A stretch of 64,000 nt of DNA from Acetivibrio thermocellus ATCC 27405 (lineage in GTDB: Bacteria; Bacillota; Clostridia; Acetivibrionales; Acetivibrionaceae). A program made the translations under genes and the position numbers. The stretch spans positions 2,287,081 through 2,351,080 of the forward strand of contig NC_009012.1 of the NCBI RefSeq assembly GCF_000015865.1. Direction: 5' to 3'. The notes below the pieces were generated by a model. The model had not been told where the DNA came from. It was given only the letters and a program-made list of their open reading frames with translations, and did not search any database. Below, piece after piece: positions 1 to 64,000 of the stretch (the stretch's first letter is position 1; every line of letters begins with the position of its first letter).

Positions 1-748
1 TGGTAAGGCATCCGTAAACTATGTATTTACCCAAAGTATCCAGTCTCTTCTGAAGAGGTGTCTGTTCCGTCTCTATATTTTGTATCATGTCAGCAATTTT
101 TCCCATCTCGGTCATCATTCCGGTGGAACAGACAACAGCTTTCCCTCTTCCGCTGGTTACAACCGTTCCCATATATACCGTGCCGTTTCTTTCACCGGCG
201 TTCACATTTTTTCTGCCGCCGGCTTCAACTTGTTTTTCCACAGGCACGGATTCACCGGTCAGCAAAGACTCATCCACACACAGCCCATGGGATTCTATCA
301 GAACGGCATCCGCGGGAATCCTGTCGCCGGTCTCAAGCACCACAAGATCTCCCGGCACAACTTTTTCCGCAGGTATTTCCACGGTTTTTCCGTCCCTTAC
401 CACCTTTGCCACCGGCGCCGCCAGGCTTTTTAACGCCTCCAGGGTTTTTTCGGTCCGATACTCCTGAACAAATCCCATAAGTGCGTTAAGAATAACAATG
501 GACACAATAGTAATTGCTTCTGTCAATTCTCCCATGAAGGCTGAAATCAAGGTGGATGCCAGAAGAATCAACACCATAAAGTCACTGAATTGCGCAATAA
601 GGATCTTAAAAGGAGATATCTTTTTCTTTTCAGCCAAGGTATTTGGCCCATACTTTTTATACCTTTTCTCCGCCTCTTTCTCACTTAACCCGTATTTTAC
701 CTTGTTATCCTTATTGCTGTTTTGCAGAGCCGACTCCAAAATATTCAA
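1..748 (-). CDS. Cation-transporting P-type ATPase (Ca2+-type), N-terminal part, runs off the window
   Basis: This reading frame codes for the first 249 residues of a P2-type cation pump, probably a Ca2+- or Mn2+-type ATPase of the cytoplasmic membrane. It shows the N-terminal cytoplasmic domain (about residues 15-45), a first pair of membrane helices (about 48-95) and the actuator domain with the TGES motif at residues 164-167. The phosphorylation (DKTGT) and nucleotide-binding domains lie outside the window. I chose the TTG start at 746-748 because AAGGAG sits nine bases upstream; the first in-frame TTG follows a stop codon too closely. No ATG fits. The leader is unusual (see 746-865). The exact ion cannot be told from this fragment. 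Confidence 0.88.
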   Translation of the reverse strand, partial: MNILESALQNSNKDNKVKYGLSEKEAEKRYKKYGPNTLAEKKKISPFKILIAQFSDFMVLILLASTLISAFMGELTEAITIVSIVILNALMGFVQEYRTEKTLEALKSLAAPVAKVVRDGKTVEIPAEKVVPGDLVVLETGDRIPADAVLIESHGLCVDESLLTGESVPVEKQVEAGGRKNVNAGERNGTVYMGTVVTSGRGKAVVCSTGMMTEMGKIADMIQNIETEQTPLQKRLDTLGKYIVYGCLT

Positions 749-865
749 AACCAATCACTCCTTTTTGCCTTGTCCCCATGTGCTTATGCCATGTACATTT
801 TCCTGTCATAATCCTATTTCTATTCAGGAATAAGGACAATTAGACCAAAAAAGTGATTGGTTTTG
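746..865 (-). promoter_or_regulatory. Structured 5' leader covering the P-type ATPase ribosome-binding site
   Basis: Bases 746-759 are exactly complementary to 852-865 (14 pairs). After a two-base bulge, 762-767 pair with 846-851. In the minus-strand transcript this stem contains both the AAGGAG ribosome-binding site and the TTG start of the ATPase. Inside the 78-base loop, 770-775 can pair with 834-839, 800-805 with 825-830, and 778-781 with 795-798, giving a compact three-way junction. I do not recognise a known riboswitch class. The base pairing is seen directly; the regulatory role is inferred. Confidence 0.55.
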
Positions 866-900
866 CAATTAAAATCGGAGTAAACAATGATTGTAATCCG

Positions 901-2361
901 TCAATCAACACCAAGAACCATTATATGATCAATGTATGGATCCGCCGTGCCTTGCAGCTGGGTTTTCTGCTCCTTCAGTATCTTTATGTAATCCACTATG
1001 TCCTGAGTAATTCTCTCACCCATGCATACAACCGGTATGCCCGGAGGGTAAGCCATAACCATTTCTCCCGATATCTCTCCCACAGATTTGTCCAACGGGA
1101 CTATTTTCTTGGGGCTGTAAAAAGCGTCCCTGGGTGAAACTATCATTTTGGGAGTCGGAGGAATAATCGGCGGTTTGGGATATTCCTTTTTCTCTGTTTT
1201 GGCCGCAATATCTTTCAGTGCGTTTATAAGGGCCACCAAGTTTTCTTCCCTGTCACCTATGCTTACTATTGCCAGTATATTTGAAAGATCCGACATTTCA
1301 ATCTGTATATTGTATTCTTTTCTGAGTTTCGCTTCCATCTCATATCCGGTATATCCCAAGCCTGATACACATATACCCAGTTTTGTTTCATCAAAATCAT
1401 GACATCCCGGTGTTCCTATAAGTTCTTTCCCGAAGGCATACAAACCTTCAATTTTGTTTATCTCCTCTCTTGCCATTCTGGCAAGCCTCAAAGTTTCCTC
1501 CAACATGTCGCTTCCTTTTGTGGCAAGCTGTTTTCTTGCAATGTCAAGGGAACACATCAAAAGATATGATGCGCTGGAAGTATATGTAAGGTTTAAAACC
1601 TGTTTTACTCTTTCAGGGCTGATCATGTTTCCCCTTAAAAGCAGCAAAGAACTTTGTGTCAGTGAACCTCCCGTTTTGTGAGTACTTACGGCACTCATAT
1701 CGGCACCGACTTCCATTGCCGTCAGAGGAAAATCATCATGAAAAGACATATGCGCACCGTGAGCCTCATCCACCAAAACAGCCATTTCGTACCTGTGGGC
1801 AATTCTTACGAGGGATTTTAAATCCGAGGCTATTCCATAATAAGTCGGATTGATAATGAACACAGCTTTTGCATGGGGGTTTTCCTTTATTGCCTTTTTC
1901 AGGCTTTCCACCGTAATTCCCATGGCAATGCCCAGTTTTTCATTTATTTCGGGCTGCACATACACCGGCACGGCACCGCTTAATATAATTCCACCTATCG
2001 TGGACTTGTGCGCATTTCTCGGAAGTATTATTTTGTCTCCCGGTTCACAAGCACTCATAATCATTGCCTGAACACCGGACGTAGTCCCGTTTACCAAAAA
2101 ATAAGCATGCTGAGCCCCAAATGCCTGAGCTGCCAGCATCTCCGACTCATAAATAACCCCCGTGGGGTTGTTGGCAAAATCCAAATCCTCCATACCGTTT
2201 GCATCCATTTTAAGCGCTGTTTCGCCTATATACTCTCTAAGCTCCTCAAGACCAGCTCCCTGCTTGTGACCCGGTACATGAAACTGTATCACATTGCTTT
2301 CAACGTATCTTTTCACAGCATCAAAAACCGGTGTCTTAAGCTGGTTCATTCTTAGCACCAT
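901..2361 (-). CDS. Orn/Lys/Arg decarboxylase family protein (probable arginine or lysine decarboxylase)
   Basis: A 486-residue PLP-dependent decarboxylase of fold type I, the Bacillus SpeA-like group, which makes agmatine or cadaverine for polyamine synthesis. The N-terminal FHVPGHKQG motif (residues 27-35), the DEAHGAH segment (198-204) and the PLP lysine in STHKTGGS (Lys229) are all visible. The C-terminal domain starts around residue 395. The length is normal for the short biosynthetic group that lacks the N-terminal wing domain. The ATG at 2361 follows an AGAGGGG site. It stands alone, about 150 bases upstream of the ATPase and running in the same direction. Substrate choice between arginine, lysine and ornithine cannot be settled by eye. 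Confidence 0.87.
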   Translation of the reverse strand: MVLRMNQLKTPVFDAVKRYVESNVIQFHVPGHKQGAGLEELREYIGETALKMDANGMEDLDFANNPTGVIYESEMLAAQAFGAQHAYFLVNGTTSGVQAMIMSACEPGDKIILPRNAHKSTIGGIILSGAVPVYVQPEINEKLGIAMGITVESLKKAIKENPHAKAVFIINPTYYGIASDLKSLVRIAHRYEMAVLVDEAHGAHMSFHDDFPLTAMEVGADMSAVSTHKTGGSLTQSSLLLLRGNMISPERVKQVLNLTYTSSASYLLMCSLDIARKQLATKGSDMLEETLRLARMAREEINKIEGLYAFGKELIGTPGCHDFDETKLGICVSGLGYTGYEMEAKLRKEYNIQIEMSDLSNILAIVSIGDREENLVALINALKDIAAKTEKKEYPKPPIIPPTPKMIVSPRDAFYSPKKIVPLDKSVGEISGEMVMAYPPGIPVVCMGERITQDIVDYIKILKEQKTQLQGTADPYIDHIMVLGVD

Positions 2362-2493
2362 TAATCCCCTCTTTCTAGCTTCGCAAACATAAAAAAATTG
2401 TAAACAAATGAATTATAGGGGAAAGCATGAAAAAAGTCAAACACTTTGTTAAATATTTTTTAGTTTTTGAAAAAAGTTTGTTGTATATTGGTT

Positions 2494-3192
2494 TTATTGG
2501 CCTGTAACCTTTTTCACTCCGTTTACTCTCTGCAACTCATCCATTATTTTTTCTTTAGACATATCAGAGGGCATCTTTACTGCAAATTTTATCAACACTT
2601 CTTCATCTTTTTTCTCATTGATAAACTCTATATTTCTTATTGTTATATTATGCTTACCAAATATACAGCCTATTGTACCAATTTGTCCAGGCAAATCTTC
2701 AGTCTGTATATAGAATATGCTCAGATTGTTTTTTCTGGCAATATGTTTTTCCGTTCTTTTAAGCAAAATAAGTGTAATATAAATAACTATTGTGGATATA
2801 ACCGCTCCTTCATAAAAACCGATACCTGCTGCAATCCCGACACAGGAAACTGCCCACAGGCTTGCCGCGGTAGTAAGGCCCCTGACATTTGCACCCTCAC
2901 GGATTATGGTTCCCGCTCCCAAAAAGCCGATACCGCTGATTACCTGGGCTCCGAGACGGGCAGGATCAAGGTTAGTAATTCCTTTATAACTCTCAAAAAT
3001 ATACTGGGAAGTAATCATGACAAGAGCTGAGCCAACACATACCAAAATATGAGTTCTAAAACCGGCGGGCCTGTTCGTGCTCTCTCTTTCATAACCTATC
3101 AACCCACCCAGGATGCATGCAAGAAGGAGCCTCATAATAACAATTAAATAAAAGCCCCCGTTTTCAAAAAAAGTCCTTATCATATTTATCAT
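2494..3192 (-). CDS. MgtC/SapB family membrane protein
   Basis: A 232-residue inner-membrane protein of the MgtC/SapB family. The N-terminal 140 residues hold about four or five membrane helices, with the family signature LLLACILGGLIGYERE and the RTHILVCVGSAL and GIGFLGAGTI segments. The C-terminal part (about residues 150-232) resembles the ACT-like cytosolic domain, including ITIRNIEF. The family is tied to magnesium-limited growth or to F-ATPase and membrane-potential control in other bacteria; the role here is unknown. A GTG three codons upstream would also be open, but the ATG at 3192 has GAGGTG six bases before it, so I use that. It follows spoIIR in the same direction, beyond a terminator. 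Confidence 0.85.
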   Translation of the reverse strand: MINMIRTFFENGGFYLIVIMRLLLACILGGLIGYERESTNRPAGFRTHILVCVGSALVMITSQYIFESYKGITNLDPARLGAQVISGIGFLGAGTIIREGANVRGLTTAASLWAVSCVGIAAGIGFYEGAVISTIVIYITLILLKRTEKHIARKNNLSIFYIQTEDLPGQIGTIGCIFGKHNITIRNIEFINEKKDEEVLIKFAVKMPSDMSKEKIMDELQRVNGVKKVTGQ

Positions 3193-3344
3193 ACAGCTCA
3201 CCTCGTTTTTGGGGATATAAAAGTTCCGCTTTGCAGAAGGAAGAAATGTCTTACAATAAAAAGTATATATTAAAAGTATATATCAAATGCATGTATATCT
3301 TCAATATACATATATCCTTATTTTTTATAAAGATAAATACAAGC

Positions 3345-3418
3345 AAAAAACCCCGGCATAGTATCGTAACCTGCCACCAACCGTAAAATCCGCTGAAGGA
3401 AGTTACAATACATGCCGG
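3345..3418 (-). terminator. Intrinsic terminator after spoIIR
   Basis: On the minus strand, 3402-3418 can pair with 3353-3370 (CCGGCAT/ATGCCGG, then GTAT/ATAC and GTAAC/GTTAC, with one bulge and one mismatch). A run of six T follows. The loop is long, about 31 bases, so the element could also act as a conditional leader for the MgtC-family gene 150 bases downstream. Confidence 0.7.
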
Positions 3419-3498
3419 AGTCCGCAGCAAAATATTTTGCAAGAATATATTTTGTCAGCCCGAATCACGCCTGTGCATGAATTTTACACTCATACCCG

Positions 3499-4197
3499 TC
3501 ATTGGAATATTTTATTCATTGCGCTCGCAATTTTTATTTTTGACTTCTGAAACATCTCCACAATTTTAAATTTTATCTCGATTTCAATATCGTCGCCTTC
3601 ATCCTGCGCTGTAATAAGATAATACTCCTCTTCGCTTAAAACCTCTTTCAAATCATCCTTTACCGAATCCGGCACAGTCCCGTGAGTGGCATCCACAAAG
3701 CAGAGGGGTGGAAAAAGCACGCACCACCAATTTTGACCTTCACCGTTACCTATAACAACTCTCAAAGCCTGATAATTTCCGGTAGGAAGGCTTATGTCCC
3801 CATAAACCTTGGTTGGAAAAGGATATTTTCCAAACATAACCGTTACGTCATAATCTTTATTCTGCCTTCTGATTTCACTGAGAGCCACCTGTTTTATAGC
3901 TTCTGAGTTTTCTTCTATTATTCTTTTTGTGGTTTCCACATCTTTTACATTTTTAAGCTTGTCCTTCATGAAATTTATTACAACATCCCTGACATCCCTT
4001 TTTAACTGCTGGTCTTCCGGAGAATCACTGTTTGCCAGAACATGCAGACGAATAATATTATCTGCAAGCCCGCTGCTTACATTCTCCGAGTAGGATATTA
4101 ACCCGACGCATGACAGGACTGACACAAAAAGAATGATTGCCGTAAGTACTTTTACAAATATGTTTTTCTTGCCGATGTTATTTGACGAATTCAGCAT
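3499..4197 (-). CDS. spoIIR: Stage II sporulation protein R
   Basis: A 232-residue secreted signalling protein. In the Bacillus/Clostridium sporulation programme SpoIIR is made in the forespore and triggers SpoIIGA to process pro-sigma-E in the mother cell. An N-terminal membrane/signal segment (about residues 13-34) is followed by the family motifs NIIRLHVLANSDSPEDQ and KRDVRDVV, and by the central GNYQALRVVIG and GQNWWCVLFPPLC stretch. The length matches the clostridial family. The ATG follows a GGGGG-rich ribosome-binding site. Its presence indicates a spore former. Confidence 0.93.
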   Translation of the reverse strand: MLNSSNNIGKKNIFVKVLTAIILFVSVLSCVGLISYSENVSSGLADNIIRLHVLANSDSPEDQQLKRDVRDVVINFMKDKLKNVKDVETTKRIIEENSEAIKQVALSEIRRQNKDYDVTVMFGKYPFPTKVYGDISLPTGNYQALRVVIGNGEGQNWWCVLFPPLCFVDATHGTVPDSVKDDLKEVLSEEEYYLITAQDEGDDIEIEIKFKIVEMFQKSKIKIASAMNKIFQ

Positions 4198-4520
4198 GAT
4201 ATTATTCCCCCCGTATTCGATAATCTGTCCGTTTCGAGATTAATTTGCAATTCCAAAATGGTTCCATTCCCTAATTTTTTTTTACAATATAAACTTTTAT
4301 TGTTTAGTATAATTCTTTACAAATTCAAAACGAATTATACTATACATTAAATTATTTTCATCAAAATCTATATATAGGACGGGTGAACATAATTTTGTAA
4401 TAAAAGAATTTAAATTTGGCATTTTTCAAAAAGTACTTTACCTGTCGTAGTAATTGTGATAAAATATTACTGCGACAGACAAAGTACGTCTGACGTAATA
4501 ATATTAAAGGAGGTGTTACG
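4198..4520. other. Divergent intergenic region between spoIIR and padR
   Basis: This 323-base AT-rich stretch holds the padR promoter/operator (4437-4478) and presumably the spoIIR promoter near 4200-4280. I could not assign a convincing sporulation-sigma promoter for spoIIR. No gene is seen in it. Confidence 0.6.
4437..4478 (+). promoter_or_regulatory. padR promoter with embedded inverted-repeat operator
   Basis: A -35 like TTTACC (4437-4442) and a -10 TAAAAT (4460-4465) are spaced by exactly 17 bases. A near-perfect inverted repeat, 13-base arms at 4442-4454 and 4466-4478 around an 11-base centre, overlaps both elements. AAAGTAC occurs on each side (around 4430 and 4481). The layout is what an autoregulated PadR gene would show; binding itself is inferred. 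Confidence 0.7.
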
Positions 4521-4865
4521 GTGATTAGCAGTGATGTAATACGGGGTTATGTCGATACCATTATCCTAAGCCTCCTTATAGAAGGTGATTCCTATGGGTA
4601 CGAAATTTCAAAGAACATCCGCATAAAAACAGACGAACTGTACGTTATAAAAGAAACAACGCTTTATTCCGCCTTCGCACGTCTCGAAAAAAACGGATAT
4701 ATCAAATCCTACTATGGGGAAGAAACTCAGGGCAAAAGAAGAACTTACTACCGGATAACTCCCGAGGGAATCAAATACTACAAACAAAAGTGCGAAGAAT
4801 GGGAACTGACCAAAAAGGTAATTAATAAATTCGTAAAGGAGTTGGAAAGCAATGGAGACAATTAA
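4521..4865 (+). CDS. PadR family transcriptional regulator
   Basis: A 114-residue winged-helix repressor of the PadR family. Residues 10-80 show the typical sequence: a TIILSLLIEGDSYGYEI helix pair, a TLYSAFARLEKNGYI recognition region, and the wing TQGKRRTYYRITPEG. The C-terminal helix (about 85-112) would form the dimer interface. The GTG start lies after a strong AAAGGAGGTG site. The gene overlaps the next one by 14 bases, a classic PadR/membrane-partner pair. The inverted repeat in its promoter suggests autorepression. Confidence 0.9.
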   Translation: MISSDVIRGYVDTIILSLLIEGDSYGYEISKNIRIKTDELYVIKETTLYSAFARLEKNGYIKSYYGEETQGKRRTYYRITPEGIKYYKQKCEEWELTKKVINKFVKELESNGDN

Positions 4866-5820
4866 AAACTATCTTGACAACATTTTTGCCAATTTGCCAA
4901 AAACAAAGGAAATGGAACGGCTAAAAAGCGAGATTTACTACAACATGGAAGAAAAGTACAATGAACTTAAAAAAAGCGGAAAGCCTGAAAATGAGGCAAT
5001 CGGCATTGTTATTTCCGAATTCGGCAATATTGATGAACTGCTGGAGGAAATGGGGATTTCCCCGTCATCAAACAGTGAAAACCATCCCGTAATAGAAAAT
5101 GAAGAAGCAATGGAATTTATCTCGCTGAAAGAAAAAACTTCTTACATGATTGCAACAGGTGTCGGTTTGATTCTTTTGGGAGTTTCACTATTGATATTTT
5201 TGGCAACGCTGGTGGAACGCAATCTGATTTTTAAATTTCTTCCCCAGAATGCAAGAGAAGCTCTTCCTGTTATAGTGCTGTTTTTATTTATAATTCCGGC
5301 GGTAATCCTCTTCATGTACACGGAAAACAAACTTCAAAAGTTCAAGTTCATTGAAGAGGGAAAATTTGAAATCTCACCGGGTTTAAAAAATATTTTAAAC
5401 TCAGAACTGCCATCTGTTACTCAAAAACAAAATATTCCCATCATCACGGGTGTCAGCCTTTGCATACTCTCCGTCGTCGTTTTGCTTGTTTTTGGAATCT
5501 TTGAGTCTTTCGCCGCTTTCGGAGTATCTATCATGCTTTTAATGATAGCCGCCGCAGTATTTATTTTTATAACAAGCACCAGTACCGCTGAAGCTTATAA
5601 AAAACTGATGAAAATTGACGAGTACAGTCCGGAAAGGGTAAGACAGAATAAAGTCATTGGAGCCGTTGCCGGAGTCATCTGGCCAATTGCAACCGCCCTC
5701 TTTTTAATCGGTGGCTTTGTTTTCAAGCTTTGGAACATATGCTGGATTGTATTTCCGATAACCGGAATACTCTTCGGAGGCTTTGCCGCATTCTATAAAG
5801 CAATTAAGACAGATAAATAA
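4852..5820 (+). CDS. HAAS/permease-prefix-domain membrane protein
   Basis: A 322-residue membrane protein made with PadR. Residues 1-70 form a helical domain of the HAAS or permease-prefix (DUF1700-like) type (DNIFANLPKTKEMERLKSEI, then AIGIVISEFGNIDELLEEMG). About five membrane helices follow (roughly 98-120, 138-160, 196-216, 220-242, 268-318). Proteins of this type co-occur with PadR regulators and are thought to act in membrane-stress or signal sensing; no enzymatic function is apparent. It is translationally coupled to padR. Confidence 0.8.
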   Translation: METIKNYLDNIFANLPKTKEMERLKSEIYYNMEEKYNELKKSGKPENEAIGIVISEFGNIDELLEEMGISPSSNSENHPVIENEEAMEFISLKEKTSYMIATGVGLILLGVSLLIFLATLVERNLIFKFLPQNAREALPVIVLFLFIIPAVILFMYTENKLQKFKFIEEGKFEISPGLKNILNSELPSVTQKQNIPIITGVSLCILSVVVLLVFGIFESFAAFGVSIMLLMIAAAVFIFITSTSTAEAYKKLMKIDEYSPERVRQNKVIGAVAGVIWPIATALFLIGGFVFKLWNICWIVFPITGILFGGFAAFYKAIKTDK

Positions 5821-5887
5821 TTTCAGCCAGATAATTTTAGCTAAATAATTTAACGGAGAAATTGCTTTAAATTGCGTCAAATACATT

Positions 5888-5923
5888 AAAATCGGCTGTC
5901 CGATTGACGGAACAGCCGATTTT
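5888..5923. terminator. Bidirectional terminator between the membrane protein gene and pyrG
   Basis: An AATCGGCTGT stem pairs with ACAGCCGATT around an 11-base loop, with A-rich sequence on the left and T-rich sequence on the right. It can stop transcription from both converging genes. Confidence 0.85.
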
Positions 5924-5939
5924 TATATCATTCTTATCA

Positions 5940-7583
<1,644 letters not shown>

Positions 7584-7596
7584 TTAAAAACAACTT

Positions 7597-7701
7597 CAGC
7601 CGGGAAAGCACTTCACGGCTGATATGGTTATTGCTGAAAAATTTTTATTCTGTTTATAAAACACACGATTATATTTTATATATGAGTTTTGTGAGTGTCA
7701 A
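7597..7701 (-). promoter_or_regulatory. pyrG promoter and leader hairpin
   Basis: On the minus strand, TTGACA (7696-7701) and TAAAAT (7673-7678) are 17 bases apart, a near-consensus vegetative promoter. About 52 bases further on, the leader can form a CAGCCG/CGGCTG hairpin (7597-7602 with 7616-7621) just before the ribosome-binding site. It has no T run, so it is not an obvious attenuator; a role in mRNA stability or translation is possible. Confidence 0.75.
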
Positions 7702-7756
7702 TAGAAATTTTTCCTGCAAATTATATTTGAAAAATAAACTCCGATGAAATTATAAA

Positions 7757-8037
7757 AAGCTGTCAACCTTTAGGTCCTAAGTTCTCTTTATGTTCTCTTG
7801 GAAAACGAAATCCTCTCCCCTAAATTTAAAAGAACTTTCCGGTCACTTTATATTATCTTTATTTTATGTATTCTCCCCTAAATTGAAAACTTATTCATTT
7901 CAAGAAAAATAAGTTTAAATATATTTTTCTCTTAAAAAACTTGTCTCCCACAAACAAATCACGAACAAAACAACAAAAAACACTTCAATAAAAACTCATC
8001 ACTAACCTGGAACTTAGGACTTCAAGGTCAACAGCTT
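7757..8037. repeat. 281-base segment with long imperfect terminal inverted repeats (MITE-like)
   Basis: The 28-base arms at 7757-7784 and 8010-8037 are inverted copies with a few mismatches (outer AAGCTGT, inner TCCTAAGTTC). The 225-base interior is very AT-rich, has no credible gene and carries two copies of TCTCCCCTAAATT (near 7814 and 7871). This looks like a small non-autonomous element, but no target duplication or second copy is visible here. Confidence 0.45.
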
Positions 8038-8445
8038 GTTTGTTGGATCCAATTTGTGTCGATAAATATTTGCGCAAAAGCAGAAGAAATTTCAAAACCG
8101 TAAAAAACATTACATGGATAATCTTATAATAAATTATATATTTAACAAAATTGCATGTCAATAAGTTTTCCATAATTACATTCTTTTATAAATTGCAATA
8201 TTAAATGCCGTGCAAAAATTGGGAGTATAAATAATTCTGTGTATCAGAAATTTTGCAATCCTTCCTGGCAAGCAATTTTTAGTTTTCAAAGTTTACAGAA
8301 TGTAAATCCTAAATCACTTTTGATATTATATATTGTTGCCAGTTTTGTTAAGTTTTACACATAAGTTTGATTTAATTTGGTTATAATTGTTTATAATGGG
8401 GTGCTTTACCTTTTTTCGCCCAATTTTTTTATTTTGTAAGGTTTA

Positions 8446-8494
8446 GCTCGTCCGGCAATGAGGGCGAGCCCTTGAGGACGGTGGGGATGAATGC
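8446..8494 (+). other. GC-rich foldable patch, possible pseudoknot
   Basis: In an AT-rich context, GCTCG (8446-8450) can pair with CGAGC (8465-8469), while GTCC (8450-8453) can pair with GGAC (8476-8479), giving an H-type pseudoknot or two exclusive hairpins. Similar folds occur at the right end of IS605/IS607-type elements (TnpB-guide RNA), but no tnpB is present, so this may be a remnant. The identity is uncertain. Confidence 0.3.
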
Positions 8495-9809
8495 TTTTAA
8501 ATATACTTCTCCAACCTGCCTGGATACTCAATCATCAGTTGACTTAGTACCTTATCCCAATTCTTATACCTTTGTGTCCATTTCTTTACCACATTCATTG
8601 ACCCTAAATAAAGCATCTTTTCCAGTGAACTGTCATTTGGAAACATTGTTTTTGTTTTCGTTACTTTTCGAAACTGTCGATGTAACCCTTCAATGATATT
8701 GGTGGTGTAAATTATTTTTCTTATTTCTTCTGGAAATTTATAGAATGGACTTATCACATCCCAGTTGTTTTCCCAGCTTCGTATTGCATATGGGTATTCC
8801 TTCCCCCATTTGTCCTTGATTTCACAAAACTTCTCCATTGCTACTTCTTCGTTAATTGCACGGTATACTTCTTTAAAGTCCTTGCTGAAAGCTTTTATAT
8901 CTTTATATGACACATATTTAAACGAATTTCTGAGTTGATGTATTATGCACCGCTGTACTTCCGCCTTTGGATATGCTGCATTTATTGCTTCCTTTATCCC
9001 TGTCAGCCCGTCAACGCAGAATATCAGTACATCTTCCACTCCTCTGTTCTTAAGATCATTTAATACTCCAAGCCAAAATTTTGATGATTCATTATCACCT
9101 ATCCAAATTCCTAAAATATCTTTACTTCCTTCTACTGTGATACCAATAACAACATATGCCGCTCGGTTCACTATTCTTCCTTCATCTCTCACTTTATAGT
9201 GAATTGCATCCATGAATACAAACGTGTATACAGGCTCCAGTGGTCTTTGTTGCCATTCCCTAATCTCAAGGTGCTATTCTATCCGTAATCCTGCTCACCA
9301 TTTCAGGTGACAAACTAAAACCGTAAAGTTCTTCAATTTGCTCACTTATATCCCGGGTAGAGATTCCTCTGGCATACAATGCAATAACTTTTTCTTCAAT
9401 TCCGGAAACATCACGCTGATACTTGGGTATAATTTGGGGTTTAAATTCCCCTTTGCGGTCTCCTGGTACCTGGATTTCAACTTCTCCAAATTCACTTTTT
9501 ATAGTCTTTGTGGAATAGCCATTTCGACTATTATCTGTATTTTTGTTTTCCACATCATCTTTTGCATATCCTAATTTAGCCTCAAGTTCTGCTTCGAGAA
9601 GCTCTTGGATAATATCCTTAAAGATATCTTTTAGATATGCGCTTACATCAGCAACACTTTGGAAATTATTACCCTTAATTATTTCTTTTACTTGTTCTTT
9701 TGATAATGTTGACATAAAAAAATCTCCTCCTTGATTTTTATTTTGTAATTCTTGCCAAGAAGGAGACTTTTCATTCTTATTTACACAAAATTTTACATAT
9801 CCTCCCCAC
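8481..9809 (-). mobile_element. IS256-family (mutator-type) insertion sequence, probably inactive
   Basis: The element carries one transposase reading frame broken by a frameshift. The boundaries are tentative: GTGGGGA occurs as inverted copies at 8481-8487 and 9803-9809, followed by related bases (GA-ATG against GATATG). That gives about 1.33 kb, the usual IS256-family size. I could not find a matching 8-9 base target duplication, so one end may have decayed or be misplaced. Confidence 0.65.
8497..9715 (-). pseudogene. IS256-family transposase, frameshifted
   Basis: The first part (9715 to 9266) starts at an ATG after AAGGAGGAG and encodes the N-terminal region (MSTLSKEQVKEII, ELEAKLGYAKDD, SPEMVSRITDRIAP). 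The second part (reading on to 8497) holds the catalytic core with MDAIHYKVRDEG, FCVDGLTGIKEAI, a CIIHQLRNS motif and TTNIIEGLHRQFRK. These are the DDE residues and the C-terminal region typical of the mutator family. One extra base in the run around 9268-9269 (CCTTGAG where CCTGAG would be in frame) separates them. Removing it restores a continuous protein of about 405 residues. The transposase is probably dead. Confidence 0.9.
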
Positions 9810-9900
9810 AAACGAGTTAATTTGTTTTTCTTTCATTTAAATATCTCTTATCGTTTGCTTCAAACACCTCTATCATCTCACAGCAAAGTTTAAACCACTT

Positions 9901-10434
9901 TTAAGCAACACTTTTGTCAATGACAATAATATCAATCGGTTTATAGTTACTGAGAAAAACCTCAAAAGGTACATATTCGTCTTTATTTTCATCTTCATCC
10001 TCCGGGCAACTACCATTCCATTTGTAAATAGGACATATTTCAATATATATTTTATTTTGAACATTATAAATAAAGGTTTCAATACCTATATGTGTTGGAG
10101 TTGACCAAAGAATAAAGTCTTCTCCTGGATCAGTAAGACTTGAGTCGTTAGTTGTCCACAATTTATTATAATAAATATTATGGTAATACCCTATTCCTTT
10201 ATCTAAATATTTGTTTTGAATTTGTAACTTAAAATTCAACGCTTCTTCTAGCATATTTTTTAGCGATATTATTGCTTCTGCCGCAAAATCGTTAACATAT
10301 AAGTCATACTCCATTTGTTCTCTAAAATATTTTACTGATATAATATCAAATGAACCCACATCCTCTTTTTGGCACGGTAAGTATATTTTAATAGCTTGTG
10401 TTTTTGAGATCTCTAATTCAACTAAGTTCATCAT
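9901..10434 (-). CDS. Hypothetical protein, probable immunity protein of toxin A
   Basis: A 177-residue acidic cytoplasmic protein with no signal peptide or membrane helix and no family I recognise. It begins with two adjacent ATG codons after an AAGGGTG site. The middle has a helical, hydrophobic stretch (residues 50-72) and the C-terminus is acidic (CPEDEDENKDEY). It lies directly downstream of the C-terminal toxin domain of the pseudogene at 10535-12001. That is the usual place for the cognate immunity gene of a polymorphic toxin. The role is inferred from position alone. Confidence 0.55.
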   Translation of the reverse strand: MMNLVELEISKTQAIKIYLPCQKEDVGSFDIISVKYFREQMEYDLYVNDFAAEAIISLKNMLEEALNFKLQIQNKYLDKGIGYYHNIYYNKLWTTNDSSLTDPGEDFILWSTPTHIGIETFIYNVQNKIYIEICPIYKWNGSCPEDEDENKDEYVPFEVFLSNYKPIDIIVIDKSVA

Positions 10435-10534
10435 CTTTTAATCACCCTTTATTTTATTTATATTTAACTAATCACTAATCAGATATTTTTTTGGTCATTA
10501 TTTTACAAAATTATCACTTAATAGCAAAATATAT

Positions 10535-12001
10535 TTAATAAATTTGATTTTGCTGATACTTTTTTATTATATCAATTGCCTTACTAGTTAATTTAGGCTT
10601 TTTAGCCACCTCTTTAACATATCATGCCTTTATCAGAGCACTTTTCATTTTATCACTTAAAGGTTCAATACCTGAAGCATCTTTCTTCCAAGGTCTAACA
10701 TGACCATGGTATTTTTCGCCATCCGTACGATCTAATACAACAAAATCTCCATTTACATCAATCCCAACCCTTCTAGGACTTCTACCAATTTTAACCTCAA
10801 CAGAATTATCCAACGCAAATTGACCGTCTATTGGTCTTCTACTTTTTACTTTATTATCAACTCTTCCATGATAATCTGCATCCTCGTATATTCCATTTTC
10901 ATAAATATATATACTATTTTCAGGTTTATAGTTGTTTGCATTATGCACCAATACACCAATATGTGCAACATGATAAGTATAAAAATCATCCACTTTGAAG
11001 TTGTAAACCTTTACAGGCTTATCTGTTATTTCAAGCTTTTTACCTTCCAATACTAAAACATTACCTCTTGAATCAACCAACCTGTCTCCTATCTGCAGTT
11101 TTCCCGCTTCAACAAAACCCACATCTTTTACATAAAACGGATGCTCAAAGGTTGTCTTGATTACCTCTCCATTGATTGTCAAATGCAAAAGCTCCGTCGT
11201 CTCTCTCACATATGTCTCAAGCACTGTCTTTTCCGCTACTTCAAAAGTCTCCGGATTCGTCGCAATTACCTTGTCTCCTGCCTTGATATTCTCTATCGCA
11301 ACGAAGCCTGTCGCAGTCAATATCAGCGTACCTGCAACAAAGCACTTCATTGTCGATGCCGCTCCCGCAGTGAAAACAGCAAGCGCGTTTATAGCAATCT
11401 GGAATCTGTTGTAAAGCGCGTTGGAATGCAGCTTCCGGTTAAATTCAACCAATGCGTTGGATGGATCAAACAACGATATTCCCATTGCCAGCATGTCAAA
11501 TCCATCCATACCAAACGATAGTGCTGCAGTTACTTTTGACGTAATTTTTATCGCTTTCCCCAGTGTGCTCAAGCATTGGATGCCTTTCCCTGCTAGAGCT
11601 CCCAAAGCACCCAGCCCGGCACATGCGGCTCCTGTCACCGCTCCGGAAACCGCTCCGCTTAAAGCGCCATCCGCAAATCCTTCTAAAAATGAACCTCCAT
11701 TTACCGCCGCAGCTATTCCTCCGACCGCTCCTCCTATCAATCCTCCGGCCAATGCTCCCCAGAATGCTCCTGCCAGTACGACTCCCAATATACCGCCTGT
11801 CAACGCTGCCGCTATCCCCAGCCCGGTAATAATTACTGCGGCAGCCACTATCTTGGCAATGGATTTCCAATTCTCTTTACACCACTCGGCGACCGATTTG
11901 AATCCGTCCTTGAATTTTTCCCAGCCGCTTTTTTCACTTTCCGGTTTTAAGTAATAGTACTCTTTGTAGAAATTCTCTTTCCGTTTTACCGATAACCGAA
12001 G
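10535..12001 (-). pseudogene. HINT-domain polymorphic toxin A, start-less cassette with premature stop
   Basis: The frame is open from 12001, just after a stop codon, to 10622, but it has no ATG and no ribosome-binding site. It begins in the middle of the toxin scaffold (ENFYKEYYYLKPES), so the type VII-like N-terminal domain is missing. Then come a glycine-rich membrane segment (AGGLIGGAVGGIAAA), a HINT autoprocessing domain (start CFVAGTLI, middle TTFEHPFYV, end VLVHNAN) and a toxin domain with HGHVRPWKK. A TGA at 10622-10624 ends it, but the frame reads on as YVKEVAKKPKLTSKAIDII to 10535, so this stop may have arisen by mutation. Best viewed as a stored or decaying cassette. A GTG at 11846-11848 is possible but has no convincing ribosome-binding site. 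Confidence 0.7.
10935..11987 (-). repeat. Long direct repeat, copy A (partner at 13472-14517)
   Basis: This stretch encodes the scaffold and HINT domain of toxin A. It aligns to 13472-14517 with only scattered substitutions. The two copies differ in length by exactly seven bases, owing to one deletion in copy B near 14200. Similarity stops at the HINT/toxin junction and near the residues KRE(E)NFYK. Such near identity suggests recent duplication or gene conversion. Confidence 0.8.
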
Positions 12002-12004
12002 TCA

Positions 12005-12276
12005 CTTCACCGGTTTATCCCTGGTTAGTGTCTGTACAAGCTGTTTAAATCCGTCATACTTATTTAAAGTCACTGATTTGGTCTCAATGTTCCCCACAAG
12101 TACATAAAGTTCATATTCCCTAGTCTAATCTGTGTCAGGCACAAGTGTATCCATACTGCTGCTTATTTGGTTTCCATTTGGGGCATAGGTATAACAGGTT
12201 ACTCTCGTTTATATTGTCTGAAAATGTTTCTTTTCCCTCGGTAAGAAGCCAGTTGTTTCGTCGTACTCAAATGTAA
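12005..12276 (-). pseudogene. RHS/YD-repeat protein remnant
   Basis: Read on the minus strand, this segment gives YAPNGNQISSS and KYDGFKQLVQT, typical of RHS/YD repeats, but with two in-frame stops (TAA and TAG) and a final TGA at 12002-12004. It is in the same frame as the toxin A cassette immediately downstream. It looks like a recombination scar where the toxin cassette was joined to an RHS gene fragment. Confidence 0.7.
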
Positions 12277-12278
12277 AT

Positions 12279-13094
12279 TTATAAATCACAAATTTGAAAC
12301 ATTTCAATTCTGGATTTATCAACATCTGATTTACTACTGCTTAATGTTATAAGAAAAGGATTACCAAGTTTGTCTAATATCTTTCCTTTCAGAAATATGT
12401 AATCTTCTTCTGGATACATCACTGTATTACCATTATTATACATTATTTTTACCGCATTTTCATTTACCATAGCAAGTATTCCCTTTCTATAGTCAATATC
12501 AAGAAAATCTATAGAGATATTATTAAAAACATGTTTGCTTTGGTTTTTATAGTTAATAATGTTTATATTATGATTATCATAATCTACAATTGCTATACTC
12601 CCATCTGAAAGCATCTTGAAAGTTTTATGTTTTCTTGCTTCCTGTAAAAACTTGTATAACTCAGTATATTTAATTGCAATTTCCTCATCTCTGATCTTTT
12701 TTATTGATTTTTTACTTACACAAATGCTATAAAACTCATTATTATACGTTGTCAAAATTAAGCCATTATCATTCCATTCATATAAAGTTGAAAAAACCAA
12801 ATTCTCCAATCCATTTGTGAGATGAATCACACTGTATTCATAGCTTCTAATATTAACATATACAATACATTCGTTGTCTGGGCAAAATAGTAATATCTCT
12901 TCATTAGAATTATTAAAAAAGGAAGAATATATAGTTATTCCATCAAAAATTGCTAACCTTTTTATTAAATTAAGATCGCTGTCAAGTATCAATAGACCAA
13001 CGTAATTATCATTAATAATTATTTTATCTGATACAGTTTGAAAAAAATATACATCATTATCTCTCTGCACAAATTCTTTAATTTTTACAAGCAT
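12279..13094 (-). CDS. Hypothetical beta-rich protein, possible immunity protein of toxin B
   Basis: A 271-residue soluble protein with no signal peptide. It is built of short beta-like repeats around aromatic and hydrophobic residues (VGLLILDSDLNLIKRLAIF, GSIAIVDYDNHNINIIN), suggesting a propeller-like fold. I do not recognise a named family. It starts at an ATG after AGAGGTG, 80 bases downstream of toxin B, in the immunity position. It is larger than most nuclease immunity proteins, so another function is possible. Confidence 0.55.
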   Translation of the reverse strand: MLVKIKEFVQRDNDVYFFQTVSDKIIINDNYVGLLILDSDLNLIKRLAIFDGITIYSSFFNNSNEEILLFCPDNECIVYVNIRSYEYSVIHLTNGLENLVFSTLYEWNDNGLILTTYNNEFYSICVSKKSIKKIRDEEIAIKYTELYKFLQEARKHKTFKMLSDGSIAIVDYDNHNINIINYKNQSKHVFNNISIDFLDIDYRKGILAMVNENAVKIMYNNGNTVMYPEEDYIFLKGKILDKLGNPFLITLSSSKSDVDKSRIEMFQICDL

Positions 13095-13173
13095 ACAAAC
13101 GCACCTCTAAAATACGTAGTTCTATGATAGAAAAGTATTATGCATCAATACCTTTCTACTACAAATTAAATTA

Positions 13174-14804
13174 CTACTTTATTTTAATTTTCTTCATCGG
13201 ATCTGCTGTTCCCGGTATCAATTCTCCAGTTAGTGGATTAGCTTCACCAATATGGTTTCCTCTCTTATCAAACACCTCTAAATGAGCCGCTTCTCCTGTA
13301 TGGAAAGTATCACGGTAATAATATTTATCCCCTTTTTTGTAAACTTGAGCACCTTTAACTTTAATATTAGTTTTTTGGTACTCCTTACTGTTCAATACTG
13401 TCTCCTTATCTAAAGGTACACGATTATCTTTTATATAGTCGGGGATATTACTACTCATTCCCTTACTATAATTTGCATTATGTACCAATATTCCATTATT
13501 GCCGACATGATAAGTATGAAAATCATCAACCTTGAAGTTATAAACCTTGGCAGGTTCATCTGTAATTTCAAGCTTTTTCTCTTCCACCACCAAAACATTG
13601 CCTTTTGAATCTAGCAGCTTATCTCCTACTTGCAATTCTTTAGCTTCAACAAAACCCACATCTTTAACATAAAACGGATGCTCAAAGGTTGTCTTGATTA
13701 CCTCTCCATTGATTGTCAAATGCAAAAGCTCCGTTGTCTCTCTCACATATGTCTCAAGCACTGTCTTCTCGGCTACTTCAAAAGTCTCCAGATTCGTCGC
13801 AATTACCTTGTCTCCTGCCTTGATATTCTCTATTGCAACCAAGCCTGCCACAGTCAATATCAGCGTGCCTGCAACAAAGCACTTCATTGTAGATGCCGCC
13901 CCGGCACTGAAAACAGCCAGCGCGTTTACAGCAATCTGGAATCCGTTGTAAAGTGCACTGGAATGCAGCTTCCGATTAAATTCAACCAATGCGTTGGATG
14001 GATCAAACAATGATACTCCCATTGCCAGCATGTCAAATCCATCCATACCAAAAGAAAGTGCTGCCATAACCTTTGATGTAACATTTATCGCTTTTCCCAC
14101 TGTGCTCATACATTGGATGCTTTTCCCTGCTAGAGCTCCCAAAGCACCAAGCCCGGCACATGCCGCTCCTGTCACCGCTCCGGAAATTGCTCCGCTTAAT
14201 GCCCCAATCCTACCAAAAACGAACCTCCATTTATCGCAGCGGCTATTCCTCCAACCGCTCCTCCTATCAATCCTCCGGCCAATGCTCCCCAGAATGCTCC
14301 CGCCAGTATGACTCCCAATACTCCTCCTGTCAAAGCCGCCGCTATCCCCAACCCGGTAATAACTACTGCGGCAGCCACTATCTTGGCAATGGATTTCCAA
14401 TTCTCTTTACACCACTCCGCAACCGACTTTAAGCCGTCCTTGATTTTTTCCCAGCCGCTTTTCTCGCTTTCCGGTTTTAAATAATAATATTCTTTGTAAA
14501 AATTTTCTTCCCGTTTATTGATAAGCTCAGCAACTTCTTCATCGATACGTACTACTTCCGATATAAACTTCTCGCTTTCACTGCAGAATTTCTCAAGTGA
14601 ATCAATTTTTCTATCCTGAGTCTGGGAAGATGCCTGTATGGAACTTATTACTTCATCCAAATTGCATACACTTCTGTTGATATTGAGCGTTTTCCTTTTT
14701 AATGCTGATAACTCCGACTTGTAATCCACCACAGATTTCTTGACTTCTTTTATCAATCCGGGCATTTGGTTGATTTTCCCGGCATATAACGTTATAGTTG
14801 CCAT
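13174..14804 (-). pseudogene. HINT-domain polymorphic toxin B (type VII-like N-terminus, colicin E3-like C-terminus), frameshifted
   Basis: The gene starts at 14804 (ATG after CAGGTG). Residues 1-115 form a helical N-terminal domain similar in layout to LXG/WXG type VII effectors. A glycine-rich membrane segment follows, then a HINT domain (CFVAGTLI to ILVHNAN). The C-terminal 90 residues (YYYRDTFHTGEAAHLEVFDK, NHIGEANPLTGELIPGTAD) resemble the colicin E3/cloacin 16S rRNA-cleaving nuclease fold. Compared with copy A, seven bases are missing near 14200. The N-terminal frame therefore ends at 14196 and the rest continues in another frame. As it stands the toxin cannot be made whole without frameshifting. 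Confidence 0.8.
13472..14517 (-). repeat. Long direct repeat, copy B (partner at 10935-11987)
   Basis: Second copy of the toxin scaffold and HINT coding region, in the same orientation as copy A and offset by 2530-2537 bases. Only one indel, a seven-base loss near 14200, separates the copies. The flanking toxin domains are unrelated. Confidence 0.8.
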
Positions 14805-15048
14805 TTTATCACCTGCCGTTTTGGGTAACTATACAGATATTACCGGGATTTTTCGGTTTGGGATTATTTTTCACGATAAACAATTCTATAAAATCCTTTT
14901 ATTGTTAATATAATATTATCTCCTTGGAAAAAAATCAAGATTGGAGTTATAAAAGTATTGACCCGTATCCAAATTTCACTCGCTTTTCAAAATAAATTCG
15001 TAAATCAAACAAAATAACAATAATAAAATTTCGTATTTGATTTAGTTG
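14805..15048. other. Intergenic region upstream of toxin B
   Basis: AT-rich sequence holding the toxin B leader. No promoter stands out clearly, and no gene is supported. Confidence 0.5.
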
Positions 15049-15097
15049 AATAAAAAAGAGGCCTGAAACGCTCAACACAACAGTCTTCAGGCCTCTT
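15049..15097 (-). terminator. Intrinsic terminator after the S41 protease gene
   Basis: AAGAGGCCTGAA (15056-15067) pairs perfectly with TTCAGGCCTCTT (15086-15097), and the minus strand continues with a T run. It ends the transcript of the protease gene at 15187. Confidence 0.92.
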
Positions 15098-15186
15098 GTA
15101 TTATCTTTGACTGTCAAAAAGGGTGCCATACAGTTAATAAAACTGTATATCTCGTTTAAGGTAGTTGCGATAGTTCCGCATTCATA

Positions 15187-16704
15187 CTAATTTTCAAGCA
15201 GTTCCACCGCCTTTTCATACTGTTTGTCTCTGTTCTTTACAAGAAGCAATTCATCCAATTTGTCATTCAGCGCCTGCTGTGTGGCAAAGTCCAAAACTCC
15301 GTAAGAATACAATCCGCAGTCTCTCTGAAACTCTGCCACCGCCTTGACGGTCTTTTCATCCATTAAATTGTCCGGAGTGTCAACATCATACCCCAGTGCC
15401 GATAAAATTTTTTCCGCATTCAGGACATCCTCACTTTGAGCATTTAAAGAAGGTTTTGTCACCTTGCGAAGTTTTTCCACACCTTCAAGGATTTTATATT
15501 TTCCCTCCGGTTCATTTTCAACATAAACGTCGGGCTCAAGACCTACTCCGTCTATCATCCTTCCGTTGGGGGTATAATATTCCCCGGTTGTTATTTTCAC
15601 CCATCCGATTATTTCTTCATCGGAAGGATAGATGCCGTGTTTTTCCAATAAATCGTATCCGTTCACAAATGTTTCTCCGGTTTCTTTCCGATATTTTTCC
15701 ACCGCCTCCGGAGTCAGTATGGGATAAAGATTCTGGACTTTTCCCTTTCCAAAGGTTGTTGTACCAACCAAAATACCCGAACCTGTATCCTGTATCGCTC
15801 CCGCCAATATTTCCGAAGCGCTTGCGCTGTTTTCGTTCACCAATACCACAAGTTTATATTTTAATTCCTCCAAATAGGAATAATACTCTTCATCCTTTTG
15901 GGATTCCGATTTAAAATCCAGCTTTGTAATAAGGCCTTTTTTTACAAACTTCCTGGCAATTGAAACCGCCTGGCCCACATCTCCGCCCGGATTGTCCCGT
16001 AAATCAAGAATTATCTTTTTTATATTGTTTTTATCCATTTGTTTCAAGGCTTCTTCCATAGCCTTGCTTGCATTGGAATTGAACGATTCCAGCTTTATAT
16101 AACCTATATCGCCTTCTATCTTATGGGTGACAGGATTTATAATTATCTGCCTTCTTGTAACTTCCAGCTCTATTACCCCGTCTGTTCCGTTTCTTAACAC
16201 ACCGATTACAACTTTCGTACCCGACGGTCCCTTTATGAGCCCGGCCACTTCTTCCAAAGAAAGGTTCTCAACGCTTTTACCGTCAACCTGGGCTATAACA
16301 TCGCCTTTTTTTATCCCTGCTTCCTCCGCCGGTGAGGACGGATACACCTTGTCTATCACTATTTTACCGTCAACTTCCGACATTACCACACCTATTCCCG
16401 TGTAAGAGCCGTTTATATCGGTAAAAAAGTCTTGCGACTCTTCCACAGTGTAATAGACGGTGTAAGAATCCATTGTGCTGAATATGCCTTTCAGCGCGCC
16501 TTCCAGCATTTGCTTTTCGGTTATTTCACCTTTGTATTTGTCTTGCGCCATGTCCATCATGCTTTTGAAATAGTCGGAAAACAAAATTTCCTTTTCTTGC
16601 GTCGTGGCTTCCTCGGCACAGGCAATTCCCGGGCCCGTTATTAAAATACAAAAAACAGCCAAAGATAACAGTATCCGTTTTAATGATTTACCCGTCACAT
16701 CCAT
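15187..16704 (-). CDS. C-terminal processing peptidase, S41 family, with peptidoglycan-binding domain
   Basis: A 505-residue exported serine protease of the CtpA/CtpB type. A signal peptide (about 1-30, LSLAVFCILITGPGIACA) is followed by a PDZ domain (about 95-180) and the S41 catalytic domain (about 195-370). The putative catalytic serine is Ser295 in NSASASE and the lysine is Lys320 in FGKGKVQ, with the 25-residue spacing of the family. Residues 415-490 form a peptidoglycan-binding repeat (KILSALGYDVD, VAEFQRDCGL). It probably trims cell-wall or sporulation proteins outside the membrane. Two SLH genes lie upstream, about 75 bases away. Confidence 0.92.
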   Translation of the reverse strand: MDVTGKSLKRILLSLAVFCILITGPGIACAEEATTQEKEILFSDYFKSMMDMAQDKYKGEITEKQMLEGALKGIFSTMDSYTVYYTVEESQDFFTDINGSYTGIGVVMSEVDGKIVIDKVYPSSPAEEAGIKKGDVIAQVDGKSVENLSLEEVAGLIKGPSGTKVVIGVLRNGTDGVIELEVTRRQIIINPVTHKIEGDIGYIKLESFNSNASKAMEEALKQMDKNNIKKIILDLRDNPGGDVGQAVSIARKFVKKGLITKLDFKSESQKDEEYYSYLEELKYKLVVLVNENSASASEILAGAIQDTGSGILVGTTTFGKGKVQNLYPILTPEAVEKYRKETGETFVNGYDLLEKHGIYPSDEEIIGWVKITTGEYYTPNGRMIDGVGLEPDVYVENEPEGKYKILEGVEKLRKVTKPSLNAQSEDVLNAEKILSALGYDVDTPDNLMDEKTVKAVAEFQRDCGLYSYGVLDFATQQALNDKLDELLLVKNRDKQYEKAVELLEN

Positions 16705-16777
16705 TCCCCTTTTCCTTGATGCTATTTACAAGCACTTAATTAATTTTAATATTAATTAATTTTAATAAATATACTTA

Positions 16778-18343
16778 TTAATAATTTACTATTCTCTCCC
16801 TGTAATCCTTTCTTAAATCATTTCTCATATAGTCAATAAAATTATTGATAATTACCGCCGCCCTGGCCTTGGTAAGATACTCGTTGGGTCTCAGATAACC
16901 CTTGTCGTCACCCATCACAAGACCGATTCTATGGGCAACATAAACCGGACCTTTCGCATATCTCGGTATGTCGTCGCTGTCCCTGAACACCGTTACCGCT
17001 CCGTTTGAAGGAGCAAGTCCTTCAAGACCTAAAGCTTTTACCAATATGGTAATGGCATCCGCCGTGGTAAGATAATCATCCGGTGCAAAAGTTCCGTCCC
17101 CTCTTCCGCTTATCATTCCCCTTTTATACGCATTGTTTATGCTTTCAAAATATTTGCTTCCTGTTGGCACGTCGATAAAAGGGGAAGTTATCTCTTCTTT
17201 GGTATTGGAAGTCTTTTTCGTGGTTCTTGACTCAACAAGCAGCGGATCTTTCGGAACTTCGCCCGCGGCCAGCACAATGGCTTCGGTAAACTCGGCTCTC
17301 GTCATGACTTCCTGGGGGTTGAAACCGGACGGATTTTCTTTGAAGATTTCCAGGCTGTACAGCGCCTTGATATCATTTTCAGCCCAATGTCCTCTCAGGT
17401 GACTCAGTTCCGGCACCAAAAGTCTTCGGCTGGTGGGAAAGCTTTCAATCATAAGGCTTCCTTTTGTCTCAACCATTCTGTCGGTGGATACTCCCTGATG
17501 GTCAAACTCGGGAAGTTTTGCCGTATACTGAAGTATGCTGTTGTTGTACTGACTCTCTACAAAACCTCCTTCAAAGCTTATAACATCCGGTTTGTTTTCA
17601 ACATAGTCAATTTTTTTGGTTGTTGTGGACGAAATGCTTACAGTTGCAGTTCCGCCCCAGCGGTCCAGTACTTCACCGCTTCTTTTCTGACTTTCTATTA
17701 CATAATTTAAAACCTGGGCTTCAACGGTTCCCCAAATCTGATTGTATCCATAATAATCTCCCGATATTTCAACGGTAACTTCCCCGCTGTTTGCACCGGT
17801 GCCGGTCCGGTATGTCTTTTTCCCCCACAGATTCCCGGCAAAATAATCCACCGCCGGTTTTTTGTCTTTTATATTGGTCTTTGTAAAATCATAATTTTCC
17901 AGGGTGTAAGTGGTGGAACCGATTCTCACCACTTCGGTGCATCTTCCGCCAAATCCCGTTTCTTCAATTACCTGGCCGTTTTCCTTTTCGGTAAGAGTTG
18001 TGGTATATGACAGAACTCTTGTCAGTGTGGCGTCTTTTTCAAGATTCCTGAGGTTGTATGTGTAATTTGCCGTAATCACATTTTTTCCTGTTGTTTTGTC
18101 CTGCCTCAACGTTTTTCTTATGGTCAGAGTTCCTTCAAATACTATGGGTTCACCGGTTATAAAGCACACCTCTTTATACTCGAACGATGTCTTTCCCGGT
18201 GCTTCCCCGCTGGAGATGCCTCCTTCGTATCCGCTGTCCCCTTCTCTTGCATATACACGGAAAACACCTGTTACAAGAACAATTATAAATGTTGCCGTGA
18301 TAAATGCCAATCCCCTTTTTAATGACAACTTTCTTTTTATCAT
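16778..18343 (-). CDS. S-layer homology domain protein
   Basis: A 521-residue surface protein. I use the ATG at 18343, preceded by GGAGG, rather than the open frame five codons longer. A signal peptide spans about residues 1-33. Residues 40-320 are a beta-rich region with no family I recognise. Three C-terminal SLH repeats follow (GHWAENDIKALYSLEIF..., KYFESINNAYKRGMISGRGDG, GPVYVAHRIGLVMGDDKGYL), which anchor proteins to pyruvylated wall polymers. Only 27 bases separate it from the larger SLH gene upstream, so the two are likely co-transcribed. Confidence 0.88.
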   Translation of the reverse strand: MIKRKLSLKRGLAFITATFIIVLVTGVFRVYAREGDSGYEGGISSGEAPGKTSFEYKEVCFITGEPIVFEGTLTIRKTLRQDKTTGKNVITANYTYNLRNLEKDATLTRVLSYTTTLTEKENGQVIEETGFGGRCTEVVRIGSTTYTLENYDFTKTNIKDKKPAVDYFAGNLWGKKTYRTGTGANSGEVTVEISGDYYGYNQIWGTVEAQVLNYVIESQKRSGEVLDRWGGTATVSISSTTTKKIDYVENKPDVISFEGGFVESQYNNSILQYTAKLPEFDHQGVSTDRMVETKGSLMIESFPTSRRLLVPELSHLRGHWAENDIKALYSLEIFKENPSGFNPQEVMTRAEFTEAIVLAAGEVPKDPLLVESRTTKKTSNTKEEITSPFIDVPTGSKYFESINNAYKRGMISGRGDGTFAPDDYLTTADAITILVKALGLEGLAPSNGAVTVFRDSDDIPRYAKGPVYVAHRIGLVMGDDKGYLRPNEYLTKARAAVIINNFIDYMRNDLRKDYRERIVNY

Positions 18344-18370
18344 ATGTTTCGCCTCCAAAAGCCGGAAATA

Positions 18371-21300
18371 TTATTCAACGAATATAATATAGGCATCTCC
18401 AGCCTGTTCGTCATCTTTTTTGATAAGCCTTACACTGTCGCCTTTCTTTAATTCGGACGGTTTTATAATTTTGTTGTCCTTAAGTATAATGCTGTTTTTA
18501 AGAAGGTTAATATCCATGTCTTTACCGTCCACCCACATATGCGATTGCAAATCGTAAACTTTTGAGTTCTGGAGTTTAAATCCCACCGGTTCTTGCTGTC
18601 CTTCCTGAGCCTCTGAACCATCGGCATTTTCTGATATAAGTTCATAAATTTTACCTTTTACGTTAATGTTACCGTAAGGAGCAGTACTAATCAACACAGC
18701 ATCGGCACCGTGTGACAATACATATACCGTCCTGCTCTTATAGCTTGAATCACCATAGTCGGTAAAGTCCCTCTGTCCTACAACTCCGTCATCACCTAGA
18801 ATTTGCGTGTCATATGTGATTCTAAAGGTTCTGGGGGTGTTGTAGTAGTTCCATTCAACTCCTTTAAGCTCTGAATAAGATTCCAAAGTAAAGTCTTTGT
18901 TCTCATTTATGTTTGCTATCCTTCCGCGATATATGGTAAAGAAGTTCGAATCCGTCTTGTCATCTATCTTGACTATAAAAGCATAATATTTTCCGTCGTC
19001 ATAGCTTCTGCTTGCAACAACATATGCCCTGTCCTCCGAATTTATGCTGTTTCCGGTAACCAGCCTGTTGTCCTTTACAATGATTGTCCCGTTTCCGTAA
19101 GAAATGTTCAGATATTCTTTTTTCAGCGTGAATTCCCCTTTATTTCCGAAAGTGGCTGACATGATGCTGTCGTTAAGCACCGGAGCCTCACTGTCTTTGG
19201 AGTTTTTAACGGATACAAAAACCGCCTTTTCAATTCCGCCGTAGTCTTTCTCAACTGCAATATACGCTGTGCTTCCCGCAATCAGCTCCTTTGCCCGGCG
19301 CATGTCCACAATATCGTCATTGTAAACAAATTTATTATCCTCAGACATTTTCAATGAGGTAAAACCTTTCTGTTCCGTTCTTTCCCATTCTCCGTTGTTA
19401 AACACTTCAAGGTGCTGAAGCAACAGCTTTTTCGAAATATCATCCACCGATGCCACTATACCCCGGTAGATATTTGCAATAAAATGCTCGTCTCCTTCTA
19501 CGGTAAGCTTTTTCAGGGTTGTAGCCTTGTCTGTGATATTTAAAAGCAGTTTCACCCTGTCTCCATCCTTCAGGGCATCAAAATCCATAAGTTTGTTGTC
19601 CTGCACAATCGGAACGTTTTCGTCAACACTAAGAATTTGCTGCGTGCCGTCATCATAGGCAACATTTATAAGCCCCGGCCTTACAGATATTATTTTCCCG
19701 TACTTTACCACATAGTTGTCCACGGCACTTATCATTTCTATTGCTCCGTTTTGGTCAAGTTTAATGTATACCGAATCACCGCTTTCGACATCTTCAAGTT
19801 TTGCAGGGACGTGATTTTTATATACCGTTACTTCCTCCGGATTGGAATAGTTATATATTTTTATTTTGTTAAGGGAATCGTCCACCCGTAAACCGTTATC
19901 ACTGTATAAACTTATATAGCCCAGGTGGGGATTGTTTTCCTCAACAATACCACTTATCACACCCTGCTCTTTCAGTCTTAAGTCAAGGGTCGTAATTGTA
20001 GTTATAATATTGTCCTTTACAGTAAGAATTGCATCTGTTCCGGGTTCAATATCCCTTATACCTGCTATCCTTCCCTCTATAAACACTTTTACAATATTGC
20101 TGTATACAAGTGTTGCGTCAACTGTCCCGTCGCTGTTTCTAAAATCAAAACTTATACTGTCCATGTCAATGTCCGGGTACTCAAGGTAAAACCCTATTGC
20201 CGCCTTTATGGTGGAAGTGTCATAATTTACTTCTTTTATTTTTGCAACAATGTATTCCGTATCCGACGTGGCGGATATCACCCGCACATATCTGACTGTG
20301 CCGTCCGCTGCCGTTATATACTCTACTCTGTCTCCGACTTTCAAAAGGGAGCTTGTGCCTATCCATCCGTCCCTGTAAACAATAAGATCGGTGTCGGACG
20401 GTTTTATGCTGCTTCCGCCCTGCTCATTTCTATATCCGCTCCTGCTGCTGTCGTAAAACTCGGTCACAATCTTGTGAAGTTTGCCGTTGCTGCTTCTTAT
20501 ATGGAAAGTATTGGTATATACATGAGTATTTCCCGTAAAATCGTATTCCTTGCGGATGTCTTCCACCGTACCCATTTTCTTTTCATAGCCTAAAAGCGGA
20601 AGAACTCTTTTATCCGCATTTTTTATTATTTGCGCAATCTGTTCCCTGGTTACAAAACCCGTGGGTCTGAAATAACCATTCCCCTCACCGTTCATTATGT
20701 TTTCCACAAGAACTGCTTCTATGTACGGAATTTTCAAAGGATCCGCGCTCGACCAGTCCCGAAAACTGTTGAATATTTTCTGCTGACCGTAGACAGGTTC
20801 AATGCCGAAAACTTTTGAAATCCAATAGGCCACTTCCTGCCTTTGGGCCGGCGCCCTTCTTAAAAATGCTCCTGTCCCAAGGCTGCTTTGATCCGCGGTG
20901 AAAGCATCCTGAAGATCCTGGCTGCTAATCAGGCCCTCACCGGCTGCAAGCTGCAGATACCCGTCGGACCACATGCTTGGGGCATAACTGCTTCTGTCTT
21001 CGGCATTTCTAGCAGTCTCAAGGGCCTCCGCCGCCAATTGTGCATCCTTTTCCCTTCCTGCCGCCCTGTATATGATGGCAATTGCCTCTTCCTTTGTCAC
21101 ATTGTTTGTGCGCCCAAACACCCTGTTGCCGTAGCCTTTAACAATATCCAAAGCCGCAGCCTCGCAAATTGCCTCCTTTGACCATGTTGCAGAGTTTCTG
21201 ACATCGGTAAAATTTATATTGTTAAGAATTGTGGAAGCATTCTTCAATCCGTAATATATCTTTTCCGGCTCTTCATCGGCATGTACGGGAATATTCAAGG

Positions 21301-21376
21301 CAAAAGACAGTACAAATGAAAATACCATCACAAAACAAATTCTGATTCCAGGTTTATTTGAAAACTTTTTTTCCAT
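18371..21376 (-). CDS. Large S-layer homology domain protein
   Basis: A 1001-residue exported protein. The start at 21376 follows GGTGGAG; an in-frame start 15 codons upstream lacks a site. A signal peptide ends near IPVHADEE (about residue 34). SLH-type repeats occur in the first 260 residues (VTKEEAIAIIYRAAG, AYWISKVFGIEP, GYFRPTGFVTREQIAQII). The remaining 700 residues are a long beta-rich array with recurring VxxGDxVxL-type strands (for example ESGDSVYIKL, LKDGDRVKLLL, LKKGDSVRLI), probably repeated small beta domains. It is likely a wall-anchored surface protein paired with the downstream SLH gene. Confidence 0.85.
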   Translation of the reverse strand: MEKKFSNKPGIRICFVMVFSFVLSFALNIPVHADEEPEKIYYGLKNASTILNNINFTDVRNSATWSKEAICEAAALDIVKGYGNRVFGRTNNVTKEEAIAIIYRAAGREKDAQLAAEALETARNAEDRSSYAPSMWSDGYLQLAAGEGLISSQDLQDAFTADQSSLGTGAFLRRAPAQRQEVAYWISKVFGIEPVYGQQKIFNSFRDWSSADPLKIPYIEAVLVENIMNGEGNGYFRPTGFVTREQIAQIIKNADKRVLPLLGYEKKMGTVEDIRKEYDFTGNTHVYTNTFHIRSSNGKLHKIVTEFYDSSRSGYRNEQGGSSIKPSDTDLIVYRDGWIGTSSLLKVGDRVEYITAADGTVRYVRVISATSDTEYIVAKIKEVNYDTSTIKAAIGFYLEYPDIDMDSISFDFRNSDGTVDATLVYSNIVKVFIEGRIAGIRDIEPGTDAILTVKDNIITTITTLDLRLKEQGVISGIVEENNPHLGYISLYSDNGLRVDDSLNKIKIYNYSNPEEVTVYKNHVPAKLEDVESGDSVYIKLDQNGAIEMISAVDNYVVKYGKIISVRPGLINVAYDDGTQQILSVDENVPIVQDNKLMDFDALKDGDRVKLLLNITDKATTLKKLTVEGDEHFIANIYRGIVASVDDISKKLLLQHLEVFNNGEWERTEQKGFTSLKMSEDNKFVYNDDIVDMRRAKELIAGSTAYIAVEKDYGGIEKAVFVSVKNSKDSEAPVLNDSIMSATFGNKGEFTLKKEYLNISYGNGTIIVKDNRLVTGNSINSEDRAYVVASRSYDDGKYYAFIVKIDDKTDSNFFTIYRGRIANINENKDFTLESYSELKGVEWNYYNTPRTFRITYDTQILGDDGVVGQRDFTDYGDSSYKSRTVYVLSHGADAVLISTAPYGNINVKGKIYELISENADGSEAQEGQQEPVGFKLQNSKVYDLQSHMWVDGKDMDINLLKNSIILKDNKIIKPSELKKGDSVRLIKKDDEQAGDAYIIFVE

Positions 21377-21426
21377 ATTCACCACTCCACCGTCTTCGAA
21401 TTCACAAGGAGTTATAAACATTAAAA

Positions 21427-21463
21427 ATTAAAAAAATTAGCCGTTCTTTATATCGGCTAATTT
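21427..21463 (-). terminator. Intrinsic terminator after the UPF0173-type hydrolase gene
   Basis: AAATTAGCCG pairs with CGGCTAATTT around a ten-base loop, with a T-rich run on the minus strand. Confidence 0.85.
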
Positions 21464-21577
21464 TAGGACATTTATTATTAATAAATTATTACAGGATATT
21501 CTGTTTTGGATAACTTCCAATCCCGTTTATGAAGCGTATTTCACTTTAAAATATATTTTACTTTCCGGTAATTATTC

Positions 21578-22213
21578 TTACTGATAATCCAGGGCAACAA
21601 CTTTCGGCCAGTTTTCAATTTCATCTTTTTTAAGCTCTATCTCCTGCTTTCCGATATGTTTTCCTCCTGTTGCGGAAAGAAAGTTTTCCACACCGTCAAC
21701 GTCAAAGCTAAGAGCCGGAGTCTTGTAATGCATAGGTATGGTTATTTTTGGATTTACAAGTTTCATAACCTCAACGGCTCCTTTGTAATCAATTGTATAA
21801 ACTCCTCCCACCGGTACCAGCAGCACATCCACATTTCCGATTTCCCTGACCTGGCTGTCACTTAAAACATGTCCCAAATCTCCCAAATGGCAAACGTCAA
21901 TTCCATCTATCTTGAATTTGAAAATAACATTTTTTCCCCGTTTCGCTCCTTTGCAGTCATCATGGAAAGAAGTCACACCAGTTATTTCAATCCCGTCTAT
22001 GTTTGTTTTCCCTTCTGACTTAACATGCTTTGCATTTTCTGAAACCATGTCAACATAATTGTGGTCATAATGATCATGACTTGTAGACACTATTTCCGCA
22101 TCAATTTTCTCCACCTTGTATCCCACGGTATTATCATACGGGTCGGTAACCACTCTTATCCCGTTATCCGATGTCAGCAAGAAACATGCATGACCAAGCC
22201 ATTTTATTTTCAT
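21578..22213 (-). CDS. Metal-dependent hydrolase, UPF0173-type metallo-beta-lactamase fold
   Basis: A 211-residue cytoplasmic protein of the metallo-beta-lactamase superfamily. The short start at 22213 (MKIKWLGHACF) has GGAGG nine bases upstream. The metal-binding motif STSHDHYDHNYV and later ligands CHLGDLGH and PMHYKTPA are present. Members of this group act on unknown phosphodiester or ester substrates; the physiological role is not known. It is transcribed on its own, ending at the terminator near 21445. Confidence 0.85.
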   Translation of the reverse strand: MKIKWLGHACFLLTSDNGIRVVTDPYDNTVGYKVEKIDAEIVSTSHDHYDHNYVDMVSENAKHVKSEGKTNIDGIEITGVTSFHDDCKGAKRGKNVIFKFKIDGIDVCHLGDLGHVLSDSQVREIGNVDVLLVPVGGVYTIDYKGAVEVMKLVNPKITIPMHYKTPALSFDVDGVENFLSATGGKHIGKQEIELKKDEIENWPKVVALDYQ

Positions 22214-22300
22214 AACCGTTCCTCCTTGCAGCATACTTGTTGTGAGCAATCAAGAAATATAGAATATTAGAATATTTTACCTCAAATATTATATCAAAAT

Positions 22301-22978
22301 TTATTCACCCAATGCAAACATTGCAAAGTTATTGGCGGAATGAATGAGTATACAGGTCCACAAAGAGTTCGTTTTCTTTAAAAGAACCGCCATAAGGACG
22401 CTGAAAAGGAGCATAAACAACACTGAATTCACCATAAATTCCGCCACAAACAAATTCCCCTGCATATACCACTTCGGGAAATGAATCAAAAGAAACAGTA
22501 CAGCGGTCAGCAAATTGGCGTATTTGCTGTCCATAATTTCTTCAAATTTCTGCAGTAAAAATCCGCGAAATACAATTTCCTCGGTAAATCCGATAAGCAA
22601 TACTCCGCCTATCCACGACTCCAAACCGAAAAAAGGATTAAAGTTGAATTCACCGCTGAACAAAAATCTGGTGACGCTTATATATATGACAATGACAACT
22701 CCGTACAAAGAACCGTATGCAAAGCCGCGAAGTTTGTCTTTGCTGAGCTTTATATAACTTAAGGGTTTTTCCCTGAAAACGTATTTTAAAACAACCAGGG
22801 CGGGTACCGTCCAAAAGCACAGTTTTACGAAGTTTACCAGGAGCAGATTTAAAAGATACGGACCCTTTTCTATAAACGGTTCGAGAAATATGGTATACAC
22901 GGACCAAAAGAAATAAAATACAATAAGATATGGGATTAAAACTTTGATTATATACTTTTTATTTTTAGAATCAACCAT
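22301..22978 (-). CDS. CPBP family intramembrane glutamic endopeptidase
   Basis: A 225-residue membrane protein with about seven helices. The three CPBP (Abi) motifs are visible: FTEEIVFRGFLLQ (paired Glu and Arg), FLLIHFPKWY and LIHSANNFAMF. The family includes CAAX-type prenyl-protein proteases and bacteriocin self-immunity proteins; the target here is unknown. The ATG at 22978 has GGAG at the right spacing, while the frame five codons longer does not. Its own promoter lies at 23016-23045. Confidence 0.85.
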   Translation of the reverse strand: MVDSKNKKYIIKVLIPYLIVFYFFWSVYTIFLEPFIEKGPYLLNLLLVNFVKLCFWTVPALVVLKYVFREKPLSYIKLSKDKLRGFAYGSLYGVVIVIYISVTRFLFSGEFNFNPFFGLESWIGGVLLIGFTEEIVFRGFLLQKFEEIMDSKYANLLTAVLFLLIHFPKWYMQGNLFVAEFMVNSVLFMLLFSVLMAVLLKKTNSLWTCILIHSANNFAMFALGE

Positions 22979-23015
22979 ATAAAGCTTCTCCATTGCAACG
23001 CATGTTTATAAAAAA

Positions 23016-23045
23016 ATTATATCATAACGTACATGTACATAACAA
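23016..23045 (-). promoter_or_regulatory. Promoter of the CPBP protease gene
   Basis: TTGTTA (23040-23045) and TATAAT (23016-23021) are separated by 18 bases. The spacer contains the palindrome GTACATGTAC, a possible operator. Confidence 0.65.
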
Positions 23046-23084
23046 ATGTAATAAATTAAAATGAGATGTATAAAAAATTATTGT

Positions 23085-23132
23085 AAAAAAACAAACTCCG
23101 GCCAAATTATTATCATAATTATCCGGCCGGAG
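23085..23132 (-). terminator. Intrinsic terminator after argS
   Basis: CTCCGGCC (23096-23103) pairs with GGCCGGAG (23125-23132). On the minus strand the stem is followed by a T run. Confidence 0.88.
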
Positions 23133-23159
23133 CTTTGCAAAACAATTCCATACTTGCTT

Positions 23160-24854
23160 CTACATTTTTTCAGGAGCCGTTATGCTGAGCACATCCAGCA
23201 CATTTTTTATAACAAGTCTTGTACTGTCCACAAGTATCATTCTTGCATACATTAAATTCTCTTCCTCGCCTTTTACCCTGCAGGCATTGTAAAAGCTGTG
23301 GAAATTTGATGCAACATCAAGAACATATCTTGTAAGCCTGCTGGGCTCCAAAGTCTGGGCCGAAATTCTTATCTCTTCAGGGTATTCGGAAAGCTTTTTC
23401 ATCAGCTCAATTTCCTCAGGTGCCTTCAAAACTGTAAGGTCGACCGAGTCAACATCCGGCACTTTAAAGCCCTCGCTCTCTAAAAGTCTCAGCATGCTGC
23501 AGCTTCGGGCGTAAGCATACTGAACATAATATACCGGATTTTCGTTTGATTTTTTAACTGCAAGGTCCAAATCAAAGTCCAGGTGGCTTCCTGAAGCTTT
23601 CGTGTTAAAGAAGAATCTTGCGGCATCTCTTCCGACTTCCTCCAAAAGATCGTCCAGGGATATTGCCCTGCCCGTCCTTTTGGACATTCTGGCTATCTCG
23701 CCGTTTCTGTAAAGGCGCACCAGCTGGAATATTACAATATCAAGCTTGTCCGGGTCAATGTCAAAGGCTTTTAAAGCACATTTCATTCTTGCCGCATGTC
23801 CGTGGTGGTCCGCACCCAGCAAGTTTATAACCCTGTCAAACTTGCGCTTTAAAAATTTGTTGCGGTGATAGGCTATGTCGGCCGCAAAATATGTCGGGAT
23901 TCCGTTGTTCCTCACAATTACCTCATCTTTTTCCGCTCCCAGGGCGGAAGCTTTAAACCAGACAGCTCCGTCCTTTTCAAAGGTATATCCCTTTTCTTTG
24001 AGAATATCCAATGTCTCCCGGACTTCGCCGTTGTCATACAGGGACTGCTCAGAAAACCAGACATCAAAGACCACGCCGTAGTTTTCCAGGGATTTTCTTA
24101 TCCGTTCAATATTTTTCGGCAAAGCATATTCAACAAGGGTTTTGCGCCTTTCTTCACTGTCAACGTAAAGCAGATTGTCCCCGTTTTCTTCAATATACGC
24201 CTTCATATGGTCAATAATATCCTCGCCATGGTAGCCATCTTCCGGGAACTCTACGGCATCCTCTCCCTTCAAAAGCTGAATATACCTTGCTTCAAGCGAA
24301 ATGCCGAATTTTTCAATCTGGTTTCCGGCATCATTGATATAAAACTCCCTGGTCACATCATATCCGGCTTTCTCAAGAACACTGGCAATACAATCTCCCA
24401 ACGCTCCGCCTCTGGCATTGCCCATGTGCAAAGGCCCGGTGGGGTTGGCGCTGACGAACTCAACCATGACTTTCTGGCCACGTCCGATATCCAGATTTCC
24501 GTAATTTTCTTTTTCTTTCTGGATAACCTTCAGAACGTCATACAGCCATGCATTTGTAAGGAAGAAATTGATAAATCCCGGTCCTGCCGCTTCAACCCGG
24601 TCAATGTATGTATTGCTTAAGTCCATATTTTTTATAATTATTTCAGCCACCTGTCTGGGTGCTTTTCTTACCGTTTTTGCCGCCTGCATGGCAATATTGG
24701 TTGAAAAATCGCCATGTCCCTTTTCCTTCGGAATTTCTATAAACAGCTCGTCCACCGTAAATTGCGGAAGTTCTCCGTTTTGAACGGCCTTTGATATTGA
24801 ATTTTTAACCACTTCATTAATTTGTTTTTTTATAGTCTCCACTACATTCGTCAT
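23160..24854 (-). CDS. argS: Arginyl-tRNA synthetase
   Basis: A 564-residue class I aminoacyl-tRNA synthetase that charges tRNA-Arg. The HIGH-like motif appears in SANPTGPLHMGNARGG, the MSKRTGRAISL motif corresponds to KMSKS, and the N-terminal Add1 and C-terminal DALR-type anticodon-binding regions (YARSCSMLR, ASNFHSFYNACRV) are both present. The length is normal. The start overlaps the end of the upstream DUF1934 gene by 38 bases. It is the last gene of the ddl-murI-DUF1934-argS run and ends at a strong terminator. Confidence 0.96.
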   Translation of the reverse strand: MTNVVETIKKQINEVVKNSISKAVQNGELPQFTVDELFIEIPKEKGHGDFSTNIAMQAAKTVRKAPRQVAEIIIKNMDLSNTYIDRVEAAGPGFINFFLTNAWLYDVLKVIQKEKENYGNLDIGRGQKVMVEFVSANPTGPLHMGNARGGALGDCIASVLEKAGYDVTREFYINDAGNQIEKFGISLEARYIQLLKGEDAVEFPEDGYHGEDIIDHMKAYIEENGDNLLYVDSEERRKTLVEYALPKNIERIRKSLENYGVVFDVWFSEQSLYDNGEVRETLDILKEKGYTFEKDGAVWFKASALGAEKDEVIVRNNGIPTYFAADIAYHRNKFLKRKFDRVINLLGADHHGHAARMKCALKAFDIDPDKLDIVIFQLVRLYRNGEIARMSKRTGRAISLDDLLEEVGRDAARFFFNTKASGSHLDFDLDLAVKKSNENPVYYVQYAYARSCSMLRLLESEGFKVPDVDSVDLTVLKAPEEIELMKKLSEYPEEIRISAQTLEPSRLTRYVLDVASNFHSFYNACRVKGEEENLMYARMILVDSTRLVIKNVLDVLSITAPEKM

Positions 24855-25284
24855 CTAACTGTCCTACCTCTCTAATAAACATATGAAAATCATTTTCTCC
24901 ACTTTTATTATCATCTATTTCAAGTTTATAATCAACCTTAATTTCTCCGCCCGAATCGTCAACATTTATTAAAACCGAACGGGCGGTAACTTTCATTGTA
25001 AACGTACCATACTGTGTGTCATAATAGGAAACATGTTTTTGTCCTTCTTCGAAAATGAACTGGGCATTGACGGTACCAAACCTCATCAACGTTACAACAC
25101 CGTCGGAAATTTTAAGGGTGGTGGTTGTCCCTTCCATGCCCGTCACTTCACTTTCCTTGTATGTCACATAATAGGCATTTCCCTTTTTATAATATTTGCC
25201 TTCCGTAACAAGTTCTAGTACATTTTTGTCATTGTTTTCCGAAGTCTGAACCCCTTTTACAGAAATAATAACATTTTTATTCAC
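24817..25284 (-). CDS. DUF1934 family beta-barrel protein
   Basis: A 155-residue small cytoplasmic protein of the DUF1934 (YwiB-like) family, predicted to form a lipocalin-like beta barrel (EGKYYKKGNAYYVTYKESE, FEEGQKHVSYYDTQYGTFTM, GGEIKVDYKLEI). The GTG at 25284 follows CGGAGGCGG; the longer frame back to 25386 lacks a site and overlaps murI. In Firmicutes this gene typically sits just upstream of argS, as here. Its function is unknown. Confidence 0.85.
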   Translation of the reverse strand: MNKNVIISVKGVQTSENNDKNVLELVTEGKYYKKGNAYYVTYKESEVTGMEGTTTTLKISDGVVTLMRFGTVNAQFIFEEGQKHVSYYDTQYGTFTMKVTARSVLINVDDSGGEIKVDYKLEIDDNKSGENDFHMFIREVGQLDDECSGDYKKTN

Positions 25285-25342
25285 GGTTTCCCGCCTCCGT
25301 TCTTGCCGGCAAGACTTTTCGTCCCACCGGAAATTTGCGAAT

Positions 25343-26149
25343 CTAATATCTTTCAATATCAACCTTTTCAGCAGAACATATTTCATGATTTAAAATAGAA
25401 TTGCCCAGAGATTCAAACTTGTAAACACTGTCACTGGTATAATACCTGTACACAGGATTTAATTTTTCATCCCTGTTAAGATTGCTCTTCTCTATCATCT
25501 CCTTTACCACTTTTGCCACTTCCAATGCCGAACTTACCAGTTTAACACCGTCTCCCATCACCTTTGAAATGGTATTGTACAAAAGGGGATAGTGGGTGCA
25601 TCCCAAAACCAGCGTGTCAATGTTTTTTTCTTTTAACGGCAAAAGATATTCCTCTGCAATTCTCAGCGCAATGTCATTTTCCCACCAGCCTTCCTCAACC
25701 AGTGGCACAAACAGAGGACAAGCCTTCTGATAGATTTCAATTTCCGGGTCCAGCTTTAAAATGGCTTTTTCGTAAACCCCGCTGCTCACCGTCGCCACGG
25801 TACCTATCACTCCGACTTTTTTGTTTACCGTTTCCCTGACGGCAGTTGCGGCTCCCGGCCCGACAACCTCAACTATCGGAATGTCAAAACTGTTTTTCAC
25901 CTGGTCCAGGCTGCATGCGCTTGCCGTATTGCACGCGATTACAATCATTTTTATATCCTGGTTCAGAAGAAACCGGATGTCCTGAAAAGTATATTTTACC
26001 ACAGTTTCTTTTGATTTGGAACCATAGGGGGCTCTTCCGCTGTCTCCGAAATATACTATACTTTCCCGAGGCAACAAATTTTTTATCTCCTTCAGCACGG
26101 TAAGACCGCCCAGCCCCGAATCAAAAACACCTATTGGCCTGTTGTCCAT
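25343..26149 (-). CDS. murI: Glutamate racemase
   Basis: A 268-residue cofactor-independent racemase that makes D-glutamate for peptidoglycan. The motifs IGVFDSGLGGLTVLKE, YFGDSGRAPYGSK and the two catalytic cysteines (ACNTASAC and LGCTHYPLL) are all present. The ATG at 26149 is preferred over an in-frame TTG at 26164. It lies between ddl and DUF1934 in a run of cell-wall and translation genes, with short gaps of about 60 bases. Confidence 0.95.
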   Translation of the reverse strand: MDNRPIGVFDSGLGGLTVLKEIKNLLPRESIVYFGDSGRAPYGSKSKETVVKYTFQDIRFLLNQDIKMIVIACNTASACSLDQVKNSFDIPIVEVVGPGAATAVRETVNKKVGVIGTVATVSSGVYEKAILKLDPEIEIYQKACPLFVPLVEEGWWENDIALRIAEEYLLPLKEKNIDTLVLGCTHYPLLYNTISKVMGDGVKLVSSALEVAKVVKEMIEKSNLNRDEKLNPVYRYYTSDSVYKFESLGNSILNHEICSAEKVDIERY

Positions 26150-26213
26150 AGCATTTTCCCCCAACTGTAATACGACTAAACTACATAGCTTCTTATTTTA
26201 CTCATCATATTTT

Positions 26214-27344
26214 CTACTCATCATATTCTTTGAGATTGTCATTGTATCTTTGAACAGCCAAGTCAATCAGCTTTTCAATAAGTTCCGGATAGGAAATGCC
26301 GGATTCCTCCCAAAGCATGGGATACATGCTTATACTTGTAAATCCCGGCATTGTATTAATTTCATTTATATAAACTTTTCCGGTTTCCTTGTGCACAAAA
26401 AAGTCAACTCTTGCAAGTCCCGAACAATCCAAAGCCTTGAATGCCTTTACTGCATAATTTCTTATTTGTTCCACGGTCTCTTCTGGAAGATCCGCGGGAA
26501 TTTTTATTTTGGAAGTATTTTCAATGTATTTTGCCTTGTAGTCGTAAAATTCATTTCCCGGAATGATTTCTCCCACCGTTGATGCCACAGGATCATCATT
26601 CCCCAGCACGGCACACTCAACTTCTCTTCCGTTGATAAATTCCTCAATCAGTACTTTTCTATCATACCTGGCGGCATAAATCAATGCCTCTTTAAGCTCA
26701 TTTTTATCATGCGCCTTTGACACACCTACGGAAGAACCGGCATTGGACGGTTTTACAAATACAGGATATGAAAATTTCTCCTCTATTTTGTCAACCACAC
26801 CCTCAACATCCCCGTAAATTTCTTTTCTTGTGAAATACAGATAATCCGCCTGGGGTATTCCGGCTTTTTCAAAAATTATCTTTGCATAAATCTTATCCAT
26901 TCCGACTGCTGAAGCCAGCACACCGCAGCCCACATAAGGAATGCCCGCCAGTTCAAAAAGTCCCTGGATGGTCCCGTCTTCACCGTTGCAGCCGTGCAGA
27001 ACCGGAAAAACCACATCTATCTTTTTGCTTTTTTCGTTCTCTGAGGCCTTTTCAAGGCCGCATGCGTTATTTTTGCAACTTATTATGTTGTCGAACAGGC
27101 TCACTCTGTCGGCAATACTTCTTGTCCCATCTTTCAGTGCGATTTCCTCCCACTCTCCGGAAGGAATTTTATCAATAGGCCCGTCATAATAAAGCCACTT
27201 TCCGTCTTTTGTGATTCCTATCATTGAAACATCGAATTTATCCAAATTAATGTTCTTCAGTATGGATGTTGCCGATATTCTTGAAACTTCGTGTTCCGAC
27301 GATTGTCCGCCAAAAATAACCAGTACTCTTTTTTTATCGCCCAT
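26214..27344 (-). CDS. ddl: D-alanine--D-alanine ligase
   Basis: A 376-residue ATP-grasp ligase that joins two D-alanines for the peptidoglycan stem peptide. It shows the N-terminal VLVIFGGQSSEHEVS, the central PVLHGCNGEDGTIQGLFE, the ATP-grasp segment FVKPSNAGSSVGVSK and the C-terminal ARVDFFVH / YINEINTMPGFT with the metal-binding residues. I use the ATG at 27344, preceded by AAGGGGAG; the frame 11 codons longer has no site. It heads the operon with murI, DUF1934 and argS. Confidence 0.95.
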   Translation of the reverse strand: MGDKKRVLVIFGGQSSEHEVSRISATSILKNINLDKFDVSMIGITKDGKWLYYDGPIDKIPSGEWEEIALKDGTRSIADRVSLFDNIISCKNNACGLEKASENEKSKKIDVVFPVLHGCNGEDGTIQGLFELAGIPYVGCGVLASAVGMDKIYAKIIFEKAGIPQADYLYFTRKEIYGDVEGVVDKIEEKFSYPVFVKPSNAGSSVGVSKAHDKNELKEALIYAARYDRKVLIEEFINGREVECAVLGNDDPVASTVGEIIPGNEFYDYKAKYIENTSKIKIPADLPEETVEQIRNYAVKAFKALDCSGLARVDFFVHKETGKVYINEINTMPGFTSISMYPMLWEESGISYPELIEKLIDLAVQRYNDNLKEYDE

Positions 27345-27868
27345 AATATGTTTTCTCCCCTTGTTTTTTAAATGCAAAACACTAGTAAATATATATTTCT
27401 CATTTTACTATTTAAGTACATCAACTTCAAGATTTACGATAAAATACTGTACATTATTAGAATCTTCTAAAAACCAACAGTATAACCAGCCTTATTTTGT
27501 CAATGAGGCACTTTAAAAACCGGGCGGCATCTGTTGGGCGCAAAATTGAAATTCCACTTTAACATGAGAAAAACTAATCAAAGAATAAACCTAACATGCA
27601 GACTGCCTACAAACATGATGCAAGACAAACAAACATGCAATATTCGAAGTGAACGTATATAATGTATATAATAAATATACGTTTCAATTTTATTATATCA
27701 CAGCCTGTATTCCGTGTCCATATACCATATTTTAGGATAATAAAGTGTTTTTTATTAAAACGCCGGTATATTATAAGGCCTTCCTGCTTTTAGATTCAGG
27801 AAGACCTTACAAAACAGGCAACTCCTTTTTATGTAAATTTGCCGTCAGACCAATATATCCTTCACTTT
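27345..27868. other. Intergenic region between ddl and mgtE
   Basis: Over 500 bases with no credible gene. It contains an AT-rich palindromic patch near 27652-27685 (CGTATA...TATACG) and the hairpin at 27775-27808. The ddl promoter should lie here but I could not fix it. Confidence 0.5.
27775..27808 (-). terminator. Probable terminator hairpin after mgtE
   Basis: AAGG and CTTCCTG pair with CAGGAAG and CCTT around a short loop with one mismatch. The following T run is weak, so efficiency is uncertain. Confidence 0.6.
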
Positions 27869-29203
27869 TTATATGTCCAACAACCACGTTGCTATGGTAA
27901 AATATATGGTAAGAGTTACCGCATCAACCACGGTTGTTATCAGCGGACCTGCCATAATCGCAGGGTCAAGTTTAAGTTTCTTTGCCATGATGGGAAGCAG
28001 CCCTCCGATGACTTTCGCCAACATAATCGTAAAAAACAAGGTTAGACATACGGTTGCGGACACTAGAAAACCTGCTTTTTCAAAATAATATATTCTTACA
28101 AAATTCACAGCAGCTAAAACTACTCCTACAATGCAGCTTACCTGAATTTCTTTCCATAAAACCTTTAAAAAATCCCTCGCTCTTATTTCTCCCAAGGACA
28201 GGCCCCTGATTATAAGTGCCGATGACTGGGAACCGGCATTTCCACCGGTATTCATGAGCATCGGGATGAAAGAAGCCAGTATAACAATTGATTGCAATAC
28301 TTCATCAAATTTTTTTATAATATTGCCCGTAAAAGTTGCAGAAAGCATCAATACCAAAAGCCATGTGATTCTGTGCTTGGCCAATACCAACGCGTTTGTC
28401 TTCAAATACTCTTTTTCGGAAGGCTGAATGGCCGCCATTTTCTGGAAATCTTCAGTATTTTCCTGCTCAATAACATCCACAATATCATCTATTGTCACTA
28501 TACCGACCAGTCTTCGTTCATTATCAACCACAGGCATGGAAAGAAAATCATATTTTTTAAACAATGCTGCAATTTCTTCCTGCTTGTCATGTGTGTTTAC
28601 ATATATTACATCTGCATCCATGATGTCTTTAATTACCACGGACTCGTCACTTAATATCAGCTTTCTGATTGATATTACACCTTCAAGTTTTCTGGAGTCA
28701 TCCAAAATATAGCAAGTATCAATCGTCTCTTTGTCTATCCCTGTCTCCTTGATATGCTGCAAAGCCTGTTTTACCGTCATTTCCTTTTTCAAGTCGACAT
28801 ACTCTATGGTCATTATGCTCCCGGCCGAGTTTTCAGGATAGTTCAAAAACTGGTTTATAAGCTTTCTCGTTGTTTCATCCGCGTTCTTAAGAACCCTTTT
28901 TACAATGTTTGAAGGCATTTCCTCCAAAAAGTCAATTGTATCGTCCAGGAACAATTCATCCAAAATGTTCTTTATTTCGCTGTCGGTAATGGATTCAACA
29001 ATATATCTCTGTAATTCATATGATATATACGAAAAGACCCCGGCAGCAACATCCTTTGGCAATATCCTGAATATCACCAGCAGCTTATGCTTGTCCGTCT
29101 CTTCCAAAAGTTGGGCAATGTCAACTTCATTCATTTCAGTAATTTTGTTTCTCACTTCGGCATATTTGCCTTGTTCAATGAGCTCCAGAATCATTTCTTT
29201 CAT
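27869..29203 (-). CDS. mgtE: Magnesium transporter MgtE
   Basis: A 444-residue Mg2+ channel. The N-terminal cytosolic domain (ILPKDVAAGVFSYI, FLEEMPSNIVKRVL) is followed by two CBS domains (about residues 135-255, with DIMDADVIYVNTHD and VDNERRLVGIVTIDDIVDV) and five membrane helices. The GGNAGSQSSALIIRGL segment and the LPIMAKKLKLDPAIMAGPLITTV region are typical of the pore. The start at 29203 follows GGAGGG; this site lies inside a small upstream ORF that overlaps mgtE by 29 bases. The family is gated by intracellular Mg2+ through the cytosolic domains. Confidence 0.93.
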   Translation of the reverse strand: MKEMILELIEQGKYAEVRNKITEMNEVDIAQLLEETDKHKLLVIFRILPKDVAAGVFSYISYELQRYIVESITDSEIKNILDELFLDDTIDFLEEMPSNIVKRVLKNADETTRKLINQFLNYPENSAGSIMTIEYVDLKKEMTVKQALQHIKETGIDKETIDTCYILDDSRKLEGVISIRKLILSDESVVIKDIMDADVIYVNTHDKQEEIAALFKKYDFLSMPVVDNERRLVGIVTIDDIVDVIEQENTEDFQKMAAIQPSEKEYLKTNALVLAKHRITWLLVLMLSATFTGNIIKKFDEVLQSIVILASFIPMLMNTGGNAGSQSSALIIRGLSLGEIRARDFLKVLWKEIQVSCIVGVVLAAVNFVRIYYFEKAGFLVSATVCLTLFFTIMLAKVIGGLLPIMAKKLKLDPAIMAGPLITTVVDAVTLTIYFTIATWLLDI

Positions 29204-29312
29204 TGTGCAGCCCTCCCTTGACAGAGCCACACACCACCCCAACGGTAGCTATGGCTCCAAACATATTGTGATATTTTTTGTTACCACAACAAGGTAAAGG
29301 TCCAGAATCCAT
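29175..29312 (-). CDS. 45-residue small ORF overlapping the mgtE start
   Basis: It starts at an ATG (29310-29312) with a full GGAGGTGG site six bases upstream and ends 29 bases inside mgtE. The peptide opens MDSGPLPCCGNKKYHN, then has a glycine/valine-rich hydrophobic stretch (MFGAIATVGVVCGSV) and a basic and polar tail. The mgtE ribosome-binding site lies within it, so translation of the two is probably coupled. It could be a leader peptide or a small membrane protein. No family is recognised. Confidence 0.55.
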   Translation of the reverse strand: MDSGPLPCCGNKKYHNMFGAIATVGVVCGSVKGGLHNERNDSGAH

Positions 29313-29355
29313 AACTACCACCTCCAGTTATCCGTTTAAACTACTACCTCACAAT

Positions 29356-29401
29356 ATTATAGTGTATATAATCTCTTAATTATAGTGTATATAATCTCTT
29401 A
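29356..29401. repeat. Exact 23-base tandem duplication over the RDD gene stop codon
   Basis: The 23 bases at 29356-29378 repeat exactly at 29379-29401. The copy boundary falls on the stop codon of the RDD gene, so the duplicate extends the untranslated tail. Confidence 0.9.
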
Positions 29402-30116
29402 TAAATGCATCTGTATATATTTCTCTGTATATTGAAAGATATCTTGAGAAAAACACACCAAACAAAACCAATCCAACAATAAGCAACACCAAACTTATCC
29501 ATCCATAGGAAGCTGACGTCCTGGCCTTCTTTCTGTTTTTGCCATACAGTTCTTCAGCCAACGCCAATTGCTCACTGTAAGTTCTAAGTCCCCTTCTTTT
29601 CATTTCCTCAAACAGCTCTTTGGGATCTATTTTTTTTGAATAATTATTCTCAACCTTTTTGTAAACCACGTACGTTCTTGCAGCTTTGTCATGCAATGAC
29701 TGTTTTTTTCCACTGACTAATACTATAATAAAATTAACAAGGGAAAAAGGAAACATTTCACCTATAAACTTAACCAGTGCCCTTATAATAACCTTGTCAA
29801 TGCTGCTTTTCCTGTCGCTTACAATTTCAATGCCAAGGATTATTTTCCCCGGAGTGGCGGATAAACTGGAAGCCACAAAAACGATTTCGTATATAAAAAA
29901 CAATACCGCGTATATGGCCCAAACTTCCAATTGAAAACTGTTAATTACCTCAAGTGACTGTTCAGTTTTTCTGATCATTGCCTGAACCAATTCATTAAGA
30001 GGCACTCCCACACCCAAAGCTTCCAAAAACATTGTCAGTCCGAAAGTTAATCCGGCAAGTATAATACTATCAATAAGCCAGGCAAAATATCTTCTTAACA
30101 CCCCACTAACAGTCAT
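29376..30116 (-). CDS. RDD family membrane protein
   Basis: A 246-residue membrane protein of the RDD family. The defining Arg-Asp-Asp pattern is present in outline (RRYFAWLIDSIIL at the N-terminus; ATPGKIILGIEIVSD in the middle). About four helices are seen (17-36, 66-86, 118-135, 205-228), with a charged cytosolic stretch in between. Some RDD proteins act as sodium or compatible-solute transporters, but the role here is unknown. It is divergent from the fmdB-like gene. Its 3' end carries a tandem duplication. Confidence 0.8.
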   Translation of the reverse strand: MTVSGVLRRYFAWLIDSIILAGLTFGLTMFLEALGVGVPLNELVQAMIRKTEQSLEVINSFQLEVWAIYAVLFFIYEIVFVASSLSATPGKIILGIEIVSDRKSSIDKVIIRALVKFIGEMFPFSLVNFIIVLVSGKKQSLHDKAARTYVVYKKVENNYSKKIDPKELFEEMKRRGLRTYSEQLALAEELYGKNRKKARTSASYGWISLVLLIVGLVLFGVFFSRYLSIYREIYTDAFIRDYIHYN

Positions 30117-30297
30117 CTTTTATTCCCCCTGAAAAAAATAAAATAAACTGGTGAAAATCCTTTAAAATAAAGCATTACCTTTTATTTTTTCGACTTCATT
30201 ATTATAACAAAAGGCCAATAGAAATGCTATACTTTGTTATTTGAATTTTATAGTATAATATTATTTGTCAACAAAACAACAAACGGAGGAGATTATA

Positions 30298-30513
30298 ATG
30301 CCTTTTTATGATTTGAAATGTTCAAAGTGCGGGCATGAGTTTAATGTAATGGCAAAAATGAGCGAACGGACCGAAAAACTGATCAAATGTCCCGAATGCG
30401 GCAGCAACGAACTTGATGCTGTATTTAAAAGCGTGAATATTATACAATCCAGAAAATCCGAAGGCGGGGAATGCCCCAATATTCATAAATGCGGAGGATG
30501 CTGCAGTCATTAA
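30298..30513 (+). CDS. FmdB family zinc-ribbon protein
   Basis: A 71-residue zinc-ribbon protein starting at the ATG after CGGAGGAG. Two CxxC pairs (Cys8/11 and Cys31/34, KCSKCGHEF and KCPECGSNEL) form the ribbon of the FmdB/CxxC_CXXC_SSSS family. A second cysteine cluster sits at the C-terminus (CPNIHKCGGCCSH), possibly another metal site. A TATAAT lies about 40 bases upstream (30254-30259). Members are thought to be regulatory; the target is unknown. Confidence 0.85.
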   Translation: MPFYDLKCSKCGHEFNVMAKMSERTEKLIKCPECGSNELDAVFKSVNIIQSRKSEGGECPNIHKCGGCCSH

Positions 30514-30551
30514 TGCAGCACCCTTTCACATCGGCATTATATAAATTTTGA

Positions 30552-31451
30552 TTATTCAAGGTATTCTATGTATGTTTCTTCAAATTCATCACTAAATGTC
30601 TGCCGGGCCTCTTCATCGGAAGCCTCGTCGTAAGTTTCCTGCCACTTTTCATCGTCGTTGGTTTCCTGGTAAGTTTCCTGTGCTTCGCCGTCTAAGGAAT
30701 CATCAACAAAAACTTCTTCATCATCCGATGTTTGGGCTCCCGTTTCGACACTCTCGTTTTCCGTCTCATTGCTGACATCAGCGGTATCTTTGTCTCCGGA
30801 AGCCGAATCATCTTTTTTGTCCGCCGCATCCTTGCTGTTCACAGTCCCCACCGGTTCCGCCTTATTGCTTATCAGCTGGGTACTTCTTGGAAATTCGGTA
30901 TTAAATCTGAAATTTCCCTTGAAGTCAGGAGACGACTTTCCTTCTATCAAAAATTTCACCTTGTTTATCTCCTTCAGCTCCGTCAACGAGTTTACAACCG
31001 AGTAAATTGTCATTCTTTCTTCCGCTTTTCCTCCCGGATGATTATCCCTGAACTCCTTCGTAAAATCGACAATGGCAACGTCTCCCTCAATCTTTATCGC
31101 TGAGCGTAGTTTGGTACCTTCCGGTATTGTAGGCTTTAATCCTGCAACTTTGGGACCTTTGATCAATTCGTTGACAATTATTTCGGCAAGGTGGTTTACA
31201 CTTTTGGTGGTTTCACTAACCGGTATATATCTTATCTCCAGCTTTAGTTTGGAATTATCCTCATTTGCAAAATAAAGACGTATCGGCGATTTGTCGGCAA
31301 TCTGCCGGGCATCAGCCTCACTTAGCACAATGCTGCTTGCAACACTTGCTTCTTCGTTGTCTCCCAATCCAAACCTGTCGTTATCTGAACAACCTGCACA
31401 AAAGGATAATATCATGATGCATACAGTAATAACACACAAAAGTCTTCGCAT
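30552..31451 (-). CDS. GerMN domain lipoprotein
   Basis: A 299-residue exported lipoprotein. The signal peptide ends in a lipobox-like FCAGC (Cys21). Residues 55-190 form a GerMN domain (IRLYFANEDNSKLKLEIRYI, EIIVNELIKGP, LRSAIKIEGDVAIVDFTKEF, TIYSVVNSLTEL), found in germination and sporulation proteins such as GerM. The last 100 residues are a highly acidic, low-complexity tail with repeated QETYxE/D units. It probably sits on the outer face of the membrane in spore or vegetative cells. Confidence 0.88.
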   Translation of the reverse strand: MRRLLCVITVCIMILSFCAGCSDNDRFGLGDNEEASVASSIVLSEADARQIADKSPIRLYFANEDNSKLKLEIRYIPVSETTKSVNHLAEIIVNELIKGPKVAGLKPTIPEGTKLRSAIKIEGDVAIVDFTKEFRDNHPGGKAEERMTIYSVVNSLTELKEINKVKFLIEGKSSPDFKGNFRFNTEFPRSTQLISNKAEPVGTVNSKDAADKKDDSASGDKDTADVSNETENESVETGAQTSDDEEVFVDDSLDGEAQETYQETNDDEKWQETYDEASDEEARQTFSDEFEETYIEYLE

Positions 31452-31541
31452 TTAACCGGACACCTCACTATAAATTCTTTATATCTTTATAGGATATTTT
31501 TATGCCGGTGAGGCATCCAGTATTCTTATCCCAAAAAAATC

Positions 31542-32225
31542 TTACCCAATTTCTTCTGCAATAGCGGCAGTAGAGCTGGTCCCAAGTCTTTCACATCCCG
31601 CATTTACAAACTCCGCCGCCTGTTCAAAAGTTTTTATTCCACCCGATGCCTTAAGCTTCATGTTCGGTCCCACAGCGCCTCTCATAATACATATGTCTTC
31701 AAGGGTTGCCCCTTTGCCGGCAAATCCGGTGGAAGTCTTCACAAAATCAGCACCGGCCTCCTCGGCAAGTTTGCATGCCTGCACCTTGTGGTTAAGGTCA
31801 AGAAGAGCCGTCTCAATAATAACCTTTACAATAACACCTCTCTCATGGGCAACAGACACAACCCTTTTTATATCCTCTCTTACATAGTCATAATCCCCTG
31901 TCAGAAGTTTTCCGATATTTATCACCATATCCAGTTCTTCCGCTCCGTTTTCCATGGCTTCCACCGCCTCAAACACTTTGCAGGCAGTTGTAGTTGAACC
32001 GTGGGGAAAACCTATGACGGTACTTACTTTTACCTTTGAGTCTTTTAATGCCTCCCGGGCCAACGCCACATGGCATGGTTTTACACAGACTGAAGCAACA
32101 CCGTATCTTGCCGCAATTTCACATTCTCTTAAAACATCGTTGTCCGTGGCTTCCGGCTTTAAAACAGCATGATCAATCATCGAAATTACTGTATTTTTAT
32201 CCAAAATACTTTCATCCTTTCTCAT
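31542..32225 (-). CDS. deoC: Deoxyribose-phosphate aldolase
   Basis: A 227-residue class I aldolase that splits 2-deoxyribose 5-phosphate into glyceraldehyde 3-phosphate and acetaldehyde. The Schiff-base lysine is Lys163 in FVKTSTGFAG. ELDMVINIGKL and LKASGGIKTFEQA give the other active-site residues. The ATG at 32225 has a weak site; an alternative TTG seven codons in (after GAAAGGATG) would fit better but would trim the N-terminus slightly. It stands alone. Confidence 0.94.
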   Translation of the reverse strand: MRKDESILDKNTVISMIDHAVLKPEATDNDVLRECEIAARYGVASVCVKPCHVALAREALKDSKVKVSTVIGFPHGSTTTACKVFEAVEAMENGAEELDMVINIGKLLTGDYDYVREDIKRVVSVAHERGVIVKVIIETALLDLNHKVQACKLAEEAGADFVKTSTGFAGKGATLEDICIMRGAVGPNMKLKASGGIKTFEQAAEFVNAGCERLGTSSTAAIAEEIG

Positions 32226-32519
32226 TTAGATTAATTATAAACGTAATACGTTTTTTTGTCCCGTTAATAATATTTTCCCAAATATTTTGAAAATAAAATT
32301 TTTTTATATCCACTCTATCATCTTCTCAAAAAGCTTTCAATCTTGAGAATACAAAAAAATTGACATTATATAAAGCTACAATGCCAATATTTTACCAACA
32401 TATGCTTATCTTCCCATGCTCTTTGTTTTTATTTTATTAACATAATATTTAAAATCAAGATAATATTTGAAATTCGCTTTTCATCAAAAAATAACATTCG
32501 CTCTGGCTTTTTGCGGCAA

Positions 32520-33068
32520 TTATATGGCTTTGGTGTACCTGTCCGCAAAGCAACTGGCACAATAGCTGTCCGGCTTTATTTTAGGGATGAAGTTAAGTCC
32601 GCTTACCATGCCCACCATTTCGTTTATAAGTGCTTTTGTCTCTCCTCTTTTTCCTATGTCAATATGAAATTCAAAAGTCACACCTTTGGTGGGAGATTTC
32701 CCGTTTTTCCCCAAAGCTTTGTATATACGGTCAATCTTTTCCTCGTCAAACAAATATGCCAGCTGGAGGCTCATACATGTTTCCATGTAAATTTTCTCCC
32801 GTAAATTCCTTATAGGCCTTGACATCAGACTTTTGTGAAGAAATCCGATAGCCCCTTTTCCAATCCTGTGAACATGAATGCATGTGACAAAAAGAGTACC
32901 GTTGCCCACATGGGAATCAGTTCCTATGGAAATTCTATAAGAACTGTTGGTGTCTGCCTCGATAAACTTTATAATTTCTTCAAAAGCCTCCCTGAAAGTA
33001 AGGTTGCCCTTGCCCAAACTTCGGAAAATACTGTTTTCATCGAATTCTACGGCAACGTTCGGCAGCAT
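32520..33068 (-). CDS. YkuK family RNase H-like protein
   Basis: A 182-residue protein of the YkuK/DUF458 group, which has an RNase H-like fold (ISIGTDSHVGNGTLFVTCIHVH, ETCMSLQLAYLFDE, FEFHIDIGKRGETKALINEMVG). The catalytic acidic positions appear to be kept (Asp in GTDSH, Asp in HIDIG). The start at 33068 has GGATGGAGG upstream; the longer frame lacks a site. The function is unknown. About 290 bases downstream, to deoC, hold nothing I could identify. Confidence 0.8.
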   Translation of the reverse strand: MLPNVAVEFDENSIFRSLGKGNLTFREAFEEIIKFIEADTNSSYRISIGTDSHVGNGTLFVTCIHVHRIGKGAIGFLHKSLMSRPIRNLREKIYMETCMSLQLAYLFDEEKIDRIYKALGKNGKSPTKGVTFEFHIDIGKRGETKALINEMVGMVSGLNFIPKIKPDSYCASCFADRYTKAI

Positions 33069-33118
33069 TTTTTCTCCTCCATCCCTGCAAAGCTTAAACA
33101 GCAAGCTTTTTGATAAAA

Positions 33119-33146
33119 TAAAAAACCCGGTGACAAAGTCACAGGG
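33119..33146 (-). terminator. Terminator of the thiol-redox operon
   Basis: On the minus strand GTGAC-TTT-GTCAC is followed by CGGG and a T run. It lies downstream of the second reductase-like gene. Confidence 0.65.
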
Positions 33147-33164
33147 TCACAGACATAGTATTAC

Positions 33165-33248
33165 TTACGGTACTATGCTCAAGGAAATCGGCATACAGGT
33201 GCCGTCTGAAAATATGCTTTTGTATCCTTCGAACACCCATAGCTTCAT
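33165..33248 (-). CDS. Candidate 27-residue peptide ORF
   Basis: ATG (33246-33248, or the adjacent ATG at 33251) follows GAAAGGATG at short spacing. The peptide opens MKLWVFEGYKSIFSDG and ends TCMPISLSIVP. It lies between the redox operon and its terminator. One cysteine and a hydrophobic tail are present. It could equally be chance; support is weak. Confidence 0.25.
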   Translation of the reverse strand: MKLWVFEGYKSIFSDGTCMPISLSIVP

Positions 33249-33338
33249 CATCCTTTCACATAAAATACCTTAACTATTATATTAACATATGTAAAATTCA
33301 AAATCAACCGCCCATATTATTCCACTTTGGTTTCAGAC

Positions 33339-34232
33339 TCAAACGGGACTGTTTGCCGTCTCCAGGCTTCTCACATATTCAATCATTTTCCTGCCGGCCA
33401 AAGCTCCCTGCCCCACGGCTGTTGCTATCTGCTTGAAACCGCCGGTGCAGTCACCGGCCGCAAACAGCCCTTCAAGATTTGTCTGTTGATTTTTGTCAAC
33501 CACAATGGCATTTCCTTCAACAATTATGCCAAGCTTTCTGGCAAAATCAACACTGGAAGGACTCTCATACGCTATAAACAAACCGTCAATATCCTCGCTG
33601 GTACCGTCTTTGAAAAAGATTTTTTGGAGAAACTCGCTTCCGTCAATCTTGTATATGGGTTTTTTGCTGATTCTGAATCTTTTTGCCGCCTCAACAAATT
33701 TTTCGGATACTTGCAGTTCATTACCGTTGGTGTATATTGTTATATCTTTCGTAAAAGCGAGAAGTTCCATGGCCTCATGCACCACATAGTCTCCGGCGCC
33801 CACAACTCCCACCTTGAGGTTGTTGTAGAAAAAGCCGTCACAGGTAGTGCAATAGCTTACCCCTCTTCCCTCAAAAGCTTCAAGGTTTTCTATTCTCAGC
33901 TTTTTCTGAGGTTGTCCGGTGGCTATAAGCACAGCCTTTGCCATATAACGGTCGTCGGAGGTCAAAACTTCAAAAAATTCATTTTTTTCAATACTGATTA
34001 CTTCACTTTCAATTATCTCTACTCCCAGTCTTGCTGCCTGTTTCTCACCTTCTGCCAAAAGCCGCTCTCCGTTTATGGCCTCTGAAAAACCATAGTAATT
34101 CTCGATTCTCTCGGCTTTTTTAAGGGCACTGTCTCCCTTTCCTATGACCAATGTTTTAAGGTTAGCCCTCACTGTGTACAATGATGCGGAAATCCCTGCA
34201 GGTCCCTTTCCTATTATTATCACGTCATACAT
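33339..34232 (-). CDS. Thioredoxin reductase-like flavoprotein
   Basis: A 297-residue FAD-dependent disulfide reductase. The FAD site (VIIIGKGPAGISASLYTVRA) and the redox pair Cys-Thr-Thr-Cys (SYCTTCDGFF), plus AAGDCTGGFKQIATAVG, place it in the thioredoxin reductase group. The usual NADPH motifs are not recognisable: GAGDYVVHEA replaces GxGxxA, and no HRRxxxR is seen after IYTNG. It may take electrons from ferredoxin or another donor, like the clostridial flavin thioredoxin reductases. It is the last gene of a four-gene redox operon. Confidence 0.85.
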   Translation of the reverse strand: MYDVIIIGKGPAGISASLYTVRANLKTLVIGKGDSALKKAERIENYYGFSEAINGERLLAEGEKQAARLGVEIIESEVISIEKNEFFEVLTSDDRYMAKAVLIATGQPQKKLRIENLEAFEGRGVSYCTTCDGFFYNNLKVGVVGAGDYVVHEAMELLAFTKDITIYTNGNELQVSEKFVEAAKRFRISKKPIYKIDGSEFLQKIFFKDGTSEDIDGLFIAYESPSSVDFARKLGIIVEGNAIVVDKNQQTNLEGLFAAGDCTGGFKQIATAVGQGALAGRKMIEYVRSLETANSPV

Positions 34233-34285
34233 ACAAATTTTCCTCCAATTTCATATAACATTATCGTAATTTTCATTACGCAATT

Positions 34286-35569
34286 TTAATAGAATTTTCC
34301 GTTAATATATCTTTCTGCCATTATTCCTGCTACTGCGCCGTCTCCGACAGCAGTGGCAATCTGCCGGACTTTTTTGGCCCGGACGTCTCCGGCGGCAAAA
34401 ACTCCCGGAATGTTCGTCGCCATATCCTCGTTCGTCAGAATATATCCCTCTTCATTCATACCGACCTTGCCGGCAAAAAGCTCCGTTTTTGGCTGCGTGC
34501 CAATATAGACAAACAGCCCGTCAGTCTCTATTTCCTCAATTTTCCCTGTTTTAAGGTTTTCTATTGTAACACTTTTTACGAAACTGTCACCGTTAATCTT
34601 TCGTACTTCAGAATTCCATACAACACTGATGTTCGGGTTCCTGAACACCTCATCCTGGGCAGTTTTTGAAGCTTTCAAATAATCATGCCTGTTTATTATT
34701 GTAACATGCTTTGCATATCTAGTCAAAAAAACAGCTTCTTCCGCCGCGGACTCTCCTCCTCCCACCACAAGGATGTTGGCATCAAAGTACATGGCACCGT
34801 CGCATGTGGCACAATAATGCACACCTCTTCCTCTAAACTCTTTTTCACCTTCGGCCGGAAGCCTTCTTGGAGTTGCTCCGGTTGCTATCAGCACGGCTTT
34901 TGCATAATAGTCGGTATCCTTTGCGGTTACAAGTTTTTCCTTTCCCTCCAGATTTACATCGGAAATCTCTTTGAGGTCGTCAATATATGCACCGAAGTCC
35001 AGCGCCTGCTTTTTCATGTTTTCCATCAGGTCAATACCCCTTACAACACCATTTGTACCGGGGTAGTTTGCGACCTGGAAGGTTGTAGCCACCTGCCCTC
35101 CAATGAGTCCTTCATCCACAACCACTGTATGAAGCTTTGCCCTGGCCGCGTAAATCGCAGCAGTCAAGCCGGCCGGGCCACCGCCCAATATCAGAAAATC
35201 ACAATGTACCTTTTCCCTCTTCTCTCCTTTACAAACATCTCCAATAACCCTCTCTATGGCTTCCACAAACTCTGCGTTGCTTATGTAGCCGTTCAACCGG
35301 GTGCAAACCTCATTGCCTTCTTTATAAAAGAGTACCGTCGGACTGCTCTTTATCTTAAGGTCTTCCACCAGTTGACGGTTCTGCTGCCGGTAAATCTTAA
35401 CAAATTTCATGTATTTGCCGTATTTTTGAGCCGTCCTCTCAAATATGGGCATAAAAGCGTCACAAACAGGACAGCTTTCAGTATAAAACAAAACAGCCAC
35501 AGGAATGTCACTTTTTAACACATCTTTGTCAAAGTTCTCCATCGTTGATTTAACTATTGCGTCATTCAT
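34286..35569 (-). CDS. Thioredoxin-thioredoxin reductase fusion protein
   Basis: A 427-residue fusion. Residues 1-105 are a thioredoxin domain with an atypical active site CPVC (Cys33/Cys36). Residues 120-427 are a thioredoxin reductase with the FAD motif LGGGPAGLTAAIYAARA, the redox pair CATC in HYCATCDGAMY, and VVGGGESAAEEAVF for nucleotide binding. The HRRxxxR motif is altered (NRHDYLKASK), so NADPH preference is doubtful. The ATG follows GGAGG. Together with tlpA and ccdA it suggests transfer of electrons to exported thiol proteins. Confidence 0.92.
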   Translation of the reverse strand: MNDAIVKSTMENFDKDVLKSDIPVAVLFYTESCPVCDAFMPIFERTAQKYGKYMKFVKIYRQQNRQLVEDLKIKSSPTVLFYKEGNEVCTRLNGYISNAEFVEAIERVIGDVCKGEKREKVHCDFLILGGGPAGLTAAIYAARAKLHTVVVDEGLIGGQVATTFQVANYPGTNGVVRGIDLMENMKKQALDFGAYIDDLKEISDVNLEGKEKLVTAKDTDYYAKAVLIATGATPRRLPAEGEKEFRGRGVHYCATCDGAMYFDANILVVGGGESAAEEAVFLTRYAKHVTIINRHDYLKASKTAQDEVFRNPNISVVWNSEVRKINGDSFVKSVTIENLKTGKIEEIETDGLFVYIGTQPKTELFAGKVGMNEEGYILTNEDMATNIPGVFAAGDVRAKKVRQIATAVGDGAVAGIMAERYINGKFY

Positions 35570-35605
35570 GGCAAAGCCTCCTGTTCTTTATTTTTGCATT
35601 TAGCG

Positions 35606-36208
35606 CTATTTTAGCTTTTCATATATATCCAAAAGCACCTTTCCCGGTCTTGCTCCTTCCATATAGGTGACTATACTTCCATCCCTGTTTATGACATACG
35701 TCGTGGGAATGCTGTATATGCCATAGTCCTTCGCAGCACTTCCCGTCGTATCCAGGAGCACTTTCATGGTATATCCGTTATCGGCTATGAATTTTCTTGC
35801 CTTTTCCTCAGTTTCTCTGAAGCCGTCGGTAAGATTTACCGCCAAAATTACCGCATCATCTTCTTTTGAAAACTGCCTGTGGACTTTTTCAAACTCAGGC
35901 ATTTCCGATGTACACGGACCGCACCAGGATGCCCAGAAGTTCAAAAACACAATCTTTCCTCTGTAATCCGACAGCTTTACCGTGTTGCCGTCAAGGTCTT
36001 TCAGGGAGAAATCCGGTGCCATTATCTTGTTTTCCTCTTTGGTCCCGCCGTTATCACCTGCAGCTTTGTCATTATTTGTGTCTTCCGCAATTTTATCTTC
36101 TATATATTCTGCCGAATTGTTCCTGCTGTATACGAAATATGCCCCGATTATGAGGAATACCAGCACCGCCGTCCAGATTACGATATTTACAGTTTTCTTC
36201 ATATTCAT
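35606..36208 (-). CDS. TlpA/ResA-like thiol-disulfide oxidoreductase
   Basis: A 200-residue membrane-anchored thioredoxin-like protein. A single N-terminal helix (about residues 7-28) is followed by a charged spacer and a TlpA-type domain with WCGPC (Cys96/Cys99) and the cis-proline in SIPTTYVI. It would face the outside and reduce disulfides in exported or cytochrome-type proteins. It is located between ccdA and the thioredoxin-reductase fusion with short gaps, so the four genes form one pathway. Confidence 0.92.
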   Translation of the reverse strand: MNMKKTVNIVIWTAVLVFLIIGAYFVYSRNNSAEYIEDKIAEDTNNDKAAGDNGGTKEENKIMAPDFSLKDLDGNTVKLSDYRGKIVFLNFWASWCGPCTSEMPEFEKVHRQFSKEDDAVILAVNLTDGFRETEEKARKFIADNGYTMKVLLDTTGSAAKDYGIYSIPTTYVINRDGSIVTYMEGARPGKVLLDIYEKLK

Positions 36209-36263
36209 CTCCCTTTCAAATTTTTAAATAATTGCAAATTTCAAATAATATTTATGCTAAAAA

Positions 36264-36932
36264 TTATATTATGTTAAAAAGCATTGCAGCTCCCAAAAGT
36301 ATCAGTAAAATTCCGGAAATAATATTAATTATTCTCATATTTGACTTTATAAAATTGAAAGCCTCCCTGATACTTTCAAAAATCATGGCCGAAACAATAA
36401 AAGGTATCCCAAGCCCAAGGGAATACACCACAAGCAGCATCAATCCCTCCGGCATGGTGGAAGAATTGGCCGCCAAAGCCAGAATCGAAGCTAAAAAATA
36501 GCTTATACAGGGCGTCCACCCAAACGCAAAACAAAACCCGAAAATAACCGAACCAACGAATTTCAAACTGTCTGCCTTGTACTCAAACCGTTTTTCCCTG
36601 TTTAAAAAGCCTATGTTGAGTATGCCGATAAAATTAAGCCCAAAAATGATTATCACAATACCACTTATGATTTTCAAAACATCTCTGTGTTCTTTAAGAA
36701 ATGCTCCCAAAGAAGTAGCTGCAGCTCCCAACAGCGTAAACACTATTGTAAATCCCAGTACAAATCCAAGGGAATTTATCAAAAGTCTCCTTTTATTCTT
36801 CCCATCTTTATCTTCTTTATCGCTAAATCCGGCCAAGTATGAAAAGTATGCCGGAAGCATCGGAAAAATACAAGGCGAAACAAAAGTCAGTATACCTTCT
36901 GCAAAAGCCGTCACATAAACAGAACTATCCAA
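36264..36932 (-). CDS. ccdA: CcdA-type thiol-reducing membrane protein
   Basis: A 222-residue, six-helix membrane protein of the DsbD/CcdA family, which moves electrons from cytoplasmic thioredoxin to outside partners. The two key cysteines are in FVSPCIFPMLPAYFSYL (helix 1) and FGWTPCISYFLAS (helix 4). The TTG start follows AGGGGTG; no ATG fits. It is the first gene of the operon with tlpA and the reductases. Confidence 0.9.
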   Translation of the reverse strand: MDSSVYVTAFAEGILTFVSPCIFPMLPAYFSYLAGFSDKEDKDGKNKRRLLINSLGFVLGFTIVFTLLGAAATSLGAFLKEHRDVLKIISGIVIIIFGLNFIGILNIGFLNREKRFEYKADSLKFVGSVIFGFCFAFGWTPCISYFLASILALAANSSTMPEGLMLLVVYSLGLGIPFIVSAMIFESIREAFNFIKSNMRIINIISGILLILLGAAMLFNII

Positions 36933-37074
36933 ACATATGCACCCCTCTTATAAAAAAGCGCCGTTTTTCTATTTTATTTACCACCCAAACAAAAATTTAA
37001 TACACAAAATATAATTTCAAAAACAGTACTCTTTTATATTTTAAAGTAACGCCGTCCAAAACACAACATATCAA

Positions 37075-37104
37075 TTAACACTTCTTTTCCCCGGCTCATA
37101 TAAT
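37075..37104 (+). promoter_or_regulatory. Probable promoter of the small-protein/SleB cluster
   Basis: TTAACA (37075-37080) and TATAAT (37099-37104) are spaced by 18 bases, upstream of the small gene at 37184. The start of transcription would be about 75 bases before the ATG. Confidence 0.55.
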
Positions 37105-37183
37105 ATAGTAGCATGCTGTTGTCAAAACACCGTCCGTGTTTATGTAAACATCAGCAGGAATAATAAATGGGAGGTGGAAAACC

Positions 37184-37354
37184 ATGTCAGATATAAAAAA
37201 GCGCACAAATAATTCCGAGCTTTTGTTCTTTATTTTAATATTTCTCCTGCTCTTTTATGACAGCAGCGCAATAGGCGGCATTAAACATGATGTTAAAGAT
37301 GACGACACAATATTGTTCTTTATCCTGGTATTCCTCAAGCTTTTTTATTGCTGA
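37184..37354 (+). CDS. 56-residue small membrane protein
   Basis: It starts at ATG after GGGAGGTGG. The peptide has two very similar hydrophobic segments (LLFFILIFLLLFYDS near residues 13-27 and ILFFILVFLKLFYC near 43-56) around a charged linker (KHDVKDDD). The same style recurs at the C-terminus of the gene at 38448-38822. It is short, hydrophobic and repeat-like, as in several clostridial spore-coat or membrane peptides, but I do not recognise a family. An overlapping minus-strand frame exists (see rejected). Confidence 0.6.
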   Translation: MSDIKKRTNNSELLFFILIFLLLFYDSSAIGGIKHDVKDDDTILFFILVFLKLFYC

Positions 37355-37574
37355 AAAAATTTCCCTTCCCTCCTCCTTTGTTTGATTTTTGATAAAATTA
37401 AAGTTGTCTTTCATATCATGGTTTCGAAATACCCTGTACGGAAGGGATTCTTTTTTTAAAAAAGTTCTATCTTTGCCATTCCCCAAATATAAATTATTAG
37501 ATAAATAATTTATCAATACTTGTATTCATTTAGGCATTCAATTTAAAAATAACGATTGAAAGGATTGGGTTAAG

Positions 37575-37898
37575 ATGGTTGATATCAACAAAAAGCTGTC
37601 CGAACTGTTTGGAAAAATGGACCAAAAAATGCTTGAGAAGAGAATAAATACGGCAATAGAAATGCTAAAAAACGGTGACGTGGACGAACTTTCAAAAAAA
37701 ATCAACAAAATAGATAAAAACGAGCTCCTCGAAAAAATAAATGAATTTGACGAGTCGAAGCTAAAGGAGTTTAACATCAACAAAGACGAAATACGTCAAA
37801 AAATCACCGATGCAGATCTTAGCAAGCTCTCACAGTTACTTGGCGAACACGGCGACGAAATTGTAGAAAAACTGAAAGGAATCCTGGAAAAACCCTGA
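37575..37898 (+). CDS. Hypothetical helical protein
   Basis: A 107-residue soluble, highly charged helical protein (IEMLKNGDVDELSKKINKID, LSQLLGEHGDEIVEKLKGIL). It starts at ATG after AAAGGATTGGG. It has no membrane segment or known motif. It is the second gene of a co-directed set that leads to the SleB-type hydrolase. The family is unknown to me. Confidence 0.7.
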   Translation: MVDINKKLSELFGKMDQKMLEKRINTAIEMLKNGDVDELSKKINKIDKNELLEKINEFDESKLKEFNINKDEIRQKITDADLSKLSQLLGEHGDEIVEKLKGILEKP

Positions 37899-37972
37899 AA
37901 AACCGGACAACAAGCACTGTACCGCAGTCCAAGCCCGGAGGCAAGTCGGATATCCATGGAGGTGACAGGGTA

Positions 37973-38434
37973 ATGAGTGATGATCTTAACAATAAACTAA
38001 AGCAGCTCGCAGACATGCTGAACGGCAACGAAAAAATGTCCGAAAATCTTTCGAGCCTGATTTCCATGCTCGCAAAATCTTCGGGCAATGACAAGCCCGC
38101 CCAAACCTCATCGGAGGAGAAATCTCCAAAAGAAGAACCTTCAATGAAAATAAAAGCCCAGGATTCAATAAAAGCTGAAAACTTACCATTGCAGTCGGAT
38201 ACCAAAGAGAATGAAAGAAACATTGACGAACTTCAGGATAATGCGGAAATGATGCGTAGAATAAAGGATGTCATGGACGCCATGAGAAACATTAACGACC
38301 CAAGAATAAATCTGCTTACCGCCATAAAGCCGTTTTTAAGCAGTGGAAGACAAAAAAAGCTTTCCAACTGTATAAGGCTGTTTCAAGTAACACAGATAAC
38401 AAAGCTTATGAGCGATCCTGAAAAAACTATATGA
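37973..38434 (+). CDS. Hypothetical protein
   Basis: A 153-residue soluble protein. Residues 1-35 and 85-153 are helical (NNKLKQLADMLNGNEKMSE, NDPRINLLTAIKPFLSSGRQKKL), joined by a low-complexity, lysine/glutamate/serine-rich linker. The C-terminal helix pattern resembles that of the gene before it. The start follows GGAGGTGAC. It is probably in one transcript with its neighbours; the gap to the next gene is 13 bases. Confidence 0.7.
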   Translation: MSDDLNNKLKQLADMLNGNEKMSENLSSLISMLAKSSGNDKPAQTSSEEKSPKEEPSMKIKAQDSIKAENLPLQSDTKENERNIDELQDNAEMMRRIKDVMDAMRNINDPRINLLTAIKPFLSSGRQKKLSNCIRLFQVTQITKLMSDPEKTI

Positions 38435-38447
38435 AAGGGGCACCATA

Positions 38448-38822
38448 ATGATATACAAGAGGGATCCAAGGTTCAGAAGATATGGTCCGGCCGCGGCACA
38501 AAACATATCATACATGCCCGACAGCAGCTTTGCTTCAGGAAATGCGGTTAATCCCACCGGTGATACCTTAAGAGAAGTTGAAAAGATTCCTCTTCCCAAC
38601 GAGAAGGATGAAACCGCTTTTGATGCAATGCCGGCAGCAGGTTCAAGTTCACCGTCCATGTTTTTCCGAAAGCTGCATTCCGATGAAATAATCCTTCTTT
38701 TCTTAATATTTATTCTAATCGCGGAGGGAATTGATGACGACTTTTTGCTGATAGTACTTATCTATCTTTTAGTGTCTGAAATATTTGAAGAGTATTTTCG
38801 TTTACAGAACAAATCCGTCTAG
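38448..38822 (+). CDS. Hypothetical protein with C-terminal membrane segments
   Basis: A 124-residue protein: a proline- and asparagine-rich N-terminal part (RDPRFRRYGPAAAQNIS), then two short hydrophobic segments near the C-terminus (EIILLFLIFILIAEGI and FLLIVLIYLLVSEIF). The hydrophobic pair mirrors the 56-residue protein at 37184. The ATG follows GAAAGGGG. It ends this cluster of small genes. Confidence 0.7.
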   Translation: MIYKRDPRFRRYGPAAAQNISYMPDSSFASGNAVNPTGDTLREVEKIPLPNEKDETAFDAMPAAGSSSPSMFFRKLHSDEIILLFLIFILIAEGIDDDFLLIVLIYLLVSEIFEEYFRLQNKSV

Positions 38823-38922
38823 GAAATTGTTACGTCATATTTAACAGTTTCCTTCATGTATTCTTTTTTAAATATTAATATAATTGGTAATATAATTGTC
38901 CTAAATAAAGCATAAACTATAC

Positions 38923-38955
38923 AGCGAGGTTACAACAAGTTTCCTCGCTTTTACT
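38923..38955 (+). terminator. Intrinsic terminator of the small-protein cluster
   Basis: AGCGAGG (38923-38929) pairs with CCTCGCT (38943-38949), followed by TTTTACT. Confidence 0.8.
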
Positions 38956-39111
38956 CTGTTTTCCTTCAAAAAGACATTTTCCTTTTGTTATATTTTTTCA
39001 CATATAATAATTTAAATCAGAAATAGACAAAATAAGAATATATAAATATTTCATTCTCAAATCAACAATACTTATTAATGAAAAAATATTTTTTGACAAA
39101 GGAGAATGGCT

Positions 39112-39816
39112 TTGCGAAAAAGGGTATTATCAATCATTGTAATAATAACAATACTGTCAATTTTAAGTTCAGCCATCGTTTTTTGGGAGGAAATATACAG
39201 TTTATACGGTTACAGCAAGGCTGCACTGTCATATTACGGCTCAACCGGGCAGGAAGTTAAAAACATTCAGTACAAGCTTGCAATTTGGAAGTATTACAAT
39301 GGCAAAATAGACGGAATTTACGGTTACAAGACTTACATGGCGGTCCGCAAATTCCAGGCCAAAAACGGCCTGAAGGTGGACGGAATAGCGGGTCCGGAAA
39401 CATTGGCGGCTTTGGGACTCCCTACCGGACAAGCTGCCAAAGCAACATCCGCCCAGCCGTCAAGCAACAGGAATCTGGATCTTCTTGCCCACCTCGTTTA
39501 CGGCGAAGCGCGGGGAGAGCCTTATATCGGACAAGTGGCAGTTGCAGCAGTTGTCATCAACAGGACAAGGGACAGCAGATTTCCCAACACAATAGCCGGT
39601 GTTATTTATCAACCCGGCGCATTTGACGCTGTAAGCGACGGACAGATAAACCTTGCACCCAATGAAACTGCGTACAAAGCTGCAAAAGACGCGTTAAACG
39701 GCTGGGACCCCACTGGAGGAGCGTTGTATTACTACAACCCCAGAACCGCCACCAGCAAATGGATATGGTCAAGAAAAATCGTAAAGGTAATCGGGAAACA
39801 CAATTTTGCAATCTAA
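39112..39816 (+). CDS. sleB: Spore cortex-lytic enzyme (SleB-type cell wall hydrolase)
   Basis: A 234-residue exported hydrolase with a short N-terminal membrane segment, a peptidoglycan-binding repeat (about 40-102, VKNIQYKLAIWKYYNGKIDGIY, AVRKFQAKNGLKVDG) and a C-terminal SleB/Hydrolase_2 domain (from about 122). The likely catalytic glutamate is in VYGEARGEP. FPNTIAGVIYQPGAF and GGALYYYNPRTATSKWIW are family features. The TTG at 39112 has AAAGGAG seven bases upstream; the ATG two codons before is too near the site. The enzyme would cut cortex glycan at germination. Confidence 0.9.
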   Translation: MRKRVLSIIVIITILSILSSAIVFWEEIYSLYGYSKAALSYYGSTGQEVKNIQYKLAIWKYYNGKIDGIYGYKTYMAVRKFQAKNGLKVDGIAGPETLAALGLPTGQAAKATSAQPSSNRNLDLLAHLVYGEARGEPYIGQVAVAAVVINRTRDSRFPNTIAGVIYQPGAFDAVSDGQINLAPNETAYKAAKDALNGWDPTGGALYYYNPRTATSKWIWSRKIVKVIGKHNFAI

Positions 39817-39823
39817 CAATGTC

Positions 39824-39871
39824 GGGGAAGTTTGACGGAGCAATCCCTCTCATACTTCCCCAAACTATTTT
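39824..39871 (+). terminator. Terminator after sleB
   Basis: GGGGAAGT (39824-39831) pairs with ACTTCCCC (39854-39861), followed by a weak T-rich tail. It can also serve the converging gene at 39871. Confidence 0.7.
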
Positions 39872-40734
39872 TATTTGGTTACTTTTTTCTTAAAATCCAG
39901 AAACACCGAGAAAACGGATATCGTAACCACAATGAAAAACAAAGTTTTTACCGCCCAATTGACAAACATTAAAAGAAATATACGCAAGAACGCCAAAGCT
40001 CCACTTACAGGCAGTACAGAATTAAGGAATATCAGAACAAACTCAAAAAGAATAAATGCCACGTCAAATTTTAAAAACATGACAACAATTTTCCAAAAAT
40101 ATGTATCCGCGGCATATTTACCGATTGAAAAATAACTGTCTTTGAAATTAAACACCGCAGGATACCAAAAAGCCATATAAATCCTAAAGAACATAAATCC
40201 AAAAAACAACACCATCAAAGTAATTAAATCAAACAAAACCGTAAGAGCCAAAAGTTCCGTCTTTCCCCCAAGAAATGACCTTGTGATCGCGACGGCCGGC
40301 ACAGTCACTATAAGCATAAATATAGTAAACAATATCGAAAAAAGAATTACTTCAAAGGATATCACAGAAATCCTCAAAAAATGCTTTTGGACACCTTTGA
40401 AAAACTCCGTCTTTATTCTTTTCCTGTTTGACAGAAAATTGTTTATTTTGTAAAAACAGCCTGATAAAACAAATCCGCACACCAAAGCGGCAACCGTTAC
40501 GGCCGCCAAACCGTAAAGTATGTATTTTACATTGGACAAAAGTCCTAAAATAAGCTGAATAGTATGCAATATGCTGTCCAGAAAATTTCCTCCGCCTATG
40601 GTTGTCACACCCAAAATTACAGGAAATATTAAATTATATTCAATAAAGCAATAGAAAAATGTCACAGCTGCAAAGGCAATAATTATATCCCGTCTTTTCG
40701 CAAGCTTTTTAATATTTACAGTGATATTGCTCAT
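39871..40734 (-). CDS. Hypothetical six-helix membrane protein
   Basis: A 287-residue integral membrane protein with about six helices (19-40, 72-94, 122-146, 160-184, 220-240, 260-280). The cytosolic loop around residue 100 is basic (LSNRKRIKTEFFKG). No family is recognised. It sits between sleB and tex, transcribed towards sleB. Confidence 0.7.
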   Translation of the reverse strand: MSNITVNIKKLAKRRDIIIAFAAVTFFYCFIEYNLIFPVILGVTTIGGGNFLDSILHTIQLILGLLSNVKYILYGLAAVTVAALVCGFVLSGCFYKINNFLSNRKRIKTEFFKGVQKHFLRISVISFEVILFSILFTIFMLIVTVPAVAITRSFLGGKTELLALTVLFDLITLMVLFFGFMFFRIYMAFWYPAVFNFKDSYFSIGKYAADTYFWKIVVMFLKFDVAFILFEFVLIFLNSVLPVSGALAFLRIFLLMFVNWAVKTLFFIVVTISVFSVFLDFKKKVTK

Positions 40735-40818
40735 GTTTTAAACCTTCTTCCAATCTTTTTCTATTTTTTATTTATTTTATTTTTATTAAGAATCAATTAA
40801 TTCTATTGAAAAACAACC

Positions 40819-42975
40819 TTAATTGACACCCTTCATGCTCATGGATATTCTTTTTCTTTCAACATCAACATCCAAAATTCTGACCTTCACTATATCCCCC
40901 ACCGACACCACATCCATGGGACTTTTTACATACTTGTCGCTAAGCTCGGATATGTGAACCAGCCCGTCCTGGTGCACTCCCACATCCACAAAGGCACCAA
41001 AGTCGGCAACATTCCTTACGGTTCCGGTCAATATCATGCCCGGCCTCAAATCCTCCAAATGCAGCACGTCGGTAAGAAGCATCGGTTTCGGAAGCTCATC
41101 CCTGGGGTCGCGTCCAGGCTTTAAAAGCTCTTTTATAATATCTTTCAAAGTCGGCACTCCGACACCAATCTCCCTGGCAACTTTTTCCATACCCATTTTC
41201 TCCACTTTTTCCACAAGTCCATCAAGTTTTCTGTTCTTCACATCTTCAAGGCTGTATCCCATAATATCAAGAAGCTTTTTGGCCGCCTCATAAGACTCCG
41301 GATGTACGGAAGTATTGTCAAGAACATTGTCTCCGTCAGGTATCCTAAGAAAGCCGGCACATTGCTCGAAAGTTTTGTCACCTAGTTTCTTAACTTTTTT
41401 GAGTTCTTCTCTTCTTTTAAACTTTCCGTTGGTTTCCCTGTATTCCACAATATTTTTTGCAATTACGGAGTTTATTCCCGAGATGTAAGACAAAAGAGAC
41501 GGTGAGGCCGTATTCAGGTCAACGCCCACGCTGTTTACACAATCTTCAACCACGCCCTGCAAAGTCTCACTCAGCCGCTTTTGATTCATGTCGTGCTGGT
41601 ACTGGCCCACGCCTATGGATTTGGGATCTATTTTAACCAGCTCCGCCAATGGGTCCTGAAGCCTTCTGGCTATGGACACAGCACTTCTTAAAGCCACGTC
41701 AAAGTCGGGAAATTCCTCCGCCCCAAGCTTCGAAGCGGAATAAACCGAAGCTCCCGCTTCGCTTACCACCATATAGTAAACTTTTCTGTCTATCTCCTTC
41801 AAAAGCTCGGCGACAAATATTTCAGACTCCCTCGAAGCAGTCCCGTTGCCTATTGATATTATATCAACACCGTGTTTCTCAATAAGCCGCTTCATAATCT
41901 CTTTTGCTTCCTCAACCTTGTTCTGGGGAGGTGTCGGATATATTACGGCAGTGTCAAGTACTTTTCCCGTCTCATCCACCACTGCAATTTTGCAGCCCGT
42001 CCTGTATGCAGGGTCAAGCCCCAAAACGGTTTTTCCTTTCACAGGAGGCTGGAGCAAAAGATTTTTAAGATTGGTCGCAAAGACCTTTATCGCCTGTTCC
42101 TCGGCATTCTCCGTAAGTTCATTCCTTACTTCCCTCTCAACCGAAGGAAAAATAAGGCGCTCATAAGAGTCCGCCAACGCCTTTTCTACATATTCCGACG
42201 TTATGGAAGGAGGCCTCTTTACAAGTTTCGCCTTAAGCTGCTCCATAAGCGTTTCTTCAGGAACTTCAATTTTGACTTGCAAAAACTCTTCCTTTTCTCC
42301 CCTGTTTATCGCAAGAACCCTGTGACCGGCTATTTTTGCCACCGGTTCCGAGAAATCATAGTACATTCTGTATACCGAATCTTCATCCTTCTTCTTTTTG
42401 GACACAATCATTCCTTGTTTCATAAACACGTCCCGCACAATACTTCTGATATGCGGATTGTCCGAAATGTCTTCGGCTATTATGTCCATTGCTCCGTTTA
42501 AGGCATCCTCGACGGTATTGACTTCCTTCTCAGGATTTATAAAAGGCTTGGCTATGTCTTCAATACTGCCGGTTTTAAGTTCCTGGGCCATAATAATTTC
42601 GGCCAAAGGTTCAAGTCCTTTTTCCTTTGCAACAGTCGCCCTGGTTCTTCTTTTTGGCCTGAAAGGCCTGTATATATCTTCAACCTCCCGGAGGGTGGTC
42701 GCTTTTTCAAGAGATGCCGTAATTTCCGCGGTAAGCTTTCCCTGCTCGTCAATCAGGCGCCGAACTTCTTCTTTTCTTGCCTCAAGGTTCCTCAGGTAAA
42801 TCAGTCTTTCATGAAGCTGCCTTAGCACCTGATCGTTCAATTCTCCCGTTATTTCTTTCCTGTACCTTGCAATAAAGGGAATGGTATTGCCGCTGTCAAT
42901 AAGTTTTACGGTGTTTTCCACCTGGAAAGGCTTGAGATTAAACTCTTTTACAAGTGTGGAAATAATATCTGACAT
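40819..42975 (-). CDS. tex: Tex family RNA-binding protein
   Basis: A 718-residue Tex protein. The N-terminal helical region (NLKPFQVENTVKLIDSGNTIPFIARYRKE) is followed by a YqgF RNase H-like domain (VLGLDPAYRTGCKIAVVD), helix-hairpin-helix units (LLSYISGINSVIAKNIVEYR) and a C-terminal S1 domain (LTGTVRNVADFGAFVDVG, VHISELSDKYV). Such proteins bind nucleic acid and act with RNA polymerase. The length is normal. Confidence 0.94.
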   Translation of the reverse strand: MSDIISTLVKEFNLKPFQVENTVKLIDSGNTIPFIARYRKEITGELNDQVLRQLHERLIYLRNLEARKEEVRRLIDEQGKLTAEITASLEKATTLREVEDIYRPFRPKRRTRATVAKEKGLEPLAEIIMAQELKTGSIEDIAKPFINPEKEVNTVEDALNGAMDIIAEDISDNPHIRSIVRDVFMKQGMIVSKKKKDEDSVYRMYYDFSEPVAKIAGHRVLAINRGEKEEFLQVKIEVPEETLMEQLKAKLVKRPPSITSEYVEKALADSYERLIFPSVEREVRNELTENAEEQAIKVFATNLKNLLLQPPVKGKTVLGLDPAYRTGCKIAVVDETGKVLDTAVIYPTPPQNKVEEAKEIMKRLIEKHGVDIISIGNGTASRESEIFVAELLKEIDRKVYYMVVSEAGASVYSASKLGAEEFPDFDVALRSAVSIARRLQDPLAELVKIDPKSIGVGQYQHDMNQKRLSETLQGVVEDCVNSVGVDLNTASPSLLSYISGINSVIAKNIVEYRETNGKFKRREELKKVKKLGDKTFEQCAGFLRIPDGDNVLDNTSVHPESYEAAKKLLDIMGYSLEDVKNRKLDGLVEKVEKMGMEKVAREIGVGVPTLKDIIKELLKPGRDPRDELPKPMLLTDVLHLEDLRPGMILTGTVRNVADFGAFVDVGVHQDGLVHISELSDKYVKSPMDVVSVGDIVKVRILDVDVERKRISMSMKGVN

Positions 42976-43255
42976 CTCTATCCTCCATGCGTTATTTTAT
43001 AGAATGTAAATACCTCTATTTTTTAATATACTTTATTGTCCGGCCCCATAACCGTATTTTTGCAAGTATATTAAAAATATATTTCTTTTTCCCTCATTTA
43101 TTATATAAATAAAGCAATAAAGTAATCAAGCCTGATGTAAATTTAAAATCAGGCCGGTTGCAACGGCAAAATTCCTTCATAAAAATTAAAAACCGGATTT
43201 AAATTTAAACCGGTTTGAAAAGAAATATATGTGTCGGACAATAAAAAAAGCGGAA
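42976..43255. terminator. Tandem hairpins between tex and pfkB
   Basis: Two hairpins lie here. CCTGAT (43131-43136) pairs with ATCAGG (43148-43153), and AAACCGG (43190-43196) pairs with CCGGTTT (43210-43216). The second has a T run on the minus strand and should end the pfkB-type gene. Confidence 0.75.
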
Positions 43256-44188
43256 TCAAGATATTCTCTCAATTTCCACTCTGTTCTTTTGGATTTCGAC
43301 TTCATTCTTATCCACAACACCGATTTCCAAAAAGCGCGCATTGCTCACGCCGCAGGCTGCCGCAAGCCTTAGGCACTCTTCCATTGTTTTGTCTCTTGCA
43401 AGTCCCGCTGCAAACCCTGCCACCATGGCATCTCCGGAGCCTATGGTGTTTACCGTCTCCACATGCGGCACTTTTACTCTAAGGCACAAATCTTTCGTGC
43501 ACAGAACAGCTCCCTTGTCGCCCATGGAAACCATTGAAATATCTATTCCGTCTGCATTAATTTCTTTCAGCGCCTCAACAATTTCGTCCATATCCCTTAA
43601 TTCTTTTTGAATGAGACTTCCCAATTCCCTCAAATTCGGTTTTATAACATTTGGCTTTGCCTTTATGCCTTCTTTTAAAGCATCTCCGCCGCTGTCAAGT
43701 ATAACAGGAATATTAAAGTTTTTTGCCTCTTCAATAAGAGCCTTATAACAGCATGCAGGCACTCCCTGGGGAAGCCCGCCTGACAGCACAACGACCTTGG
43801 AATCGGAAAGAGCCTCTTTATAAACCTCCATGAATTTTTCCATGTCTTCGCCGGATATAAAAGGCCCCGGCTCCAGTACTTCCGTCTCACTGTCTCTTAC
43901 TCTGTCTATAATATTGTTGTTTGTTCTTGTCTCACCGGATACTTCAACAAATCTTGTAACGACCCCCAGTTTCTTAAGCTGCGATTCCAGCCAGTTACCT
44001 GTCTCTCCGCCTTTAAAGCCTGTCAGCCGGACATTTTCTCCCAACATACGGGCAACCCGCGCAACATTTACACCTTTTCCCCCGGCCGTTTTTACCATTT
44101 GCCGCACCCGGTACATTCTTCCCGGTTCGAAGTTGTCAACAAAATAAATTTTGTCCACTGCGGGGTTGAGAGCCACAGATGTTATCAT
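43256..44188 (-). CDS. 1-phosphofructokinase / hexose-phosphate kinase (PfkB family)
   Basis: A 310-residue PfkB-family sugar kinase. The N-terminal TSVALNPAVDKIYFVDNF and GGKGVNVARVARMLGE and the C-terminal VNTIGSGDAMVAGFAAGL (catalytic Asp in GSGDA) match 1-phosphofructokinase and tagatose-6-phosphate kinase. No PTS transporter lies alongside, so the in vivo substrate is open. The ATG follows AAGGAG. The solute-binding lipoprotein gene lies immediately upstream, with a gap of about 36 bases. Confidence 0.88.
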   Translation of the reverse strand: MITSVALNPAVDKIYFVDNFEPGRMYRVRQMVKTAGGKGVNVARVARMLGENVRLTGFKGGETGNWLESQLKKLGVVTRFVEVSGETRTNNNIIDRVRDSETEVLEPGPFISGEDMEKFMEVYKEALSDSKVVVLSGGLPQGVPACCYKALIEEAKNFNIPVILDSGGDALKEGIKAKPNVIKPNLRELGSLIQKELRDMDEIVEALKEINADGIDISMVSMGDKGAVLCTKDLCLRVKVPHVETVNTIGSGDAMVAGFAAGLARDKTMEECLRLAAACGVSNARFLEIGVVDKNEVEIQKNRVEIERIS

Positions 44189-44224
44189 AGTGTCTTTCTC
44201 CTTGCCTTTTATGTAGTGATATGT

Positions 44225-45565
44225 CTATTTTACCCGCTTTTTCCCCTTAAGTAAAGCTTCCCGATCCTTTTTCAGCTCATATTCCACTTTATTTGCAATA
44301 TCCTTTATCGTTTTCTGGGAATCAACATTGTTTTCGATGGCTCTGAATATTTCCTCATTAAATATTTGAAGTGCCCTGTCATCCAAAGGAGTCTGCCTGT
44401 ACTGAACCATTTCCTCTGCCAAATCTTCAATAAGCGGCTGAATATGCTGATTACCGAAATACTCGTTTTCTCTCAGCATAACTTTAAGATTTCTTCTTGC
44501 AGGACAATAGCCGGAAATCATGTCAATGTTCTCCCCGCCCTCCTGCTGGGTTGCCACATATTCAACAAACAGCCATGCCCATTTCTTGTATTTGCTTTGG
44601 GCATTAATCGCAAGCTTGGTATCCGAATACCATACCTTAAGCCCCAGGGGCGGCGCAGTGACCCTCCACTTACCTGCCTGGTCGGGAGCATAGCTCTGTA
44701 TGGTACTGGTCCCCCACGACCCGATGCCCAGCACCATTACCAGTTCTCCGTTCCGGACAGCCTCCTTTGCCGCTTCCTCCACAATATTTGCACCAATTGA
44801 CAAATCCAGCCTTTTAATTTCCCTTGCCATATCCAGCGCTTGCACAAACAAGTCTGAGTTTCTTACAAATCTCAGGTTTTCATCAAATATTCCCGAATAC
44901 AGACCGGCAAGATTTATGATATCCACAGGCATCTGAAAAATGTACTGACCCTTGGATTTCAGCTTTTTCGCTATAGCCATAAGATTTTCGCTTTTTTCAA
45001 TAAATTTGGCAAGTTCTTCAGGTTCCGACGGAAAACCGTTTTCCTCCATTACATCCGCCCGGTAAAAAGTCACAACGGGTGATGTCAGGAAAGTCATTGC
45101 CAAAAGACGCTTTCCGTCAAGTGATTTATTGCTTTCCCATATATCCTTCGGAAAATCTTTTTCGTACCTTCCTGCATAATAAGGCTCTTTGAGCAAATCT
45201 TCAAGATATTCTCCCGTGGTAAACTGACTGTAATAAGCGCTGTCAAAAAACAATATGTCAGGCCCTTCTCCCGCTGCCAACGCTTTTTTATATACATTGC
45301 CCATATCGTTAAAATCAAATTTGACAAGTTTTATTTTTATTTTGGGATGAATCAATTGAAAATGGTTTATAGGAGCTTTCCAGCCGTCATTATACGTCCA
45401 AAATTCTATTTCCACATCCTCGGCAGGCTCTTCTATTTCAGCAGCCTGCACGCGAGTATATTCGTTCGGCGCCTGCACTTTTCCCCCCAGACTACACCTC
45501 GTCACTGTCAGAATTGCTAAGAAACAAAGGAATGACAACACGAGAGAATATTTTGACCTCCTCAT
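44225..45565 (-). CDS. Extracellular solute-binding protein (family 1, ABC importer)
   Basis: A 446-residue sugar-type solute-binding protein. I start it at 45565 (GGAGGTATATTGTATG). A hydrophobic signal segment ends in VTRC, which is not a normal lipobox (Arg at -1), so lipid attachment is uncertain. Motifs of family 1 binding proteins are present (IEFWTYNDGWK, EGPDILFFDSAYY, WRVTAPPLG, YCPARRNL). No permease or ATPase gene lies nearby, so it is an orphan. The kinase gene downstream may process the imported sugar. Confidence 0.85.
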   Translation of the reverse strand: MRRSKYSLVLSFLCFLAILTVTRCSLGGKVQAPNEYTRVQAAEIEEPAEDVEIEFWTYNDGWKAPINHFQLIHPKIKIKLVKFDFNDMGNVYKKALAAGEGPDILFFDSAYYSQFTTGEYLEDLLKEPYYAGRYEKDFPKDIWESNKSLDGKRLLAMTFLTSPVVTFYRADVMEENGFPSEPEELAKFIEKSENLMAIAKKLKSKGQYIFQMPVDIINLAGLYSGIFDENLRFVRNSDLFVQALDMAREIKRLDLSIGANIVEEAAKEAVRNGELVMVLGIGSWGTSTIQSYAPDQAGKWRVTAPPLGLKVWYSDTKLAINAQSKYKKWAWLFVEYVATQQEGGENIDMISGYCPARRNLKVMLRENEYFGNQHIQPLIEDLAEEMVQYRQTPLDDRALQIFNEEIFRAIENNVDSQKTIKDIANKVEYELKKDREALLKGKKRVK

Positions 45566-45608
45566 ACAATATACCTCCACTTTTTCAAATAATACCAACT
45601 GTTTATCT

Positions 45609-45707
45609 CTATTTATTTCCATATTGTGTAAAATGTGAAATATATATCAAAGCCTGTTCTACGGTCATTCCCTGAATTTCATCGGATATTGCCCCTGGAC
45701 AAGCCAT
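45609..45707 (-). CDS. Candidate 32-residue peptide ORF
   Basis: MACPGAISDEIQGMTV... ends in HFTQYGNK before TAG. It lies in the leader of the solute-binding protein gene. There is no clear ribosome-binding site; it may be a remnant or chance. Confidence 0.2.
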   Translation of the reverse strand: MACPGAISDEIQGMTVEQALIYISHFTQYGNK

Positions 45708-45826
45708 TTTGACAAACTTTTATACATTGATAATAATTCGACAAATATGAATATAATCCTCTTTATTTCAAGGTTTTTATAGCACTTAAGTCAAAGAAAA
45801 TTTTTTCGTTTGCAATTCAATTCAGG

Positions 45827-46024
45827 TCAGTTTTTCAAAGACAGTCTGTTCCAGGTTTCCCTGTCCACCTCTTCAATTTCTCCGTTTAATATGGCAAAAA
45901 TAAATTCCTTGTCCAATCCGGTAACTTTTGCGTACTCATCAAAGCTCATTTGGCTGCTGGCATTCCTGATTGTTTCTATAAGCATATCTGAGTGCTTTAT
46001 TTTCCCGGTATCGGGCGTTCCCAT
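45827..46024 (-). CDS. Small helical protein, HTH-like
   Basis: A 65-residue protein starting at ATG after GGAGGTG. Residues 15-60 (HSDMLIETIRNASSQMSFDE, YAKVTGLDKEFIFAILNGEI) read like a helix-turn-helix of the Xre type, though the fit is loose. It may be a small regulator or a DNA-binding accessory protein. It is followed by the solute-binding gene about 260 bases on; upstream is uvsE. Confidence 0.6.
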   Translation of the reverse strand: MGTPDTGKIKHSDMLIETIRNASSQMSFDEYAKVTGLDKEFIFAILNGEIEEVDRETWNRLSLKN

Positions 46025-46108
46025 TTGTTTTACACCTCCGGAATTTTTTGTCATATCGGAATTTGCGGAATTTATTATGTCTTCTTATAAACAGCGACAT
46101 TGCAAAAT

Positions 46109-47074
46109 TTACCGGATTTCAAAATGTCCTTCATCTATCCATCTTATGTCATCAAAGGTTTTCAATTCCCTGGAAAGTTTAAATAATGCATTATCCTTGT
46201 TCTTTGCCTCAATCATAACATCAAAATCCTTTTTTAACTTTTTTGCAATCTGTAAAAACCGGTAAAACTCATTTACATCTATTTCATCGGCATGGCTTCT
46301 GAAGTTTTCTTTGCTTTTTGGCGTTGAAAAGTGTATTTTAGGCGGAAAATACTCATCTTTCCATGTGTCAAATATTTCCTTAAGCATATCTTCAAGTCTT
46401 TCTCCATTGTTTACACAGTTGTGATGATGCACATCCAGCACCATTGGAACCTTCAGCTCCTTGCAGATGTCAAGCACATCCCTGGCAGTATATATCTTGT
46501 CGTCATTCTCAAAGATCAGCCTTTTTCTGATTCTGTCAGGGAGGATGGCATAGTTTTCTTTAAACCTTTCAACAGACGTTTGTTTGTTTTTGTAAAGCCC
46601 GCCTATGTGCATTACCAGCTTGTATTTGTAATCTTCAAGACCCATGGCTTCAAACAGTTTTACGTGATAATCAAGGTCCCGCACCGAAGCTTCAAAAACC
46701 TCTTTTGAAGGTGAGTTGAGCAATGTGTAGTGGTCCGGATGGGCGCTTACCCTGAAATTGTTTTCCTTTACAAAGTCACCGAGACTCTTAAACTCATTTC
46801 TAAACTCCCCGACATAGTCCCAGTGTGATACCATGGGATGTGTGGCCAAAGGCACAAGTTTTGATGTAAAACGGTACACACTGATGTTGTATGCTTTGTT
46901 ATACCTTAGTATCCTTAGTGTGTTGTGCAGATTTGCCGCGGTAACCTTCCGTAATTTGTTAAGCCTTGTTTCATCCTCGTTCAATCCTGCAAGGGTTTTT
47001 ACGGTTACGGTCCCGGAAGGCGAACTGTCTTTTAAGTTCATAGTCATTGCAACATAGCCAAGTCTTACCAGCAT
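46109..47074 (-). CDS. uvsE: UV DNA damage endonuclease
   Basis: A 321-residue UVDE/UvsE endonuclease that nicks DNA 5' of UV photoproducts. The TIM-barrel metal-binding motifs are present (VRLGYVAMT, FRVSAHPDHYTLL, KLVMHIGGLYKNK, LIFENDDKIYT, MVLDVHHHNCVNNG, KIHFSTPK, DVMIEAKNKD). The length is typical. The ATG follows GGGGAAAGT. It stands alone; its terminus is near the small HTH-like gene. Confidence 0.94.
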   Translation of the reverse strand: MLVRLGYVAMTMNLKDSSPSGTVTVKTLAGLNEDETRLNKLRKVTAANLHNTLRILRYNKAYNISVYRFTSKLVPLATHPMVSHWDYVGEFRNEFKSLGDFVKENNFRVSAHPDHYTLLNSPSKEVFEASVRDLDYHVKLFEAMGLEDYKYKLVMHIGGLYKNKQTSVERFKENYAILPDRIRKRLIFENDDKIYTARDVLDICKELKVPMVLDVHHHNCVNNGERLEDMLKEIFDTWKDEYFPPKIHFSTPKSKENFRSHADEIDVNEFYRFLQIAKKLKKDFDVMIEAKNKDNALFKLSRELKTFDDIRWIDEGHFEIR

Positions 47075-47156
47075 ACTTTCCCCTGTGATTATATTTTTGT
47101 ATTGTCTTTATTTATTTTGTCCCCATTTATTTTTTGCATTCCATATTTTTTGCATT

Positions 47157-47891
47157 CTACCGGGCTTTCACCACCAACAAGTGGGAATCTTCCGTATAAT
47201 CCGAGTATTTAAAATCCCCGTAAAAATCAAAGGCTGAAAAACCCGCATTTCGAAGCGCTGCGGCAAGTTCACCGCTTTTTAACGGCAACAGCTCCACAGA
47301 ATTGTTATATTCGGTTTCACAATCTCCATTTTTGATTTTCAGGGAGGTATTGAACTCTATAATGTTGCTTTCTTTTTTGTACCTGTATTTTCTTGTAAAT
47401 TCCAGCCCTATTTCATCATTCGTTATTGTCGGAAGACCGTCCAGATTGTACTTTATTATTCTGTCATAGTTTACTATCTGAAGCACAAGAAAACCGCCCT
47501 CTGCCAGCAAGCGCCTCATTTGCCCGAGGACATCGGTTATCTCTTTCAGGCTTGTAAGATGCACCAGAGAGTTGCCTATACAAAATATAGTATCAAACCG
47601 TTCCCCAATCTTTTTTTCAAGCTCCCTCATGTCACATTTAAAGGCGTTTATGGAAAGGCCGTTTTCCGATGCTTTCTTTTTTACTTTTTCCACCATTTCT
47701 TCCTCAATATCAACAGCTGTTACCAAATAGCCCTCTTTTGCCAGTTCCACCGAATATCCTCCCGAACCACAGGCCACGTCAAGGATTTTCCCACCGGGCT
47801 TTCCTGCGCAATTTTTTATAAAATTCAATTGATTTTCTCCGACGGGGAAAATATAATCATAGTATTTGCTTATTTCTCTGTAAAAACTCAT
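47157..47891 (-). CDS. Class I SAM-dependent methyltransferase
   Basis: A 244-residue Rossmann-fold methyltransferase. Start at 47891 (MSFYREISKYYDYIFP), with an AAGGAA-type site upstream. The SAM motif I is ILDVACGSGGYSVELA, with VTAVDIEEEMV (acidic ribose-binding residue) and FDTIFCIGNSLVHL after it. The second half is beta-rich (TRKYRYKKESNIIEFNTSL). The substrate is unknown. Confidence 0.85.
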   Translation of the reverse strand: MSFYREISKYYDYIFPVGENQLNFIKNCAGKPGGKILDVACGSGGYSVELAKEGYLVTAVDIEEEMVEKVKKKASENGLSINAFKCDMRELEKKIGERFDTIFCIGNSLVHLTSLKEITDVLGQMRRLLAEGGFLVLQIVNYDRIIKYNLDGLPTITNDEIGLEFTRKYRYKKESNIIEFNTSLKIKNGDCETEYNNSVELLPLKSGELAAALRNAGFSAFDFYGDFKYSDYTEDSHLLVVKAR

Positions 47892-47948
47892 AAAACCGCC
47901 GTTCCTTTCAAAATTAGTTTTCAAGTGCCGTTTAGTACTTTCCAACAT

Positions 47949-48258
47949 TTTTTAAAATTTTATCTGACTTGTATCTAACTTGCCAATACTATTTAGCTTT
48001 TACCGTTATTATTTTACCTTTACTATTTCATTTAATTTTCCAATACCCACTTATTTTCATCTTCCGGTAAAAACCGCTCTTCACCTTTATTATCCTTTTG
48101 CGACACCTCATTATATACATCGGCTTTTATGTAATAATTTACTGTATTTTGTCACAAGCAAAATTCAAATTAACAAACATGAAAAAAGAGATACCTCCAA
48201 GTGGTATCTCCCGTTTTACAAAGTCTAAATTATTATACACATAAATTATTATACACGC
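47949..48258 (-). terminator. Intergenic region with a terminator at 48188-48210
   Basis: GAGATACC (48188-48195) pairs with GGTATCTC (48203-48210), with a T run on the minus strand. It ends the peptidoglycan-binding protein gene. The rest of this AT-rich stretch shows nothing else. Confidence 0.85.
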
Positions 48259-49341
48259 CTAAAACTTATTCTTTGCAGCCCACTCTGCCGCTTCCCTGAC
48301 CGCCTTCTGATGATTTTCATCCACTCTGTTGGTTCCATGAGTCTTGCTGTTTAAAAAGTGAACGTCAAACACTCCGTTCATGTTGTTGTTTTTAACGGAG
48401 TCGAGATTGTCTCCTGCGCCATATCCTCCGCTTCTCGATTTTACATATGTATTAGCCGGCGCACTGTCAACTCCTGCATGAGGCATTCCCGCCATCGAAG
48501 CCGCCATTTTTCTCCCGTTGACAATAACAATTATCGGTCTTCTTTCCCAACTCCAGCTTCCGCCGTAGATACTGAGCATTATTTCCGTGTCTTTAGCGGT
48601 TAAAGTCTCACAGTCTGCATGGTTATAGCCATAAGTCCTCTTTATATTAAATGTGCGCCCAGTCCTAATGTCATATACCTGTGCTGTATCGCCTATCTTG
48701 AAAATGTTTTCCGCATTACCGAACCAGGAATAAAGGTAATTGGTCTTATCGAGCCCTCCCCTGGATGCCGTAGCTGCGGATTGTGAAGCAGAACTACCGC
48801 TTCTTCCCATAAGCCTGTCAATCAATGCCAAGGTCTTCGGTCCTGCAATTCCGTCCTGCTCAAGACCGTGCTTTGCCTGAAGTTTCTTTACCGCTTCTTT
48901 TGTAAGGCTTCCATAGTAACCCGTTGGATCCACGCTCAGATAGCCCAAAGCTTTCAAGTCCTTCTGCAAAGCTGTCACACTGCTCCCGCTCATACCCTCT
49001 TTCAACGTTGTGCCGCCGGAAGACCTTGAAGCAGTCCTTTCGTTTATCAGCCTTTTGATAAGCGAGAGAGTGTCAGGCCCCGCAATGCCGTCCTCTTTAA
49101 GTCCGTAATTTCTCTGAAGCTTCTTAACTGCTGCTGTTGTAAGACTGCCATAATAACCTGTAGGAGTTACATCAAGATACCCCAGCGTGTTAAGATCCCT
49201 CTGCAGTGATGTAACCTGGCTTCCGCTCATTCCCTCCTTCAAAATCCCTGAAGATGCAAATACCATTGAAGAATTAATCATTATACAGGCGATTAAGAGA
49301 GGCAGAATGACCGCAAACAAAGCAGGTTTCTTCTTTTGCAT
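48259..49341 (-). CDS. Exported protein with two peptidoglycan-binding domains
   Basis: A 360-residue secreted protein. A signal peptide (about 1-29) is followed by two peptidoglycan-binding repeats (about 34-92 and 110-170; QVTSLQRDLNTLGYLDV and SVTALQKDLKALGYLSV), a serine/alanine-rich linker and a C-terminal domain of about 155 residues (FKIGDTAQVYDIRTGRTFNI, YGYNHADCETLTAKDTEIM, RKMAASMAGMPHAGVD, GVFDVHFLNSKTHGTNRVD). The conserved His, Asp and Cys look enzymatic, but I cannot name the activity. It likely acts at the wall. Confidence 0.8.
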   Translation of the reverse strand: MQKKKPALFAVILPLLIACIMINSSMVFASSGILKEGMSGSQVTSLQRDLNTLGYLDVTPTGYYGSLTTAAVKKLQRNYGLKEDGIAGPDTLSLIKRLINERTASRSSGGTTLKEGMSGSSVTALQKDLKALGYLSVDPTGYYGSLTKEAVKKLQAKHGLEQDGIAGPKTLALIDRLMGRSGSSASQSAATASRGGLDKTNYLYSWFGNAENIFKIGDTAQVYDIRTGRTFNIKRTYGYNHADCETLTAKDTEIMLSIYGGSWSWERRPIIVIVNGRKMAASMAGMPHAGVDSAPANTYVKSRSGGYGAGDNLDSVKNNNMNGVFDVHFLNSKTHGTNRVDENHQKAVREAAEWAAKNKF

Positions 49342-49757
49342 TTAATTCCCTCCTACTCTTAATTGACACTCCTACATTGTAACATTTTACGTCTCGATTA
49401 TAAAGTCAAAATAAATGCCTTTACAAATTAACTTATGTAGGGTGACTGTTATAAAAAGGCAACCTTCCATATTGGAAATTATATAAAAAAAACTGTTACA
49501 AGTAAACCCTTTTGAGCAATATAATTTTATATAGACCGACAGTTTATTTTTCAGCCAATTAATAAAGGATTTTTTTAGGTTATATTGAATATAAATAAAT
49601 ATATTATGTTTGTTGCTATATCCTGCTATAATTTATATTAGGTAACACACATTAAATTGCAGTTTTACATGTTTGATTTGTGACTTCCGTTTTTTTACCA
49701 ACAGTTGGTGCAAACCGAGTTTTACTAGCATCAGTAAAGTGAAAGGATGATCCTTAG
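49342..49757. other. Divergent intergenic region with a palindrome
   Basis: An AT-rich region of 416 bases between a minus- and a plus-strand gene. It holds a 13-base palindrome ACCAAC-A-GTTGGT (49697-49709), about 50 bases before the plus-strand start, which could be an operator. The promoters are not clear. Confidence 0.5.
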
Positions 49758-52208
49758 ATGAAAGCTATTATAATGGCCGGCGGGGAAGGCTCAAGGCTTC
49801 GGCCTCTTACATGCGACTTGCCCAAGCCTATGGTCCCAATAATGAACATTCCAATAATGGAACACATAATCAACCTACTGAAAAAACATGGAATTACAGA
49901 GATCGGCGTTACGCTCATGTACCTTCCCCAAAAGATTAAGGATTATTTTGGGAATGGTTCCAATTTTGGAGTCAACATAACCTACTTTACCGAAGATACT
50001 CCTTTAGGTACGGCGGGAAGTGTAAAAAACGCCGAAGATTTCCTTGATGAAACCTTTATAGTAATAAGCGGGGATTCCCTTACCAATATGAATATTACCA
50101 AAGCAATCGAGTTTCACAGGATGAAAAACTCAAAAGCCACTCTGGTTTTGACGAGGGTTGACGTTCCCCTTGAATACGGTGTAGTTATCACGGACAAGTC
50201 CGGTGCCATAACCGGCTTTTTGGAAAAACCTAGCTGGGGAGAAGTTTTCAGTGACACCGTAAACACCGGAGCCTATATTTTGGAGCCTGAAATATTAAAA
50301 TACCTGGAAAAGGGCAAAAAAGTGGATTTCAGCCAGGACCTCTTTCCCTATCTCCTTTTGAAGAAGGAACCCATGTATGGTTACGTCATGGACGACTATT
50401 GGTGTGACATCGGCGACCTTCAGGCTTATCTTCAGGCCCATTATGATGTCCTTGAAGGCAAAATCCAGCTTGATATAAACGGAACTGAAATTCAAAAAGG
50501 TGTTTGGGTCGGCTCGGGTGCAATCATCGAGCCCGGTGCGATACTCAACCCCCCCTGTGTTATCGGAGACAACTGCCGCATAGAAAGCGGTGCGGTAATC
50601 GACAGCTTGAGTGTCATCGGAAATAATAATGTGATTGAAAGGGACAGTTCCGTAAAACGCAGTGTTATTTGGGACGGCAACTACATTGAGTATGGCTCGA
50701 AAATTCGTGGTGCCATTTTGTGCAGCAAGACAAACCTCAAGCGCTATGTACATATATTTGAAAATGCCATTGTGGGAGACAATTGTTTGATTAACGAAAG
50801 GGTCGTTATCAAACCCAATATAAAAATATGGCCGCAAAAAACCGTTGAACCCTTCGCCATAGTGGACAGAAACATTATCTGGGGATCAAAGCACTCAAAA
50901 AGTATCTTTGGTGAAAACGGTCTTTCCGGAATTATCAACGTTGACATATCCCCTGAGTTTGCAACAAGGCTTGGCGCGGCATACGGTTCCATATTCAAAA
51001 AGGGTTCCAAGGTTGTTGTAAGTTCCACCACCGCCAACTCCGCCAGAATGTTCAAACATGCCTTTATATCAGGTATTCTTTCGGTCGGTGTGGAAGTATT
51101 CAACTTAAGCAGCCTTCTCACCCCTTTGGCCCGCCATGCAATCAATTTCCTTTCCGTTGAGGGAGGAATTCACATCAAGCTCAGTGAGGACAATCCAAAC
51201 AAGCTCAAGGTTGATTTTATGGACTCCAAAGGGGCAAGCATCAGCAGGGTTACAGAAAGGAAAATAGAAAACTCTTTTGCCCGCGAGGACTTTAAACGCT
51301 GCTCCGGAGACGAAGTCAGCAGACTTAACAATATTACGGACTTCAAGAACTATTATGTACGTTCCATATTGAATGAAGTAAATGTTGAAGCCATAAAAAA
51401 CAATCCGCCAAAGTTATGCATAGTTTCACCGTCAGATTTTGTAATATCCATTGTAGTACCGATGCTCACGGATTTAGGCTGCAAGGTTGCCAGTTTCTCC
51501 TCCACCAACGTGAGTGAAGTTGACACCATTGTTGACGAGATAAAAGACAATAATGCCAGCTTTGCGGCTTTCATTGACAGCAACGGTGAAACACTGGTGC
51601 TGATAGACAAAAACGGCAATGTGGTAAAGGATGATTTGTTCCTCTGTCTGACATCCCTTATTACTTTTAAGTCGGTTCCAAATTCAAAGGTGGTTGTGCC
51701 CATAACGGCACCATCCATTATTGAAACATTGGCCGAGCGCTACAACGGCAAGGTTGTGAGGACCAAAACCTCACCCCAGGCAGTAATGGAGCAAATGTTA
51801 AACCACAACCTTTTCAAAAATCGTGAAAACATGTATCAATTTCTGCTCAATTTCGATGCAATTGCAGGCCTGGTAAAAATAATTGAATTCTTATGCCTCC
51901 AAAATACGACGTTGACAGAAACCATCAAGGAAATACCTGATTTCTACGTCAGCAAAAAGAAGATTTTCTGTCCGTGGGAGTTGAAAGGCCGGGTAATGAG
52001 AACCCTTATAACCGAAAAAGACCAGGAAAAAGTGGAACTTTTGGACGGCGTGAAATTTATCCTGGAGAACGGTTGGGCCCTTGTCCTGCCCGACGCGGAT
52101 ATGCCCCTTTGCAGGGTTTACTCCGAAGGGGTGACACCTGAAGTGGCGGAAACCATTTCAGACAAATATATTGACAAAATAAAAGCAATAATAAATGATA
52201 AGAAGTAG
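49758..52208 (+). CDS. Nucleotidyltransferase fused to a degenerate phosphomannomutase-like domain
   Basis: An 816-residue fusion. Residues 1-240 are an NTP-transferase ([20 protein letters not shown] with PKPMVP), residues 250-370 are left-handed beta-helix hexapeptide repeats, and residues 385-810 resemble phosphoglucomutase/phosphomannomutase. In the last part the catalytic TASHNP loop is replaced by [10 protein letters not shown], so mutase activity is doubtful. Similar fusions are called mannose-1-phosphate guanylyltransferase/phosphomannomutase. It may make nucleotide sugars for wall or S-layer glycans. It ends 36 bases before rluA. Confidence 0.87.
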
Positions 52209-52244
52209 TATAAAAATATTCTTCATTATCGGTAAAGGAGATTT

Positions 52245-53207
52245 ATGCGTACGATAACAATTACGGAAGACAAGGCAAACAAAAGAATTGACAAAGTTTT
52301 AAGAGAAACTTTTCCAAGGCTCCCCAACGGAGCCTTGTTTAAAGCCTTTCGCAAAAAGGACATAAAGGTAAATGGCGTGCGGGTTAAAGAGGACCACATT
52401 GTAAAGCTCAATGACAGGGTTGACATATATATCATTGATGAAATTTTGGACGGCGTGCCCAAAGCGGGAGAACTTAATTATGAAACGGCATTTTCGGTCG
52501 CCTATGAAGACAGCAATCTTTTAATCGTAAACAAAAAACAGGGCATACCCGTGCATCCCGACAGGACACAGACGGAGAATACGCTTATCGATTTTGTAAA
52601 AGAGTACCTTAAGCTAAAGGGTGAATTTGAAGAAAATTCCGGATTTACCCCTTCCCTTTGTCACAGGCTTGACCGCAACACAGGCGGTCTTGTTATGATA
52701 GCAAAAAACAGCTCCACTCTTCATATGGTGCTCAAAAAGATGAAAAGCGGAGAAATCAGCAAGTACTACCAGTGCCTTGTCAAAGGGAAAATGGAAAAAA
52801 AAGAGGATATTTTAAAAGCATACCTTGAAAAAGACGAGAAGAAAAGCAGAGTTTTCATCAAGGACACAAAGTCAAAAAACGCAGTTGAGATAATTACAGG
52901 ATATAAAGTGCTTTCTTACAAGGAACTTCCGGATATCGGTGAAGGTATCAGCAACCTTGAGGTTACGCTTTACACCGGCCGCACCCATCAAATCCGGGCC
53001 CACCTTGCCCATATCGGACATCCTGTTGTGGGCGACGGCAAATACGGAATCAACACCTTCAACCGTCTTTTAGGTGCCAAATATCAGGCTTTATGGGCGT
53101 ACAAGCTAAAGTTCGATTTTAAAAGCGATGCCGGGATTTTGAATTACTTAAGGGGAAAGGTAATACAGGTACAGCCGGAGTACAAGCTCTCAAAGTCATG
53201 GAAATAA
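52245..53207 (+). CDS. RluA family pseudouridine synthase
   Basis: A 320-residue rRNA-modifying enzyme. An S4 domain (about residues 12-65) is followed by the RluA catalytic domain with the nucleophilic Asp143 in CHRLDRNTGG, TLYTGRTHQIRAHLAHIGHP and QALWAYKLKFDF. It is of the RluC/RluD type. The ATG follows TAAAGGAG. It is probably in one transcript with the upstream fusion gene. Confidence 0.9.
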   Translation: MRTITITEDKANKRIDKVLRETFPRLPNGALFKAFRKKDIKVNGVRVKEDHIVKLNDRVDIYIIDEILDGVPKAGELNYETAFSVAYEDSNLLIVNKKQGIPVHPDRTQTENTLIDFVKEYLKLKGEFEENSGFTPSLCHRLDRNTGGLVMIAKNSSTLHMVLKKMKSGEISKYYQCLVKGKMEKKEDILKAYLEKDEKKSRVFIKDTKSKNAVEIITGYKVLSYKELPDIGEGISNLEVTLYTGRTHQIRAHLAHIGHPVVGDGKYGINTFNRLLGAKYQALWAYKLKFDFKSDAGILNYLRGKVIQVQPEYKLSKSWK

Positions 53208-53235
53208 CAGGTATTCTGCCGTAAAAAGATATTCT

Positions 53236-53276
53236 GCCGTAAAGCCGGCTCTTAATTCAGAAGCCGGCTTTACGGC
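53236..53276. terminator. Perfect 15-base-pair hairpin between rluA and xynZ
   Basis: GCCGTAAAGCCGGCT (53236-53250) pairs perfectly with 53262-53276. The convergent genes on each side would both end here. TATTCTGCCGTAAA also repeats directly just before it (53212-53242 area). Confidence 0.8.
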
Positions 53277-53305
53277 ATCATTATCTGCTCAGCTTTTCGG
53301 AATTA

Positions 53306-56097
<2,792 letters not shown>

Positions 56098-56332
56098 ATG
56101 CAAGATATAATCTCCGCAATCAAAAGAATCCAAAACGGAAATTTATATAGTAATCAACAGCAAAGAAGCCAATACCAACAATTATTTGTATGTCGGACCA
56201 AATATTTTGCGCGATGAGTTTAAATGTCTTGGACATAATTTTGAAGTATTTTTAGACCAGCTTCTCATGACACAAGGACAAAATTTTTGGAATTGGTATC
56301 GTACAGACAAATACTATGATTTTTCAAGGTAA
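56098..56332 (+). pseudogene. Gene remnant with a one-base frameshift
   Basis: MQDIISAIKRIQNGN (from 56098) continues in a neighbouring frame as YIVINSKEANTNNYLYVG, then ends NFWNWYRTDKYYDFSR before TAA at 56330-56332. The shift falls near 56145-56155. The sequence reads as coding but is short. The family is not recognised; a remnant of a small immunity-type or SMI1-like protein is possible. No active gene here. Confidence 0.5.
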
Positions 56333-56364
56333 AAATCTATCTATTATACTTTCACCAATAGTTT

Positions 56365-56402
56365 GGACGGTTCCCTGTTTGATATCAAACAAAGAACCGT
56401 CC
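56365..56402 (-). terminator. Terminator after ahpF
   Basis: GGACGGTTC (56365-56373) pairs with GAACCGTCC (56394-56402), with a second palindrome TGTTTGATATCAAACA inside. The T-rich tail is weak. Confidence 0.7.
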
Positions 56403-56414
56403 TCTGTTAATTTC

Positions 56415-57944
56415 TTAATTCCTGATTAGGTAATCGAAAGCGCTGAGTGCGGCCGTCGCACCGGAACCCATGGCTATAACAATCTGTTTATAGGGGCTGT
56501 TGGTACAGTCACCTGCTGCAAATACCCCGGGCATTGAGGTTTCATTTTTTTCATTGACAATAATTTCACCCATGGCATTGCGTTCAATGGTTCCTTCCAG
56601 CCATTCGGTATTTGGGACAAGGCCAATCTGAACAAACACTCCCTGAACCTCAATGTGCTTTTCTTGATTAGTGTCACGCTCAATGTAAGTAATCCCGTCG
56701 AGCTTTTCCTTCCCGGTAAACTCTTTTGTCTGGACATTTGTAAGCACAGTTACATTGGGAAGCCTGTACAAACGTTCCTGAAGCACTTTGTCAGCTTTCA
56801 GCTGCGGCAGAAATTCCAGTACCGTTACGTGTCTTACAATGCCCGCCAAATCAATGGCAGCTTCTATACCGGAATTGCCTCCGCCAATTACGGCCACATC
56901 CTTCCCTGCAAACAGCGGTCCGTCGCAGTGGGGGCAATAAGCCACGCCTTTGTTTTTAAACTCTTTCTCTCCGGGAACGTTCACATTGCGCCATCTCGCC
57001 CCCGTTGCAATAATAACCGTCTTACTTTTAACAACAGCTCCCTTTTCCAGCTCTACTTCCAAAAGTTCATTGCGTCTTATACTTTTTGCCCTTTGACGCT
57101 CCATTACATCTATGTCATACCTTTTAACATGCTCCTTGAAATTTTCGGCAAGCTTGGGACCTTCGGTGTATGGAACTGAGATAAAATTCTCAATTCCCAA
57201 GGTATCTAAAATCTGCCCTCCAAATCTTTCAGCTATAATACCGGTACGAAGTCCTTTCCGGGCAGCATAGATGGCAGAACTTACGCCGGCAGGTCCTCCG
57301 CCTATGACAAGAACGTCAAAAGGCTCTTTTTCATTAATGGATGGACTTTCCGTCGCCTGCCCCAGTTTTGCAAGAATTTCTTCCAGCGTCAATCGGCCGC
57401 TTTCGAAGAAATTTCCATTTAAGTATATCGTAGGCACCGCCATTATGCCCTTGCTTTCAACCTCTTCTCTGAAGACTGCTCCGTCGATCATGGTATGGGT
57501 GATATTAGGATTGAGTACGCTCATTATGTTAAGTGCCTGGACAACATCAGGGCAATTATGGCAGCTTAGGCTGACGTAAGTTTCAAAATGATATTCTCCT
57601 TTAATTCCCTTAATCTGATTGATGAGAGCCTCATCCACCTTAGGGGCTCTTCCTCCTACCTGGAGGAGAGCCAAAACTAAGGAGTTGAATTCATGACCCA
57701 ACGGAATACCGGCAAAGACAATACCCGTATCCTCATTCGGACGGTTAACGCTAAAGCTTGGTGTTCTGTCGAGTTCTGCTTTTTCAACGTGAATCTTTGG
57801 CGTAAGTTTTGCAATTTCATCTATTAGCCCGACCATATCAACGGATACTTTATCGTTTCCGGCGTTAACCTTGATAACAATATCATTTTCCAGCAACGTC
57901 AAATACTGTTCCAGTTGCTGCATGATTTCCGCGTCCAAAAACAT
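56415..57944 (-). CDS. ahpF: Alkyl hydroperoxide reductase subunit F
   Basis: A 509-residue flavoprotein that reduces AhpC. Residues 1-195 hold the tandem thioredoxin-like N-terminal domain with the CHNC pair; from 205 on it is a thioredoxin reductase-like domain ([23 protein letters not shown] in [28 protein letters not shown]). The order of domains is that of AhpF. The ATG has an AAGGTAAG-like site. It begins 13 bases after ahpC, so both form an operon for peroxide defence. Confidence 0.95.
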
Positions 57945-57957
57945 ATCCGCTTACCTC

Positions 57958-58521
57958 TTATATCTTTCCTACCAAATCAATGCTTGGTTTAAGCGTTGCT
58001 CCGCCTTCTTTCCATTTTGCCGGGCAAACTTCACCGGGATGATTTCTGACGTATTGTGCAGCCTTTATTTTATCAATAAGAGCCTCGGCATTACGTCCGA
58101 CATTTTCAGCTGATACTTCAACATATTGAATAACACCGTCAGGGTCTATAATAAAGGTACCTCTGTCTGCCAATCCTGTTGCTTCATTGAGAACATCAAA
58201 GTTTCTGGAAAGAGTATGGGACGGATCGCCAATCATTACATAAGTAATTTTCTTTATAGCTTCGGATGTGTCATGCCATGCTTTGTGAGTATAATGGGTA
58301 TCGGTGGAAACAGAATAAACTTCTGCTCCTAATGCTTTAAATTTTTCATAATTATTCTGAAGGTCTTCAAGCTCGGTCGGGCAAACAAAAGTAAAATCTG
58401 CGGGATAGAAAACTACTATGCTCCATTTGCCCTTAAAATCCTGCTCCGTTACCGTTATAAATTTTCCGTTGTGATAAGCCTCAGCAGTAAATGGTTTTAC
58501 TTCAGTTCCAATCAGTGACAT
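57958..58521 (-). CDS. ahpC: Alkyl hydroperoxide reductase subunit C (peroxiredoxin)
   Basis: A 187-residue 2-Cys peroxiredoxin that removes hydrogen and organic peroxides. The peroxidatic cysteine is in [13 protein letters not shown] and the resolving cysteine in GEVCPAKW. The ATG follows AAGGAGG. A TATAAT lies about 70 bases upstream (58595-58600 area); a complete PerR box was not found. With ahpF it forms the peroxide-detoxification pair of this anaerobe. Confidence 0.96.
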
Positions 58522-58666
58522 AACAAATTCCTCCTTACTTTTGTTATTATTCTGTTTGCTTATTTAAATTTTTTTAACCAATCAATTGACTATTATAAAT
58601 ATACCCACTTTTTTTTAATAAAACCGATTTTCAAAAATTTTTTTCAATAAGATTAAAAATAAAAAT

Positions 58667-58700
58667 TCATCCTACCTTTTTACAATGCAGAGTAGGATGA
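58667..58700 (-). terminator. Terminator of the type VII secretion operon
   Basis: TCATCCTAC (58667-58675) pairs with GTAGGATGA (58692-58700), followed by a T-rich run on the minus strand. It separates the operon from ahpC. Confidence 0.85.
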
Positions 58701-58730
58701 GCAGAAGCCCTGAACCGTCCTTTGTTTATC

Positions 58731-58871
58731 TTATTTTTCTTCTTCAGAAAAAATCAGATTATATATTGATTCCTTTGAGCCTTCTTCAAGTACGGTAAGC
58801 TCCTGGATTACCGGCTTTTCCTCTTTCTCCGGCACTGGAATTTGAGCAGTTCCGATTGATGGCTTAGGCAT
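58731..58871 (-). CDS. 46-residue small protein of the type VII operon
   Basis: Start ATG at 58871 after GGGGAGGGAAAGGG. The peptide opens MPKPSIGTAQIPVPEKEEKP and ends NLIFSEEEK; it is acidic, soluble and has no cysteine. It follows the WXG100 gene by 35 bases and precedes the operon terminator, so it is likely part of the secretion system, perhaps a chaperone or minor substrate. No family is recognised. Confidence 0.6.
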   Translation of the reverse strand: MPKPSIGTAQIPVPEKEEKPVIQELTVLEEGSKESIYNLIFSEEEK

Positions 58872-58906
58872 ACAATACCCTTTCCCTCCCCTTGCTCAAA
58901 ATCACA

Positions 58907-59233
58907 TTAACCATCTTCCCTGTCCACGTGGGGGGTTCTGTTAAATTTGCCAAGTTCTTCATCAAGTTTCAAATAGCTTTCTTTTATAGCCTTAACGGCT
59001 CCGTTGTTTATTGCATCCAGAACATCTCTGATACCACCAATATTGGCAAGTATGTTGTCTGTTTCCTGCCGGTACGCGTCGGCGCCTTCACCTTTCCATT
59101 TGCTAAGCAATGTTTCATTAATTCTTTCAAATTCCTTTTTAATGGCATCAAATTCTTCAATTGCTTCCTCACTTTTCTTTTCAAATTGTACAAGTTTGTC
59201 AATATCGGCCAATACAAAGCCAGAGTCAGTCAC
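58907..59233 (-). CDS. WXG100 family type VII secretion protein
   Basis: A 108-residue ESAT-6-like protein. Start is GTG at 59233 (AAAGGAGGAG six bases upstream). Two helices are joined by the WKG turn (Trp46-Lys47-Gly48), and a C-terminal YLKLD (Tyr87 to Asp91) fits the YxxxD/E export signal. Such proteins dimerise and are exported by EssC-type machinery. It lies 14 bases downstream of the second EssC gene in one operon. Confidence 0.88.
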   Translation of the reverse strand: MTDSGFVLADIDKLVQFEKKSEEAIEEFDAIKKEFERINETLLSKWKGEGADAYRQETDNILANIGGIRDVLDAINNGAVKAIKESYLKLDEELGKFNRTPHVDREDG

Positions 59234-59247
59234 AAATACTCCTCCTT

Positions 59248-60984
59248 TCAGCAATATTTAATAAATTTTAACTTCAATAAATTATCCGCCTCGACATCAT
59301 AGAAATATCCATCACCTATTTCGCACCTTGCATAATCCTCTTTCAAAGACTTAACATCCATATTGCCAAATATAGTCCTCTGACCGCGTTCTCCGGCAAA
59401 TTCGGCAATATTATCAAGCAAAAACGCTCCGGTAATCATATTATTAAAAAATGAATTCTGTTCTGCATCACTTATCTTTTGCACATCTGAAAATATAAAC
59501 AAATATCCCCTTTCTTCAGCAACGGATACAAGCTGTGGCAGAAGAACATTAATAAAACGCTTGTTTTCAACTGCATTCAAATAAACCAATTTGCTTTGTA
59601 TCACAAATACCGTAAACGGCGCCCGCTCAACGTAACAGTCCGGTATCATAAGGTATTCCTTGGATGATACTTTGCTGACTCCATAAATATCTGCCATATA
59701 ATTGGGTTTATCCAAACTTATATGTTTCTCATTCAGGTATAAATAAAATTGCTGAAGCGGCGACAGTTTCCTCATTTTTTTTGTTCCATCGGTCAAACAC
59801 AATTCCATTTCTTCAAATTTATTTATCAACTTGCAATTTACTTTGTCTTTGAAGCTGTTATAAACAGGTTCAAGTTGATTTCGTCCGTCGTCAAAAAACA
59901 CGATTTCAGCTTCCGGTCTTTGCTGGACAACCCCGCTAAGCAGCAGATAAAGCAAGTTGGTTTTTCCAAATCCCTTTTTCCCGTAAATAGCAATTACACG
60001 AGATTGCTCCAAATCAACAGTTACAGGATAAAAATTAACATAATCCAATCCGACACTTACAGGAAGCCTGTACTCTTTTTGTTCATTTTTAGGCTGCTGT
60101 TTCAGTTTTTCGTATTCCTCCCAGGTCAACTCTTTTGGGAATGTCCAGTATTTTTTTACACATTTCCGGTACCTGCCTTCCGAAAAACTAAATTTCTGTC
60201 TGAGTTTTTCGTAAAAACTTTCTTTTGTGTCGCCGCTTTCCTCTGCGTCTTCCGTTCTGTAGGGAAGGGCACATTGGACCTCATAGGGCAAATTCATCCG
60301 GAATGTGCCCGTAACGCCTTCCGGTTTAACCGTAACATTTGCAAAACCACGACCGGGAGTATTTTTGATCAAACCTACTTTTCCCGTAAAAATGTCCGCA
60401 TATTTTTCCACAGGCAATTCAAAAGCAATTTTCTGCTTAAAATTCCCAAGATAAGAAGTTACACCTTTTGTATCAAGTGCCGTAATAACAATTGTAATTC
60501 CTTTTGACAATCCTTCACGGCATAACTTTGCAAGTTTTTCATGATATGCCATATATCGTGGTTCATCTATAAAAGCATTGACGTTATCAATTATAAAAGT
60601 GGTATGCAAAGGCTGAACATCCGCATCGCGAAAATTTTTACCGTTAAGTTCCCTGATGTTGTCTTTTAGTATGTTATCCATAATCTTGAAAACACGTTTT
60701 ACATATTCTTCATTCGAATTATCGAAATAAGCGGAGACCAAAGGCAAATCTCTGCAGTCAAACAAAGCACCGCCAAAATCAAGAATAAATATTTGCTCCT
60801 CTTTTTCGTTGTATTGTTTGTGAAGAACATTAACCAATGTTCTAATGAAGGTCGTTTTTCCGCTCATGGCAGCTCCGAACACAGCTATGTTGGAATCCAG
60901 CAAGTCAACAACAAATGGTGGCTGCAACTGAATAATGGGGATATCAAATTTGCCCAATGTACACAGCATCTTTTCAAAAGCCAA
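59248..60984 (-). CDS. essC: Type VII secretion EssC-type ATPase, C-terminal half (D2-D3)
   Basis: A 578-residue cytoplasmic protein with two FtsK/SpoIIIE-type ATPase domains: the first with AVFGAAMSGKTTFIRTLV and the Walker B-like TTFIIDNVNAF, the second with AIYGKKGFGKTNLLYLL and VFFDDGRNQLEP. The TTG at 60984 has GGAGG eight bases upstream and starts two bases after the previous gene's stop. The ATG at 60999 would overlap it and lacks a site. EssC is normally one protein; here it is split as in EccCa/EccCb. It should work with the gene before it to export WXG100 proteins. Confidence 0.87.
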   Translation of the reverse strand: MAFEKMLCTLGKFDIPIIQLQPPFVVDLLDSNIAVFGAAMSGKTTFIRTLVNVLHKQYNEKEEQIFILDFGGALFDCRDLPLVSAYFDNSNEEYVKRVFKIMDNILKDNIRELNGKNFRDADVQPLHTTFIIDNVNAFIDEPRYMAYHEKLAKLCREGLSKGITIVITALDTKGVTSYLGNFKQKIAFELPVEKYADIFTGKVGLIKNTPGRGFANVTVKPEGVTGTFRMNLPYEVQCALPYRTEDAEESGDTKESFYEKLRQKFSFSEGRYRKCVKKYWTFPKELTWEEYEKLKQQPKNEQKEYRLPVSVGLDYVNFYPVTVDLEQSRVIAIYGKKGFGKTNLLYLLLSGVVQQRPEAEIVFFDDGRNQLEPVYNSFKDKVNCKLINKFEEMELCLTDGTKKMRKLSPLQQFYLYLNEKHISLDKPNYMADIYGVSKVSSKEYLMIPDCYVERAPFTVFVIQSKLVYLNAVENKRFINVLLPQLVSVAEERGYLFIFSDVQKISDAEQNSFFNNMITGAFLLDNIAEFAGERGQRTIFGNMDVKSLKEDYARCEIGDGYFYDVEADNLLKLKFIKYC

Positions 60985-60986
60985 TT

Positions 60987-63900
60987 TTAATACCTCCATT
61001 TAGTCTCATCAAAAATTTTCTCAGAAAGCGGCGGTAAAAATATTTGACGCGGCTTTTCCATCTCTCTGCTCATTTCAATTATTGTATTGTTTATATATCT
61101 GAGCTGGGTATCATGTTCATTAACGTTCTCATTTTTTTTCTTTTCTCTTTCATTATCTTTTTTCGAGGAATAAAAATCTGTATTGAATCTGCCTGAATTC
61201 GGAACCTGCGTAACTACCACCGGAGGCTCAATATTGAGGTTTTTATTGGCACCTGTATAGGCTGACTGGAAGTATTCAAATCTTGTACCTGTACCAACAA
61301 GCAAATACGCACGGCCATTAAGAGGCATTGTCGGTGCGGCTGCAGCCGGACTGTCTATCATCTCTTTCGACGCCTGTTTAGTTGCAACTCTAAGGCATAT
61401 TCTTGCTTTGGAGTTCAACCTGATATCATCTGTAATTGCACCTTCAATATTCTGCGAAATAAGAATAATATGGAATCCCAAAGTTCGTCCGACACGCGCA
61501 ATCGTAGTAATTTCAGCAATAAAGTCTGTATCGCTGCTTTCACTTGAAAACCGCTTAAGTTCGGTAAATTCATCAACCACCAGAATAAGGTGGGAAAGAT
61601 AGGAAAATTCTTTCAAATCTTTGTTTAATGCCTTAAGTTGCTTGTCATTCAGCTTCTTTTTCAATTTTTCAATTGTCTCCTCCGTGCCGGGCTTGCCTTC
61701 CAATTCCTTTATCTGCCTGATAATACGGAGTGCACGAATGTATGCATCAATATTATCAACACCCAAACTTGAAAGCAGCAATTTGCGTCTCTTTATTTCC
61801 GCATTAAGTGATTCAAGAAAGCGTTTGAGCATATACGCCGCGGAAGTTCCTTCTTCCTCTCCAGTAGTGTCTGTTACAACTCCGACGCAATGGGGCAAAT
61901 CCCCCAACCGGTCAGAGAAACCTCCTCCTTTCATGTCAACAAGCATCAAATTCAAATCCATGGGTGAAAACTTCATACACAGACCTATCAACAAAGTTAT
62001 TATTGTCTCTGATTTTCCCGAACCTGTCATCCCGGCAACAAGCATGTGCGGTCCGTCAGCTTTTTCATGCAAATCAAGATATATCGGTCCATGCTCGTTT
62101 TTACCAATCGGTACGCCAAGGCTTCGGGTAACATCATTTTTTTCTATGTCTTTCCAGTTGTCCAGTATAATTTTCTTTATTTCCCCTTTTTGTACTTTTT
62201 CCGAATCGAAACCATAAAGTTCAAACAAAGTAACCATTGACGGCACTTTACCGTTTTCAGCAATTCTTGTGTAATAAATTGCGCTTAACTGTTTGAATGC
62301 AAGAGCAAATTTTTCTCTATATTTTTCCGCATTGAATATATAGTTGTTCTGAAAATGCTTATATTCAATCAACTTGTCTGTATCACTGGCTTTGGATGTA
62401 TCATCATCCCCTTCACTTAAAACGTTAAGGGTTTCTCTGCTTAAAATATTATAACGCAAGCTGCATCTTCTGGCATTCGGATTGTCCTTGTGAATTTCAA
62501 CAATATTGCCGCAATATTTGGGTAGCTTGTCTTTCACCGGCTGTATGAAAATAAAAGTGAGCCCGTTGGAATTAACATAGGGTTCCCCCTCCTTGGGCAC
62601 CTCCGGTAAAAATTTTGAAAAACCGGTTTCTTTAATGTTGTAGTCATAAAAGACAATGCAAACAATTTGAGTCAGCTTTTGATTTTGATTCACACCCTCA
62701 TTTTTGTCACCGCTTGATTTGACACGCTCATTCATTATGCCAAGAAGCTGACCGAAAACAATACCGGCACTTTCCTTGTCAAACACAAACTGGGAAACCC
62801 CATCAAAAAGTTCGTTTGCATGAGGCAAATATTTGTAATTTTGCAAAATTTCATTTTGTTTTGCAGGATCATCTTCCGGTTCGAAGAAAAACACAAACTG
62901 TAAATCCTCCGGTGAATGGTAATATGCAAGTTCAAACACCACATGCTGAATAAAATTCCTTGAAGTTTGAATATCTTCAGAAATTACCCCCAAAGTACCG
63001 CAAGATTTCAAATCCAGCAGTAAAGGCGGTTTACTTCCGTCATCACTCCTTAAATATTTAAACCCAATATCACCGTCCTTATTGGCAAAATTATATGCCA
63101 AATCCGTAAGCAAAAATCTGTTTTTGTCTTCTTCCGCCCTTTCCGCGGGTGACAACTTTTTACGTCTTTTCTCCTTTTTTGATGGAAGGATTATTTCTAT
63201 TCTGTCTCCAATTTTTTTGTAGTATATATCATAAAAGATATGATCTTTTTTCTCGCTCTTTATCTCAAACAAAGGTTTAACTTCATCCGACATTCCAAGA
63301 GAGATAACCATAAAATCTTTATCATTCTGCGAACGCGAAAAAATGCTGCTGTGAATCTCAGCAGTATTCTTAAACAAAGTATCCATGTTTGGATATACAC
63401 TGTTCAGATATTTTATGTCACTTTTTTGCCATTCTTTTATTCTTTTAATTATTCTATGAATGTAATTTTCATAATTTTCCTTCCACACTTGTACATCCTT
63501 TTTATAATTGTTTCTTTGCTTCATAAAGTTATATGTGGAAGTTACAAGAGCGACCACTCCCATGGCCCCGGACATCAAAAGCATAGTATTTCCCAAGCTT
63601 GCAGCTTTCGGTGCAAACAAAATAATAAGATAGCGGGCCATTAACATTCCACCGGTAGATAAAACTGTGGGGATAATTATATCGAGATAAGAAGACTTAT
63701 CTTTCTTCGGCATTTCACCCGGTGGAATAATCTCAATCACCGATGGCTCAATGACATTTAAACGTCTTGTACTTATATTGTATTCCAGGGAATTTCCGGA
63801 TTTTAATATATAACTTCTTTCATTTTTCTGGAATAATGGTTTTGGTGCAACTTTCGTATCAGTTGTAAATAAAATACAGCTTGATGTTACAAAGCCTAAT

Positions 63901-64000
63901 TCATCCAATTTTTTATTAAATATTTTAGTTCCGTCAACCTCTTCCGTAAAATCAATAACGTTAAAATCTCCTTTTGCATTGTACAATACTTGCAATTCTT
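60987..64000 (-). CDS. essC: Type VII secretion EssC-type ATPase, N-terminal half (D1), 5' end off the window
   Basis: At least 1004 residues. The frame is open to the window edge, and a TTG at 63995 is not a sure start. The N-terminal part (about 1-100) fits the FHA-like region, then two membrane helices (about 103-145, IIIPTVLSTGGMLMARYLIILF) and the first FtsK-type domain with the Walker A VAGMTGSGKSETI and Walker B LILVVDEFTEL. The C-terminal tail ends KIFDETKWRY. This is the membrane motor of the type VII (Esx) system. The remaining machinery genes must lie beyond 64000. Confidence 0.88.
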   Translation of the reverse strand, partial: ELQVLYNAKGDFNVIDFTEEVDGTKIFNKKLDELGFVTSSCILFTTDTKVAPKPLFQKNERSYILKSGNSLEYNISTRRLNVIEPSVIEIIPPGEMPKKDKSSYLDIIIPTVLSTGGMLMARYLIILFAPKAASLGNTMLLMSGAMGVVALVTSTYNFMKQRNNYKKDVQVWKENYENYIHRIIKRIKEWQKSDIKYLNSVYPNMDTLFKNTAEIHSSIFSRSQNDKDFMVISLGMSDEVKPLFEIKSEKKDHIFYDIYYKKIGDRIEIILPSKKEKRRKKLSPAERAEEDKNRFLLTDLAYNFANKDGDIGFKYLRSDDGSKPPLLLDLKSCGTLGVISEDIQTSRNFIQHVVFELAYYHSPEDLQFVFFFEPEDDPAKQNEILQNYKYLPHANELFDGVSQFVFDKESAGIVFGQLLGIMNERVKSSGDKNEGVNQNQKLTQIVCIVFYDYNIKETGFSKFLPEVPKEGEPYVNSNGLTFIFIQPVKDKLPKYCGNIVEIHKDNPNARRCSLRYNILSRETLNVLSEGDDDTSKASDTDKLIEYKHFQNNYIFNAEKYREKFALAFKQLSAIYYTRIAENGKVPSMVTLFELYGFDSEKVQKGEIKKIILDNWKDIEKNDVTRSLGVPIGKNEHGPIYLDLHEKADGPHMLVAGMTGSGKSETIITLLIGLCMKFSPMDLNLMLVDMKGGGFSDRLGDLPHCVGVVTDTTGEEEGTSAAYMLKRFLESLNAEIKRRKLLLSSLGVDNIDAYIRALRIIRQIKELEGKPGTEETIEKLKKKLNDKQLKALNKDLKEFSYLSHLILVVDEFTELKRFSSESSDTDFIAEITTIARVGRTLGFHIILISQNIEGAITDDIRLNSKARICLRVATKQASKEMIDSPAAAAPTMPLNGRAYLLVGTGTRFEYFQSAYTGANKNLNIEPPVVVTQVPNSGRFNTDFYSSKKDNEREKKKNENVNEHDTQLRYINNTIIEMSREMEKPRQIFLPPLSEKIFDETKWRY

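Follow-up and report, generated by a model that had tools for sequence, protein, structure and literature searches.

The conserved part of the region upstream of a calcium pump gene in the window (the whole 64,000-nucleotide stretch of DNA analysed here, from a replicon that is a single contig of 3,843,301 bases) is a two-box element in the loop of a hairpin, and not the outer stem of that hairpin. Our best explanation, to which we give a probability of roughly 0.45, is that a conserved promoter lies inside a lineage-specific read-through lock in the style of T4 gene e. The hairpin, which covers the ribosome-binding site (RBS) and the start codon of the gene, would probably silence only stray read-through messages from the neighbouring gene and act neither as a metal sensor nor as a heat sensor. 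Where a strong hairpin covers an RBS, its loop can contain the promoter of the gene, and the hairpin then bears on read-through RNA instead of a ligand, which corrects a tempting riboswitch call. The finding also provides, for one order of spore-forming Clostridia, a sharply conserved, promoter-like element of a single gene, that of the calcium pump.

The hairpin and its genomic setting

The hairpin is placed between the 5' part of an ATPase gene (2..748), which runs off the window and is a 907-codon frame in locus L021, and an Orn/Lys/Arg decarboxylase gene (901..2361), its upstream neighbour and a possible source of read-through RNA. A gene for a MgtC/SapB family protein with a C-terminal ACT domain (2494..3201) lies further upstream, and all three genes are on the minus strand. 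The cation P-type ATPase of the original prediction was borne out as a type IIA Ca2+-ATPase, the nearest solved structures being those of the Listeria Ca2+-ATPase lmo0841. We took TTG (748-746) as the start codon, in line with the orthologues. In G004, the ATPase match is split over two separate open frames (contig C172, locus L003), which we attribute to a frameshift or an assembly error. Elsewhere in the window, a strong minus-strand hairpin followed by a T-run (3330-3430; −45.2 kcal/mol, z −7.0) is probably the terminator of the frame at 3499-4197 (minus strand), which lies just 5' of it and was taken for spoIIR.

The outer stem is formed by CAAAACCAATCACT (746-759) and AGTGATTGGTTTTG (852-865), which are exact reverse complements over 14 pairs, and it was recovered as an inverted repeat in a repeat search of the window. 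Its 5' arm (852..865, minus strand) ends four bases upstream of box 1 of the element described below, while its 3' arm (746..759, minus strand) includes the start codon. Six further pairs, TTTTTG (762-767) with CAAAAA (846-851), follow after a two-base bulge (760-761), and both the RBS AAGGAG (760..765, minus strand), assigned from sequence and orthologue comparison, and the TTG lie within the paired region. The pairs, the bulge and the cover of RBS and start codon had been predicted in the same form, though for an unstated strand, and stand. The inner three-way junction stands too: the fold of the minus strand, which is the sense strand, contains inner stems (UUGUCC/GGACAA and UUCCUG/CAGGAA) close to those drawn. 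This fold reaches −46.6 kcal/mol (z −6.6), with the GG of the bulge pairing with U, and that of the plus strand −36.9 kcal/mol (z −4.9); none of 200 shuffles attained either value. Perfect inverted repeats of at least 14 bp, their loops no longer than 120, occurred three times in the real window against a mean of 0.05 in 40 dinucleotide-shuffled windows, two of which contained any. A mobile element with terminal inverted repeats was considered and rejected, as the region is single-copy (one match at E 0.001 in the 3.84 Mb genome), and no plasmid match was found.

Originally, the hairpin had been read as a translational switch that might respond to metal or temperature. Of this reading, the part that holds is that the long RNA hides the RBS and start codon in the predicted fold; a response to metal or temperature found no support. 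No Rfam family reached its gathering score in the window, in agreement with the earlier remark that the consensus of no known class could be seen, and known riboswitches including yybP-ykoY were rejected on this ground. A permissive Rfam scan of 690-920 returned ten weak matches, none of them to a riboswitch. As regards a thermometer, the RBS and start codon are still mostly paired in the predicted fold at 60 °C, which we take to be about the growth temperature of the host organism. A conserved aptamer or thermometer was not found in this region.

Only the window species and two closely related ones have the exact stem, which is absent in three others of the genus. Beyond the window, BLAST matched the intergenic region convincingly in no more than four genomes, all of the genus (G005, G004, G001 and G003; E 1.9e-60 to 5.9e-10). 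The uninterrupted Watson-Crick arm measures 14 bp in the window, 12 bp in both G005 and G004, and 5, 7 and 6 bp in G001, G003 and G002, respectively, where the best runs with G-U pairs allowed measure 13, 10 and 9. Failure of homologous leaders to keep the pairing had been named as a refutation of the switch, and in these last three genomes the arm is not kept. The regions of G001 and G003 do not fold clearly better than shuffles (z −1.1 and −0.2); in their alignment with the window, the outer 5' arm is not kept and TGGTCTA...GAATANAAATAGGAYTATGACAGG and the RBS are retained.

A two-box element upstream of the ATPase gene

On the minus strand, the element consists of box 1, TTGGTCTA (841..848, −35-like), a 15-nt spacer (826..840), which according to alignment and fold also supplies the 5' side of the inner stems, and box 2, GAATAGAAATAGGA (812..825, a −10-like GAATA plus ATAGGA). 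Both boxes were delimited by orthologue alignment, and the consensus reads TTG(GT/TA)CTA-N15-GAATA-NNN-ATAGGAC, or TTGKWCTA-N15-GAATANNNATAGGAC. The two boxes recur upstream of ATPase orthologues from other genera. In a first batch of 36 ATPase upstream regions, 28 scored at least 16 of 20 against the consensus, compared with a single one of 720 shuffles, none of which reached 17. With a second batch added, 47 of the 54 orthologues examined had the element in their upstream region, a count that uses a score above 6, built from 28 of these same sequences, with G002 added by eye. The set of 54 omits G010 (contig edge), G013 (partial genome), G026 and G057. The exact pattern G(GT/TA/TT)CTA-N15-GAATA is present in 43 of the 47; the exceptions are G002 (14-nt spacer), G017 and G040 (14-nt spacer and GCATA) and G038 (weak box 1). 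Box 2 is GAATA in 45 of 47 orthologues, GCATA occurring only in G017 and G040. The alternation of GT and TA in box 1 tracks the base after ATA, which is G in 20 of 21 sequences with GT and in 5 of 21 with TA (uncorrected for kinship).

Of 58 genomes from the order, 42 matched a sequence-only profile of the element, R1, at E 0.001, with one match apiece. Forty of these matches lie upstream of the ATPase (27 in the training set, 13 outside it); the other two are found at a contig end in G057, whose ATPase is on another contig, and antisense within an unrelated gene in G008. G052, whose start codon is doubtful, was counted as lacking the element and has an R1 match about 500 nt before its protein match. 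The next-best match in the genome of the window has an E value of 0.19. Class-wide, R1 matched at E 0.001 in 22 of 391 genomes, 16 in the order and six outside it, and the ATPase was absent among the translations listed for these six. A contig scan with the exact pattern returned 12 contigs, with the ATPase or its leader present on five (L077, L081, L082, L085 and L087); the other seven look like chance hits. Among 20 weaker R1 matches, picked by eye from those ranking below the ATPase sites, seven fall inside an open frame of at least 100 codons. The sites at ArgJ (L232, L233) and a single-strand-binding protein (L242) are weak, and a match before sigK in G018 was rejected as a second target, as its relatives have none. 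Six of the matches (L226-L231, genus g6) keep CTA-N15-GAATA ahead of two kinds of uncharacterised ORF, for one of which Pfam gave a weak PsbP-like match only; these sites may form a small regulon. Our literature search found no description of the two-box element, although one may be in print, and the main text of a study of binding sites in C. thermocellum (PMC8457756) mentions neither a calcium ATPase nor a P-type ATPase.

We consider it quite probable that the element is the ATPase's own promoter. This is the most likely role because the spacing is rigid, the distance to the start codon varies, terminators occur near box 1 and sigma-A promoters are not enriched further upstream. The first T of box 1 and the G of GAATA are 23 nt apart, matching the distance between −35 and −10 boxes, while box 1 and the start codon are 50-178 nt apart across orthologues and the RBS of G033 and G020 lies directly 3' of box 2. 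Terminator-like hairpins just upstream of box 1 or overlapping it were seen in 11 of 47 genomes (3 of 282 shuffles), and the terminator T-tail begins 30 nt before box 1 in G007 and 22 nt before it in G001, which belongs to the same genus as the window. A simple score for sigma-A promoters further upstream, set against shuffles, was significant (p < 0.05) in 1 of 47 genomes, with a median p of 0.61, and such a promoter was rejected as the true start, as G009 alone stands out among the 47. Promoter geometry predicts a transcription start at about 812 (range 811-815). A mapped start downstream of 846 had been named as the other refutation of the switch, and this putative start, predicted from geometry, falls downstream of it.

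In five genomes of family f6, box 1 lies within a terminator loop, and a single stretch of bases seems to serve both the upstream terminator and the ATPase promoter. One pair of the stem differs on both sides between G050 and the other four. The loci concerned (L069, L070, L071, L156 and L158, of the L018 family) carry an intrinsic terminator of the form GCGGCATGG-TCTAAT-CCATGCCGC-TTTT.

Which sigma factor would read such a promoter? No known sigma consensus fitting both boxes was found. A mother-cell promoter of sporulation (sigma-E type), in which ATAGGAC might be a SpoIIID site, is in our view unlikely; this identity would overlap with both the lock and the possibility, discussed below, that the stem is incidental. 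According to PMC3789822, the Ca2+-transporting ATPase CD2833 of C. difficile is down in a sigE mutant (0.22), is preceded by a sigma-E promoter and has a motif that may be a SpoIIID site, which makes sporulation control plausible for the window ATPase as its presumed orthologue. Box 1 also resembles the −35 box of spoIVA in the order (TTGTAATATT; TTGTTCTA in G036 and G025). Outside the order, R1 also matched in two congeners, ahead of a gene that we presume to be spmA, a label for which NCBIfam gave no match. Against sigma-E, 14 of the 24 placed spoIVA regions contain CATATATT (six of 30 were not placed) and three contain AATATATT, the sigK box is mostly of the CATATA type, unlike GAATA, and the element lacks the CATA-type −10 box that spoIVA and sigK have in this order. 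There is one strong site per genome and no visible regulon, the match before sigK in G018 not recurring in relatives. A spoIVA box was not found in the genome of the window; as spoIVA is present in 56 of 58 genomes, its presence cannot discriminate. The sigK upstream regions collected across the order (L246-L275, 30 regions) themselves show a conserved, promoter-like block, GTACTNGCAC...CATATA...TA, in most cases.

A proposed read-through lock and competing readings

Why should a promoter sit within a hairpin, with the 5' arm upstream of box 1 and the 3' arm made up of the RBS and start codon? In a read-through lock, RNA begun at the promoter (about 812) would not contain the 5' arm, its RBS would stay open and it would be translated. 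Read-through RNA from the decarboxylase and MgtC genes would contain both arms and fold, with RBS and start codon hidden, so that the pump would be made only upon firing of its own promoter. We infer here that transcripts do read through into this locus and that translation is stopped by the stem. In folds predicted for 37 °C, the unpaired probability of RBS and start codon is 0.80 and 0.32 in promoter RNA and 0.19 and 0.00 in read-through RNA (from 900); for 60 °C, it is 0.76 and 0.72 against 0.30 and 0.03. The two sites are thus predicted to be paired in the long RNA and free in the promoter RNA, as expected of a lock.

The exact stem may also be incidental: the two boxes would control ATPase transcription as promoter or operator, and the 14-bp stem would be a functionless feature of only three close species. 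We regard this as somewhat unlikely. The boxes are widespread and the stem is not, which fits an incidental stem and weighs against the lock. RBS-complementary arms upstream of box 1 were detected at p < 0.05 in 7 of 47 ATPase genes, those of G032/G054, G045 and G037 differing in sequence from that of the window. A similar test, covering the 140 nt that precede the −10 box, was positive for the ATPase in 6 of 47 regions, for sigK in 4 of 30 and for spoIVA in 2 of 24. Since these frequencies are comparable, the ATPase is not clearly special, another point for an incidental stem and against the lock. However, a perfect stem of this size is rare by chance, as in the shuffled windows above, and it falls exactly on the RBS and start codon. 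An incidental stem also leaves the complementarity between spacer and leader without explanation.

This apparent complementarity was tested on the ATPase upstream regions. The spacer matched its own leader at p < 0.05 (letter shuffles) in 10 of 47 regions, with a Stouffer p of 0.0007 over 26 genera. With one genome for each of the 26 genera, the pairing energy was −1.85 kcal/mol against −0.13 (sd 0.38) with shuffled spacers, a value reached by none of 150 nulls. In a permutation test, 0 of 5000 permutations came up to the observed fit, and in genus g6 (G030, G039) both arms change together. On the other hand, a rank test by genus was not significant (Stouffer p 0.21), reversed spacers and reversed leaders gave −0.8 and −0.4, and once the five best genera had been taken out, the observed value was reached by 2 of 60 nulls. 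A promoter alone does not predict such complementarity; a lock with the promoter as 5' strand does, and so does a leader RNA. It would also allow a small RNA regulator.

A leader RNA would start further upstream, and the boxes would be parts of it: GGUCUA or GUACUA, then a hairpin with the spacer as 5' strand, GAAUANNNAUAGGAC as loop and a 3' strand reaching the leader or the RBS, to which a protein or ligand could bind. Apart from the complementarity, six pairs of the window fold are altered on both sides in the five-genome alignment (matched by 14 of 500 shuffles), but three of them belong to the outer helix, which is poorly aligned and has an unalignable 5' arm. RNAalifold found no common pair over 28 sequences, the 3' partner of the spacer varies and terminators end shortly before box 1 in G007 and G001. 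We consider a leader RNA decidedly improbable. Somewhat less so, yet still quite unlikely, is a gene-specific cassette for Ca2+-ATPases with a double use of the same 15 nt across the order, in DNA as spacer of an unassigned type of promoter (GKWCTA-N15-GAATANNNATA) and in RNA as 5' strand of a hairpin closing the leader or RBS. It would be either a chromosomal lock in the style of T4 gene e that has evolved anew several times or a new, compact leader RNA answering to Ca2+ or a protein.

Comparison with known systems

Like yybP-ykoY (Mn2+) and other metal riboswitches, the hairpin sits before a cation P-type ATPase and folds at the RBS; unlike them, its conserved letters are two boxes at fixed spacing, with no common pairs and no Rfam match. 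In transposase genes of the IS10/IS50 type, an inverted repeat folds only in RNA started outside the element and hides the RBS. The proposed lock would likewise hide the RBS by a fold of read-through RNA, whereas the ATPase region is single-copy and contains no mobile element. With the clostridial sigma-E promoters described in the parts of PMC3789822 and PMC7438776 used here, the element shares the type of gene, the similarity of box 1 to the spoIVA −35 box and a comparable spacing, and it differs from them in GAATANNNATA, which replaces the CATA-type −10 box, and in its one strong site per genome. The read-through lock finds its model in phage T4, where, according to the sections of PMC3014915 drawn on here, late promoters of gene e lie within the 5' strand of a hairpin and the structure cuts lysozyme synthesis 100-fold. 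Unlike the T4 cases, ours concerns a bacterial chromosomal gene and another type of promoter, with start and lock predicted only. As in the leaders of gene e, soc, 49 and I-TevI described there, the RBS and start codon would be hidden in RNA from upstream promoters, and promoter RNA would be made without the 5' strand of the hairpin, as it is in this portion that the promoter lies.
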